From Raphanus sativus (taxonomy: Eukaryota > Streptophyta > Magnoliopsida > Brassicales > Brassicaceae): a stretch of 64,000 nt of DNA. Below, in pieces: positions 1 through 64,000 of the stretch. The notes below the pieces were generated by a model. That model saw nothing but the letters and a program-made list of their open reading frames with translations, did not search any database and was not told the origin of the DNA. The position numbers were made by a program, and so were the translations under genes. The stretch spans positions 16,740,001 to 16,804,000 of the forward strand of contig NC_079517.1 of the NCBI RefSeq assembly GCF_000801105.2, given 5' to 3'. The stretch's first letter is position 1. The number at the start of each line of letters is the position of its first letter.

Positions 1-210
1 GATCAACCAAACAAGTTCTCTCTTCTCTCTTTAAATTATCATTTTTTAAACATATACTCTTTATCTTTCGTGAAGATATTACTTTTGGAATTTTCACATA
101 TATTTAAAATAAAGTTAGAATACCAAAAGAACTATTTCAATACATAACTTACAAAAAAAAATTATATGTAATAATTATCATAATCAATATTAAAAATGAA
201 TTAAAAAATC

Positions 211-460
211 AAGTACCATTGAAAACACAAAACTACTATTTTACTCCTAATTTCACTTTTTATGATATTTTTTTCCACTCTTGATAAATGAAAAAGAAAT
301 ACCTTTTACAAGTACCATTGAAAACCCAAAACTACTATTTTACTCTAAACTTCACTTTTGAAAACACAAGAGTAGAAAAAAAAAGTGAAATTAGGAGTAA
401 AGTTTTTCATTTGTCAAGAGTAGAAAACATATTAATAGACATTTATAAAAATATCATAAA
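211..460. repeat. MITE-like foldback with internal direct repeat
   Basis: Two near-identical 50-base units start at 211 and 310 (both begin AAGTACCATTGAAAAC). The stretch 259-358 is also largely complementary to 377-460: TTACTC..TTTCACTTTT and CTCTTGATAAATGAAAAA on the left find their reverse complements GTGAAATTAGGAGTAA and TTTTTCATTTGTCAAGAG on the right. This is the structure of a small foldback element or decayed MITE. I could not fix its ends or a target-site duplication, so the family is left open. Confidence 0.5.
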
Positions 461-469
461 TCCTTGAAG

Positions 470-1026
470 AAACTTAAAGAAGAAGGAAAAGGAAGAGAGA
501 AGAAAAAGCAAGAGAAAAAGATTGAGAAAAAAGAAAAAGGAAACATGTGATTGGTGATTTGGTATATTATTACCTTTTTTTTGCTTTAAAAATAAAGTAA
601 ATCGAAATTAAAAGTAGAAGGGGGACCCTCTGAACCCTTCTTCCTCCTCGTTAAGTTTTAACTATGCTCGAGTGACTTTACTTTGAGCTAGCTTCTTTCT
701 TCTAAATGAATGCCAAGAAACTTTGAGCTAGTGACTTTACTTTGAACTGGGCGATCCACCGGCTACCATCAGCAGCAGCAACAACCTCACCGATTTCTCC
801 CCGGCGGTTAGGGTAGGGGAGCCGGCGCCGGAGCTGTGACCGACTCTTCCACTTACGTTGATCCTTCCTTATCCTCTAAACGCAGGTATTCAATCAATTC
901 CATGACTTCTCAGTTTCTTTAGGATTAGTTTTTGTCCTGATGGCATCAGACTCGGGTGAATCTACCAACTGTGAGCCATTCAGTTCCTAACCAGCACAAT
1001 GGTCCCAATGGTGTCGGCGTATACTC
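470..1026. other. Upstream region of the chimeric gene with a GC-rich patch
   Basis: No complete gene is visible. Bases 480-545 are purine-rich (GA runs). A GC-rich patch at about 755-840 stands out from the AT-rich background and is followed by CGCAGGTATTC near 883, which looks like an exon end with a 5' splice site. It could be a 5' untranslated exon, or a short coding exon, of the gene starting at 1328. That would require splicing across the LTR remnant; this is inference. Confidence 0.3.
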
Positions 1027-1315
1027 TGATATGATCTGATTGTGATCTCGAAACCACACGTGAAGAAGATAGAAAGAGAAGTAGCTAAGCTTCCTTTAAC
1101 TCTTAAGCGCTCTTAGAGATTAAGATTAATTGTTGAAAGTTCCCTCTAAATTAATCATAAAAATTATAGGTCACAACTACAAGAGATCATAACCTAAATT
1201 AAAAAAGGAAAAATCCTTTAAACTTAACTAAAAAGGGAAAAACACCAAACTCTTAATCTAATGCTAAAAGGGAAAATCATTAAGACCGTAGTTCCAAGTT
1301 CTCATATCATACTCC
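1027..1315 (-). mobile_element. Reverse-oriented LTR remnant of the 17.8-19.6 kb retroelement family
   Basis: Read on the minus strand, this stretch aligns along its whole length with the 3' LTR at 19326-19621. Shared blocks include TGTGATCTCG, AGCTAAGCTTCCTTTAAC, GTTCCCTCT, CATAACCTAAATTAAAAAAG and the terminal TCATATCA. The few bases beyond the terminus (TACTCC, 1310-1315) match the polypurine-tract side of the complete element. It is therefore an LTR with a trace of internal sequence, lying antisense just 13 bases before the ATG of the chimeric gene. The identity is clearly partial, so it is an older copy than the one at 19.3 kb. Confidence 0.75.
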
Positions 1316-1327
1316 TATGCAGGTAGT

Positions 1328-2650
1328 ATGATGCACAGAGCCGAGAGAAAATACCAAGTAGGTGCAGTTACAGATGAAGAAGAAGCGAAACGAAGGCAAT
1401 TAAAGGGCATCTTGGAAAAGTTGACCCCGCAAAACTTTGAGAAAGTTTTGGAGCAATTTAAAAGTGTCAACATCGACAACGCCGTTACTCTTACTGGTGT
1501 AGTTTCACAGATATTTGACCAAGCTTCGAAGGAGCCTACCTTGGGTGAGATGTATGGAGATTTATGTTACCATCTGTCTGGGACGTTACCCGATTTCAAT
1601 GAGGATGGTGAAAAGATTACTTTCAGAAGATTGCTTCTCAATAAATGTCAGATGGAATTTGAGAGAGGAGAGAAAGAAGAGGAGGAAGCCAATAGAGTTC
1701 CTGAAGAAGGACAAACCGAGGAGGAGAGACTCAAGGTTCGGAGGAGAAGGCTCGGTAATATTAGACTTATTGGTGAGTTATACAAGAAAAGGATGTTGAC
1801 TGAGAAAATCATGCACGCATGCATCCAGAAGTTGCTCGGGTATGATCAGGATCCACATGAAGAGAACATAGAAGTTCTGTGTGAACTAATGAGTACGATA
1901 GGAGTTATGATCGATCACGACAAAGCTAAGGTCCATATGGATGCATATTTTGAGAGAATGAAAATGCTATCATGCAAACAAGAATTGTCTTCTACAGTCA
2001 GGTTCATGTTAATTAATGCCATCTATCTGAGAAAGAGCAAATGGCAAGAGAGAATGAAAGTTGAAGGGCCAATTCCGGAAACAGTAGGAAATAAAGATTC
2101 TTGCGTCTTTCTCAAGGAAAGAAATGAAAGCATGGATATCAATGGGTTTCATGTCTTGTCTTCACAAGTAATCATTCTGTATACATATTCTTGTTACTCT
2201 ACATGACACCATCTTCATTTTTTTCTTTTTGTCTTTCACTTGCAGGTAGAATCTGTGAGGCGTCTGTTTGAGAGACATCCAGACATTGCAATAGGTTTCC
2301 GTGCAAAGAACCAGCTTCTGAGGAACTCTTGCATGAATTCCCTTCTCAGCTTAATCGAGACACTGTGTCAACCACTTGAAGATCTCTCCAATGAAGATCT
2401 TGTCGAAGCAGACATCGCACTGACTTATGTGAAAGATTTAGGCTTTAGAGTGGATTGGTTGGACAAGAAGCTAGACCAAGTAAAAGAAAAGAAGAGGAAA
2501 GAGCTGTCTGGTTCTGCCATGCTTCAAGAAACAGAGGAAAGTTTACTGAAGCTGAAGCGAAAGTGTGCAGAGCTTGAGGCTCTAGCTGAGGAGCAGAAGG
2601 CCGAGTTGTCGGCCACCAGAACTCCTCTGTCATTCGACGATGTTGTTTGA
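1328..2650 (+). CDS. Chimeric MIF4G (eIF4G-type) + RTM3-like coiled-coil protein
   Basis: Two exons, 1328-2167 and 2246-2650, joined by a 78-base phase-0 intron (CAA|GTAATC ... TTGCAG|GTAGAA), give 414 residues. Residues about 1-247 are a MIF4G domain close to plant eIF4G: LTPQNFEK, NIDNAVTLTGVVSQIFD, KITFRRLLLNKCQ, GNIRLIGELYKKRMLTEKIM, STIGVMIDHDKAK and KWQERMKVEGP are all family signatures. The domain ends at about base 2070. The next 33 residues, ending INGFHVLSSQ, and all of exon 2 (VESVRRLFERHPDIA ... PLSFDDVV) are the linker and helical tail of the MATH-coiled-coil genes next door, with the same intron position and phase. No MATH domain, eIF4E-binding motif or MA3 domain is present. 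MIF4G domains bind eIF4A; the tail is a predicted coiled coil. ATG 1328 is the first Met; CCTATGCAG just before it could also be a splice acceptor, so the N terminus may be longer. Function is not known. Confidence 0.8.
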
Positions 2651-2743
2651 TGACTTGAACAGCTCAAGCTGAGCTCTTAAGACATTTGGTTTTCTACTAT
2701 CTAAGTTTCTTTGTTGGTTGTCAAAATAAGAGATCATCTTGGC

Positions 2744-2950
2744 TTTAGTAAGTGTAGTTTTTTTTTTTTTTTTTTTTTTTTTTGAATGAATGCTAAATTT
2801 ATTCATCAAAAAGCCTATTTACATCAAGTATCAAGTGAGTCCTTTGTAAAGAAAATAAACTCCTAAGAACTTTACAATTGAAATCTTTTCTCCCTCAAAA
2901 CTTCTAACTCTGCTGCCAAAATATTTACTGCCTTTTAGTAAGTGTAGTTT
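2744..2950 (-). mobile_element. Short 5'-truncated retroposon (LINE tail) with 17-bp target duplication
   Basis: TTTAGTAAGTGTAGTTT occurs at 2744-2760 and again at 2934-2950. Between them lies a T-tract (the poly-A tail of a minus-strand insert) followed by about 150 bases whose reverse complement ends ATGAATAAATTTAGCATTCATTC before the A tail. This is a classic target-primed retroposition signature. The body is too short for firm family assignment; a LINE 3' end is most likely. Confidence 0.7.
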
Positions 2951-3804
2951 TGAGTCAGAGTTTCATTATGTTTGCCTATTATATTTGTCACTCTCACATA
3001 CTCACAATCACACGATATGGCAACGACTCTGTTTCTTTATAACAATGACTTGTGAGATAATGGAGCCCACTCGCAAAAGCTCCAAACTTACTAGTAACCG
3101 AATTTAACCAAAACTAAACAGAATTATCTGTAATTTAATCAGTTTGCAGAATCTTAATTGAGTCTGGAATCTTATTTGACTCTTGTTTTCTTTTGATGTA
3201 AAAAAAGTTTGTAATTTTGATCAAATTTGTATTTTAATGGATTTTAAATTCATATTTAGTGTTATTCATTATATTATTTTTAAATATAATGTTAAAATTA
3301 TTTATTGATGATTTTTATTTATAAATCTGTGTTATTCAACTATACAAATTTAAAAATAAATTTAGTTTTATATTGGAGTGTATTTGAATAATTTTTTCTT
3401 ATTTATAAATATTAAATAAAATTCACAATTAAATAACCTTTTTGCTGGGTTATATGTATATTAACTTAATCTTATCTATGTATATTCACCTAAATTACTC
3501 TATAATATAACTAAACAAACTAAAATGAATTTGCTGACAAAAAACAAATTAAACTGAAGTTAGGAAATGAGCAATGACATGTTCCACTCTTTTTTTTGGC
3601 TAGAATATTTTTTTTTTTTTCAGAAACTAAAAGTTCATAATTTTGGCTAGAATTTAAAAAATAAATAAAAAAGTATACTTTTCTATAAACCCTAATATAA
3701 TCTCTCGCTGGACAGGGTGATTCTTCTGTCACTTAACCAGTTTTCAGGGCTTATGTTTCGTTAACCATTAGCTCAGTTTATAGGGTTCTTCTTCTTTTTG
3801 ATCA
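2951..3804. other. AT-rich intergenic stretch and 5' region of the next gene
   Basis: I see no coding signal. The left half is AT-rich low-complexity sequence. The 5' leader of the gene at 3805 lies at the right end. Confidence 0.5.
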
Positions 3805-5351
3805 ATGGGTGAGGATCAAATGGAAAGGAAATTCGCTTGGGTTTTGAAAAAGTTCTCTTCTTTGCAAGATGATGAATACTACTCTCGCCCCTTCGCCGTC
3901 GCCGGCTGCAACTGGTAACTATTGTTTACAAACATCTCTCAAGTCGAGTTGTGGAATTTGATTTAAAATGGGCTCTGTTTTTACAGGCGCCTTGTTACTT
4001 ATCCCAAGGGAGAGGGTGATACTGATGGTTACTTGTCAGTGTATCTTGAACTTGTGGATCCTGAGTCTTTGCCATCTGGTTGGACAAGACAAGTTAACTT
4101 TACCCTCACCGTTGTGTCTAAGCGTAGTGGCCAATCAAACAAAGTATTATTAGTGATTTGTTTTTGCTTGGTGCCCTTAGAAATTTGAGCAATTCCTTCC
4201 TGGTTCATTCATTGTTACGCCTTGTTGTATGATACTTTGGGCCTAATGCCCTGTCTTTGATTTTTGAATATCTTTCTTCATTCCTTGTATGCTCTTTTCT
4301 GATTGATGAGACCCCCAAAAAAGAAAATAATAATCTTTATCTTCTGTTTTTGTGGCAGGTGGTGGGCAATGTTGTTTCAATACAGAGGATACGAGTTGGG
4401 GTCATGATAAGTTCATTTCTCTTACCAAGCTTCATTCCGAGGGTAGAGGATTTCTGGTGGAAAACAAACTCACCATCGTCGCTGAACTGCGTGTACTTCC
4501 AGAGGGAAATGTGAGTATTGCTGCCCCTCTTAGTCTCAGCAGCAAAGATGAAACTCAAGCTGATGAAATAGCTGAGGATGCGGATGTAGTAGATGATGGC
4601 GCGTCTGAAGAGGCTACTTCTGACTGGGTTACAGATAACGATGGTTCTTTTGAAGAGGATGTGGAAAATGATGATGTTCCATCTTCTTGTTTAGATGACG
4701 GAGGTGGGGACATGAGTCCTCTCGACCAATCCAATGCCTTTGATGACGCTGAGTCTGAGGTTTTCAATGAATTTGACTTTTCTCCTTCTCAGGTAAGAAC
4801 TGGTCTTCTATTGTTGTTAGAGAGAAAGCTCTAATCTGAAACTGAACGCTACAGCATGTTCTATTTCATATGTCCATATCTCTTATTTCTTTAGAAAACA
4901 AGTCTCTGGTTTATGTTCATTTCACGCTGTTTATGGCTAACAGGTAGAATCAGTGAGACACATATTCAGAAGACACCCGGACATAGCAATAGGATTCCGC
5001 CCAAGGAACAGACAGATCAGAAGAGCTTACATGAATGAACTCCTTAGCCTCATCGACATGCTATGCCAGTCACCAGAGAAGCTTTCCGAGGATGATCTGA
5101 GCGATGCTGATGACACACTTGCTGATCTGATTGATGTCGGTTTTAGATTAGATTGGCTGAAGACAAAGCTGGACGAAGTCGCTGAAAAGAAGAAGAACGA
5201 ACAGAGTAGTGGGGCGCGGTTACGAACAATGGAGGAACAGTTGCGGAAGCTGAAGATGATGTTCTTGGATCTTGAAACTCAGCTTCAGATGGAAAAGAAT
5301 GAGGCTCTGGTGGCAAGGGCTCCTCTCTCCTTCAACGATGTTGTGTCCTGA
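3805..5351 (+). CDS. MATH domain and coiled-coil protein, RTM3-like, acidic linker
   Basis: Exons are 3805-3914, 3987-about 4159, 4359-4792 and 4944-5351. Exon 1 encodes MGEDQMERKFAWVLKKFSSL ... VAGCNW, the start of a MATH (TRAF-like) domain. Exon 2 has YPKGEGDTDGYLSVYLEL and LPSGWTRQVNF. Exon 3 completes MATH (GGQCCFNTEDTSWGHDKF, FLVENKLTIVAEL), then runs into about 90 acidic residues rich in D, E and S. Exon 4 is the conserved tail VESVRHIFRRHPDIA ... PLSFNDVVS. Relatives such as Arabidopsis RTM3 act in phloem against potyvirus movement, but no function can be assigned here. At the exon 2/3 junction the donor used by paralogues (TTAG|GT) is absent; the nearest GT that keeps frame is at 4160 and is weak. 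The gene may be mis-spliced. Its tail is closest to that of the gene at 9489. Confidence 0.8.
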
Positions 5352-6024
5352 TTTGCGAGGATTCTTGTAGAATTGTAGGTGAAAATCTTGATGTCTTGAT
5401 TCAGACAAGTGTTTTCAGGTTCATATTTTAATGTTCGGTTTTCTAATCTGTTTGACTTCTTCAAATTAACAAAAGGGTCCTTGTTGGCTTCAAGATGAGT
5501 TACTTTGGGAGGCTCTTCCTGTATAACCTCTTACTGTTGTTGCTAGAGCGTGAGAACTCAGACACTCTCTTAATTGCTCTGTTTCTTAAGAGTTAGACTC
5601 TGTGGTACTTTTAGTCTGAAAGATCGTGTGAACCTTATCATTATTTTCTTAATCGAATCAAAGTGTTCAAAAAATTATCTGAAGTTTCCATATTTGTTTT
5701 TGGGTTTCGAAGTTGCTCTATTTTAGGTCTCTTTAGGTTTTGTATAAAAGTACCGAGTTTCTTGATGATGAAGCAATCTACTTGGGAATATGGTTCGGTT
5801 TTATTTGGTTTAGTTTGGTTTGGTTTATCTCGGGTCTAAACCTATTTTTATAAATAAATCATAAAGAGTTTTGATTTCTCCTCCCTTCAACCCTAAAACC
5901 CCCTCTCTCTCTTCAAGGCTTCAATCCTTTCTTGCGTGCTATTCTTTTGCTTGTTTCCAAAATCAGTTTATAGGGTTTTATTGTTGCTACTATTGTTCTC
6001 TATCTATAAACTTTCACCATATCA
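5352..6024 (+). promoter_or_regulatory. Intergenic region with TATA box for the gene at 6025
   Basis: No gene is visible. A good TATA motif (TTTTTATAAATAA) lies at 5845-5857, about 170 bases before the ATG at 6025, followed by a CT-rich leader. Repeated TTTGGTTTGGTTT runs at 5790-5830 resemble those upstream of other family members, for example near 9270. Confidence 0.4.
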
Positions 6025-7337
6025 ATGGATGGGCATATGAAGAAGAAACTCACTTGTGTTTTCAAACACTTGTGTTTGCAACAAGATGACGAGTGCCACT
6101 ACTCTCTTCCCTTCAAGGTCGCCGGCTGCGATTGGTAAATAAAGGAAAACGATTACAGAGATTTTTTTTTGTAAATAAAGGTCCGTTTTCTGTAGTTTGG
6201 ATATTTGTTTTTTCTTGGTGCAGGCGGCTTGTTGCTTTTCGCAAAAGAGATACGGATGGTGGCTACTTGTCCATGTATCTGGATCTCGCCCCTGGAACGC
6301 TCCCACCAGGATGGAGAAGAGACGTGAAGTTTAGCCTCACTCTCGTGACTAAGGGCTTGCCTAGTTTGACCAAAACATTAGGTGACTCTTCTGCATTTAT
6401 GCTCCTTATTAATCATATTATTTTAACTTGTATGTCCTTTTTTTGTGATGATGACAGGAGGGCAAGGCTGTTTCGATGCAGAGAATAACAGCTGTGGCTT
6501 TGAAGAGTTCTTGCCTCTTTCCAAACTTTGGAGATACCTGGATGATTACAGACTCACTATCATCGCTGAACTAGACGTTATCCCAGCTGTTGTGTTACCA
6601 GAGGAACCTGCACACATGATTATTAAACCATCTCTGAGCTGCAACCAAGCTTATGATGATGCATCTGTCAGTAGATCTCAGGTGGAGCAAGTGTCTTGTC
6701 AATTGGAGCAAAAAAATGAGAACCATGATTCAGATGAAAATGGTGGTAAATGGTTTAACACTGTGGCTTCTGTTAAGGAGATTCAACCTGTAAAGGAGAC
6801 AACTAATGTCAACGGGTTTGAGGTTTTGTCTTCTCAGGTAATAATGGAACTTAAGGAGACTTGTGTTATTCCAAATCTCTGAAGCATGCTCTTTCTCATT
6901 AGCTTTGTATATCTTTTTTTTTCACCTCGCAGGTAGAATCTGTGAAGCTTATATTCGAGAGACACCCAGACATCGCTGTGGAGTTTAACGCAAAGAACCA
7001 ACATCTCAAGAACGCATGTATGAACTTCTTGCTAAGCTTAGTGGAGACGTTATGCCAGTCACTTGAGAAGCTCTCCAATGAAGATCTAGTGGAAGCAGAC
7101 ATTGCGTTGACATACTTGAAAGATGCAGGTTATAAGGTGGATTGGCTGGAGAAGAAGCTAGACCAACTAAAAGACAAAAAGGAGGGTGAGCAGTCTTGTT
7201 TGGCTCGGCTCCAAGAAATCGAGGAAAATCTACAGAAACTGAAGCAGAAGTGTTCAGAGCTGGATGTTCTTGCGGAGGAGGAGAAGACAGAGTTGTCAGC
7301 CACAAGAACTGCTCTGTCTTTCGATGATATTGTTTGA
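6025..7337 (+). CDS. MATH domain and coiled-coil protein, RTM3-like
   Basis: Exons 6025-6134, 6224-6381, 6458-6837 and 6933-7337 join to 351 codons (350 residues), all with standard GT-AG sites. Exon 1 is MDGHMKKKLTCVFKHLCLQQ ... VAGCDW; exon 2 has GGYLSMYLDLAPGTLPPGWRR; exon 3 has GGQGCFDAENNSCGFEEFLP and IIAELDVIPAVV, then a linker of about 75 residues with acidic and Gln-rich parts, ending VNGFEVLSSQ. Exon 4 is the tail VESVKLIFERHPDIA ... ALSFDDIV. The tail shares LSNEDLVEADIALTY and ELSATRT with the chimeric gene at 1328, making this its closest relative in the window. No reading-frame damage is seen. The YPKG motif of exon 2 is changed to FRKR. Confidence 0.87.
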
Positions 7338-7639
7338 TTGATGACTTAATTTTGATTTATTAGGCATTTTGGTGTTCTGATATCTTAGTTTCTTCACTGG
7401 TTTCTAAGTAGGCTTTTGCCACAAAGGTTTTTGCTTCTAACAACTTTGTTCTCTTACTGAGTTTCTTGACGAAACAGAGATTTCCCAAACTAAATAGATT
7501 TGCCTGAAACAGAGATCTTGGAGAGTTCATAGGCACTTGGAGTTGGAGTTCATCGACTAGATTTTGAAATGAGAATACGCCATATGTAAAAAGCTTGTCA
7601 TGTTTTTTTTTGTGAAGCATTGAGGTGAGAGTGACACTT

Positions 7640-8060
7640 AAAGAGCAGCATGCTTTTTTGACAGAAAAATGTGGGTTTTACGATTTTTGGCGAGAAATGT
7701 GTATTTTACTATTGTACTGGGAAATATATTTTTGCGGTTTTAGCGGAAAATGTGTTTTCATAGTTTTGGCAAAAATGTGCTTTAGTTTTAGTGGGAATTT
7801 CTTTTACGATTTTGGTTGAAAATTGCATTTTTATGGTTTTTGGCAGGAAATATATTTTTTCCGGTTTTAGTGAGAAAATTCATTTTTATGATTTTGACGA
7901 AAAATAGAATTATTGTGGTTTTAGCAAAAAAAAAAATATTTTTATGGTTTTGGTAGAAAACTGTATTTTTTGGTTTTAGAGGAAATGTATTTTCTATTTT
8001 GGCAAAACAAAATTATAGTCTCGCCGTATTAGCAAAAAATACAGTTTCGAATTTTGTAAG
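7640..8060. repeat. Degenerate tandem repeat, about 30-base period
   Basis: Variants of TTTTTATGGTTTTGGCAGAAAATGTATTTT recur about a dozen times in one direction, with the motif GGTTTTRGYRRAAAAT returning every 28-34 bases. Copies are strongly diverged. No coding signal is present. Similar decayed minisatellites are found between crucifer genes. Confidence 0.6.
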
Positions 8061-8397
8061 AAATTATATCATAATTATTTATTTTTCTTGAATATATATA
8101 TTTATTAGAATAAGAGTAAATTTTTTATATGTTATTTTAGACCGGTTTATCTCTATCTAGATGCACCAATTAAACTCATATGGATGGACCAACTAGAATG
8201 AATCTTATTTTATGCTCAAATTTTAAAATTCATTTGGATGAATCATTTAAAATGCCCGTTTTTCACTAAACGAACATCAATTTCATCGCCATCCAGATAG
8301 ACCCATCCTACTACGTACTCACCTTAGACAAAGGAAAGTTCATGTTTTGTGAATCTTCTACTGGTATAAGCTTTGTTTAAGTTGGAACTATTTTTAT

Positions 8398-8695
8398 CAA
8401 GTGCCCGTAGTGTTCATTTTGGGATCAGTCTTAAACTTGTCTTGTTGATCAGGCATATTCTTGTTCTATTTTAAGTGTGTGCAGTGTTTGTTTCCGTCGT
8501 AACAGCCTTGAATTCTCTTGTTCACGCATTGTTCTTGTTTTACTTTTAACAAGTTTGCGTAGTGTTTGTTTTGGGATCAGCCTTGAACATTTCTTGTTGT
8601 TCAAGCAATGACCATGTTCTCTTTTGATCAAGTATATGTTGTGGTTGTTTTGGGATCAGCCTTGAACTTTTTATTGCTGTTCACGCATTGTTCTA
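8398..8695. repeat. Diverged tandem repeat, about 90-100-base unit
   Basis: The phrases TTTTGGGATCAGCCTTGAAC and TGTTCACGCATTGTTCT recur three to four times (around 8420, 8500, 8575, 8655), separated by 80-90 bases. The array sits where exons 1 and 2 of the MATH fragment at 8736 would be expected. Confidence 0.6.
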
Positions 8696-8735
8696 TTATA
8701 TATTACTTAAAACTTATTTTTATGAGATGTTGGAG

Positions 8736-8968
8736 AAACAGAACACTGTTTTGATGGAAAGACTACAACTTGGGGGATTTCCAGAAATGCTTCGTCTTTT
8801 CAAACTTCATGAGAATGATGGTGGATTTCTTGTGAATGGACAATTGATGATTATTGCAGAGTTAGATGTTTTTGAAATTATTGGCACTCATCAGATGATA
8901 ATGCTGCTGAGTCTAATGATTCACTCAAGAAAACTTCACCTGTGAACAATGCCAATGGAACAAAACAG
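8736..8968 (+). pseudogene. MATH gene fragment, exon 3 only
   Basis: After a possible acceptor (TTGGAG|AAACAG) the sequence reads as exon 3 of the family: H-C-F-D, then FPEMLRLFKLHENDGGFLV and LMIIAELDVFEIIGT, then a linker ending at AAACAG|GTATGA (8968), the normal donor position. An extra G in the GGGGG run at about 8770 and a second shift near 8888 break the frame. Exons 1, 2 and 4 are missing. It is a relic between two intact genes. Confidence 0.75.
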
Positions 8969-9488
8969 GTATGAAAACTAAAGTAAAGTTGAAGAGATGT
9001 TTGTTTTCACGGACAGAACTGGAAAACAGATTACTGTGTTCAGGTCTCCAAAGATTGATGTTTAATCTACATCTTTTTCTCCTTGTACGTTGAAAGTTCT
9101 GTAAAAAAGACCCTCCAAAGAAGAAACGTTGGTCAGAACAAGAGAAGAAATTATCGGGACTTTTGAGCAACGTTTTTAAACCGACCGTGGTTTTTGAATC
9201 GTGGGTCAGTAAGTCCTATTTGCAAGGCAAATTGTTGAACTTTATTTCTTGTTTAAACCGGTTTGATTCGGTACAATTTGGTTTCGTTTGGTTTGAATTA
9301 AATTGGTTTGATACTTATTTGAATTTGTACTGCTTAACAAGCCCTTTCATTTCAACCCTAATTTTCTCTCACAGTCTTCGAGTCCACTGGAGACACTTTT
9401 CACAAACTTTGTAAATCCAATTCAGTTTCTAGGGTTTAGTTGTGCCTTGATGCTCTCACAACTCGATTCCCTAGCATCCTCTTCTTTA

Positions 9489-11145
9489 ATGGGTGAGCGA
9501 GTTGAAAAGAGATATACTTGGGTTTTGAAAAACTTCTCAGATTTGCAAGCCGAGCCTACCTACTCTCTCCCTTTCGTCTTCGCCGGTTGCAATTGGAATA
9601 TTATAGCTTACCCCAAGGGGTATGAGAAGTGCAGACACTTATCTCTGTTTCTGGGTATTGTAAATCCTGAATCTTTGCCATCAGGATGGAGAAGAGAATT
9701 GAAGTTTCGCCTCACTCTTGTTAACAAGCTTTGGAGTTGTGATACCAAAGTATTAGGTCAGTTTTGTCCATTGCAAAGACAATATATATATATTGTTTGT
9801 CACCATTTGATGAGATTGTTTTGTGTTGTTGTTTGTGTAAATCGCAGAAGGACAAAGTTGGTTCGATGCAAGTAGTAGCGCTTGGGGGTTTAAAGAGTTC
9901 ATTCCCCTTTCAACAGTTCGTTTCAGAGATAATAAATTTCTGGTTGGTGACAAACTTGTTATTGTCGCTGAACTACACCTTTTTCCACTTGTTGTGGAAA
10001 CTGTCAAGATTATTGAACCTCTGAGCTGCAATGAAGGAAGCCAAGTTGCTGCTGATGAATCTCGGAATGCTGCTGCATCATCTCAAGAGAAAGTAGACTT
10101 TGATGTCTCTCAGGACATTCCCTCTGTCGATGCATCTGAAGAGGGTTTGGATGATGATGCTGGGGCATCTCAAGAGGGCTCAGATGATGATGCTGGATCT
10201 GAAGAGGGTCAAAATGATGATGATGATGATGCTTCATCTCTTGTTTCTGAAGATGGAAGTAAGGAAAAAGGTCTCTTGAATCAATCAAATTCTTTGAAGG
10301 AGGGATCTCTAACAGTAGAAAATTGTGGTATGATGTCTAACAATGTGGCATCTGAGACTGAGGTTTCCAATGTAGATGATGCGCCTATAGAGGATCCAGA
10401 GGATGATGATGATGTAATTGAACATGATCAGGGTGATGATAATGCTTCATCTCTTGCTTCCGGTGTTAGTGACAGAGATGTAGGTTCTCTAAACAAATTT
10501 GAGGGCACGTCTCAGAGAGAAGAGGATGGTGATATCAAGTGTGACAAGGTAGCATCTGTTACTGAGGCTTCCAATGATTTTCCGGAGAAGGTTCAACCAG
10601 TAAAGGAAACCAAATATGTTAATGGTTTTCAGGTTTTTTCTTCTCAGGTAAGAATGGTGAATATTTCTGGTTTTGTTTTCAGGTTTCAGCCTACACAATT
10701 ATGTTCCAAAACAGTTTTACATTGTTCTCAACTGCAGGTAGAATCAGTGAGCCATATATTCAAAAGACACCCGGACATAGCATTAGAGTTCCGTCCAAAG
10801 AACCAAGAGATCAGAAGAGCTTACATGAATGAACTCCTTAGCCTAATTGAGATGCTGTGCCAGTCACCAGAGAAGCTCTCCGAGGATGATCTGAGCAATG
10901 CTGACGACACACTGGCTGATCTGATTGATGTCGGTTTTAAGTTGGATTGGCTGAAGATAAAGCTGGATGAGGTTTCTGAGAAGAAAAAGAAGGAAAAGGG
11001 TAGTGAGACTCGGCTACAAACAATGGAAGAACAGTTGCTGAAGCTGAAGCTTATGTTCTTGAATCTTGAAACTCAGCTGCAGAAGGAAAAGGAAGAGGCT
11101 TTGGCTGCAAGAGCTCCTCTCTCGTTCAACGATGTTGTTTACTGA
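9489..11145 (+). CDS. MATH domain and coiled-coil protein with long acidic linker, intron 1 lost
   Basis: Exons 9489-9756, 9848-10647 and 10738-11145 give 491 residues. I chose ATG 9489 (MGERVEKRYTWVLKNFSDL) because it matches paralogue starts; an upstream in-frame ATG at 9447 would add 14 residues. The usual intron 1 inside the Trp codon is precisely absent (GGTTGCAATTGGAATATT is continuous). MATH continues through YPKGYEKCRHLSLFLGIV, LPSGWRRELKFRLTLV and QSWFDASSSAWGFKEF. The linker is about 200 residues, very rich in D, E and S, with repeated DDDAG and DDDDDASSL-like blocks. The tail VESVSHIFKRHPDIA ... PLSFNDVVY matches the gene at 3805. The last intron (10648-10737, 90 bases) has no in-frame stop, so its retention would keep the protein in frame. 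Confidence 0.88.
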
Positions 11146-11987
11146 TATGCGAGTATGAGACTGCTTTTGATTGTGTTTAAACAAATATTATTCCTCTCTT
11201 AGCAGTAAAATTATCTTTACCCACCTAGCAGTGCCATGTAGAATTTTATTATACTAGCAAGGAATTGTAATGACAAGAAAACAGAGTATCTGTTAAACTG
11301 TTGATTGAATGCAGAACCATGAGGCAATCTTACCAGTCATCCTATACTCTTCAACCTATTGGGGACTCTGTTCATTTTCTAGAGTAATCTGATCAAGAGT
11401 GTGCTTGAGTGGTAGCTCAGTAACCAGATTGGAGATGAATTTCACGAATTGGATTTGTGTTTTGTGGTTCTTGTTTAGGTGTCTGAAACCTTATGTGCTC
11501 CGGCATTAAATCATCGTATTTTCATGACTCAGAGAGTATTTGAACTGTATATGTGAAAGTCATCCAAACGTTGAATCTTGTGTGTATATGGATGGACTTC
11601 TTATGCAACGCAATGTCTAGGTGACTTTCACATAAGCTACTGAGTAGTGTAAAGTTATATGTTAGTACTAGGGGTTTGCCGGCGCGTAGCGTCGGTTTTG
11701 CTAATATTGTTATGATTTGACTATAGTTTTATTATTTAGAACATTTCTCAACAGTATTTTAGAAAACAAAATATGTATATGATTTTATGGAATTTATTAA
11801 TTTGATTGTAGTTTTTGCAAAGTTACCATGAAAGAAATTTAAGTTTAAATATATGCATGAGAGTTTGAAAGTGTAATAGCTGAATTATTTATTATTTAAT
11901 TGAAACTTATTAATTTAAATTATGATTTAGAAAATTTATAAATGTGGACTTCATCTTACAATGATTATATTAAATTAGAGTTTATAC

Positions 11988-12021
<34 letters not shown>

Positions 12022-12049
12022 TATGTTGTGAAAATATTACTTTTCACAT

Positions 12050-12083
<34 letters not shown>

Positions 12084-12689
12084 ATATATCAATAATTAGA
12101 TATGATAGTAAAGATGCCTAAAACTTAAATTGATAAATCTATCCTAGTTATATAAACTGCATTTTTATTTATCTTTTATTTTGCGTCATCTCATTTGGAA
12201 ATAAGATGATTTTTTGTCACGTTTTTATACTATCAGCTTTGTATTTGTTCGGTTCAACTTGGGTTACTCTTCAGTTATCGGCTAAAATGGAACCAAACCG
12301 ATAACCCAAAGTAAATGAAATTGATCTCGTTTTTGGCTAGATCCATAACTGAACCGATATTCTTACTTCGGATCGGGTATTCTTACTTCGGATCGGGTTC
12401 GGGTTTGAGATTTATGCCCAGACCTAGTTTTGTATATTGGGATGATGGGGAGATGTTATAATAGTTTGATGCTTTGGACTTTTCTAGGTTGATTTCTATG
12501 AATTATATTTGTGAGTGGTGTTTATGATGATAATTTCAAATAATCACATGTGTTATATTAACCGCTAGTTTTTTCTCGCTCTGAATTTGTCAAAATTAAG
12601 AAGTTGTGATTATATCGATTTAACCAATCAGATGTATATTGATCGTAAAGATACATTCGAAGTTGGTACAGTGTATTTTTAATCCTAAA
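11146..12689. other. Gene-free stretch with Helitron-like terminus and AT microsatellites
   Basis: No coding region is seen. At 11668-11700 CTAGGGGTTTGCC is followed by CCGGCGCGTAGCGTCGG, an imperfect hairpin. Read on the minus strand this is hairpin plus CTAG before T, as at a Helitron 3' end. The matching 5' end was not found. (AT)n microsatellites lie at 11990-12090. Confidence 0.4.
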
Positions 12690-14392
12690 TCTATTCTATT
12701 AATTCTTCAGCATGACCAGTTGATAAAAGTTGTGTCCACTTTAAAAAAAACAAGAAAACTATATATAACTGCTTAACATATGCTTAACGTATCACGCTTC
12801 GTGGTGGTTATTGCTAAAATGGGACTGCATATGTATATCATATATATATATATCTACTTCTCCATGAGTTAACCTTAAAACTTCATTATATTTCAATTGT
12901 GACCTTCCTTTGCCATCCATGATCACCATCTCTCTCCCTCTCCATCATAAATCGTGCATTCCGGAGGAGACATGGCGTAACCACCAAACCACTAGAGAAA
13001 CCGTTCATCACTTCTGGTCACCGTCTTGATTTGGAGAGACACCCACCGCCGGAGAGGAATCTTGCGCCACCGGAGACATCACGTTGTTTCGGAGACCAGC
13101 CTTTTGCATTAGATCTCCATGTTTGTTACTTTATATGGGACTTGGTTAGGGTTAGATTGGGAGAAGCGTGGAGATGTGTCGAGCAGAATCGGATCTAGAG
13201 ACATCGTATCTCATCACCTCCACCGGCACCGATCCACCGACATGGCAGTTCAATAACCCACAAACCTCCTATTTTTAAGGGCTACATATATTGCAACCAC
13301 AATTTTTTAAAAATATTAATAACTGTTTAAGAATAAAATTCAAAAATTAATGTGTGAAACGGTTTTGAAACCCGACTCCGATACTGAACCAAATATTTTT
13401 TTTTACTGGATAAAGGGATTGACCGCATGTGAACTACGGATTGCTAAATTAATTAATTTTTTATATAATAATATATTAACAATTAAAAAAATACAATAAA
13501 TATTTTATGATTAGAAAAATATTTGAAAAAATATGCAACTTTAGTTTTCTTTAGCAACCTAAAGTTGTGTCCATATAAATATAACTAACCTTTAACCTTA
13601 GTGTAACTGCTTTTATATATCCGTTGTGTCCGTATAAATATAATTGCTTATATGGACACAACCTAAAATTGTGTCCATATAATATAACTACTTAACTTTA
13701 TTGTAACTGTTTTTATTAATGGTTAAAGCCTAAATTTTATTAAAATTATATTTCTTAAATATATAAAACAAAAAATTTATCCGTCCTTTTTAAGACGGAT
13801 CATAAGTTGGGTCCAAGTATTTGAAAATTGATTTGCGGATGCGGGTTATGAGTATTTTATGCGGAGTGAGTGTGGGTTGGTAGATTTTGGATCGCGGTTA
13901 CCCGTCGACCAGTAAATTATTAGAAAAATAAAAGTAAAAAAGTAAATATTTTTTTAAAATAAAGAAATTTAAAAATAAGAATTTAAATTTTAAATCATGT
14001 ATATTTTTTAATATATAAATATATTTTTATAATAATTAAATTAAATAATAATTTTTAAAATATATAACCCGTAGATAACCATTAAACGGAGCGGGTGTAG
14101 GTACAAAAATTATTTGTTTACGGGTTGTGTGAGTCATATTTTTTAACCAAAAAAATTGAAAATCCGCGGGTTAACGGGTCAGCAGGACGAGTTCGACCCT
14201 CAACTCGACCTTAACCGTGCGCATACCGGATCAATTTGTAAATTGCTATTATTTAATAAAATTTATTTTGAATAAAATTTATACACATATATAATTACAA
14301 AAAAATACAAATATAAAAAAGAAAAAAAACTATCAAAAATTAAATTTAAAACAAAAAAATACCCGCCCTTTTAAGGGCGGGTCAAAATCTAG
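12690..14392 (+). mobile_element. Probable non-autonomous Helitron (nested)
   Basis: The left end reads A|TCTATTCTATTAATTC and is followed by CATGACCAGTTGATAAAAG, similar to the left end of the Helitron at 24042. The right end is CCGCCCTTTTAAGGGCGG (hairpin), GTCAAAATCTAG|T, the canonical 3' hairpin plus CTAG inserted before T. A second hairpin (CCGTCCTTTTTAAGACGG) near 13781 suggests nesting. A GC-rich patch at 12900-13260 may be captured host sequence; I do not recognise it. Confidence 0.6.
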
Positions 14393-14744
14393 TTTTAGTA
14401 TTAAATTTTTAAATTTTTTGATATTTATTCTTGTTGAGTAAAATTTTTTGGATGATGTAATTATGTGGTCATCTCTATTGTTAAGAACATTATTTAATGT
14501 TTTTATTATGTTATATCGTAATAGGTTATAGGTTAATATATTTTTGTGTTTGTGTTTTTCAATAATATGTTTTGTATATAATAGTAAAGTCTCTGATGTA
14601 AAAACATATTAAATTTCAATAACTTTGCATTTGTTGTTTAAGATTAACAGTTTAATGTTATAAATTGTATTTTATTTTTTATTTGAATATAAATATTTTA
14701 TTTGTTGTTGAATATTTTATATGAATTGCATTTTTGTAAGATTT

Positions 14745-14996
14745 TTATTTGCATTTGTTATAAGATTTCTTGATGGCATTCGTGAACTCCCATAACTCCT
14801 CTACTTTCTTAAGATTGCATGTTTTCCAGAGACGGAAAAGACGTGTAACCACCATCTGAGAGCAACAACCGAACTTCAACTTAGAAAAAGGATGTAGGAT
14901 GAAACCATTGTGGCGGCATATGTGTGTAAGGAAGCAGAAGGTTGAATCTGGTGAAGCAGGAAAAGTTTGATTATTTGCATTCCTATTTATTAGCAT
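14745..14996 (-). pseudogene. Possible RPA1-like OB-fold fragment (Helitron-associated)
   Basis: An 83-codon minus-strand frame contains MVVTRLFRLWKTCNLKK, which resembles the VRLxRxWxxxNxKKGGE phrase of the RPA1-like proteins carried by plant Helitrons. Nothing else in the frame is recognisable. It lies just downstream of the Helitron ending at 14392. Weak call. Confidence 0.25.
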
Positions 14997-15336
14997 CTAT
15001 GAAATTAGGAAAAAAAGTTTTTAAATCAACGTCATGAGAGATATCTTCAAGAAAGAGTTAATGGCCATACTTGATGAGCATGTTTCAGTGACACGGAAAC
15101 GTTATAATTCAGTAAAAATTTTGCAGGTGGAACATAGATATGAATACACAATAACAGTAAAAAAAGAAGTATGTAAAATATTGGGCTTGGTTGTCAAAAT
15201 TTTTGGAATTGAGTCTCAACATCTTAATTAAATAAATTTGCATATAAAATAATTTAATAACTCAATATAAAAAGAATTAAATGATGATAACACATGGCAT
15301 TTTTCCTCCTATGGAGATAAAAAAGTCTAGTTTGTT

Positions 15337-15349
15337 ATATATATAAGAT
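15337..15349 (+). promoter_or_regulatory. TATA box for the MATH gene at 15662
   Basis: GTTATATATATAAG lies about 320 bases before the ATG. The leader may include an intron, since splice-like signals occur between (GCCGTAAGT near 15490 and TTTGCATGCAG near 15655). Inference from motif and position only. Confidence 0.4.
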
Positions 15350-15661
15350 TCGTTTATTGGCTGAGAGAAATAGGCACTTGAAGAGTCCTTCACAATGAGC
15401 CTAAGGCTATTCATATTCCCGCACCTCTTTCAAGATGCATGTTATATTCTTCTATAACCTCAATAGCATTGTGGAACTCTCCTTTTTGCCGTAAGTATTT
15501 TTTTCTCTCCATCTATTTTTTTTTTTCTTGAATCTCAACTATGCTACGCATTGATCCTTCTGCTTTCTCACTATCAATATTGAAGAACGCAGATAACTTG
15601 TAAAATATTATGTTCTTTCTGATTCAATAGTTTTGCTAGTTGATTTGCATGCAGAGAAATC

Positions 15662-16093
15662 ATGGGGAAGCATTTAAGAAAGAAGATCACCTGGGCGATT
15701 AAGAATTTCTCCTCTTTGCGATGTGAGAAACTTTATTCTGATCCATTTGTAGCCGGTGGATGCAACTGGTAAGGGTTTCAAGTGTTTTACTCCATGTAGA
15801 TTTTAGTTTATATACTCCACAGTAGTGTTAAGCTGATTCTTTGGTTCGTGCAGGCGCCTTTGTGCCTTTCCCAAGGGTAATAACGTTGGCTACCTGTTTC
15901 TGTTTCTTGAAGTCTCCGATTACAAATCTTTGCCATCTGGATGGAGAAGACAGGCACGATATCTCTTAAACATAGTAAACCAAAGTTCCGCAAAACGTTT
16001 TAGACAAACTGGTGATGGTTTCTTCCTATTTCTCCCTTAGCAAGTTGTTTAAAAATGACAGTATTGAAAACACAAGTCACTTAGAGGATCACT

Positions 16094-16126
<33 letters not shown>

Positions 16127-16969
16127 GATAGAATCTTTCAGTTGAGGATCACTTCAGTTTGTGCCAAGTTGTGAACATTGTTGTTCAGTCCACAGTACAG
16201 TAAATGAACTGATTATGTGTATTTTACAGATGCAGAAAAGTGGTTTGATGAGACGTCTCCACGTTGGGGTCGTCTCTCTATGCTTTCCCTTAATGAAATT
16301 CATGCCAAAGAGAGTGGGTTCCTGGTAAACGGAGCACTCAAAATTGTTGCCGAGATAGAAGTTCTTGAAGTGATCGGCAAGTTAGATGTAGCAGAGGAAA
16401 CTTCAACAATGACAGAAACCATAAATGTTAATGGCTTTCAACTTCTTCCTTCACAGGTTAGACAATTAACAACGCTACAAACTTTGCGAGTAAGTTATTT
16501 AGATTACTTTTTGTTTTATAGTAAGGTTCTATTTCAAGGTTCTTTATGGTTTTGTTATCACTCAGGTAGAATTTGTGAGCCATTTGTTTGAAAAACACCC
16601 AGAGATTGCATCTGAGTTCCATACAGAGAACCCAAATCTTAGGACAGGTTACATGAGCTTGCTACTTAGCCTCATTGACACTCTGCGCCAGTCGCCTCGC
16701 GACCTCTCCAAGACTGATCTGACCAAGGCATATGCCGCACTGGGATCCCTGACTAGCGCTGGATTTAAGTTGGATTGGCTGGAGAAGAAACTTGATGAGA
16801 TGTCGGAAAGAAGGAGAAAGAGGAGGCTGGTGAGTCTCAAATGCGAGAAATTGAGGAAGAGTTGAAGGATTTGAAGCAAAAGTGCTCAGACCTGGAAGTT
16901 AAGTTGCAGAAACAAAAATCAGTGGTGTCAGCTGCACAAGCTCCTATCTCTTTCGATGATGTTATTTAA
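15662..16969 (+). pseudogene. MATH coiled-coil gene with frameshift in the tail
   Basis: Exons 15662-15768, 15854-16011, 16230-16456 and 16566 onward have standard splice sites. Exon 1 is [19 protein letters not shown] ... GGCNW; exon 2 has [16 protein letters not shown] and [11 protein letters not shown]; exon 3 has [16 protein letters not shown] and [20 protein letters not shown] plus a short linker ending [10 protein letters not shown]; exon 4 begins [15 protein letters not shown]. At about 16820-16830, in the run AGAAGGAGAAAGAGGAGG, one base is missing relative to paralogues. The frame then stops at 16863-16865 (263 residues), while the original frame stays open to TAA at 16967-16969 and keeps the family ending ISFDDVI. 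About 45 tail residues are lost. The truncated protein may still be made. Confidence 0.8.
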
Positions 16970-17716
16970 TGTTCTCGAGTTCTTAAGCATTTAGAGTTTT
17001 TGTTTGGTGTTCTGGTGCCTCTTCGTCTGCAACCTTGGTTTTGTGATGTTGTGTGGATAAAGAAGTCATGTTTCTTGACATCTGCAGCGTTGTATCTCAT
17101 GGTTTTTGTGAACAAACGGTTAAATCTAGGTTGCTTTAAGACAGTAATTTTTATGTGCCTGAACAAAATGTGGTAGATTAGAAAAAACCCTTTTCAGAAA
17201 GCTGGAAGAGGTATATTTTTATCCTTTTTCATGCACTTGCCGTTTGATTTCTCACTATATCAATGTATATTTTTCGTCTTGCATCATTGTAAGATAGCAT
17301 TGGATTTATTTTTTAAGGCTTTCTACTTAAAAATTAAAAATAAAACTTACAAGCCATCAAAGCTTTAGAAAGATGGCAACATGAAGCATTTAAGCCACGA
17401 ACGAGCATGAAGTTAAGAGGAAGACAACCCTCTAGATAAGAAAATTATAAATAGTTGGAGGTGAACTGAAAAATAAAAAAACATAGAGAAAAAACCATAG
17501 AGATTCAACCTCAGAATCATGTGAAACTTCTAACTCTGGAAACAATCATGTAATACATACCGTGCACTACTTCATTAGATTCTGGAATTGCAGTAGTAAG
17601 CACTTGCGAGGCGTTTGTAGTTGGAGATTTCTGAAATCGGTTTTAGTAGAATCTGTTATCTTATTATCAAAGCCAAAGCTCGGTATTTATATAAGGATTG
17701 AATCTCCTAATCTGGT
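16970..17716. other. Intergenic stretch, no gene seen
   Basis: The 3' flank of the MATH gene is followed by AT-rich sequence. At 17680-17700 TATTTATATAAGG is a TATA-like motif, just before the 132-base repeat at 17717. It may belong to an older LTR, but I could not delimit one. Confidence 0.4.
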
Positions 17717-17848
17717 AGGACTATGACCTATTACATCATTATCTAACTAGACTTGGGAGTTGAAATAGAGAAAATGAAGTCCTGATGTTGTTACTTGTTT
17801 GAGTTTGTGTCGTTCTTATTATAAAATGGTCGAATATAAAGTCGATCA
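17717..17848 (+). repeat. Left copy of 132-bp perfect direct repeat flanking a retroelement
   Basis: AGGACTATGACCTATTACAT ... AAAGTCGATCA is identical base for base, as far as I can read, to 19621-19752. The two copies bracket the gag-bearing element. They are far longer than the 4-6 base target duplication of an LTR element. Confidence 0.9.
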
Positions 17849-19621
17849 AAGAGGAAGTAAGCTTTTTGGTTCATACCAATTTGGTATAAGAGCCGAACGA
17901 TTCGATGGGAGAAGAAACAAATGTTATGGAGTAACTTGCTATTATGATGGCAAAGATCGAAAACATGAGGAGTGAGTTGAAGAGTGATTTGAGATCCCTA
18001 ACAGAAAGAGTGGATGCTTTGGAATCACAGCCTTCATCTCCTAAAGCTCAAGATATTAAGAAGAAGGGGGTTCTTCAAGATCATTCATCGGCTATCAAAT
18101 TTTCAACAGAAGAGCTATCCGAAGTTGAGAACTTTAGTAGGAGCAAGGGAGGAAAAGCACTGCCGCTACAAGCAGGGGAAGCAGGCACGTCCCTTGGAGG
18201 ATACCAACGACCCGGTAACTTCAGTGGACCATGGCAGGCACGAGCGGTGGGCAGAGAACGAGGAAATCGTCGAGCTGATGGAGGAGGAGACTGGAATGTC
18301 AGACAATCGGAGCAGCACCACTCGACTATCTTCCAAATCCTGGAGATTTTCGAAACTCGGAGGGGTTGCCGGAGAGAAAATATTATGAAGCTCGTGAGGA
18401 CAGAAGCAACAACTTCGAAAGAAGATGTGTGAAGGCAGCCAAAATAGAGTTTCCACCGTTTGATGGGACAACGAATGCTATGGAGTGGTTACAAAAGTGT
18501 GATGACTTCTTTGCGGACCAAAGAATATTCAGTGATGATGCGAAAGTTAGACAAGCAACTTTTGTTTTAACCGGACAAGCGTACCACTGGAACCTCAACT
18601 TGCGACGATTGGTTACACATAGGCTTGGATGGGAGGAGTTTAAAAGAATCTGCAAAAGTCGATTTGGAAAGGCAGATGCAGTAAACCCAGTGGGAGAATT
18701 GTCAAATCTTAGACACACTGGAACAATGGATGAGTACTGCAATCAGTTTGAAGAATGTCTAAGCCGACAAACAAGACTCTCGGGTGATCAACAGTTGTGG
18801 CAGTTCTGTGCCGGTTTGACCGATAACTTGAGAAAAGAAGTGGAGTATCTTAGACCAGAGACAATTTTTGAAGCAATGGAATATGCTCGAGACAATGAAT
18901 ACAAGATTGATGGTGATAAACGAGCTAGAACGTTTGGTGGACATATGGCTCCACTATCTGGACATTTAGTCCAAAACACTGCACCAAAAATGCTAGAGAA
19001 AAAAGAGCATGACAAAGAAGCTCATCAGACCCGAAAGGAAGAAGCTAAACATGCTCTACAAAAACAATATTGGAAGAAACTGACTGTAGCAGAAATGGCA
19101 GAACGTCGAGCAAAAGGACTTTGTTTCAATTGCGATGAACTCTACACTAGAGATCATGTTTGTAACCCTGTCCTTTTTCATATAATGCCTGTCACAGACG
19201 GGGATGATCAAAAGGATGAACCATTCAATGAAGAAGAGTTTGCTGAATATGTGGGAGGAAGAAGAGAAGCTGCTAGAGGCATACCTGGAGCTTGAGGACA
19301 AGCTCCTAGTCGAGGGGGGGAGTAATGATATGACATATGGTTTAGAATAAGAGTTATGGTTTTAATGGTTTATGTTTTACGTTAGATTAAGATTTAGGTG
19401 TTTTCCTTTTAATTAAACTTATAAGTATTTTCCTTTTTTATTTAGGTTATGATATGTCATAACCTATATAATGGTTCTCTATGATGAATAAAGAGGGAAC
19501 TTCCAACAATTAACCTTAATCTCCAAGAGAGCTTAGGGTTAAAGGAAGCTTAGCTATTTATCTTTCTTTTGTTCACGTGTAATCACGGCACCGGTTACGA
19601 GATCACAAACGGCTCGTATCA
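17849..19621 (+). mobile_element. Internally deleted Ty3/gypsy-like LTR element (gag only)
   Basis: Order: about 30 bases of putative 5' LTR end (..GGTTCATACCA), a primer-binding-type site TTTGGTATAAGAGCC at 17876, a gag region, a C-terminal piece of pol, a polypurine tract (GAGGGGGGGAG, about 19312-19322) and a 3' LTR, 19326-19621 (TGATATGACATATGG ... CGGCTCGTATCA). The LTR carries CCTATATAATGG and a perfect hairpin AGGTTATGA/TCATAACCT. Protease, reverse transcriptase and integrase core are absent, so the element cannot move by itself. An older LTR of the family is at 1027-1309. Confidence 0.7.
17944..19295 (+). pseudogene. Retrotransposon gag, frameshifted, fused to pol tail
   Basis: The N-terminal part (from 17944) is a coiled-coil-like gag leader in one frame. 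After frameshift(s) between about 18190 and 18370, the main frame 18366-19295 carries the retrotransposon gag domain: FPPFDGTTNAMEWLQKCDDF, AYHWNLNLRR, GWEEFKRICKSRFG and EYCNQFEECLSR. A zinc-knuckle-like CFNCDELYTRDHVC follows near residue 252. The frame stops at 19293. In the +1 frame, 19270-19315 encode LELEDKLLVEGG, the usual last residues of Ty3/gypsy pol, so almost all of pol has been deleted. Confidence 0.75.
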
Positions 19622-19752
19622 GGACTATGACCTATTACATCATTATCTAACTAGACTTGGGAGTTGAAATAGAGAAAATGAAGTCCTGATGTTGTTACTT
19701 GTTTGAGTTTGTGTCGTTCTTATTATAAAATGGTCGAATATAAAGTCGATCA
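19621..19752 (+). repeat. Right copy of 132-bp perfect direct repeat
   Basis: Same 132 bases as 17717-17848, starting directly after the 3' LTR end GTATC(A). The right flank then continues CAACTTTTTTATTC, whereas the left copy is followed by AAGAGGAAGTAAGC and the element. Confidence 0.9.
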
Positions 19753-21535
19753 CAACTTTTTTATTCTCTTTTCAATAAATAAAGGTAAAGGCTTTGCTTC
19801 TGAGTTTTGAATGAAGTTATCACCTCTTTTTTTTGAGTTTTTGTCCTCTGCTATGTTATAGTGTCTGGTTTGTATACAAGTTTCTGATATCTCCAATCGA
19901 TGATATTGATTTCTGTTTCTTGAGATACAGGCAACTTAATGTATAAATTTTGTTTTTAAGTAGAGTTTCTTGTTGGTAAAGTTAAGTCTTTTGATTTGAA
20001 TAGGATTTGAGACAAGTATATGGAGTGATGGAGATTGATTTCTAATATCAGAGAATGAGACTGAATATGGTGAAGGACTGATGAAAAAAAAAACAGAGTA
20101 CTCTGCTTTTGTAGCATTACGTTTGGGTGTTGTTTATTTATCATAACTGTGTTTACCCGCGGTTTCGTGGAGAGTAAACGAAGAAATCTCTATTATGTTT
20201 ACAATGAGTTTTTTTTTTCTTTTGGGAACTGGCTTGTTTGCAATACTATAACTATTGAATAATAACTAAAAATATTAAAAATTTAACTTTTAACTTCAAA
20301 TTGTTTGATATTAAAAAAAATCAACATATATATTTCAGATGTAAAATTTAAGATAGTTCAACAATATAAATCTGAGTTACTGAAAACATTTTTCTTACAT
20401 AAAGCAACATTATAATTAGTTTAGGTAACTGGTTGTAGAATTAAGTTATATTTTATTTTAATGTGAAAAATCATAAATATTTTGACTATCGGAGAGAGAA
20501 AAAAAAACATTTTTGTGTAGCTCTAAGATGATGGTCATACGCTTTTATAGCCCTGGCATCAGATTTTTGAATTGTTTTACTTATGTTTTTTTGTTTTTCT
20601 ATTATTTTCAATTTATTTTAAATTCATAAGTGTTCTTTTATGTGTATTTTCAAAATATATTTCAAAATAAATTTTATATATGATTAAATAAAAAGCATTT
20701 TATTTTTAGATATGAATAAGGTATTTAAATATAAAAATTTGCAAATAATTGATTATAAAATTAGTTTTCAGTTTAGCACTGAAAATTAATAAAATCTAAA
20801 AGCACTAACTATTAAAATTGTAACAATTTAATAGTATAGATGTACGAACGTGTAACTAAAATCCTTTAAATAATATTTTAATATTTAAAAAGTGTGATAT
20901 ATTTTTATATGATTTTTTAAATAAAAATTAACTCATTTAATTTTTATTTGATATTTACTGACTTACATAAATGTTTTTTGGGTAAACACAAACGCTTTTG
21001 GTAACATTCAATTCTAAATCAACTTCTTTTAAAATGCAGCCATAAAAATTCTAAGAAAAACAATTACTTCGATAACTTTAAATGTAGAAATAAGCAAAAC
21101 AATAATCACAGATATTTAGAAAGAAAATATATTTATTATTTCTTAATCTATGTGAAATATTCAAAACATCATATTTTGTGGAACGGAGGTAGTACTAAAC
21201 AGTCTTTGTAAGATGATGACAGAGTATCCACTTTTTTTTTTGGTCATAGAGTATCCACTTCTAAACTAATTTTGTTTTACTTTTATACGATTAATCACAC
21301 GTAGTCACTCTTCATGGTTAGAGAAACTATTGATCATTTATTCTTGTGCAGTTATTTATGCTGACGATATAAGAATAAGAGTAATACGAACAGAGAGTGA
21401 CATTTAAAGACCCGAGGAGGACGATAGACTGGCTCGAGGAACGTAGACGCTCTTGGCATTTATGAATTCGTATTTATGAAGTGTTAATCTAGTCAAGACT
21501 CTTCGTATACCTGCTCGTTTTCTTTTGAGATGCTT
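19753..21535. other. AT-rich gene-free stretch with a minus-strand Helitron-like 5' end
   Basis: No gene is seen. TTTAATAGTATAGA|T at about 20826-20840 is the reverse complement of a Helitron 5' end (TCTATACTATTAAA). Its 3' partner on the left is not clear. The rest is AT-rich. Confidence 0.35.
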
Positions 21536-21539
21536 ACAT

Positions 21540-21560
21540 TTTCTTATATATATCTATTGC
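21540..21560 (+). promoter_or_regulatory. TATA box and leader of the acidic-protein gene
   Basis: TTCTTATATATATCTATTGC suggests transcription starting near 21575. A 5' UTR intron is likely from about 21605 (CTCTGTAAGTGTG) to about 21915 (TTTCTTGCAG), leaving the ATG at 21946 in exon 2. Inferred from motifs. Confidence 0.5.
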
Positions 21561-21945
21561 AAGAAGAAACCTTTGTTCAGAAGCAGATACCTTTATCGAC
21601 TCTGTAAGTGTGTTATAACATCTTCGTCTTCATTGTTTTTCTTTAACACAGTAACACTTTAGGTTAATCATCAACTAGGAATTGATTCTCTGGTTTCTCT
21701 TCTTCACCCACCTTGCCTTTGATGAGAAAGGAGGCAATCAATGTTCAGTCTTGTTTCTTTTTAGATTATTGCTGTGAACATGCATCATAATCTCTGAAGG
21801 ATAATCTCCCTTAGCCACTGATGCTTCATATGTTCTTTTATATATTTGTTTCTGGTTCTATTACTGCTAAACCTTGATAGTAATAAATTGTATTCTCTTC
21901 CTTCTTTTTCTTGCAGTTTGAGTTAAAGAGATTCCTACTGTATCA

Positions 21946-22473
21946 ATGGTGGATTGGAGTGATTTTTATGACGACTACGATGAGAATTGGGATATTGATT
22001 ACTGCAGTGATGGCTACCCATACGAATGGGAATTTGATAATGATGATACTTACGGAGAGGAGACAAGTTACTTCTATGGATATGAAATGCATAGGGATCA
22101 TAGTTATTCTTTTGCACTGAACTCAAGTGATTGCTATGGATATAAAGTGGGTTCAGATCATAATGATACTTCTGAAGATGCTACAAGTGAAAGCTATGAA
22201 TCGGAAGAGGATTATGATGATGATGCGGAGGATGATATTGAGGAAGAGGATGATGATGATGATGATGAGGATTCATACGAAGAGTGGAATGATGATGATG
22301 ATGATGATAACACTGATACAGAGGATGATGAAGATTCATACGAAGAGTGGGATCATCATGATGATAATGGTTCCGAGGCCCATAGTGATTTCTCTGCATA
22401 TGAAGTTGATTGGGATCATGATGATAATTATTATTCAGGAGAAGACTTTAGCGATTACTGTGACTTTGACTAG
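21946..22473 (+). CDS. Highly acidic Asp/Glu/Tyr-rich protein, unknown function
   Basis: A single open frame of 175 residues from ATG 21946 to TAG 22471-22473. By hand count about 51 Asp and 25 Glu (43 percent) against only two Lys/Arg, plus many Tyr, Trp and Ser, so the protein is extremely acidic. A D/E tract at about 90-125 is followed by a repeated block EDSYEEWND / EDSYEEWDH. No signal peptide, membrane segment or known domain is visible. The frame is preceded by a plausible promoter and leader intron, which argues for a real gene. I do not recognise the family; histone- or RNA-binding acidic proteins have similar composition but composition is not proof. The GAT-rich repeats could also be an expanded microsatellite. 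Confidence 0.55.
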   Translation: MVDWSDFYDDYDENWDIDYCSDGYPYEWEFDNDDTYGEETSYFYGYEMHRDHSYSFALNSSDCYGYKVGSDHNDTSEDATSESYESEEDYDDDAEDDIEEEDDDDDDEDSYEEWNDDDDDDNTDTEDDEDSYEEWDHHDDNGSEAHSDFSAYEVDWDHDDNYYSGEDFSDYCDFD

Positions 22474-22777
22474 GGTTGCGTACTGAAGCCAAGGTAGAGA
22501 CAAGAAAGGTCGTTACATCAAGTCTCTAAAAAAGCGTTCAAGTTCTTTTATGTATTTTCACATCCTAGCATGTTGCTTTCTCTTAAATCACAATTTGCTT
22601 TTAAATAAGAAAAGTATTACTCTAAATTAAACTTTAAGATTTTATTTATTTCATTTAGTTTATATCTCTGATAAAAAAATCAACAGCATCCCTTAACTTT
22701 GAAATATATTTTAAAACCCAAAATCTTTAACAAAACCTCAAATAATATTTCATTTAAAATCTTAAATTGTTTTTATA

Positions 22778-23871
22778 AATTATATTAAGAAATTGTGTTT
22801 CAAAAGTGCTTAAAACTAAAAAAAATGCTTAAAACTAAAAATAATTATCTGCATACGGTCCTTCGGTTTCCCCGTTAAAACTTTTTGTTGGAAGGTACGG
22901 TGCCCATCTAAGCTAAAACACTTTTTATTGCAACTAGTATCGGAATGTATAACGGTAAAGAAAAATTTAAAAGCTAGAGGAATGAATGGGGACATAATTT
23001 GTGCACGGTATGGTGCACCGGAGGAGTCTATAAATCATGTGTTTTTTGAATGTCCACCAGCAAGACAGGTGTGAGCATTATCAAAATTCCCATCGAACCC
23101 CACCATATTCTCCACCCAATCTTTGTTCACAAATATGGATCATTTATTCTCGAGAGTAGTTCCACCGAAGGAAGATGATCATTTTGTCTGGTTTCTATGG
23201 TATATATGGAAAGCAAAAAATAATAAGGTGTTTAGTAATCTGGATATTGATCTGAGAGATACATTAAAATTAGCAGAGACAGAGGTGGTACTTTGGGCCG
23301 AAGCCCAAAATTCAACCTCACGGGGATTGGATCGTTCAAATCAACCACCGGAAACAATAGTTACAAATATGTCAGGCAGATAGTGCTATCTGGACGGATC
23401 ATGGAAAGCTGAGGATAATTTCTCGGATCAAGGATGGTATAGTATCCTTGAAGGCTTTGATGGTTTAATGGGGGCTAGAAATATTCGGGCGAGTCAATCG
23501 CCACTTCATTCGGAAATGGAAACGCTTATTTGGACGATGGAATGTATGAGGAATTTACGTCAGTTCTCTGTAACGTTTGCAACGGATTGTTCTCAATTGG
23601 TGAAGATGGTTTCAGATCCAGAAGAGTGGCCAGCTTTTATAAGTTATTTGGAACACATCGCATCTTTGAAGAGATGTTTTACTACTTCAGAGCTCGTTCA
23701 TATACCAAGGACGCAGAATGTAAAAGCGGATCGTCTAGCACGCAGTGCAAGAAAGCAATCGTCTTTTGTTGTCCACATGGATGCCGAGTTCCCGGTTTGG
23801 TTCACAGAGTCTAGATGAGTCTGTTTTATTGATGACAAAAAAAAAACTAAAAAGAATTATATTAAGAAATT
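22778..23871 (+). mobile_element. 5'-truncated LINE relic with 17-bp target duplication
   Basis: AATTATATTAAGAAATT occurs at 22778-22794 and 23855-23871. Between them is the end of a plant LINE: a zf-RVT region (ARYGAPEESINHVFFECPPA, with one zinc ligand changed), FVWFLWYIWKAKNNKVF, and an RNase H-like domain (LDGSWKAEDNFSDQGW, SEMETLIWTMECM, FATDCSQLVKM, ADRLARSARK), ending in an A-rich tail near 23837. Stops after ..PPARQV (23073) and at 23381 interrupt the frame. The reverse transcriptase core is missing. Confidence 0.85.
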
Positions 23872-24041
23872 TGCTTTATTATATGGCAATGTAAATATGT
23901 ACTTTGATACGATAGCTGTTAGCCTGGTTTATTTGAAAACGTATCTATTATTTTCTGTTTTCTGATAGGATTGTATCTACTGTCTGTCAAAAAATCTAGG
24001 CAGATATCCATAGCATTTATCATAATCCTAATAAAAACCAA

Positions 24042-25067
24042 TCAATACTATTAAAATTGAAGTATGACCAACTGATATTAGTTGTGTCCATTTAAAAAAA
24101 ACAAAAAATCTATATATAACTGCATTTATATGCGAATTTCACGATGTAACTGCATGTAAACGTGCGTTTAGTTTAGTTAAACTTGGTGTCTTTTTCATTT
24201 AAGGTTTTAATTTATCAGCTCAAAACAAATAATAAATCAATGATAATTTAGTTTAAACTTAATGAAAATATGACAAATAAGCAAAATTAGCTAAAATCAT
24301 GGAGAACCTGACAAGTAAGCAAAATCACTTCATAAATAAAATAAACAAAATTATTAATTATATTTATTAAGCATATGATAAATAAACAAAATTACCTAAA
24401 CCAATGGAAAATATGACAAATAAGCAAAATTACTTAAAATTTACTTAAAACATCAAAATAAGAATCAACCAGCAGATATCAAAAATAATTATAAATAAGA
24501 TGATATATTCTAAATAAGATGTTATAATATTGTGATTATCTTAAATCACATGTTTAATTAAAATTATAAAAAATAAGCAAACTATTAATTATAATTATTA
24601 AGCATATAATAAATAAATAAAATTACCTAAAACTATAGAAAACATGACAAATAAGCAAGATTACCTAAAATCATGGAATACATGACAACTAAGCAAATTT
24701 TCTTCTCAAATAATAGTATAGATGTTAAATTAAATAGTTGATTCAGTTTATGTATTATTATAAAATATATGATAAGTTTAATCAATTTTTCTTTTGGTTT
24801 AGGTTGGCGGGCTAATGACGAATTTTAAGATTTTATCGAGTTTTTAAATGATAAATCAATACTATTAAAACATGAACATGATCTATCGATATAGGTGTGG
24901 TCCAACTATTTTAATACAATTATTAAAACCTCTTATTAATCATTTAAAAGAAATATTATACAATAAAAAACATAAATATGACTAAAAACACAAATATAAA
25001 AACTAAATTTCTTAAAAATATAAATTAGAAAATATATCCGCCTTTTTAAGGGCGGGTCAAAATCTAG
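24042..25067 (+). mobile_element. Non-autonomous Helitron(s), possibly nested
   Basis: The left end is A|TCAATACTATTAAAATTG followed by AAGTATGACCAACTGAT. The right end is CCGCCTTTTTAAGGGCGG, then GTCAAAATCTAG|T. A second left end (A|TCAATACTATTAAAAC) at 24855 and a reverse-oriented one (AATAGTATAGA|T) at 24722 suggest nested insertions. Inside, AATAAGCAAAATTACCTAAA is repeated several times. No gene is carried. Confidence 0.7.
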
Positions 25068-25650
25068 TTTTAATTTAAAATCCAAATTAAACCCTAGATA
25101 GGCTGTTTTTTTTTTTAGAAAACCCTAGATAGGTTGTTTTGAGCTAGCTGCTCAAGATTGTTGTTCGGTTGTCTGATCGATAACTGGTGCGTGCTACCGT
25201 TTTCTAGGGTTTTTTCTTCTATTCTTGTTCTGCTTGTTTGATTGTAGAAGAAGCAATTTAAAAAAAACAATTGGGCGAATTTATGACAAGTAAATATGAT
25301 TTTAGACAAGGAGATGGAGACTGACTCTTATCTCCAGGACTGAGTGAATATTATAAGGAATTTTTTTTTAAGATGTCTATTGTCTTGTAATGACGGAGTC
25401 CGTTGGTTTTAATGTTTTAAGCTATGTTACTTGGTTGAAAAGTAATTAATTTTGTGTCTAAACAAAAGTGTGGTGAAGATCCTCCCTCCTCTTATTTGTT
25501 GAATTAGGCACTTAGAGTTCACTGCCTTGGTTTTGCTTTTGCTTTTTCTATTTCATAGGTTTTCATGTCACATCTTTGTTAAAATAAAAGTGAATCTGTC
25601 TTGGTGCAAACAGAGACAGCATTGGAAAAGTCGTGAACAGTCTCACTTCA
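25068..25650. other. 5' flank of the MATH gene at 25651
   Basis: No gene is seen. Parts of 25370-25640 (for example TTTTAAGCTATGTTACTTGG and TTTATTTCATAGGTTTTCAT) are similar to 33120-33360, upstream of the related gene at 33546, so the two genes share promoter ancestry. Confidence 0.5.
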
Positions 25651-26814
25651 ATGGCAAATCGAGTTGATCATAAGTTCGTCTGGGTGATAAAGAACTTTTC
25701 CTCTTTGCGTGAGAATCTTTATTCTACTCCAGTCCAGATCGGTGACTGCAAATGGTAAAAATAATACTTCTAACGTTCCATGGTTTTTGGTTTGGTCTGT
25801 GATCTACTCCTTTGTTTTTGGTTGGTGATTCGTTGTTTCTCATTTTCTACAGGTGTCTATCTGTATATCCCAAGGGAGCATTTAACACTGATCACTTATC
25901 TCTGTTTCTGGAAGTTGCTGATTGTGAATCATTACCTTCTGGATGGAGAAGATTTGTAAAATTTGGGCTAACTATAGTAAGACAAGTTTCAGAAGAACCC
26001 TCAGTACTCAAAGGTGATTCTTAAATCTTACCTCACTCTACTCATGGGTTCGTGTATTTTGTGCATCTTTTACTCATGCTTTACGTTTGTGTGTTTATGA
26101 TATGAATCATATATTTGTCTGTATGAGTTGTGTGAGTGCTTAGTTATGTAAGGCTTTTTACCAAGTTGCAAACACAGACGTGTTCATGCAGTACTATAAT
26201 TTACATGTTATGAAATCCCACAGAAGCACATCGCTGGTTTGATCAAAAGCATTACAACTGGGGTTTTCGAACTATGATTCCTTTAGCCAAAATCCACGAC
26301 AATAATGAAGGATACCTTGTAAACGACGAACTCATGGTAGTGGCCGAGATAGATGTTCTTCAAGTTGTTGGCACCTTAGAGAAATCTGAAGAGACAAATC
26401 CTCTGAGTAACGTAAAGGTAAGTGAGTTTTATTTGCTTCATTAATGACTTTGGTTTTAAAATGTATGCTGCAGTTTGCAAAGATGTTGTATTCTGTTTTT
26501 ATGTCTTTCTCATATCGTACTTCTGTCTATGTCTCTAATAGCGGGTAAAATATGTGAGCTCGGCACAAGACAGTGTAGTAGAGTTTCGTGCAAGGAACCA
26601 ACATCTCAAGACTGCATGCACAAATGTCTTGCTCAGCCTAACTCAGACGCTTTGCCAAACACCTCAGGAGCTTTCCATTGATGATATTGTGGAAGCAGAG
26701 AAAGCACTGGCTTACATGAAAGATTCTGGCTTGGAGGTGGATTGGTTGGAGAAGAAGCTTAAGGAAGTAAAGGAAAAGAAGAGCTGTCTGGTTGAAGTAA
26801 AAGGGAAAAAATAA
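25651..26814 (+). CDS. MATH domain protein, short-tail class
   Basis: Exons 25651-25754, 25853-26013, 26224-26417 and 26542-26814 give 243 residues. Exon 1 is [19 protein letters not shown] ... IGDCKW; exon 2 has [17 protein letters not shown] and [15 protein letters not shown]; exon 3 has [16 protein letters not shown] and [14 protein letters not shown]; the linker is only about 13 residues. Exon 4 starts [20 protein letters not shown] because the usual CAG|GTAGAA acceptor has become AATAG|CGGGTAAAA, which adds one Arg. The tail ends at [16 protein letters not shown], lacking the final coil and SFDDV end of the long class. Closest paralogues are at 33546 and 50371. Confidence 0.82.
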
Positions 26815-27639
26815 CAGGTTGAGTTACACGAGTTACAACTCGTAAACTGAAAAAAAAAAAACATTTTTCCATATGAATTGGTTTAAGCTTGTTTAATTCG
26901 ATTAAACATGCTTGAATTCAGTTTTTATTTTATTTTATTTGATTCGTCTCCTTTCAGTTTTTAAATATATAGTTAAGTTGCAGCAATATTGGTTTTGAAA
27001 GACAAACCATAAGTAAAAAACTGGATTATAGCTTTCTACCTAATTTTGCAATATGTCTCTTCTTTATTGAAACCAGAGGTTTACTCCGTGCTACGAGCAG
27101 AGCCTATTTTAGGTTTCAAATGTTAACTACTCCCATCAGATTACAATAAATCGTTTAAAGGTAATTTATACATCGATTAAAAAATTATAAATTTTAATTC
27201 AAATTTTCTCGCTTGCCTAAAAATAATAATAACTACAGTTAATTCAAGCAATAAAAAATCATACTGCATAATATAAATAATCAAAAACATCAATTTATAA
27301 TTAAGTTTTACGTAGAAACTTAAAAACATCACTTAAAAAAAAGTTTCTTAAAAGACCATTTAAAGTGACACTGAAGGAATATATAACTATTCTTTTTGAT
27401 GTTGTATTCTGATCTTATATGTTTGTGTGTGTACATGAGTGCTTTGTATTCGTGGTATGTATAACATAGACTTCATATTTTAGGTTAAAATTATTGAATT
27501 GTAATATTTATGTGATCATTTTTTTGCGATGTTTAAATTTTGTTGTTGTTCATGTGTTTAATCTAAGTGATATTATTACTTAATCATTTTTTCTGGAAAA
27601 ATAAAATAATGGCACAAAGAATAACATATATAAAAACAT
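26815..27639. other. Gene-free AT-rich stretch
   Basis: The 3' flank (26880-26990, with GGTTTAAGCTTGTTTGATTCG-like phrases) matches the 3' flanks at 34740 and 51590, supporting a common origin of the three short-tail genes. No coding signal is seen. Confidence 0.5.
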
Positions 27640-29680
27640 ATATAACTATACATATTGTTTAATGTAGTTTATCCAATTCTTACTATATATTTGTAAATAT
27701 ATGTTTAATGTAGTTTATCCAATTCTTATATTGTATATTTACTTATTATTTAGTTTTATATATTACATATGTATTAATTCTAATTTTCTTGCTTTTATAT
27801 CAAATGGTAATATTACGATTCATGTTTACTATATATATATTATATTTCTTATATTTTATATTTACTTATTATTTATTTTATTTTACATATTCATATAGAT
27901 GTTTAATGTACAGTAGAACTTCTATAAATTAATAATGTTGAGAATTTAAAATTTTATTAATTTATAGACATATTAATTTAAAAGTTTCCTTTTTAGATTT
28001 TTTCTATTTTTTATTTTTGTTTATAAAATAAGAAAATATTTGATTTTACCATTTATACATTATTTAAATTTTAGAAATCTAACTTTCTTATTGTTTTATT
28101 ATCTTATTTGATGTATATTTTTATATTTCATAGAATTGTTATGTGATTTTCGATATAATTTTACTAAATTTTGTCAAAATATTTTGACATACTAAGAAAA
28201 ATAGATATATTTTCATTGTAAATATAAAACCAATAATATAATGTTTAATTTGTATTTATATAAAAATATATATATGTTGATAGATTATCAATTTATGTTT
28301 TAAAAATATTATTATCTTATTATTTTATCGATGTGTATCATATTTTACACGAGCTTAAGTTGGGACCGGGGAAATTTATTAATTTATAGAGATTATTAAT
28401 TTTTCGAGTATTAATTTATAAAGATTCTACTGTAGTTTTTATATTTCTTATATTGTATATATACTTATTATTTATTTTTTATCTTATATTGGATATTTAT
28501 TTTGATATATATTTTCAAGATAGATGTTTAATTTATTTTTTCCAGTTTATATTGTATATTTACTTATTGTATATTTTTATTATTTTGTATATTTATTTTT
28601 TGTTCTAAATTTCTTGCTATGATATCAAAATGATAATATTACGATATATGTTTAATGTAATATTTTTATCTCTTATATAATATATTTACTTATTTTTATA
28701 TTGTATATTTACGATAAATATTTAATGTAATATTTCTATTTCTTATATTGTATATTTACTTATTATTTATTTTTCATATATTGTATATTTACTTATAAAA
28801 GTATTTAGAATTAATAAAAATGTAAAACTATACATTTTTAAGAGAGATGTTTAATGTAGTTTATCTATTTTTTTAATTATATTATATATTTACTTATTAT
28901 TTTATTTTTATTGTGAGTTTACCTTTTCTATTTTTGTTTTTATATCAAATGTTAATATTAAGATAGCTTTTTAGTGTAATATTTATATTTCTTATATTGT
29001 ATATTTTAATTTTTATTAATTTTTATTCTAATATTATGATAGATGTTTATATTTTGTTTTTTATATTCAATTTTTAATTATTATTTATTCTACTATACAG
29101 TTTTCATATTGTATATTTACTTATGGTTTCTTCTTATATTTTATATTAACTTTTTCTATTTTTTTTTCTTTTATATCAAATGATAATATTATGCTTGATT
29201 TTTAATAATGTTTGATTTAATATTTTTTCTATTTTTTTCTTTTATATTTACTTAATTTTTCTATTTTTTATAGATGTTTAATATAATATTTCAATTTTAT
29301 ATTGTATATTTACTTATTCCAATACTACGATACGACAGATGTTTAATATAATATTTTTATTTCTTACATTGTATATTTATTTATTATTTATTATAGTATT
29401 TAAAATTTTCGCTGCTGTGACGCTCCAAATTTTATATTTTTTTAATTCTAATATTATAATAGATTTTAATGTTATATTTGATTTATTATACATTTTAGAT
29501 AGATACTTAATTTTATTTTATTTCTTATATTGTATATTTATTTATTTCTATTTCTTATATTGTATATTTATATGTTTAATGTAATATTTATATTTCTTAT
29601 TTTGTATATTGACTTATTATTTAGTTTTACTTATATTGTATATTTATTTTTTATTTTTATTTTTGGTAATAATCCAACAT
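27640..29680. repeat. AT-rich degenerate repeat field
   Basis: The phrase ATGTTTAATGTARTATTT..TTTCTTATATTGTATATTTACTTATTATT recurs dozens of times over 2 kb, with spacing from about 50 to 110 bases. AT content is extreme. Apparent frames inside are hydrophobic low-complexity translations and not genes. Confidence 0.75.
27911..28432. mobile_element. Emigrant-type MITE (pogo/Lemi1-related)
   Basis: The left end CAGTAGAACTTCTATAAATT and the right end ..TATTAATTTATAAAGATTCTACTG are imperfect inverted repeats. They closely follow the Emigrant consensus CAGTAAAACCTCTATAAATT, and TA flanks both sides (GTA|CAG ... CTG|TAG). It is inserted in the AT-rich repeat field. At 522 bases it holds no gene. 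Confidence 0.8.
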
Positions 29681-30289
29681 GACATCTTTCAGAATAAATT
29701 TTTTTCGTTGATGTGTACTTTCTACGGAAATTTGATCACATATACATTGTAGGATTTAAATGAAGCATATGTACATAGCAAAGCAAAGGCTATGATATTT
29801 ATGAAATATTTGCTATATTGCCCTTGAATGGGGTTTTCTTTTTTTTTTTCTTTTTTTTTATAAATATGGTTTCCCCTTTAGTTCTTAATTGGTTTCAATT
29901 TCTGTAAAAACAATTGTACAATTTTATTGTTTATATAATAAAAACAAGTATTTTTTCTACACATAATATGTTTTAAAAATTTCAAAACAAACATATATTT
30001 TATAAATTTTATATAATATTTCATAATCGCAATTTTGAATCCATACTATTATTAATTACAGTATAGTCTGATAAATTTCTTTTTCTCTTCTTTTGTAATT
30101 TATATCTCCTTCTCTGCCTCCTGATTCTTCTTACTCACTACTTGATCAGTTACACTGTTTTGTTCTCCAACACTGTCGCCACTCATCATCTCTCTTTCTA
30201 AAAAATTTTTAGAGAATTTCACATATACAAAGTTTGTGGGAGTGTCGAGTATTCTATACTATAATATGTATAGTATAGTCACGAAATGG
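29681..30289. other. Intergenic stretch, no gene seen
   Basis: AT-rich; contains a CT-rich part (30070-30200). CTATACTATAATATGTATAGTATAG at about 30253-30277 is a local palindrome just before the telomere-like repeats. Confidence 0.4.
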
Positions 30290-30665
30290 ATAAAAGTTTG
30301 GGTTTAGGGTTTAGGGTTTAGGATTAGGGTTTGGGTTTAAGGTATATGGTTTGTGTATATGGTTTGAGTTTAGAGTTTGGGTTTATGGTATATGGTTTGG
30401 GTTTAGGGTTCAGAGTTTGAATTTATGGTTTTTATGGTTTAGAGTTTGGGTTTAGGGTATATGATTTGAGTTTAGGGTTTGGGTTTAGGGTTTAAGATTT
30501 GGGTTTAGGGTATATGGTTTGGGTTTAGGGTTTAGTGTTTGGGTATTTGGTTTGGGTTTAAGGTTTGGGTTTAGGGTATATGGTTTGGGTTTAGGGTTTA
30601 GTGTATATGGTTTGGGTTTCGGTTATGGGTTTAGGGTATATAGTTTAAGTTTAGGATATAGTGTA
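30290..30665 (+). repeat. Degenerate interstitial telomere-like repeat (TTTAGGG-related)
   Basis: GGGTTTAGGGTTTAGGGTTTAGG at 30301 is pure plant telomere motif. It then decays into mixtures of GGGTTTAGGGTATATGGTTT and GGTTTGGG over about 370 bases. All motifs run in one direction. Flanking palindromic TATAGTATAG sequences lie on both sides (30260 and 30770). Confidence 0.8.
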
Positions 30666-31253
30666 CTATCTATAAACTCTTTATCTTTTTCAGCCTTTTT
30701 ATTTTCTTCATTTTCATCATAATGATTGGTGTTATAAAATAATTGTTCTATACTATATATTGGACGAATATAGTATAGTATGATATCCAGCGTTGTATTA
30801 ATAATCTTTCACTCGCGGGGAAGGAGAGCGTTGTCTACTTTTGTATCAAATTGACACAACTTTTCATGTATGGCTATATTCTTCATATATGGTGCTACTA
30901 TGAATATTAAGCAAATTGACCCTACTTTCTATGGAGACTAAAAATGTCCATTTTATTAGTATAGATTTAAAATGTTCATTATTCCACTTTTGCACTAATT
31001 TTAATTATTTTCTTTGACGACAGCACTAATTTTAATTCACAATGTTGTTTTTCTAATTTATATATTTTCGTAACTTGTTATGTGATCCTAAATATCCTTT
31101 TAGAAGCTTGTTTACTTTATACATTGTGTGATTGGAATTTTTAATTAACATGCATATGATTATTTTTTAATTATATATGTGATTTTCGTAAAAACAAAAC
31201 AATGAACCATACTTTACTTATTTTTAATTTATAATATACATATACTATAATCT

Positions 31254-31276
31254 ATGGAATCGAGAATGCTTCGTTA

Positions 31277-31310
<34 letters not shown>

Positions 31311-31323
31311 AATCGAGAATGCT
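31254..31323 (+). mobile_element. Tiny retroposon: 7 bases plus A29, 17-bp target duplication
   Basis: ATGGAATCGAGAATGCT occurs at 31254-31270 and 31307-31323. Between them is only TCGTTAC followed by about 29 A. Copy B of the duplication (near 47135-47155) lacks it, giving the empty site. It is a nearly complete 5' truncation of a LINE-type insert. Confidence 0.75.
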
Positions 31324-31637
31324 CATACTCCAAGTAACACTGGGAGGGTAATGAAAGCGATTCCCATTCCTGTTGTATACGTAATCTTGACGATTAGCAT
31401 TCAGAGAGTGGCTTTGGAACTCAAAAGTCTTTAATTTCCATATACGCACATGCTCCAAAGTTTGTTTGACGAGTTAATTTTTAAATGTTATAAGAAATCA
31501 TTAATTGGTTATATATGGATACTGGAGAGTCGTGCAACTCCTATTGGTTACAAGGCCCGAGATTGCCGTATCTGAGTCCAAAAAAATTGTGTTAAGTCAC
31601 TCAGGTTCTAGGTTTGTCTGTATCTCCACCGAGATCA

Positions 31638-32831
31638 ATGGAGAAGAAAGTTGATAAGAAGTTCACTTGGGTGATAAAGGATTTCTCTTCTTTGAAATCT
31701 GAGAAAATATTTTCAGATAAATTTGTCGTCAGTGGCTGCAAATGGTACAAGGTTTTCAAGTGTTTTCATTAATTTCCTTCACAAATTTGCTTAATTTGTT
31801 TTTCCTGCAGGTACATTAGTGCATATCCCAAAGGATACAAGGTTGATAACTTTCTGTCAGTGTATCTGGAAGTCCCCGATTGTGGATCATTGCCATCTGG
31901 ATGGAGAAGACACGCACGATATCGCCTCATTGTTGTAAATCAACGTTCTGAGAAACTCTCCCGGCAACTTGGTAATATTTCCTCGTACTGGTCGGTCTAA
32001 AAGAGTTATTAATTTCGTTATATTTCTTAATGTTGAACATTGTTGTTCAGTCCACATAAGCATATATATTCATTGTAATTCTATATTAGATGAATAATTG
32101 TTTGTGGTTTTACAGAAGTACAACACTGGTTTGATGTGACGTCTAACAACTGGGGCTTTCCATCCATGCTTTCCCTTGATGAAATTAATGCCAAAGATAG
32201 CGGGTTTCTGGTAAAAGGGGAGCTCAAGATTGCTATCGAGATAGATCTTCTTGAAATTATTGGCAAAGTAGAGGTTAATGGGTTTCATCTTCTTTCTTCA
32301 CAGGTAATAATTTAAGGATGTTGTAAATTTGTGTGTAGAAATTTCAGCAACAAGTGAAAACATGATTAACTTAACTTGTCTAACAAGATGCTTTTTTTTT
32401 TGTATATCTGTTTTCCTTCTCAGGTGGAAAACGTAAGCCGTATGTTTGAAAAACACCCAAAGACTGCTTCTGAAGTCCATCTAAAGAACCCTAATATTAG
32501 GACAGGTTACATGAATTTGCTACTTTGCCTGATTGATACTTTGCGCCAGTCGCCTCAAGAGCTCCCCAACGATGATCTGGACGAGGCTCATTATGCACTG
32601 GAATCATTGACTGATGCTGGATTTAATTTGGATTGGTTGGAGAAGAAAATCTCTCAAGTTTCAGAAATGAAGGAGAAAGCGAAAGATGGTGAAATTCGTA
32701 GGCAAGAGATTGAGATAGAGTTGAAAGATTTGAACCAGAAGTGCTCAGACGTGGAGGCTCAACTGGGGAAGGAGAAGTCAATGGCGCTGGCTGCAAAAAC
32801 TCCATTCTCATTTGATGATATTATTGAATAA
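31638..32831 (+). CDS. MATH domain and coiled-coil protein, short linker, full tail
   Basis: Exons 31638-31744, 31811-31971, 32116-32303 and 32424-32831 give 287 residues. Exon 1 is [20 protein letters not shown] ... VSGCKW; exon 2 has [17 protein letters not shown] and [16 protein letters not shown]; exon 3 has [16 protein letters not shown] and [20 protein letters not shown]; the linker is about a dozen residues ([10 protein letters not shown]). Exon 4 has [22 protein letters not shown]-type helix ([19 protein letters not shown]) and ends FSFDDIIE. All splice sites are canonical. Its duplicate at 47469 is broken by a MITE. Confidence 0.88.
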
Positions 32832-33545
32832 TCTGAAGCCATTAGACACTCGAAGTTATGTTCTTATTTGATGTTAGGCGAAGCTCTGCTTCTTAGCATA
32901 TGCTCCGTTGTACTTGTATCACTGAAAAAGTCTTTTGTTTAATCTTTCTATGTGCTTACTTGCGAATCAAGTAACAAATATGCTTCAGTTTGTATTATTA
33001 TTTATTTTGAAAATGCCTCTTTTTCGGATATCCTCTATGTGCCCAATCTTTGAATATGGTGAAGGATTGAGTGTGAACCTTATAAAGAAATTCTAAGACG
33101 TCTGTTCTCTTGTAACGATGGAGTCCCTTGGTTTCAATTAACAGAACGTTTTAAGATAGGTTACTTGGTTCGAAAGTAATTGCTTTTGTGTCTGAACAGA
33201 ATGTGGTTTTGCTTTTAGAGTTCACAGACTTGGTTTTGTTTTTTATTTCATAGGTTTTCATATCACATTTTTGAAAGAAAGTATTACGATTATATGAATC
33301 TTTGTTAAATAAAAGCCAATCTCTCTTGCTACGAACATGGACTGCATTTGAAGAGTCGCAATCAATAGAGAGGATCGAGAAGTCTTTTATCATTTATTAA
33401 TTCGTTGTTATGACAAAATAGGTCAAGACTGTTCGCGTTCCTGCTCGTTTCTTTGAGATGCCTTTAAAAACTTGTTTAGTGTGGCCATTAATCCAGTTTC
33501 ATCCATATTAGAATTTCAGAACTTTAAGTATCCTTTCTCACTCCA
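32832..33545. other. Intergenic stretch between two MATH genes
   Basis: No gene is seen. The sequence is colinear with 49661-50370 in copy B. Confidence 0.5.
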
Positions 33546-34680
33546 ATGGCAAAGCAAGTTGGTCACAAGTTCGCCTGGGTAATCAAAGACTTTTCCTCTT
33601 TGCATGAGAAGTTTTATTCTCCTACAGTCCAGATTGGTGATTGCAAATGGTAAAAAAATATACTTCTTACTGCTCTATGGTTTGGCTCAGTGAAATCGTT
33701 TCTTCTCATGTTCTTCAGGCGTCTATCTGTCTATCCCAAGGGAATACTTGTTAGTGACCACTTATCTCTGTTTCTGGAATTTGCTGATGTTAAATCATTG
33801 CCTTTTGGATGGAGAAGATTGGTGAAATTTCGACTAACAGTAGCAAAACAAATTTCGGAAGGACCCTCAGTACTCAAAAGTGATTCTTACTACTAACTCT
33901 ACTGTTTTTTTTTTCTTTCATTTCATTCATCCATGGCAAAGGGAACTTCCGTTTATTTTATGCATTTTTTTAACTCATGGGTCTTGTTTTATTATATGAA
34001 TCATATGATGTCTATATGAGTTGTGATATTGATTAGATGTAGCAGGGCGTTCATGCAGTACTACAATTCAATTTTGATTTATTCTCATGAAATTCTACAG
34101 AAACACATCGCTGGTTTGATCAAAAGCACGTCCGCTGGGGGTTTCCAAATATGATTCCCTTAGCCAAAATCCAGGACAAAAATGAAGGATTCCTTATAAA
34201 TGACGAACTCATGATAGTTGCCGAGGTAGATTTTCTTCAAGTTCTTGGCTCCACAGAGAAATCTGAAGAGACAAATCCTCTGAGCCAGGTATATGTAACA
34301 TAACTGATGTCAGTGGCCAGTGGGGTTTACGTTTTAGTTTCTTCTTAAATGACTTTAGTTTTCAGGTCTTTATCATACCGTACTCCTGTGTGTGTCTCAA
34401 TTAACAGGTAGAATCTGTGAGCTCGATCCAAGACAGTGTAGTAGAATTTCGTGCAAGGAACCAACATCTGAAGACTGCATGCACAAATGTATTGCTCAGT
34501 CTTACTCAGACTCTGTGCCAAACACCTCAGGAGCTTTCCCTGGATGATCTGGTCGAAGCAGAGAAAGTACTGGCTTACATGAAAGATACTGGCTTGGAGG
34601 TGGAGTGGTTGGTGAAGAAGCTTAATGAAGTGAAGGAAAAGAAGCAAGAGCAGTCTGGTCAAGTAAAGGGGAAAAAGTAA
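33546..34680 (+). CDS. MATH domain protein, short-tail class
   Basis: Exons 33546-33649, 33719-33879, 34101-34288 and 34408-34680 give 241 residues. Exon 1 is [19 protein letters not shown] ... IGDCKW; exon 2 has [17 protein letters not shown] and GWRRLVKFRLTVAKQ; exon 3 has [16 protein letters not shown] and LMIVAEVDFLQVLG, linker [12 protein letters not shown]. Exon 4 is [19 protein letters not shown] ... EVKEKKQEQSGQVKGKK, a clipped tail without the SFDDV end. The HPD/HPE motif that follows F-E-R/K in long tails is replaced by IQDS here and in its two siblings. Confidence 0.87.
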
Positions 34681-35659
34681 CAGGCTGAGTTACTTGAGCA
34701 AGTTTTAACTCATAATCTGAAAAACATACTTCATATGAATTGGTTTAAAGCTTGTTTGATTCGGTTTAATATGCTTGAATTCAGTTTGGTTTAGTTTAAG
34801 TTGATTCATCTCCATTCAGTTTTTAAGAATATAATTAAGTTGCAGCAATATTGGTTTTGAAAGACAACCATGATGTAGAAACTGGAATAGATTCTGTTGT
34901 GCTCGGTGTCAAGGTTTGTTTGTCATTTGATTATCTTATGTCCTGACTTCCAAGGTATTCATCAAAGAGTTTCTTACTTGATGTTCTGGTATGCTCGTTC
35001 TTTACATATAGATGAATTACAGCGGAAGTTTCCATAAACTCTTTTCTTGAAACTTCTTAAGTCATGACTCATGAATAGGAAGATTCACGTCAAAACATGT
35101 GGCTTGACGCCCACGCTATAAAATCCAATCGATGAGTTAGCATTAATCTTCTACTCTTTACTTATTAATCTGTGTTAGATAAGTTCTGCAAAAATAGAGC
35201 TTTCTACCTAACCCTACAATATTTCTCTTCTTACTAAATTTAGAAATCTTAATTATCCAACTCTTTGACACTAATTCTTACAATATTTTCTCTAATATTT
35301 TATGTTTTGGTATGTGACCGTATATAAATAACTTTGCATTTGTATACGTAAACTAGTTTATGGAATCCAGAATGCACATGCTCGAAGTAACCCTAAGAGG
35401 AAATGAAAGCTATTCTCATTCGTGCATATGGTGTACGTAATATTAACGATTACAATTCAATGGGTTAGGGTGGCTTTCAAACTCATAAAGTTATATTTAC
35501 ATTGGAGAATATCTGTAGTTTGCGTAAATCATTGATGACGAGTTTAGGAATATTGGAATCTTAATATCAATATCGCTTATATATTTGACTATCTAAGTCA
35601 AAAGAATTGTGTTGATAGCCGCTCAGGTTCTAGGGTTTTCCGTTTCTTCATCGAGATCA
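34681..35659. other. Intergenic stretch between two MATH genes
   Basis: No gene is seen. The sequence is colinear with 51506-52465. Confidence 0.5.
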
Positions 35660-37203
35660 ATGGAGAAGAAGTTTGATAAGAAGTTCACTTGGGTAATCAA
35701 AGATTTCTCTTCTTTGAAATCGGTGAATATATTGTCAGATATTTTCGTCGTCCGTGGCTGCAAATGGTAGAAGTTTTTTCTAGTGTTTTCATCCATATAT
35801 CCACAGTTTTGCTTAATTCGTTTTTTTCTTGCAGGCAACTTAATGCATATCCTAAAGGAAACAAGGGTCATAACTTTTTGTCCTTGTTTCTGGAAGTCGC
35901 CGGTTATGAATCCCTGCCATCTGGATGGAGAAGACACGTACGATTTCGACTCATTGTTGTAAATCAACGTTCGGAGACACTCTCCCGGCAAAATGGTAAA
36001 AGTTTTCCATTACTTGGTCCTTTTGAAGTAGTTCCCGCCTCCAAATTATTTTCAATGGCAATATCATAAACAAAATATAATGAGTTGATCACGATAACAA
36101 ACCCATATAACATGTTAATGTTTCATCCACCCACATGAAACATTCGTCTTGGTTCTCAAATTTAGTATGTGTTTTATGGTGCCAAAAATTAGGAAAATTT
36201 TATCATGAATTTACCTTAAAAATTACTATGACCCCATAAATGTCAGGGAAGGCCCTGCTTTCATCACATCTTCCAACGATTGGAACCTTCTAATATAGAA
36301 TTCCAGTAAAAAGAAAGTCTATTGTTTTCTCACCAAAAAAAAAAAGAAAAAAACAACAAAAAGTCCCTTGTTTTACTATAATTCTATTTTGCACAATGTT
36401 ATAACTTATAAGCATTTTCATGTAGTTCTTGATTATATGAACGGTTTGTGTTTTTACAGAAGGACAAAACTGGTTTGAAGAGAAGCCTAACGGCTGGGGT
36501 TTTGCATCCATGCTTTCTCTTGATGAAATTAATGCCAAAGATAGTGGGTTCCTGGTGAATGGGGAGCTCAAGATTGTTGCCGAGATAGAACTTCTTGAAG
36601 TTATTGGCAAAGTAGATGTTAATGGGTTTCACCTTCTTTCTTCACAGGTAGGAATTTAAGAAAATTAAAAAAAAAAAATTGTGTAGAAATTTCACCAACG
36701 AGTGAAAACCTAATGTTTTAAACTTGTATAACAAGGTGCTTTTGTGGTGTCTCGGGAATATAAATTCTACTTTATATCTACGTTTTCACTTTCAGGTGGA
36801 ATCTGTGAGCCGTATGTTTGAAAAGCATCCAGAAACTGCTTCTGAAGTCCATCTAAAGAACCCAAATCTTAGGACAGGTTACATGAGTTTGCTACTCAGT
36901 CTGATAGATACTCTGTGCCAGTCGCCTCACAAGCTCCCCAAGGATGATCTGGATGAGGCGTATTATGCACTGGAATCCTTGACTGATGCTGGTTTTAAGT
37001 TGGATTGGTTGGAGAAAAAAATTTCTCATGTGTTAGAAAGGAAGGAGAAAGAAAAAGACGGTGAGATTCGTAAGAAAGCAATTGAAAGAGAGTTGAAAGA
37101 TTTGAAGGAAAAGTGCTCAGATCTTGAAGCTCAGCTGGAGAAGGAGAAGTCAGAAGCGTTGGCTGCTAAAACCACTATCTTATTTGATGATGTTATCCAA
37201 TAA
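35660..37203 (+). CDS. MATH domain and coiled-coil protein, short linker, full tail
   Basis: Exons 35660-35766, 35835-35995, 36460-36647 and 36796-37203 give 287 residues. Exon 1 is [20 protein letters not shown] ... VRGCKW; exon 2 has [17 protein letters not shown] and [16 protein letters not shown]; exon 3 has [16 protein letters not shown] and [20 protein letters not shown], linker [10 protein letters not shown]. Exon 4 starts [15 protein letters not shown] and ends ILFDDVIQ. Intron 2 is long (464 bases). The duplicate at 52466 has lost the end of its tail. Confidence 0.88.
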
Positions 37204-37467
37204 TCTCGAGTTATTAGAATTTAGACACTTGAAGTTTGTTCTTATTTGGTTATGCATTATCTCTTATTTGGTTATGCATTATCTCACTTAAAATTATTGA
37301 AACTCCTTTTATTTTAGCTCTCCTTGTGTGCATATATACTTGTTATTAGAATTTAGAAACTTGAAGTTTGTTCTTATTTGGTTATGCATTGTCTCACTTA
37401 AAATTATTGAAACTCTTTTAATTTTAGCTCCGTTATGTGCATATATTACTTGTTAACCAATCAACCT
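37204..37467. repeat. Local tandem duplication of about 125 bases downstream of the MATH gene
   Basis: TTATTAGAATTTAGACACTT and the following TTCTTATTTGGTTATGCATT ... TTAGCTC..GTGTGCATATA (from 37212) return from 37334 with few changes. Within the first copy a 24-base piece (TCTTATTTGGTTATGCATTA) is itself repeated. Confidence 0.65.
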
Positions 37468-37732
37468 AGTAACAAATCTGTTTTTTTTTTATTAACTTGG
37501 GAGTATTTCGGACATATGGAAAGACCAAGACTAATCCCTAAAAGGGGAGATGCAGTCCACATATAGATACTTTCTCAATGCAAATGGGTCATAAAACATG
37601 GATTCATATCCGTGTGATGTCTAGAAATCATGATTTAGTTTTCTCTGGTAGGATTCGAATTCGCAACCTGGGTGTAGGAAAGAGCCCGTCTTTACCATTG
37701 AACCATGATGTTGCGGACAAGTAACAAATATG
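37468..37732 (-). mobile_element. tRNA-derived SINE with target duplication
   Basis: AGTAACAAATCTG (37468-37480) and AGTAACAAATATG (37720-37732) flank the insert. It begins with a T-tract (poly-A of the minus strand). Its far end, read on the minus strand, has an RNA polymerase III A box (TGGTTCAATGGTAAAG) and B box (GGTTGCGAATTCGAATCC). This fits S1-like crucifer SINEs. Copy B has no counterpart because that segment was replaced there. Confidence 0.85.
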
Positions 37733-38264
37733 TTTCAGGTTGCACTTATTATTTAGTTCTAAAATTGTTCGCATGGATTAATCTTTATCTTAACTTGTCT
37801 TTAGCCAACGCTGTTTGCAATATTCTTGAACCATCATCCATGACTTACTAAGTCATGAGGAGGAGTCGAGGTGAGTGGGATTGTGGTCCTTGTGAGCTCA
37901 AGCGTCAGATTGTGGTCTTTTTATATATCAACAAATTTTATATATACTGTTTAGTTTTATTTTTTCATAAATATACAATTTAAGTTAATTTTATGCAAAA
38001 TGATTTAATATATTCAACCATAAATATAAATAATTTTAAATATATACATATATGCTTAAATACAATTTAAAATAAGTAAAATTATTTTTACTTTATTTTA
38101 TGTTTAACTAAATCAAATTTCTACTAAAATAATGTTAATAAAATAATAAATCTACAAAATTAATAAATAAAAATATTTTAAATATAATTTAAATTTTTAA
38201 TTTTTTACTGTGTAAGAAAACATCTGGTATAACGTTTTAAAAAGTGGTTCTTAATGTGGGCTTT

Positions 38265-38925
38265 TAATTATTGGGTTTAGAACCCCACCTCAATGGGAAG
38301 TTAACCTTGGGATCAAAAGTTAGAATCCATAACGCGAATGGTCCAAGTAACCCTAGGAGTAGGGAGCTAAAGCTATTTGCATCGCATCCCAGTGAGTAAT
38401 TCTAAAGGATACGCAATATGCGAAGAATTTTCTTACAGCTTTTGTTCCATGTTCGAATCTTAATCTCAATTTCTTTTTTTTTTGCTAAAAATCTTAATCT
38501 TAATCTTGTTATAAATCATGTAATAGTGGATGGTCTATAACCAGCAAATTTTCTTTCCCTTGCATACTTAGGTTTTTCTTTTCTTAGTTATGGTTGTTGT
38601 CCTTTTTACTTAAAGATTAGGATTAGTACTATTTCCTTTTATAACGGTCTAATCTTGTATTCCTTCTTTTCCTGAAAATAAGATTTTCTAGATAATTCGC
38701 GTATATTAAAAAAACAATCAATATTTTCAATTGAACTTTTTATTTATATTTATTATACATTTTCCAATAACCATGAACTAATAATATTTAGTTAATTCAA
38801 ATATTTTCAATTAATGTATTTTAAAAATATCAAAAAATATCTTAAAAATATAGAAAATCTATCTTTATGAAATAAAAATAAATTCTAAAAAAATCCTACT
38901 TTGAGGGGATCAGGAACGGAGGGAG
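38265..38925. repeat. Downstream end of copy A; holds an empty Helitron site
   Basis: 38262-38853 aligns with 61015-62493. At 38469/38470 (CTCAA|TTTC) copy B carries an 888-base Helitron. No gene is seen here. Confidence 0.8.
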
Positions 38926-38936
38926 TATATAAGGAA
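38926..38936 (+). promoter_or_regulatory. TATA box for the MATH gene at 39066
   Basis: GTATATAAGG lies 140 bases before the ATG, at a usual promoter distance with a short leader. Confidence 0.5.
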
Positions 38937-39065
38937 TTTTGGCTGTGAATAAAGTTACAACTTTCCTCAGTGATTTACAACAAATCTCAATTTCAATAAG
39001 GTTTTTCTTCTCTTCAAGGCCTCATCACATTCTCTTGTAGTTTGATTTATTAGGAATCATCTTTA

Positions 39066-40508
39066 ATGGGGAAGCAATTTAATAAGAAGATCACTTGGGT
39101 GATCAAGAATTTCTCCTCTTTGAGTTCTGACAAATTGTATTCTGATCGTTTCGTCGTGGATGGCTGCAAGTGGTAAGAAGATAAGTTTGTCTTCTAATGT
39201 CCTTTTCCAAGTTAGGTTTACGGGATATTCTCTTCTGTTTTAGTGATTTGTTTTGATCGTGTTTGCTGTTGCACATGTATGTATCTTTCTGCATATCCCA
39301 AGGGAAATAATAACAATGATCACTTGTCTCTGTTTCTGGAAGTCGACAATTCTGGATTATTGCCTATTGGATGGAGAAGACACACAAAATTTTCATTTAC
39401 CGTATTAAACCAACGTTCAAAAAAACTCTCCAGAAAACATGGTAAAAGCATCTCTGACTCGTCTCCATATTTTTTAAGGCAACAAAGCTTTAAATAATTA
39501 GCAGAAAGAAGGACGATCTCATCACGATCGTCTCTAACTCATAAGGTCAGGACAAGTTCGATTTACAAATTGAGATGAATGTTGAGATGGCAAATTTATT
39601 TTGACATTTTGCAAGGCTATAATTTTGGTTTGAGTTCTATGTTTTCTCAAGGCTTCTATTGGGTAGTTTTAGATTCATATTTTAGTTGTTTTTGCTCCAA
39701 TATCCACAGGAGCTAGTCCTTTTGATGCAAATGAACTGATTAGATGATTTTTTTTTTGCTTTGTGATTTTACAGAATTACAACAGTGGTTTGAGCAGAAG
39801 AGTCCCGGGTGGGGTCGTTTATCCATGTTGCCTCTTAATGAGCTCCACGCCAAAGATTCCGGATTTCTTGTAAATGGGGATCTCAAAATTTTGGTTGAGA
39901 TAGATGTTCTTGAAGTTATTGGCAAATTAGATGTGTCAGAGGAAACTTCAACAATAATAGAAACAATAGATGTTAATGGGTTTCAGATTCTTCCTTCACA
40001 TGTAAGTGTGTGTAGAGTTTATTAAGCCACGAGAAAGAACATAATGTTGATGTCTTAGGTCTCCCAAAACTGTTTTAATCTGACATGGTTATTTATGTCA
40101 CAGGCAGAATCTGTGAGCCGTATGTTTGAAAGACACTCGGAGCTTGCATCTGAGTTCCGTCCAAAGAACCCAAATCTAAGGACAGCTTACATAAGTTTTC
40201 TACTCACTCTGATTGAGACTATGTGCCAGTCACCGCAGGAGCTCTCCCAGGATGATTTGTCTGATGCTTATGCTGCAATGGGATTCATGAGAGATGCTGG
40301 ATTTAAGCTGGATTGGTTGGAGAAGAAGCTTGATGAGGTGTCAGAGAAAAAGAAGAATGAGAAATCTTCTGAGGCTGGGCTACAAGAAATGGAGGAAGAT
40401 TTGAGGGACTTGAAGCGGAAGTGTTCAGACATGGAAGATCTAGTTCAGAAAGAGAAGGTGAAGATGTCGGCTGCAAAAGCTCCTCTCTCATTTGATGATG
40501 TTGTTTAA
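39066..40508 (+). CDS. MATH domain and coiled-coil protein with damaged intron 1 acceptor
   Basis: By alignment, exons are 39066-39172, 39281-39441, 39775-40001 and 40104-40508 (299 residues). Exon 1 is [19 protein letters not shown] ... VDGCKW; exon 2 has [20 protein letters not shown] and [12 protein letters not shown]; exon 3 has [16 protein letters not shown] and [20 protein letters not shown], linker ending [10 protein letters not shown]; exon 4 is [15 protein letters not shown] ... PLSFDDVV. The base pair before exon 2 is AT (GCACATGTAT|G) where every paralogue has AG, and no other AG between the donor and exon 2 restores frame. Intron 1 therefore may not splice normally. Donor 3 is CAT|GTAAGT, a strong site. 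Closest relative is the gene at 15662. Confidence 0.75.
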
Positions 40509-40651
40509 TGTTCTTGAGATCTTGAAGCACTTGGGAGTTTGGTTCTGGTTTGTTCCTGAGAGAACTCTTAATAGAGACTCATCATCACTCGTAACTTGGA
40601 ATTGACCATAGAATATATAATCTCTAAGATAAGATAAACTACAAACAGTTA

Positions 40652-41674
40652 TCTATCTTATTAAAAGAGAAGTACCCAATAAAAAATACCCCTTAATTTT
40701 CAGTTTTATTTACAATGGCATGCCACTGAGAATTAACTAAGTTTCTTATTTTAATGCTTGTCTTTTTCAGTTTATTTCATGCGTTTTCCAAAATTATTGT
40801 TGTCTTTTCTGATTTAGATTTCTTAATTATTGTTGTCTTTTCTGATTAATAAATGTATTTTCTTAATTTGAATTTAAATAATAGATTTAAACATTTAATA
40901 TTTTTTCTAATTTAAATAATAAATTTCCTTAATCGTATATTAACCAAAATCGATTTCTCTATATATTTTGTATTAACTTATTAAATATTAAAATCACATA
41001 AGATAATCAATTTATATAACTTATAAATATAATATAAAATAATTTATTCATATATTATTAGTATAATGGTTTCAAAATATAAGTTCAATTAGTTATAAAT
41101 ATTGGATTTGTTTATATGATATACTGTGATATAATAGACAATTAAAATCATAAAATATAATTATTTAACATAATAAATAAAAAAAATATTTTTAAAAATG
41201 TAATATTAACAATAATTTTATAGAGTTTAATGTACATATATATATTATATCATTAGTACACAGAAAAAATTAAAGTGAAAAAATATTTATACAGTTACGG
41301 GTCGAATCTATAAATAAATAACAACAGCGCAAGATTATTTTCTTTAATAAATTTATTTTAATAGAAATTATAGTTCTAAATATGTTTATATATTTTATAT
41401 TTTTATAAATTTATTTTATTTGTTTATAAGAGATGCTAAGATTTTAGAATTAAAAAAATATGACCCGCTTTTATATTATTTTAGTTAGAAAATTTAAATT
41501 TTATATCTGAATATTTAATTAAATTTTTAATTTTAACTTTTTATTATTACTACCAAAATTTATTTTTAGTCTAAAATTTATGTCTAAAATATCGTAAATT
41601 CATCATTTAATATAAACAAAAAAAACTAAAAATATAAAATAAACACCCGTCCGGTCGGACGGGTCAATGTTTAG
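40652..41674 (+). mobile_element. Non-autonomous Helitron
   Basis: The left end is A|TCTATCTTATTAAAAGAG with AAGTACCCA following. The right end is the hairpin CCCGTCCGGTCGGACGGG, then TCAATGTTTAG|T (TTAG in place of CTRR). Length 1023 bases; interior AT-rich, no gene. It shares its left end with the element at 61226-62113. Confidence 0.75.
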
Positions 41675-42185
41675 TATATTTATTATAACTCATTCATTAG
41701 GATGAATTGCATATGAAAAGCGATGACGTGTGAATCAGGTAACAACAAAGTTTGGGGTTTTTATTGGTTATGGCAAATGTTTGATAACAATATTTTGCTC
41801 ATTTTATCAAATCATCAAGTTTTGCCTTGTTTCGGTCCGCAGCTATTTTCTTTCTTTGACATGTGAAAGAAAGATGTACATGAAGAGAAAAAGTCGGATT
41901 GCCGTTTCTCTGTGCGCTTGTTAGACAGCGTGTAGATTTAGCAAAACATAAAGGAACAGTTTTCAAGATTTTTTCTACTGGACGGACTTCCGGTCCAAGT
42001 CAATCTCACTTAAACATTGCCATAAGTCTATGTCCTGGTCCTTTTTCTAATAGTCCTGGTCCTTATTTTGTTTGAGGTTTTCAATTTTCAGTTAATCGAA
42101 TATAGATATATAAAACTGTTCGAATATAAATTAGGTGTTTTGACCAGTGACATGTTTTAACTGTTTTTCTCTCTCTTTTTCTTAG

Positions 42186-42355
42186 TTCTACTCAGAGATT
42201 TTCGAGAGAGTCAACAGCTACTACAAAGACTCTGCAGCAGAGTTGAAAGAGTAAAGAGCTTCACTATTGGAGGATGTGAGTGTGGTACAATCTTAGCTCC
42301 CGAAGAGGCTCAAGAAGAGAAAACGAATCACCTGAGAAGATGGCTCTATAGAGTA
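42186..42355 (+). pseudogene. Fragment of a Crooked-neck (CRN/SYF3)-like splicing factor gene
   Basis: The frame reads FYSEIFERVNSYYKDS, AELKE, stop, RASLLEDVSVVQS, stop, LPKRLKKRKRIT, stop, EDGSIEY. This follows the C-terminal part of plant Crooked-neck-like TPR proteins (ER..YYKDS.ELKEER..LLED ... VQSKLPKKLKKRK..EDGSTEY), with three in-frame stops and an internal gap of about a dozen residues. It is a dead, probably captured or retroposed, fragment. Confidence 0.6.
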
Positions 42356-42402
42356 CGTTTTGCAATACATATATCATTTCTCAGTTTTGATATTTTTCAA
42401 TT

Positions 42403-42636
42403 TTGATAAACGAAGGCATCTCGCCGAAGTACCTCCAGGATCTTCACGAGAAGCATGAGATCTGGCTCCTCCCATTTGAGGGTGGGAACCATGGCATACT
42501 ATCTGTTAGCGAACCGTCTTTACATATGGATAAGACTCTGCATCCTGACATTAAAGACCGTGTCTTTTACTTAGAAGGAAACCATATGCATTCCAGCATA
42601 CAAAAGGTAACATTGTCTCATTTCTATTTGTGCTAA
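42403..42636 (+). pseudogene. Unrecognised gene fragment
   Basis: The frame contains ISPKYLQDLHEKHEIWLLPF, LSVSEPSLHMDKTLHPDIKD and RVFYLEG and looks coding in composition, ending at an AAAG|GTAACA-like donor. I cannot place it in a family. Neighbouring fragments suggest captured gene pieces. Confidence 0.35.
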
Positions 42637-43046
42637 ATGTCTGAAAGATAGGTCTAGCTTTAAGACTGGTTCATTGGTTTTAATAGGTCCCTGCTTTGGT
42701 TTCAGACTGTCAACCAAATATTGACTGCAGCAGACATATTGAAGCAAAGAGTCAGTAAGTTCTTATGACTGTTACTGTCACCATAATAGATTCCTAAACA
42801 TAGCTGATGTTTTCTTGATTGGTGTTGGTGAAGGTATGCACACCAGGTTGCTGAAATCTTTTACTTTTTCAAACTTTTATTATGCTCTAAGTTGTGAAGC
42901 ATCTTGGTAACGTTTTATACTGTGTTGTTTAGGTTAGCCTTCCCCTATTATATGTGTCGAGTCTACTGCTTGATAGCTGCTTAGTTCATTGTTGTGTTTT
43001 ATTTTTCTGATGAGTTGCAACTGTTTACTTATTATTCCCCCAACAG

Positions 43047-43351
43047 AGATGTAACTGTTTACTTATTTTTGTGGGACGAGGCTGCGTCAATCTTCAGGGG
43101 TCTCTTGAAAGCAGGGGATAAATCACAGTTTGTGATGTTGGTGCCATGGTTAATCCAAAACTATTTGGAGGTAAGCACCATCTACTTTCTGCTTCATGCC
43201 AAGCTAATCTCATACACGTTTACACCAAGAATCTCCTTACATGTTGATTTATCTCACAATTTGTTTTTTTTTAACCAGTGAACCTGTACTTAAACTCCAC
43301 ACTAGGAACTAGGTTCTTTTTCGACACCAACCTCCCTGAAATAACAGAGTG
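43047..43351 (+). pseudogene. RPA1-like OB-fold fragment (Helitron-type)
   Basis: After CAACAG, the frame reads RDVTVYLFLWDEAASIFRGLL and AGDKSQFVML. With a one-base shift it goes on as GAMVNPKLFGG, then after an intron-like gap as LYLNSTLGTRFFFDTNLPEI. These are the signatures of the RPA70-like DNA-binding proteins found in plant Helitrons. Broken by frameshift. Confidence 0.6.
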
Positions 43352-46300
43352 TGTCAGCAGTTAAGAACAGAATACTCAAGTAGTAACAGAGATTCTCCGT
43401 ATTGTGATGCTACCATACATACTATATGCAGGGTGGGAGGTGCATCATCCCAAGCTTTTCCTAATGTCGACACTCTCGAAAGGATTAAGAGAGGAAGGTT
43501 AAGTTAATTTACAGATCTTTTTTTAGCAATAATAATGTTTAAATAGGTCTCAACTTTTTGAGGTGCCAAGTAGCAAGCTGCTGATTCTGGAACGCCTGTA
43601 ATTTTAGAATAATTTGCTTCTCTCTCTCTCTCTACTGTCACAGTTGGTTCTTCTCCCCTAGACACACTCTCATTCCTTAAAGTAGAAGTTGACGTAAATT
43701 GGAATCTGTATGGGGAACGCCTCTGCTTGAAGTTGAAGGAGAAGTTTCAGATTGTGTTCTAATTATTATAGATTTTGAGATTATTCAATTGTGTTCTAAT
43801 TAAGCGAATCTAAAACCTTTTAGCATTGTTTTAAGTTGACCAAAGAAAAACAGTCGTGTTATCCCTTTCTGAGTTGTACATTTTATTAGTCTCCTCCTGT
43901 TATTTATAAGACTAGGTGCGTAGCTTTAACAATCTCTTTTTTTTTACCAAAAAAAAGAAAGAAAAAGTAAAGTCACCTGTTGGAAAGTGATTGCTCTCAC
44001 CTCCGGTTGAGGAAGTCATAATTTTTCTTCTCACCATCATACTAAAACCAACAGAGGAAATTCAAGCTTTATAGCGTATAGTGTGGTTTAGATAACACAA
44101 AAAAGAGCAGATAAGTTTACCACATTTGTTAACACCTAAAACCATAGTTTCATAAGCTTAGAGAGAAACTAAGGACAAACAGAGAGAAAAAAAAACCAGC
44201 CCAACACGGACATCTGGTTTTCCGGCAACATTTACAACCACATCATAGTACTCAAGAGTAATTTTTAATTAAATCACAAGTTTTCCGCAAAAGGAATATT
44301 TTTTAGATATCAAGGTCCTGAGATCTGGCTCCTGTTTGCATTTCACCTAAAATTTTAATTATTCCAAACATGTAGCCAAACAAATCAAAGAAACGATTTG
44401 ATCAGAAAAAAACACAAATCAAAAACACGACAAGATGACTAGGAAAATAAGTATATGTGAGATGCTTTTAAATATTAAACTACAACTCAGTGTGACTACA
44501 ACAAGCTTTCTGTTGTGCATAGAATTTAAAAATCACACATGAGGGTTTCTAACATCAAAACATGATAGACGAGAATTCATCACCACATATTTCCCAATCA
44601 CAAATCTAACACAACTTTCTTTTTTATTTCTCCAAGAGTGCCAGACTTGTGGTTTCCATTTCTTGAGGCCAAGAGAATGTATCGATAATTAAAACTTCTG
44701 GAAGAAAGTTACAGAGCATAGAGATTGGTCAATGGGTATGTGTTCGTGCCGGATTTCAGGAACATGCTCTTGAAACTCTTTCTCTAAATGGCCTACTTCG
44801 CATCCTATTGCTGTTGCAACCTCCTCATCTGCAACAATGATTTTAATCAGAGTTCGTTTCAAGCTAGGAGCATAAAACAATGACAATACGCAAGTAGAAC
44901 TTGGTGCAATGCATACTGTAGTTTGACATAACATTGAGCATTCTAGAACCATTTCCTCTCTTTGCAGCCTCGCTAAACTGAGCAAACAAACCATCAGTAT
45001 TTTTGAAACACAATATTTTATAAAATTGTTATTTTAAAATTGACATTTCATTATTTTATCAAATTGTATTATATATATTTTAACTGATTTGGCTTGGAGT
45101 TAGACTAATTTATTATCATGATCAATTTAATTAGTGTAAATGTTTCTTAAAACTTGAAACTTCTTGAATGAAATATAGTAATATATAAACTTCACATTTT
45201 ATTTTATTATGCCAAAGTGAAATAAAATAATAACAATATATATAATTACTATTTTCAAAATTATTTTTGCTAATTTTGTATTTTCTGAAAAATAGAGAAT
45301 AACGAAGATTGCTGTCACTTTAAAAAAACCAAAAATGATTATTAAAAATAATAATATGGTCTCAAAATTCTGTTCATTATTTATTTCTGTATAATATCAT
45401 TTTCAATTTACAATCTTTTGTTTTCAAATGCTTCATAAAATTAATTTATATAAAATCGTTTTTATTATAAAATAGAGAGGTAGATATGTTTAATAAAATA
45501 GTTATGCAATGACAATCAACTCGAACTATGAGCTGCTTCTCGAGGGGTGGAGTATATTATTTTCATAAATAAATATATAAATATTTAACATTTAAAATAA
45601 TATTTTTAAAAATAGTTTTAAAAAGAATTTTTGAATTTCAAAAAAAATATTTTTAAAAAAATAAAAAATAATAAAAAGTTCGAGTTTGGAGACATATAAT
45701 TCCAAAACTTTAAAAATATATTTTTAGATTGTTTTTATTTTTTAATTAATTATTCGTGTTAACATATTATAAAGTAAAGATTAAAGGTTTTTTTTGAAAC
45801 TTCATATGTCATGTATTTATGAAAATGTCTATTAAAATCAGGTAAACATGAATGATGATACTAAAAATTAAAAATTTAAGAAAAATTAGAATTCCCTAAA
45901 TATTTTATAAACAATTATTTTTAGATAATTTACTATGATTATAAAATATAGCTATGTAGTTAACATAAATCCGCGCGTAGCTGACGAACATTATCTGCCA
46001 TCTTTGCAAGGTTATCCCTCCATAAACTGTGTAAGCTAAATGCATTCATAACTTAACATTTTCAAAAGTTAATACATTTACCATAGAACACGCAGGTAAA
46101 TATGTAATCTTCTGCACCATTTCCTACAGAAAGAAGAATATATTTGATGCTTCCAAATTTATTTCTATTAGATGAATGTGTCTCCGATTCTTTTTGGCTA
46201 AGATATTGGAATATAAAATCAAAAATAAACCATAATATAATTTGTTTTAGTGACTCGGTTTATGCCTATCCCTGGACACTTTTATTATACAATAATTTAA

Positions 46301-46809
46301 TTTGGTTTAGATAAACTACTACATTATTTAAAATAAAATATAAAATTAATGAAATAAACATTTAAATATGAGGTTCATATCAACAAAATAAATCAAGTAT
46401 ATACTATTAATTATATTATATAGTTTACATGTACTTATGCTATTATATTTTAATTGATTGGTTTATTCGGTTTATTCAGTTTGAACGGTTTAAATACCAA
46501 AGCATATCTATATATCCCTATTTCTAAAAAAGGACATATGTTCGGTATATTTGGTATCGCCAGATTTAATCCATTTTCTCTAGCTCGGTTTGGTTTAATT
46601 TTAGTGGGTTAATTTTACCGGAATAAAACACCCCTAAATAATTCCAGTAGCACTTACAATTAGAAAATCAAGTTTATTACCCAAACTATTCTTTTTGTTT
46701 TTAAATAATTGATGTTCACCAACTTTTCTATTGTTTTGAAAATACAAAACTCCCACAAACAAAAACATTGAAACATTCGATAAATAAACTATTAACACAT
46801 TTATCAACA
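43352..46809. other. Long gene-poor stretch
   Basis: Mostly AT-rich intergenic DNA with a CT microsatellite at 43619-43634. A minus-strand frame at 44689-44994 contains ADEEVATAIGCEVGH, a faint echo of M48 peptidases, too weak to call. No other gene is supported. Confidence 0.4.
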
Positions 46810-46844
46810 CACTTTTCTGCGCGTAGCACGGAGAGAGACTCTAG
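46810..46844 (+). mobile_element. Helitron-like terminus at the left edge of copy B
   Basis: GCGCGTAGCACGG is followed by AGAGAGACTCTAG|T, which resembles a Helitron 3' end (GC-rich stem plus CTAG before T). The partner end is not identified. Copy B starts within three bases of it. Confidence 0.4.
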
Positions 46845-47971
46845 TAGATTTAAAATGTTAGTTATTCCACTTTCGCACTAATTTTAATTATTTTCTTTGA
46901 CGACAGCACTAATTTTAATTCACAATATTTTTTTCCTAATTTATCTATTTTCGTAACTTGTTATGTGATCCTAAATAACATTTTAGAAGCTTGTTTACTT
47001 TATACATTGTGTGATTGGAATTTTTAATTAACATGCACATATGATTATTTTTTAATTATATATGTGATTTTCGTAAAAACAAAACAATGAACCATACTTT
47101 ACTTATTTTTAATTTATAATATACATATACTAATCTATATAATCCAGAATGCTCATACTCCAAGTAACACTGGGAGGGTAATGAAAGCGATTCCCATTCC
47201 TGTTGTATACGTAATCTTGACGATTAGCATTCAGAGAGTGGCTTTGGAACTCAAAAGTCTTTAATTTCCATATACGCACATGCTCCAAAGTTTGTTTGAC
47301 AAGTTAATTTTTAAATTTATAAAAAAAATCATTAATTGGTTATATATGGATACTGGAGAGTCGTGCAACTCCTATTGGTTACAAGGCCCGAGATTGCCGT
47401 ATCTGAGTCCAAAAATATTGTGTTAAGTCACTCAGGTTCTAGGTTTGTTTGTATCTGCACCGAGATCAATGGAGAAGAAAGTTGATAAGAAGTTCACTTG
47501 GGTGATAAAGGATTTCTCTTCTTTGCAATATGATAAAATATTTTCAGATAAATTTGTCGTCAGTGGCTGCAAATGGTATAAGTTTTTCAAGTGTTTTCAT
47601 TAATACCCTTCACAAATTTGCTTAATTTGTTTTTCCTACAGGTACATTAGTGCTTATCCCAAAGGATACAAGGTTGATAACTTTCTGTCAGTGTATCTGG
47701 AAGTCCCCGATTGTGGATCATTGCCATCTGGATGGAGAAGACACGCACGATATCGCCTCATTGTTGTAAATCAACGTTCTGAGAAACTCTCCCGGCAACT
47801 TGGTAATATATCCTCGTTCTGGTCGGTCTAAAAGAGTTATTAATTTCGTTATATTTCTTAAGGTCGAACATTGTTCTTCAATCCACATAAGCATATTTCA
47901 TTGTAACTCTATATTAGATGAATAATTATTTGTGGTTTTACAGAAGTACAACACTGGTTTGATGTTACGTC

Positions 47972-48719
47972 TAAGATCATCTCCAACCCTACTCAATTTT
48001 CTACTCCAAACATCATTTTGGAGTAAAATTCTCTCCAACCCCACTCTATTTTCAACTCCAAAATGGAGTAATGACTAGGGTTACTCTATTTATGGAGTAA
48101 TCTTACATATTACTCTATTTTGGAGTTGAACTTTTTTTATTTATAAAATGATCCTTTAAATCTTTAATGTTCTTATTTCTTACTTAAATAATATTTTAAA
48201 ATGAAAAAATAACATGAAAATAAGATATTTTATTATTTAATAATTTGACATAAAATGCATAACATAATTAAACAACATAAATAATATAAAATAAAAATAA
48301 CATAAAATAAGTGATTTAAATGCCCGGCTTTAAAATTTGCTTGCTCGATTTAGGAATATCAAAAATAAAGAAGCTCATTTTTTAATTACGAAATGCATTA
48401 GTTGATCATTTGTGGGAAGAATATTCTAATACTTATTATTGAACCAACTTATATATTATATTTTATTCTATTTTTATGATCTTTTGTACCTTTTACTAAT
48501 AAATATTTAATTTAAATAAATTATATTTTAAGGCAGTTTTGCAAACATAAAATAGTTGGGGTTAATTGGTAAACTTTTATAAGTATAAGATATTACTAAC
48601 AATTATTAACTATTTTTAAAGTAAAAAATGGAGTAATACATTGGAGTAAAACCTTACTCTATTTTGGAGTTGCATCATTTTGGAGTAAAATTTGGAGTAA
48701 TACATTGGAGATGTTCTAA
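47972..48719. mobile_element. Tourist/PIF-Harbinger-like MITE in exon 3
   Basis: TAA target duplication (47972-47974 and 48717-48719). Ends GATCATCTCCAACCC and ACATTGGAGATGTTC are inverted repeats. The empty site is TCTAACAAC at 32136-32144 in copy A. The interior has sub-terminal repeats of ACTCTATTTTGGAGT and no gene. Confidence 0.9.
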
Positions 48720-48877
48720 CAACTGGGGCTTTCCATCCATGCTTTCCCTTGATGAAATTAATGCCAAAGATAGCGGGTTTCTGGTAAAAGGGGAGCTCAA
48801 GATTGCTATCAAGATAGATCTTCTTGAAATTATTGGCAAAGTAGAGGTTAATGGGTTTCATCTTTTTTCTTCACAGG

Positions 48878-49137
48878 TAAGGGCATCTCCAACTCCACTC
48901 TATTTTTCACTCTAAAATAGAGTTTAGAGTAAAAAATGTTCCAATGGTACTCTATTTCTTACTCTATAATAGAGTGAAAAATAGGTTTATTCCAAATATA
49001 GAGTAAGTTGTTTTTTCTTTGTTCATCACTCTATTTTCTACTCTAAAATAGAGCACAATTGGAGTAAATTCCATCTCTATTATAGAGTCACTCTATTTTA
49101 AAGTAAAAAATAGAGTGAACCCTTGGAAATGCTCTAA
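48878..49137. mobile_element. Tourist/PIF-Harbinger-like MITE in intron 3
   Basis: TAA target duplication (48878-48880, 49135-49137). Ends GGGCATCTCCAACTCC and ..CCCTTGGAAATGCTC are inverted repeats. Length 254 bases, rich in ACTCTATTTT. The empty site CAGGTAATAATTT is at 32301 in copy A. It begins four bases after the exon 3 end, so it directly alters donor context (CAG|GTAAGGGC). Confidence 0.9.
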
Positions 49138-49660
49138 TAATTTAAGGATGTTGTAAATTTGTGTGCAGAAATTTCAGCAACGAGTGAAAACATGATGAAC
49201 TTAACTTGTCTAACAAGATGCTTTTTTTTTGTATATCTGTTTTCCTTCTCAGGTGGAAAACGTAAGCCGTATGTTTGAAAAACACCCAAAGACTGCTTCT
49301 GAAGTCCATCTAAAGAACCCTAATATTAGGACAGGTTACATGAATTTGCTACTTTGCCTGATTGATACTTTGCGCCAGTCGCCTCAAGAGCTCCCCAAGG
49401 ATGATCTGGACGAGGCTCATTATGCACTGGAATCATTGACCGATGCTGGGTTTAATTTGGATTGGTTGGAGAAGAAAATCTCTCAAGTTTCAGAAATGAA
49501 GGAGAAAGCGAAAGATGGTGAGATTCGTAGGCAAGAGATTGAGATAGAGTTGAAAGATTTGAAGCAGAAGTGCTCAGACGTGGATGCTCAACTGGGGAAG
49601 GAGAAGTCAAAGGCGCTGGCTGCAAAAACTCCTATCTCATTTGATGATATTATTGAATAA

Positions 49661-50370
49661 TCTGCAGCCATTAGACACTTGTAGTTATGTTCTTATTTGA
49701 TGTTAGGCGAAGCTCTGCTTCTTAGCATATGCTCCGTTGTACTTGTATCACTGAAAAAGTCTTTTGTTTAATCTTTCTATGTGCTTACTTGCGAATTAAG
49801 TAACAAATATGCTTCAGTTTGTATTATTATTTATTTCGAAAATGCCTCTTTTTCGGATATCCTCTATGTGCCCAATCTTTGAATATGGTGAAGGATTGAG
49901 TGAACCTTATAAATAAATTCTAAGACGTCTGTTCTCTTGTAAGGATGGTGTCCCTTGGTTTCAATTAACAGAATGTTTTAAGCTAGGTTACTTGGTTCGA
50001 AAGTAATTGCTTTTAGAGTTCACACTTCACAGACTTGGTTTTGCTTTTAGAGTTCACAGACTTGGTTTTGCTTTTCTATTTCATAGATTTTCATATCACA
50101 TTTTTGAAAGAAAGTATTACAATTATGATCTTCGTTAAATAAAAGCGAATCTCTCTTGCTACGAACATATACCGCATTTGAAGAGTCGCAATCAATAAAG
50201 AGGATCGAGAAGTCTTTTATCATTTATTAATTCGTAGTTATGACAAAATAGGTCAAGACTGTTCGCGTTCCTGCTCGTTTATTTGAGATGCCTTTAAAAA
50301 CTTGTTTTAGTGTTGGTTAATCCAGTTTCATCCATAATAGAACTTCAAAACTTTATCCTTTCTCACTCCA
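49661..50370. other. Intergenic stretch, copy B
   Basis: Colinear with 32832-33545. A 34-base piece (TTTGCTTTTAGAGTTCACAG) is duplicated at 50010-50060. No gene. Confidence 0.5.
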
Positions 50371-51505
50371 ATGGCAGAGCAAGTTGGTCACAAGTTCGCC
50401 TGGGTAATCAAAGAATTTTCCTCTTTGCGTGAGAAGTTTTATTCTCCTACAGTCCAGATTGGTGATTGCAAATGGTAAAAAAAAAAATATACTTCTTACT
50501 GCTCTATGGTTTGGCTTAGTGAAACCGTTTCTTCTCATGTTCTTCAGGCGTCTATCTGTCTATCCCAAGGGAATACCTGTTAGTGACCACTTATCTCTGT
50601 TTCTGGAATTTGCTGATGTTAAATCATTGCCTTTTGGATGGAGAAGATTGATAAAATTTCGGTTAACAATAGCAAAACAAGTTTCGGAAGGACCCTCAGT
50701 ACTCAAAAGTGATTATTACTTAACTCTACTGATTTTTTTTTTTAAATTCCGTTTCATTCATCCATGGCAAAGTAAACTTTGTGTATTTTATGCATTTTTT
50801 TACTCATGGGCCTTGTTATGCTGCAAATTACTATTTTATGATATGAATCATATGATGTCTTTATGAGTTGTGATATTGATTAGATGTAACAGGGCGTTCA
50901 TGCAGTACTATAATTCAATTTTGATTTATTGTCATGAAATTCTACAGAATCACATCGCTGGTTTGATCAAAAGAAACCCCTGTGGGGGTTTCCAACTATG
51001 ATTCCTTTAGCCAAAATCCATGACAAAAATGAAGGGTTCCTTGTAAACGACGAACTCATTATAGTTGCCGAGGTAGATGTTCTTCAGGTTGTTGGCTCCT
51101 CGGAGAAACCTGAAGAGACAAATCCTCCGAGCCAGGTATATGTAACATAACTGATGTCAGTGGGGTTTACGTTTTAGTTTCTTCTTAAATGACTTTAGTT
51201 TTCAGGTCTTTATCATACCATACTCCTGTGTGTGTCTCAATTAGCAGGTAGAATCTGTGAGCTCGATCCAAGACAGTGTAGTAGAATTTCGTGCAAGGAA
51301 CCAATATCTGAAGACTGCATGCACGAATGTCTTGCTCAGTTTTACTCAGACTTTGTGCCAAACACCTCAGGAGCTTTCCCTTGATGATATGGTCGAAGCA
51401 GAGAAAGTACTGGCTTACATGAAAGATACTGGCTTGGAGGTGGAGTGGTTGGTGAAGAAGCTTAATGAAGTGAAGGAAAAGAAGAAGAGCAGTCTGGTTA
51501 AGTAA
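50371..51505 (+). CDS. MATH domain protein, short-tail class (duplicate of 33546)
   Basis: Exons 50371-50474, 50548-50708, 50948-51135 and 51248-51505 give 236 residues. Exon 1 is MAEQVGHKFAWVIKEFSSL ... IGDCKW; exon 2 has [17 protein letters not shown]; exon 3 has HRWFDQKKPLWGFPTM and LIIVAEVDVLQVVG. Exon 4 is [19 protein letters not shown] and ends EVKEKKKSSLVK, five residues earlier than its twin because of a small indel near 51485. Otherwise it appears intact. Confidence 0.85.
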
Positions 51506-52465
51506 AGGGGGAAAAAATAACAGACTGAGTTACTTGTGAAAGTTACAACTCATAATCTAAAAAACAAATTTCATATGAATTGGTTTAAAGCTTGTTTGAT
51601 TCGGTTTAATATGCTTGAACTCAGTTTGGTTTGGTTTAAGTTGATTCATCTCCCTTCAGTTTTGAAGAATATAATTAAGTTGCAGCAATATTGGTTTTGA
51701 AAGACAACCATGATGTAGAAACTGGCATAATTCTGTTGTGCTCGGTTTCAAGGTTTGCTCTGTTGTTTGATTCATCAAAGAGTTTCTTACTTGATGTTCT
51801 GGTATGCTCATTCTTTACATATAGATGAACTACAGCGGAAGTTTCCACAACCTCTACTTTTCTTGAAACTTCTTAGGACATGAATAGGAAGATTCACGTC
51901 CAAATATGTGGCTTGACGTCCACGCTACAAAATCCAATCGATGAGTTAGCATTAATCTTCTACTCTTTACTTATTAATCTGTATTAGATACGTTCTGTAA
52001 ATACAGAGCTTTCTACCTAACACTACAATATTTCTCTTCTTACTAAATTTCGAAATCTTAATTATCCAACTCTTTGACACTAATTCTTACAATATTTTTC
52101 CCTAATTTATTTTATGTTTTGGTATGTGACCGTATATAAATAACTTTGCATTTGTATACGTAAACTAGTTTATGGAATCCAGAATGCACATGCTCGAAGT
52201 AACCCTAAGAGGAAATGAAAGCTATTCTCATTCGTGCATATGGTGTACGTAACGATTACAATTCAATGGGTTAGGGTGGCTTTCAAACTCATAAAGTTAT
52301 ATTTACATTGGAGAATATCTGTAGTTTGCGTAAATCATTGATGACGAGTTTAGGAATATTGGAATCTTAATATCAATATCGCTTATATATTTGACTATCT
52401 AAGTCAAAAAAATTGTGTTGATAGCCGCTCAGGTTCTAGGGTTTTCCGTTTCTTCATCGAGATCA
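51506..52465. other. Intergenic stretch, copy B
   Basis: Colinear with 34681-35659, with a few small indels. No gene. Confidence 0.5.
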
Positions 52466-53892
52466 ATGGAGAAGAAGTTTGATAAGAAGTTCACTTGGAT
52501 GATCAAAGATTTCTCTTCTTTGAAATCGGTGAATATATTGTCAGATATTTTCGTCGTCCGTGGCTGCAAATGGTAAAAGTTTTTTTTGTGTTTTCATACA
52601 TATATCCACAGTTTTGCTTAAATCTTCGTTTTTTTTCTTGCAGGCAACTTAATGCATATCCTAAAGGAAACAAGGGTCATAACTTTTTGTCTTTGTTTCT
52701 GGAAGTCGCCGGTTATGAATCCTTGCCATCTGGATGGAGAAGACACGTACGATTTCGCCTCATTGTTGTAAATCAACGTTCGGAGACCCTCTCCCGGCAA
52801 AATGGTAAAAGTTTTCCATTCCTTGGTCCTTTTGAAGTAGTTCCCGTCTCCAAATTATTTTCAATGGCAATATCATAAACAAAAAATAATGAGTTGATCA
52901 CGGTAACAAACCCATATAACATATTAATGTTTCATCCATCCACATGAAACATTCGTCTTGGTTCTCAATTTTTAAGAGGTAGTATGTGTTCTATGGTGCC
53001 AAAAATAAGGAAAATTTTATCGTGAATTTACCTTAAAAATTACTATGACCCCATAAATGTTAGGGAAGGCCCTGCTTTCATCACATCTTACAACAATTGG
53101 AACCTTCTAACATAGAATTCCAGTAAAAAGAAAGTCTCTTGTTTTCTCAGAAAACAAAAAAAAACAAGAAAAACAACAAAATAGGTCCCTTGTTTTACTA
53201 TAATTCTATTTTGTACAAGGTTATAAATTATAAGCAATTTCATGTAGTTCTTGATTATATGAACGGTTTGTGTTTTTACAGAAGGACAAAACTGGTTTGA
53301 AGAGAAGGCTAACGGCTGGGGTTTTGCATCCATGCTTTCTCTTGATGAAATTAATGCCAAAGATAGTGGGTTCCTGGTGAATGGGGAGCTCAAGATTGTT
53401 GCCGAGATAGAACTTCTTGAAGTTATTGGCAAAGTAGATGTTAATGGGTTTCACCTTCTTTCTTCACAGGTAGGAATTTAAGAACTTTTTAAAAAAAAAT
53501 TTGTGTAGAAATTTCACCAACGAGTGAAAACCTAATATTTTAACTTGTATAACAAGGTGCTTTTGTGGTGTCTCGGGAATATAGATTCTACTTTGTATCT
53601 ACGTTTTCACTTTCAGGTGGAATCTGTGAGCCGTATGTTTGAAAAGCATCCAGAAACTGCTACTGAAGTCCATCTAAAGAACCCAAATCTTAGGACAGGT
53701 TACATGAGTTTGCTACTCAGTCTGATAGATACTCTGTGCCAGTCGCCTCACAAGCTCCCCAAGGATGATCTGGATGAGGCGTATTATGCACTAGAATCCT
53801 TGACTGATGCTGGTTTTAAGTTGGATTGGTTGGAGAAAAAAATTTCTCATGTGTTAGAAAGGAAGGAGAAAGAGAAAGACGGTGAGATGTAA
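52466..53892 (+). pseudogene. MATH coiled-coil gene truncated by retroelement (duplicate of 35660)
   Basis: Exons 52466-52572, 52644-52804, 53282-53469 and 53617-53892. All is as in the twin at 35660 until GACGGTGAGAT (53888), where the copia LTR starts and gives GAGATG-TAA. The protein would be 243 residues, keeping MATH and the first part of the tail but losing the last 45 or so residues including the FDDV end. It could still be expressed, with LTR sequence as 3' end. Confidence 0.85.
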
Positions 53893-54367
53893 GCTCAAGA
53901 AAAGAGCTGTGATCGTGAAGAAGAGAGGAAGACTGTGTCACACATGTGATCGATGTGTGACACAATGGAAAGAGTCGGTTATGGAAACTATGACGTGGCA
54001 TAACGTGGTTATCAAGTAAAGAAGATATGGAAGATTAGATTGCATCGAGATATTAGGAAATATAGTATATTCGATGAGGGCTACTTAACTAGATTATCTA
54101 GGGCAGATCTAGGTTAAGTACGCTAATTGGAAAAAGCTTGAGCAAGGGTTTGTCTTGTCAAGTAAAGAGGTGATCGAGTTCAGGGTGTTGAAGCTCGATC
54201 TACTGAGTTTAAGAGATTAGAAATTGGTCCGTCTCTAGTCGTGTGTGACTGAGAGTAATTCGGATTAAACAGATCTAGGAGATTGTTTAAGTGATTTCTA
54301 ATATACAAGAAAGAGTGTTCTTGGATTCTCTGTGTGCTCCTTATATTCGTTTGTCCCTGAACTTTCA
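53890..54367 (+). mobile_element. 5' LTR of the Ty1/copia element
   Basis: Begins TGTAAGCTCAAG at the break in the MATH gene and ends ..CTGAACTTTCA directly before the primer-binding site. It holds a perfect inverted repeat with 12-base arms (TGTGTCACACAT, 7-base loop, ATGTGTGACACA) at 53935-53965. No second copy is found downstream. Confidence 0.7.
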
Positions 54368-54385
54368 TTTGGTATCAGAGCAGGA
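54368..54385 (+). other. Primer-binding site, initiator Met-tRNA type
   Basis: TTTGGTATCAGAGCAGG follows the LTR; TGGTATCAGAGC is the usual complement of plant initiator tRNA-Met 3' end. Confidence 0.85.
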
Positions 54386-54435
54386 AACCTCTGTGGTATC
54401 AAGTACTACTAACAGGTTGAGGTCCTGCGGATTTC

Positions 54436-57400
54436 ATGGACAACATGAAGGAGCTTATCACGCTGCATAAGCCTATTATGCTTGATGGCGGAAACTTTGG
54501 ACATTGGAAGGCGAGGATGAGACATGTGATCAGAGGGATCGATGAGGATGCCTGGACAGCAGTTGAAGACGGGTGGACACCACCTACTGTGATGATGGAA
54601 GACAAAACCTTGGGTCCAAAGCCTAAGGAACAGTGGACAGATTCTGATAAATCAGCATCAAAATACAACTCTAAGGCATTAACTGTCATATTCTCAGCTG
54701 TCGATTTGGAGCAGTTCAAAATCATTCAAGGGTGTGAGTCAGCCAAAGAAGCATGGGATACCTTAATCAATCACTTTGAAGGAAATTCAAGCGTGCGACG
54801 GACCATAATTGATCATCTAGCCTCAAGGTTTGAAAACTTGCGCATGGGAGATGATGAACCTATCGATGGGTTCATATCCAAGATTAGTGAGCTAGCTAAT
54901 GAATCTTCAGTCTTAGGAAAAAAGTATGAAGAGAAAGATCTGGTGAAGAAGCTGTTAAGGTGTCTACCGCCTAGATTTGAAGCTTACAAAGCAGTTCTCA
55001 ACATAGCAGTTGACACTGATGAGATGAAGTTTGATCAACTCTCTGGGATTCTGAAGGTTCATGACCTTGAAAAAACTGATCGACAGGAAGCTACTCAGAA
55101 GAGCATTGCCTTCACTGCTGACACTAGAGACAATGACAGAGTCTCTAAGATTGAGGATAATCTGAGCTTGATGGCAAAGAACTTTAACAAGTTCATGAGG
55201 CGAGTTGAGAAAGGGAGTAGCAGATCAAACAGTAGGTTTCAGAGGAATGAATCAGATCGTAATGGCACACAGTCCTCACGGTCAGATGCTTCAAAGAAGA
55301 AGAAGGAACTTCAGTGTCATGAATGCGAGGGTTTTGGACACTTTCAGAATGAATGTCCACTCGCTAAGAGGAAGGAACTCAAGTGCATTGAATGCAAGGG
55401 CTATGGTCACACTCGTAGCGAATGTCCTAATACTTTGAAGAAAGATAAGTCACTTGTGAGCTTCAGTGATTCAGAATCAGACAGTGAAAGTGATGATGGG
55501 GAACTACACCTAAACTTCATGGCACTCGTGGCCCATGATGTAACTACTTCAATCTCTGATCTTCAGGAAGACGTAACAGAAGAGGAAGAAGATGAACTTA
55601 ATCACGACCTGGAAACTGAGTACAAGGCACTGTTTGACCAGTTTACGGAGCTTAGCCACGAGAACCTTCAGCTATTAAAGGATAGAGCAATGCTGAAAGC
55701 ACAAGTAAACATTCTTGAACTTGAGAAGCCGATAACACAATCAACTATCCCTTCAATCTTAAAGGAGTCTGATCAAGAAGTTCTTGCACTGAAACGAGCA
55801 ATGGCGGAGCAGGAACGGTGTCATAAGGAATTTGAGGGTAAATTCAATCAGTTGAGCGAGATGTTCTTCCAAGAAAAAGATAAGAGCAAGTTGTTGGAGA
55901 GTCAGTTGGCTGAAAAACTGAAGAAGATTAAAATGTTGTCAACTGGTACTAAGTCCCTAGATCATCTGCTTACCTTGGGACAATGTCCTAGCACAAGTCG
56001 AGGTCTTGGGTTCCAGGGATCTACTTTGAAGTCTGATCAAGAAGAACGTCAAGTGATGTTTGTAAAAGAAGCATCCACAAAGGAAAAGGTAGATGAACCT
56101 CGTCCTTGTCAAGCTCAGCCTGCTCTTCAGAACTCTGGAAAAGCTGTGTCTAATCCTCGAGCAAGACGTCGTGGGAATGGTTGTCACTTCTGTGGAAAAC
56201 GCGGTCATCATGTCAGTTTTTGCTACTTTCGCAGGCACCAATACGAACGAGCTTGGAGGTTAAATCTGTGTTTCATGGAACCCTCCATGTATGGACATGT
56301 CTGGATTGCCAAAAGAGATCTATATCCAACCTATAAAGATCGTGTTCTCAAAGTGTCACGCACGGAATCTCCTGAGTCACACAAGGAACCAGAGTTGAAC
56401 CTAGCATGCAACTTCACAAGCGTATCAGAAAAGCTCAACTTGGTTAGTCATGTCGCATACACTAGTGCTGATGGGAGTTCTCAAAGCGATTCTCCGTGGT
56501 ACTTTGATAGTGGATGTTCCAAACACATGACAGGAAGCTATGAACATCTTGAGAAACTCCAACCCATTAAAGGAGGGAAAGTGACGTTTGGTGATGGAGG
56601 ACAAGGAAAGATACGAGGAGTTGGAGAAACAAGTAGACCAGATCTACCCCGCCTCATCAATGTTTACTATGTTGATGGTCTTAAGGCAAATCTGATCAGT
56701 GTTAGTCAACTATGCGATGAAGGTCTAGAAGTGATCTTTAATAGCAAAGAATGTCGTGCTGTTGATCCACAAGGGAACATCATACTATGTGGAATTCGTT
56801 CTGGAAACAACTGCTACATGTGGAAGCCCACAAACGTGTGCTGCTCAGCTACCACTTCGAAGCTTGATCTCTGGCATAAAAAACTAGGTCACATGAACAT
56901 CAATGGACTAACTCGACTGGTTAATGCAGAAGTAGTAAGGGGAGTTCCAGATCTAGAATCTCAAACTGATACTGTATGTGGAGCATGCTGTCAAGGAAAA
57001 CAAGTCAAGGTGCAACACAAACGAATTCCTGAAATTAGATCTAAGAAATTGCTGGAGCTGGTGCACATGGATCTTATGGGTCCGATTACTCCTGAAAGCA
57101 TAGCAGGAAAGAAATACATTCTTGTTATGGTAGATGACTTCTCAAGATACACCTGGGTTGATTTCTTACGAAACAAGTCTGATGCCATTGAGAGCTTTAG
57201 GATTCTTGCATTGCAACTGAAACAGAAAGGTGGGATTATGCAGATCAAGAGTGATCATGGTGGAGAGTTTCAGAATGAGCAGTTTGATAGTTTCTGTCAA
57301 AGCCAAGGGATCCGACATCAGTATGCAGCACCCAGAACACCACAGCAGAATGGAGTGGTGGAAAGGAAGAATCGCACATTACAAGAGATGGCAAGAGCAA

Positions 57401-59529
57401 TGTTGTGTGGAAACAATGTTCCACCTGGTTTTTGGGCCGAAGCTGTCAGCACTGCATGTTATGTGATAAATCGGGTGTATGTTAAGCCTAAAACCAAGAC
57501 TACACCTTATGAGATACTGAAAGGTAAGACTCCAAATCTTAGTCACATGCACGTGTTTGGGTGCCTTTGCTATATCCTGAATGATAAAGACCACTTGAGA
57601 AAGTTTGATGCCAAAAGTGATGTAGGGATGTTTCTGGGCTATTCTACTAACAGCTCTGCATATCGTGTCTTCAATCAGCGCACCAAATTCATTGGAGACA
57701 AAGTAAATGTGGTTTTTGATGATAGTGTGGGATTCTATCAGACAAGGGTCACACAAACTGTTGACTGTGCTACACCAAGTGACTCTGCTCCGGAAGCAAT
57801 GATCAAGGAGGAGTCCGAAGACGAGGAGGAATCTGACGGTGTACAAGTTGATCTGGATCAAGGAAGAGTTCATAAGAATCATTCCTCAGCTGATGTCATT
57901 GGAGGTCTATTTGATGAAAGGGTTACCCGAAAGAAGCAGATTAACTTCAAGGAGATGGTTAAGTTGGCATCATTCATGGCCAAGATGAATAATGTGGAGT
58001 GTTATGTTTCTCAGATAGAACCAAAGAATCTCCAGGAAGTCTTAGATGATGAATACTGGACTGACTCAATGCATCAGGAGCTGGAACAGTTTGAACGGTT
58101 AGATGTATGGACGCTGGTCCCTAGACCTGAAGGAGTCAATGTCATTGGAACAAAGTGGATTCATAAGAACAAGATAGATGAAGAAGGGAATGTGATTCGG
58201 AACAAGTCAAGACTGGTTGGTCAAGGTTACACTCAGATTGAAGGAGTGGATTTCGATGAAACATTTGCTCCTGTAGCACGTCTCGAATCAATTAGATTAC
58301 TCTTTGGAATGGCGTGTGGTTTCAGAATCAAGCTTTATCAGATGGATGTCAAGAGTGCGTTTCTGAATGGTGTACTACAAGAAGAAGTCTATGTGATACA
58401 ACCTAAGAGTTTTGAAGATCCACACTTTCCTGAGTATGTCTACAAACTCAAGAAAGCACTCTATGGACTTAAACAGGCTCCGCGAGCTTGGTATGAAAGA
58501 TTAACCGACTTTCTCATCAAGGCTGGGTTTCAGAGAGGAGGAGTTGATAAGACTCTGTTCATAGGAGAAGATGGGAAGGATGTTATCATTATCCAAGTGT
58601 ATGTAGATGACATCATCTTTGGGAGCACATCGAAAAGAATGGTGGATGATTTTGTTCATACTATGACTAAAGAATTCGAGATGAGCATGGTTGGGGAGCT
58701 CAGCTATTTTCTTGGACTACAAATCAAGCAGCTTGCGGATGGAATCACTGTATCTCAGAGCACGTATGCCAAAAATCTTATCAAGAGGTTTGGAATGCAG
58801 ACTAGCAAAGTTGCTAACACACCCATGAGCACCACTACCAAGCTGTCCCGTGATGAAGATGGCAAGCCAGTTGATGAGAAACTCTACAGAGCAATGATCG
58901 GGAGTCTCTTGTATCTCACAGCTCTCTGTCTGAGTGTGGGTATTTGTGCTCGTTACCAAGCATGTCCAAAGGAGTCACATATGAATGCTGTTAAGCGTAT
59001 CATTAAATATGTGAAAGGAACTTTGGATTTTGGTCTCCACTATACTTTTGAAACTAATGTGAATCTTGCAGGTTTTTGTGATGCAGATTGGGCTGGGTGC
59101 TTAGATGATAGACATAGCACTTCAGGAGGTTGCTTCTTTCTTGGGAACAACATGGTCACTTGGCACAGCAAGAAGCAAAACTGTGTCTCACTTTCGACTG
59201 CTGAGGCTGAGTACATTGCATTAGGAAGCTGTTGCACACAATTACTTCGGATGCGACAAATGCTTGTTGATTATGGTATCATCTCTGATCCTATGCTTGT
59301 TCACTGTGATAACATGAGTGCCATAAACTTGTCTAAGAATCCTGTTCAGCATTCACGTACCAAGCATGTGGATATACGACATCACTTTGTGAGAGAGCTA
59401 GTTGAGATGAGAATTGTAATTCTAGAGCATGTATCAACCGAGAAACAGCTTGCTGATCTCTTTACCAAACCGTTGGACTACAATACCTTCCTAGGGCTTC
59501 GTAAGGCCTTGGGAATTGTTAATCTCTGA
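54436..59529 (+). CDS. Ty1/copia gag-pol polyprotein, SIRE/Maximus-like, 1697 residues
   Basis: One uninterrupted frame. Gag (UBN2-type) begins near residue 15 (NFGHWKARM). Two CCHC knuckles lie near 293-330 (CHECEGFGHFQNEC, CIECKGYGHTRSEC) and a third near 582 (CHFCGKRGHHVSFC). A long acidic and coiled insert separates them, as in SIRE elements. Protease motif FDSG is at about 688; the integrase zinc region starts at LWHKKLGHMN (about 811); the integrase triad is D in HMDLMG (about 876), D in KSDHGGEF (937) and E in NGVVERKNR (971). Reverse transcriptase runs from IGTKWIHKNK (about 1236) to YVDD (1389); RNase H has CDADWAG (1547) and STAEAEY (1587). One oddity: near residue 1493 the usual SRPDI motif after YLTA is missing. 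No env-like frame follows. An open frame of this length implies a fairly recent insertion. Confidence 0.93.
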   Translation: MDNMKELITLHKPIMLDGGNFGHWKARMRHVIRGIDEDAWTAVEDGWTPPTVMMEDKTLGPKPKEQWTDSDKSASKYNSKALTVIFSAVDLEQFKIIQGCESAKEAWDTLINHFEGNSSVRRTIIDHLASRFENLRMGDDEPIDGFISKISELANESSVLGKKYEEKDLVKKLLRCLPPRFEAYKAVLNIAVDTDEMKFDQLSGILKVHDLEKTDRQEATQKSIAFTADTRDNDRVSKIEDNLSLMAKNFNKFMRRVEKGSSRSNSRFQRNESDRNGTQSSRSDASKKKKELQCHECEGFGHFQNECPLAKRKELKCIECKGYGHTRSECPNTLKKDKSLVSFSDSESDSESDDGELHLNFMALVAHDVTTSISDLQEDVTEEEEDELNHDLETEYKALFDQFTELSHENLQLLKDRAMLKAQVNILELEKPITQSTIPSILKESDQEVLALKRAMAEQERCHKEFEGKFNQLSEMFFQEKDKSKLLESQLAEKLKKIKMLSTGTKSLDHLLTLGQCPSTSRGLGFQGSTLKSDQEERQVMFVKEASTKEKVDEPRPCQAQPALQNSGKAVSNPRARRRGNGCHFCGKRGHHVSFCYFRRHQYERAWRLNLCFMEPSMYGHVWIAKRDLYPTYKDRVLKVSRTESPESHKEPELNLACNFTSVSEKLNLVSHVAYTSADGSSQSDSPWYFDSGCSKHMTGSYEHLEKLQPIKGGKVTFGDGGQGKIRGVGETSRPDLPRLINVYYVDGLKANLISVSQLCDEGLEVIFNSKECRAVDPQGNIILCGIRSGNNCYMWKPTNVCCSATTSKLDLWHKKLGHMNINGLTRLVNAEVVRGVPDLESQTDTVCGACCQGKQVKVQHKRIPEIRSKKLLELVHMDLMGPITPESIAGKKYILVMVDDFSRYTWVDFLRNKSDAIESFRILALQLKQKGGIMQIKSDHGGEFQNEQFDSFCQSQGIRHQYAAPRTPQQNGVVERKNRTLQEMARAMLCGNNVPPGFWAEAVSTACYVINRVYVKPKTKTTPYEILKGKTPNLSHMHVFGCLCYILNDKDHLRKFDAKSDVGMFLGYSTNSSAYRVFNQRTKFIGDKVNVVFDDSVGFYQTRVTQTVDCATPSDSAPEAMIKEESEDEEESDGVQVDLDQGRVHKNHSSADVIGGLFDERVTRKKQINFKEMVKLASFMAKMNNVECYVSQIEPKNLQEVLDDEYWTDSMHQELEQFERLDVWTLVPRPEGVNVIGTKWIHKNKIDEEGNVIRNKSRLVGQGYTQIEGVDFDETFAPVARLESIRLLFGMACGFRIKLYQMDVKSAFLNGVLQEEVYVIQPKSFEDPHFPEYVYKLKKALYGLKQAPRAWYERLTDFLIKAGFQRGGVDKTLFIGEDGKDVIIIQVYVDDIIFGSTSKRMVDDFVHTMTKEFEMSMVGELSYFLGLQIKQLADGITVSQSTYAKNLIKRFGMQTSKVANTPMSTTTKLSRDEDGKPVDEKLYRAMIGSLLYLTALCLSVGICARYQACPKESHMNAVKRIIKYVKGTLDFGLHYTFETNVNLAGFCDADWAGCLDDRHSTSGGCFFLGNNMVTWHSKKQNCVSLSTAEAEYIALGSCCTQLLRMRQMLVDYGIISDPMLVHCDNMSAINLSKNPVQHSRTKHVDIRHHFVRELVEMRIVILEHVSTEKQLADLFTKPLDYNTFLGLRKALGIVNL

Positions 59530-59585
59530 ATAAGTCTTGTCAGAAGAGGAAGGTCACTGCATGTTCATCGCACTGACTAGTGACG

Positions 59586-59705
59586 AGAAGTGCCTACCGC
59601 GAGATGCGGGATATAAGAAGTGCCTACCGCGAGATGCGGGATATAAGAAGTGCCTACCGCGAGATGCATGATATAAGAAGTTCCTACCGCGAGAGGCGGG
59701 ATATA
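59586..59705 (+). repeat. Four tandem copies of a 30-base unit
   Basis: AGAAGTGCCTACCGCGAGAT plus GCGGGATATA is repeated four times without gaps (59586, 59616, 59646, 59676). Copies 1 and 2 are identical; 3 and 4 have one to three changes. It lies inside the gypsy-like LTR piece. Confidence 0.95.
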
Positions 59706-60687
59706 AAAACGTGTAGTGGCGCCTTAAGATCGAGTCAATGCCGAGTAGTGGCATAATTATGGCTATTACGACCGGGCTGCAGACAGTGCCGACGGGCCAA
59801 CGTGTTGTGGTTCGGATAGTCATTTAGGAAGCTGAGGGGGGGGACGGTTTTCCCGAGAGAGGGCGCCCCTTTCAGGACTGGCTGGAACGTGTAGGGACAT
59901 CCGTAAACGGCTATAGGTCCTACGTCTAGGTTGCTTGGTGTCGAGTCAGCTCATTGTTTGAAGTCTAGTTCTTTGAGTGAAGTGTAGTTGAGTATGAGTT
60001 CTTTGAGTTGATTGATTACTAGGTTGTTAGAAATGGTGTCGTTATGAAATATCTTTTGTTGCATTGATTGATTGTAGTGACTGGTCAGTTCTGGCTCCCG
60101 CATAGAGTAATGTAGAGTGTCTTGCGGGCAAGCTGGACTAGAGCCACTTCACTGAGTAATCTAATTGCTCACCCCTCCCATTTCCATTTCCCTATGCGCA
60201 GGACTGTAAGTAGAAGTAAATGGATACGGATGGATTGGAATTTCAAAGAAAGCAATGCGTCCATCGACTCTTGGGACCAGTAACGGACACGGCGGGTTGC
60301 CTTTAAAGGGTATACGCGTGTCCATAATTCCCTTTTGATAACCCCGGTCGGACGCCGGGGGATCGGGATGTTACAATTGGTATCAGAGCGGGGGTTAAGA
60401 TCCCTTAGTGCTATTCTAAGGGGTTGGCATTCTGAAATTTTAAAAATCTTGTTTTAAAGAAAAAAAATTTGCAAAAGTTTTGATACTTTAGAAAGTTGTG
60501 AGATGTTTTCAAAAAAACACCCATTATAAGTCTTTTTAAAACTTATTTGCAATTTCAATTTTAATTTTAATTTTCAGAATTTTCTTGAATTTTTAAGATT
60601 TTTTGGAATTTTTTAAAAGAATTTAGATTTTTCGAGATTTGTTTGATACTCAATAAAAAAACATGTTATGGATATTCTTAAAAGTGA

Positions 60688-60752
60688 CAGTAGTCTAGTG
60701 GCAAGAAACCTCGTCATTTAGCAATGAGTTCTCAGGTTCGATCCACGCGAAC
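60688..60752 (+). repeat. tRNA-like sequence in the retroelement leader
   Basis: TAGTCTAGTGGCAAG resembles an A box and GGTTCGATCC (60735-60744) is a perfect B box, 35-40 bases apart. The stem ends do not pair as in a working tRNA. Probably SINE- or tRNA-derived; not called as a tRNA gene. Confidence 0.4.
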
Positions 60753-60780
60753 AACATATTTTTGATAATAAAAATAGGTA

Positions 60781-60821
60781 AAACGACGTCGTTTCATTCC
60801 ATCTCAAAATGACGTCGTTTT
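60781..60821. repeat. Pair of ACGTCGTTT palindromes
   Basis: AAACGACGTCGTTT (60781-60794) is a perfect 14-base palindrome. AATGACGTCGTTTT follows at 60808. Such motifs are common in crucifer retroelement leaders. Confidence 0.6.
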
Positions 60822-61225
60822 AATTAACGATCATATTTAACATTGATTAACAACCGTCTTAACTGATAGTTAACGGTGTTTTAATCTGATCGGTCAATCA
60901 AAGTTTCTTAATAAAGTGATAAAAGTCAACAAAAGTTCAGTCTTTTTTGGTCAGCCTCAAGTCCATGTTTTTTTTGGCCATTCTTACCACGTTCAATGTT
61001 TTTTTGGCCGAATTCCCGCTTTTAATTATTGCGTTTAGGACCCTACCTCAATGGGAAGTTAACCTTGGGATCAAAAGTTAGAATCCAGAACGCGAATGGT
61101 CCAAGTAACCCTAGGAGTAGGGAGCTAAAGCTATTTGCATCGCATCCCAGTGTAATTCTAAAGGATACGCAATATGCGAAGAATTTTCTTACAGCTTTTG
61201 TTCCATGTTCGAATCTTAATCTCAA

Positions 61226-62113
61226 CTAGATCATGACCCGCTCGACCGAGCGGGTGTTAATTTTTTTTATCTTTGTTTGTACTAAATGTTATACATGATT
61301 CCTATGTGTATTAATTTTAAATTTTGAGAAATAAAAATGTGTTTAAATGTATTTAAATAAACAATGTACTAATGTGATTCCTTTGGCACGCTGCTGCAAT
61401 CTTTACACCATATAAAACAGAAAAAGAAACAGATTTATAAACCAATAGAATAGAAAAAAACTTATAAAAGCTGAAACAAATGCAAGTACAGATTCATCTG
61501 CGAGGATGCACTCGAATGTGTCGCCTCCAAAATCGGTGTTTTGTTTCCAACAATGAAGAACTTTAACTCGAATTTTCCAATTGTTTCTTAAAGGTTTCAC
61601 ACCATCTATCATAACTAAAGTGCTGTTTATTTTTTATTACAAATACTATGTCTAATTTGTATATAATCATGGCAGGGATTATAGTTGCACATTTGAGTTG
61701 ATCAGATATATTAGTATCTAATTTCTATGCATGTGACGATTCATATGTATCTTAGTATTCTTACGATATATATATTATATATAATTTCAATATGGACAAA
61801 CAGATGAATGGTATCTATTTCATAGGAATGATATCTATATATTATATATAATTGCAATATGGACAAACAGATGAATTATGTAAAATTGCAATATAATTGT
61901 AAGATTTAGTTTCAGAGCAATGGTACGTATTATATTCTTAGTATATAAATCGACATGTAATAATGATACGTATTAAATCCACATGTAATAATATGTGGAA
62001 AACGTATATGGTATGTATTATAAATAAGGGATGATGTTTAATTTAAATATAAGAGGTCCACCTTTAAAATCCACCTAGAAGAAGTTGTAATGTTTATGTT
62101 TTAATAAGATAGA
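61226..62113 (-). mobile_element. Helitron, minus orientation, with mapped empty site
   Basis: On the minus strand it runs from TCTATCTTATTAAAAC (after A, 62113) to the hairpin ACCCGCTCGGTCGAGCGGGT and CATGATCTAG|T (61226). Flanks CTCAA|..|TTTCC join exactly as the empty site CTCAA|TTTC at 38469/38470 in copy A. Length 888 bases, no target duplication, inserted between A and T: textbook Helitron behaviour. Confidence 0.95.
61490..61612 (-). pseudogene. RPA1-like OB-fold exon inside the Helitron
   Basis: The minus-strand frame reads MIDGVKPLRNNWKIRVKVL, HCWKQNTDFGGDTFECILAD, ES, then a donor-like GAATCT|GTACTTGC. This is the first OB-fold of Helitron-type RPA1 proteins (VKPLxxxWxIxVKVLxxWKQ). 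The following exons are absent. It is in the same orientation as the Helitron and is either a remnant of its own RPA gene or a capture. Confidence 0.75.
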
Positions 62114-62493
62114 TTTCCTTTTTTTGCTAAAAATCTTAATCTTAATCTTGTTATAAATCATGTAATAGTGGATGGTCTATAACCAGCAAATTTTTTTTCC
62201 CTTGCATACTTAGGTTTTTATTTTCTTAGTTATGGTTGTTGTCCTTTTTACTTAAAGATTAGGATTAGTACTATTTCCTTTTATAACGGTCTAATCTTGT
62301 ACTCCCTTCTTTCCTGAAAATAAGATTTTCTAGATAATTCGCGTATATTAAGAAAACAATCAATGTTTTCAATTGAAATTTTTATTTATATTTATTATAC
62401 ACTTTTCAATAACCATGAGCTAATAATATTTAGTTAATTCAAATATTTTCAATTAATGTATCTTAAAAATATCAAAAAGTACCTTAAAAATAG

Positions 62494-62814
62494 GGTTGAC
62501 GTCGATTAGCACCCCAAACTTCACGCACCAACAATTTTTCAACCCAGACTTTCAGACTCATCAATTGTCCCCATAAACTATCAATTGCATCGATTTTCAA
62601 CAATTTTAGTAAATTAAACTAAATCACGTTTAGCGACCAAAATCGCGATTACTTAAAACTGATTGCCCAACACCCAACCCGATTACTACTGAACCTGACT
62701 CTAATAATATAACCCGACAAAAAATAACCTGACATCTCCATCTACCGTTGTCTTCTTCTCCCTTTATGAAATTAGGGTTCATAGTGAGATTTAGGGGAAA
62801 ATTGAAATCGTGAC
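62494..62814. other. Stretch beyond the duplication, no gene seen
   Basis: Begins at the right breakpoint of copy B (TAAAAATAG|GGTTGACG). It is probably the 5' flank of the GRF-like relic that follows. Confidence 0.4.
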
Positions 62815-63235
62815 AATGGAGAAGAATAAGAGTCAATCGGAACTTGCGAAATCTGAGTAAGTCCTCGAATCCACTCTCAATTTTTATTGGTGATAATTTT
62901 GCTTACAAGTTGTTCATGGTCGTTTCTGGGAATATTAGAGGTTTATTCTCAAGGCGAACCAGGAGAATTAATTTCGGAGATTCTATCGCTCATGTGAAGT
63001 TGTGATGCTGGTACGAGTAACCCGTTTGAGATCAAATAAATGTATATGTTTGCTTCACTTCTGAACGAACAAGTGAACCATATTTTTGTTGCAGAGAAAG
63101 GGGGAAGATCATCTCTTAAAGTGGGTTAAAGAAGCTTTGGTTGAAGAGATTTCTTTGGTTGAAGCAAGACAGAACAATTGAAGAAGATATTAAAGATATG
63201 AGGAAGACAGAGAAAAGTGAAGAAGATGTGGGTTG
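62815..63235 (+). pseudogene. GRF-type zinc-finger gene relic
   Basis: Starts MEKNKSQSELAKSE and stops. Further on, another frame gives FRRFYRSCEVV, recalling the GRF finger phrase RRFYxC. After TTGTTGCAG, EKGEDHLLKWVKEALVEEIS and LVEARQNN follow, the helical part that trails GRF fingers in many crucifer transposon-linked proteins (HLFKWxDEALVEE). Stops and frame changes indicate decay. Confidence 0.45.
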
Positions 63236-63620
63236 ACAGTACGTACAATGTTGTCTAAATTTCATTACATGGCTTTGTTGTAAACTTTGGTAGCTGTCAA
63301 TGGTTGTGGACAATTCTGCGTTGTGTTGTTTTGATTACCTTTAGTGTACAAGTGTAAACGGTTTGTGTTGTTTTAATAACCTTTTTTATCTCATTTGTTT
63401 TGTAACTTAAGACTATCATCAAGAACATGAACTAACTAGAAAGAGTACATAAGAACATGAGTTTCATCTGAAGACAACACCATCAATAACATTCATTTCT
63501 TATATCCATGAAAATAGGGAGAAAACAGAGCAAAACATACTTCTTACAACTAGAAAATACTAAAGCCCTGAAACACAAAATACAATGTTGTGATACACAC
63601 ACACAATACACTTCCTCAAC

Positions 63621-64000
63621 TCAAATGCTTGCTTGAGATGGTTGTGTCAGTGAAGTGGCTTTGGTTCTAGAGGAGCTTCCAACGTCCTGTAAAGCCAAAG
63701 AGAAGATCAAATAAAGACAAAAACACTGAATAATCTAAATGCAAATACCTTTGCTTCAGTCTTCATCTTTTTCTTTGGTTGGATTTTGCATCTAGCTGCA
63801 TTGTGGCCAGCTTCCCCACACTTGGAACAATGCATGATCCACCCTCTTCTTCCAATAGTTTCTACAGTCTTCTTCTTCTTCTTTGGTGATTCGTTTTTTC
63901 TCAGGCATTAGTTTCTACTTCTCCTTTATCTTCTTCTTAATTTTCTCAGGAATTAAGATAATGTCCTCTCTCGCCTTATCAAGGAACAACTTAGCTATTT
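63621..64000 (-). CDS. C-terminal exons of a zinc-knuckle transposon protein (partial)
   Basis: On the minus strand an exon from the window edge down to 63749 encodes LRKNESPKKKKTVETIG, RRGWIMHCSKCGEAGHNAAR and CKIQPKKKMKTEAK, a CCHC knuckle (CX2CX4HX4C). Donor GCAAAG|GTATTTGC leads to a last exon 63686-63621 (DVGSSSRTKATSLTQPSQAS, I, stop). Basic tails with one knuckle like this are typical of Mutator-like transposases in plants; gag-like proteins are an alternative. The rest of the gene lies outside the window. Confidence 0.5.

Follow-up and report, generated by a model that had tools for sequence, protein, structure and literature searches.

The window analysed here is a 64,000-nucleotide stretch of radish (Raphanus sativus) contig C7, part of the 433-Mb genome that was searched. 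Near its start lies W, a gene that joins the MIF4G region of eIF4G, a protein-synthesis factor, to the tail of a MATH/coiled-coil protein, a family that includes a virus-movement blocker. W belongs to a set of four eIF4G-derived copies, named B, C, A and W, found in the window and in about 50 kb before it, all on the plus strand and each with a MATH gene standing ahead of it. The features are given below in window coordinates, except where C7 is named.

744-890 and about 939-1010, plus strand: remnant of the first exons of eIF4G in W, startless, its eIF4G frame closed by TAG
1026-1290, no strand assigned: repeat-like stretch, 73.9% identical in reverse orientation to window 19355-19622
1328-2167, plus strand: coding exon 1 of W, 280 codons, eIF4G-derived MIF4G region followed by the linker
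1394-2041, plus strand: MIF4G domain (PF02854) of W, helical fold predicted
2072-2122, plus strand: junction zone of W; eIF4G likeness stops at 2072 and MATH-linker likeness begins by 2122
2168-2245, plus strand: intron of W, GT-AG, phase 0, sitting where the MATH family has its intron
2246-2650, plus strand: last exon of W, MATH/coiled-coil family tail, 134 codons and stop, long helix predicted
3806-5351, plus strand: ordinary MATH gene of the array, of the type that precedes each of the four copies
6025-7337, plus strand: ordinary MATH gene with tail D, of all non-fusion tails in the genome the nearest to that of W
C7 16689670-16692020, plus strand: copy B; 5' exons and MIF4G with a central deletion between them, ending in PIPDTVG plus a stop codon, the tail having been lost
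C7 16702936-16704891, plus strand: copy C; central eIF4G sequence, in-frame KKYSLDFLLKF, MIF4G deleted in frame, tail retained
C7 16717621-16722571, plus strand: copy A; duplicated MIF4G start, MIF4G, tail

The gene model of W comprises two exons (1328-2167 and 2246-2650) that encode 414 amino acids (280 + 134 codons), with an ATG at 1328, a further ATG at 1331 and a first exon ending ...TCA CAA at 2167; an annotated R. sativus protein of 414 amino acids, P0001 ('eukaryotic translation initiation factor 4G-like'), is 100% identical to the spliced product. In a Pfam profile search, PF02854 scored 154 bits on W (cut-off 30.8), and identity to the radish eIF4G gene on contig C4 was 83.7% at the DNA level over 786 alignment columns ending at 2072, in line with the switch near base 2071 proposed by an earlier, sequence-only reading of this DNA. 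That reading had described a MIF4G domain running on into the neighbouring MATH family's linker and, past the phase-0 intron, its exon 4, and the frame, intron and junction are as it described: W is a real fusion of an eIF4G MIF4G domain with a MATH/coiled-coil tail. Sister fusions aside, the nearest genome match to the last exon is the MATH gene at 6025-7337 (73% protein and 74.8% DNA identity), and the tail has 95 genome matches in all, W and two sister fusions included, with the nearest other at 73%. Pfam matches of the two W exons (E up to 1) included neither a MATH nor an MA3 domain, and PEARLI-4 fell below its cut-off on the tail (17.3 versus 29.9 bits). Plant eIF4G carries a C-terminal MA3, and PF02847 accompanies PF02854 in many homologues from a search with P0004, a predicted fusion protein of Brassica napus. 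The eIF4E-binding motif upstream of MIF4G is also absent from the W protein, which begins inside the MIF4G exon. Upstream, the remnant of the first eIF4G exons reads GRSTGYHQQQQQPHRFLPGG*G; its identity is 71.9% with radish eIF4G over 744-890 and 87.5% with copy B over 939-1010. As it has no start and contains a TAG, the W protein would begin at the ATGs at 1328/1331 within the exon.

The sequence-only reading had reported a single fusion; the fusion stands, but not its being alone, since W belongs to the set of four. All four copies have in common the junction bases GTTGAAGG(G/A)C(C/T)AATTCCGGA, a pattern matched perfectly (0 mismatches) nowhere but at these four C7 copies; when up to 3 mismatches are allowed, it has 102 genome matches, against 124 for a reversed control pattern, so only the mismatch-free matches are informative. 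Because the junction bases are identical in all four, copies B, C, A and W probably descend from one founder fusion. W and A are a tandem duplication with a spacing of about 22.4 kb: the stretches ahead of the fusion are 89.6% to 99.6% identical and the intron is identical. Identity between their MIF4G regions is patchy, ranging from 79 to 100% per 60 columns, and this suggests that the copies have exchanged sequence by conversion. An eIFiso4G source for the odd MIF4G tract of copy A was considered and is unsupported: over 300 bp the tract is 82.7% identical to eIF4G, and other MIF4G loci match it in stretches of 42 bp at most. In copy C, KKYSLDFLLKF is in frame with the tail exon and is presumably, by the motif consensus, the eIF4E-binding stretch; no ATG lies ahead of it in this frame, so that this part may be untranslated, and the central eIF4G sequence upstream is scattered over several frames. 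A retrocopy origin is disfavoured because unmatched DNA, as in the eIF4G gene itself, intervenes between the eIF4G matches of copy B, and because the 525-amino-acid model of copy B (P0014) covers more DNA than its codons require.

Several further rearrangements were observed at these loci. Copy A holds about 1.5 kb of additional DNA near the 3' end of the stretch matching W 1026-1290 (C7 16718942-16720448, starting TTAGGGGGATGTATTGAA and ending ...TTCAAATACTTA, absent from W), an insert whose sequence resembles a terminal-inverted-repeat element. Just past the point of MATH tail loss, 3' of copy B (C7 16692195), lies a CTAG-plus-hairpin, which we take to resemble a Helitron 3' end. The MATH array contains a second large duplication (window 30962-37074 versus 46845-53893; spacing 15.9-16.8 kb, identity 91.6-93.6%). 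Intact eIF4G occurs twice on C4 (L001 at 51552307 and L002 at 51678004), in opposite orientation about 126 kb apart and with 98.5% identity over 3.67 kb, a pair that is either a recent duplication or an unmerged haplotype.

Beyond this one assembly, predicted proteins in two Brassica species carry the fusion, as the sequence-only reading would lead one to expect. Among the best 120 of 202 homologues of W (out of 7996 scored candidates with the most words in common), those covering the whole of W were P0001 and P0002 from radish, P0003 from B. carinata (85% identical to W) and P0004 from B. napus (77%; 15 member sequences), and full-length fusions are thus predicted in three species. P0002 is probably a merged gene model, combining copy B-like first exons with the last exons of copy A, about 30 kb apart. 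A search with P0004 added two B. napus models, P0201 and P0202, both without the linker; in P0201 the fusion stands between an upstream and a downstream MATH tail, an order that matches the surroundings of the radish copies. P0002 and P0201 seem to join neighbouring genes, and database names in the array are therefore unreliable. A MATH gene like that at 6025-7337 seems to lie after the fusion in the merged P0201, and the locus numbers of P0003 (Bca4012_039303) and P0130 (Bca4012_039305) suggest this order for B. carinata too. Two proteins end much like radish copy B, P0015 (B. cretica) just past the junction residues IPDRVG and P0023 (Hirschfeldia) just past IPDTAGYKT, and an Eruca model, P0206, has an eIF4G part merged with a different MATH tail, without the junction residues. 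For copy C, the best 120 of 166 matches included no full-length relative (top query coverage 69%).

In a tree of MIF4G sequences, the eight eIF4G-derived rows (tail-bearing W, A, P0003 and P0004; junction-ending B, P0015 and P0023; and merged P0206) form one group (support 86/78). In a tree of tails, the six fusion rows fall in one clade (99/97) that also contains P0081, a B. oleracea MATH protein. The linker and tail of P0081 are nearly identical to those of P0004, and it may be a tail donor or a conversion partner or converted copy. W, A and P0003 group together in both trees (MIF4G 82/88, tail 81/69), as do the remaining rows (83/90 and 98/90). This suggests, with moderate support, two lineages of the fusion that go back beyond the divergence of Raphanus and Brassica; should the supports hold, both the fusion event and its first duplication precede that divergence. 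The MIF4G of copy A and P0023 have in common the derived residues PEKIMHHCI and IDHGKAKVLMD.HFEKM, which suggests that an old second type of MIF4G has moved among the copies through conversion.

We put at about even chances a history in which one fusion founded a Brassiceae chimeric family that was then copied in tandem and subjected to conversion, with its frame retained by selection. The 5' part of an eIF4G gene, through MIF4G, would have been joined at the DNA level to the 3' end of a MATH/coiled-coil gene within the cluster of MATH genes, this gene contributing the linker, the phase-0 intron and the last exon; the fusion would then have been copied in tandem along with a MATH gene, and the copies reshuffled through conversion between them. 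W would yield a 414-amino-acid protein whose tail self-associates or joins the MATH/coiled-coil proteins of the cluster and whose MIF4G head, still folded, perhaps binds eIF4A, with selection holding the frame and, seemingly, the tail, and the head loosely constrained. A serious alternative, to which we give appreciable weight short of an even chance, is that the copies arose as a side effect of turnover in the cluster: fragments of eIF4G trapped in a MATH array, then amplified along with it and now decaying without function, with youth, luck and the screening of databases accounting for the open frames.

Substitution rates agree with decay. Pooled over the radish fusion branches, dN/dS was 0.90 for MIF4G (244 codons; 0.12 on the eIF4G branch) and 0.94 for the tail (134 codons; 0.14 on the MATH branch), neither distinguishable from 1 (P = 0.64 and 0.86); the sequence-only reading had counted a dN/dS near 1 as refuting its proposal, and these values go against it. 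The MIF4G codon alignment kept 244 codons after gapped columns were dropped (W 246, A 250, B 249 and eIF4G 253), omitting the duplicated partial MIF4G start of copy A and the stub of copy C. The log-likelihood drops by 1.75 at an omega of 0.6 and by 1.85 at 1.4, free-ratio MIF4G omegas were 1.11 (A), 0.64 (B) and 0.71 (W), the A-W stem sat at the upper bound because synonymous changes are wanting, and at conserved MIF4G columns omega was 0.74, not significantly below 1 (P = 0.58). Decay would also fit the startless, stop-containing eIF4G exon 1 of W, the different truncations of copies B and C (the one having lost its tail and the other its MIF4G, which also counts against a retained function), the splitting of the central eIF4G part of C among frames upstream, and the 38 of 242 MIF4G sites at which radish W and B. 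carinata P0003 differ.

Against functionless decay stands, first, the retention of the frame. In a neutral simulation on the fitted branches, with a copy's own sequence as the ancestor, A, B, W and the C tail were all stop-free in 2 of 4000 runs (0.0005; single-copy chances 0.034 for A, 0.17 for B, 0.065 for W and 0.50 for the C tail), a signal inflated because W was chosen for being open. Among W, A, B and eIF4G, each of the six gaps in the MIF4G coding alignment has a length divisible by three (9, 12, 6, 6, 3 and 3 bases), and the tail coding alignment is free of gaps; of the non-coding gaps, 4 of 12 are divisible by three (1, 2, 15, 6, 16, 30, 3 and 1 bases in the W-A flanks; 4, 1, 1 and 1 in the W-C intron); W and A also differ by 5 bases in length upstream of the start codon. 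The earlier argument from an open frame to selection thus holds for frame retention, which exceeds the neutral simulation, but not for dN/dS, which is about 0.9 in both halves. Second, MIF4G replacements since the ancestor of the copies were milder than random (P = 0.013 for A, <0.0001 for B and 0.014 for W), as were tail replacements in C (P < 0.0001); in the tails of W and A, with 4 and 5 changes, the effect fell short of significance (P = 0.15 and 0.31, respectively). Columns with 95% conservation or more received 12 of 82 MIF4G replacements (32% expected, P = 2.5 × 10−4), a test weakened because synonymous changes also tend to be fewer there (5 of 24, 36% expected). Third, the tail of W differs from that of P0003 at 8 of 134 sites, significantly fewer in proportion than the 38 of 242 in MIF4G (Fisher P = 0.005), and is as conserved as that of one working neighbour, an ordinary MATH gene with differences at 12 of its 134 tail sites between radish and B. 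carinata. Differences between the halves were non-significant for W versus P0004, of the other lineage (MIF4G 48 of 243, tail 19 of 134; P = 0.21), and for P0003 versus P0004 (P = 0.16). Last, two lineages have apparently been retained in two genera, the Brassica members being predicted proteins, which are pre-screened for open frames. The evidence for selection is therefore mixed, but replacement mildness, avoidance of conserved columns and tail conservation between species argue against pure drift, and our reading of the whole is that selection maintains the frame and that the sequence itself is loosely constrained, the MIF4G head more so than the tail; a retained, loosely constrained chimeric family is most likely.

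What such a retained protein might do was considered from its predicted structure. An AlphaFold2 model of W from a 31-sequence alignment (mean pLDDT 80.3) shows a helical MIF4G domain modelled with mostly good confidence (residues ~16-245), then a linker of low confidence (245-266) and, in the helical tail, one long helix (350-404); with a pTM of 0.56, the relative placement of head and tail is untrustworthy. The best solved matches to the head fold are the MIF4G domains of eIF4G and DAP5, including eIF4A complexes and initiation complexes, and of the 81 columns with 95% conservation or more in a background of 145 eIF4G-like proteins, W keeps 76; the head would still fold and may bind eIF4A. 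A mixed oligomer of the W tail with the MATH proteins of the array is plausible by analogy, since the tail family includes RTM3, which self-interacts and binds RTM1 and whose MATH and coiled-coil parts are required for resistance (PMC3377653). RTM3's class is named MATH-PEARLI-4 in PMC12238093. That MATH proteins may come close to initiation factors has a loose precedent in a wheat MATH-BTB protein that co-purifies with eIF4A1 and eIF3 subunits in Arabidopsis (PMC6883508).

An attractive, unproven and, in our judgement, unlikely extension is that W is an antiviral bait or dominant negative, its MIF4G head mimicking a factor needed by potyviruses and its tail tethering it to RTM-type complexes; that the virus would in consequence be trapped, or starved of eIF4A/eIF4F, we consider similarly doubtful. 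Duplication and conversion in the cluster, as at resistance loci, are in keeping with a possible decoy, as is paralogue C, in which the presumed eIF4E-binding stretch from eIF4G reads in frame into the same tail. Published work also offers precedents: the membership of the tail in the family of self-associating, RTM1-binding RTM3 (PMC3377653), the virus resistance conferred by eIF4G/eIFiso4G alleles (rymv1, tsv1 and cum2; PMC4517107), a truncated helicase, AtRH8, that acts as a dominant negative (PMC4517107) and the truncated eIFiso4G1 of infected eif4e1 plants (PMC10721207). A viral role for W would thus have precedent only, and several observations weigh against it: positive selection was not found (MIF4G omega 0.90, none above 1), the MATH domain that is important in RTM3 is missing from W, W is without the eIF4E-binding stretch, the corresponding motif in copy C is perhaps untranslated for want of a preceding ATG, and by name the tail is not closest to RTM3. 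Its relatives named among the matches listed were At3g58410, At3g58440, At3g58340, At3g58210, At3g58220 and At2g05420, and its nearest named relatives are At3g58410/At3g58440-like rather than RTM3 (At3g58350), which was not among the names listed, in a comparison by name only in which most Arabidopsis matches carry no locus name. A more elaborate version, which we rate as improbable, would split the bait, with MIF4G (W and A) and the eIF4E-binding stretch (C) on one MATH/coiled-coil tail forming in a mixed oligomer a counterfeit eIF4F platform; that it would trap potyviral VPg or withhold eIF4A is an equally long shot. An assembly or gene-model artefact uniting two genes, suggested by the merged look of other array models (P0002 and P0201), is rejected as scarcely credible, the junction lying within one continuous exon at four radish DNA sites, three of them continuing into the tail, and recurring in predicted proteins of two Brassica species.

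Among the papers listed by literature searches, none described a fusion of MIF4G with a MATH-family tail; 'MIF4G' and 'MATH domain' co-occur in one paper, a soybean drought study, the main text of a B. rapa MATH survey (PMC3664471) is without 'MIF4G', and the papers listed on virus resistance in radish and Brassica yielded no locus for comparison. This is a real chimeric gene family of several species, which seems not to have been described so far. If the protein is made, it is an apparently undescribed domain combination, retained across radish and Brassica crops as 'eIF4G-like', a name that says little, and one that connects two systems touched by potyviruses, eIF4F and the RTM/MATH cluster. 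The fusion is also a clear case of new architecture arising through fusion, tandem copying and conversion in a resistance-type cluster.

Among known systems, TRIM5-cyclophilin A has a host-factor domain in the position of the scaffold family's binding domain, as MIF4G is placed in W; unlike it, W has no RING/B-box, is no retrocopy as far as copy B indicates, and would have at most a hypothetical restriction activity. NLR integrated decoys likewise graft a target domain onto an immune scaffold in a fast-changing cluster, whereas W has no NLR and the function of its scaffold is only putative. For both of these arms-race decoys an omega above 1 is expected, in contrast to 0.90 for the MIF4G of W. 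Plant eIF4G (radish C4, L015/L016) resembles W in its MIF4G (83.7% DNA identity over 786 columns, with matching predicted fold) and differs in having the eIF4E-binding region and everything after MIF4G, and in its dN/dS (0.12 versus 0.90). The At3g58410/At3g58440-like MATH/coiled-coil family (including RTM3), in a tandem cluster of which W is located, has the same linker, phase-0 intron and C-terminal helical exon, and W departs from it in carrying MIF4G in place of the MATH domain.
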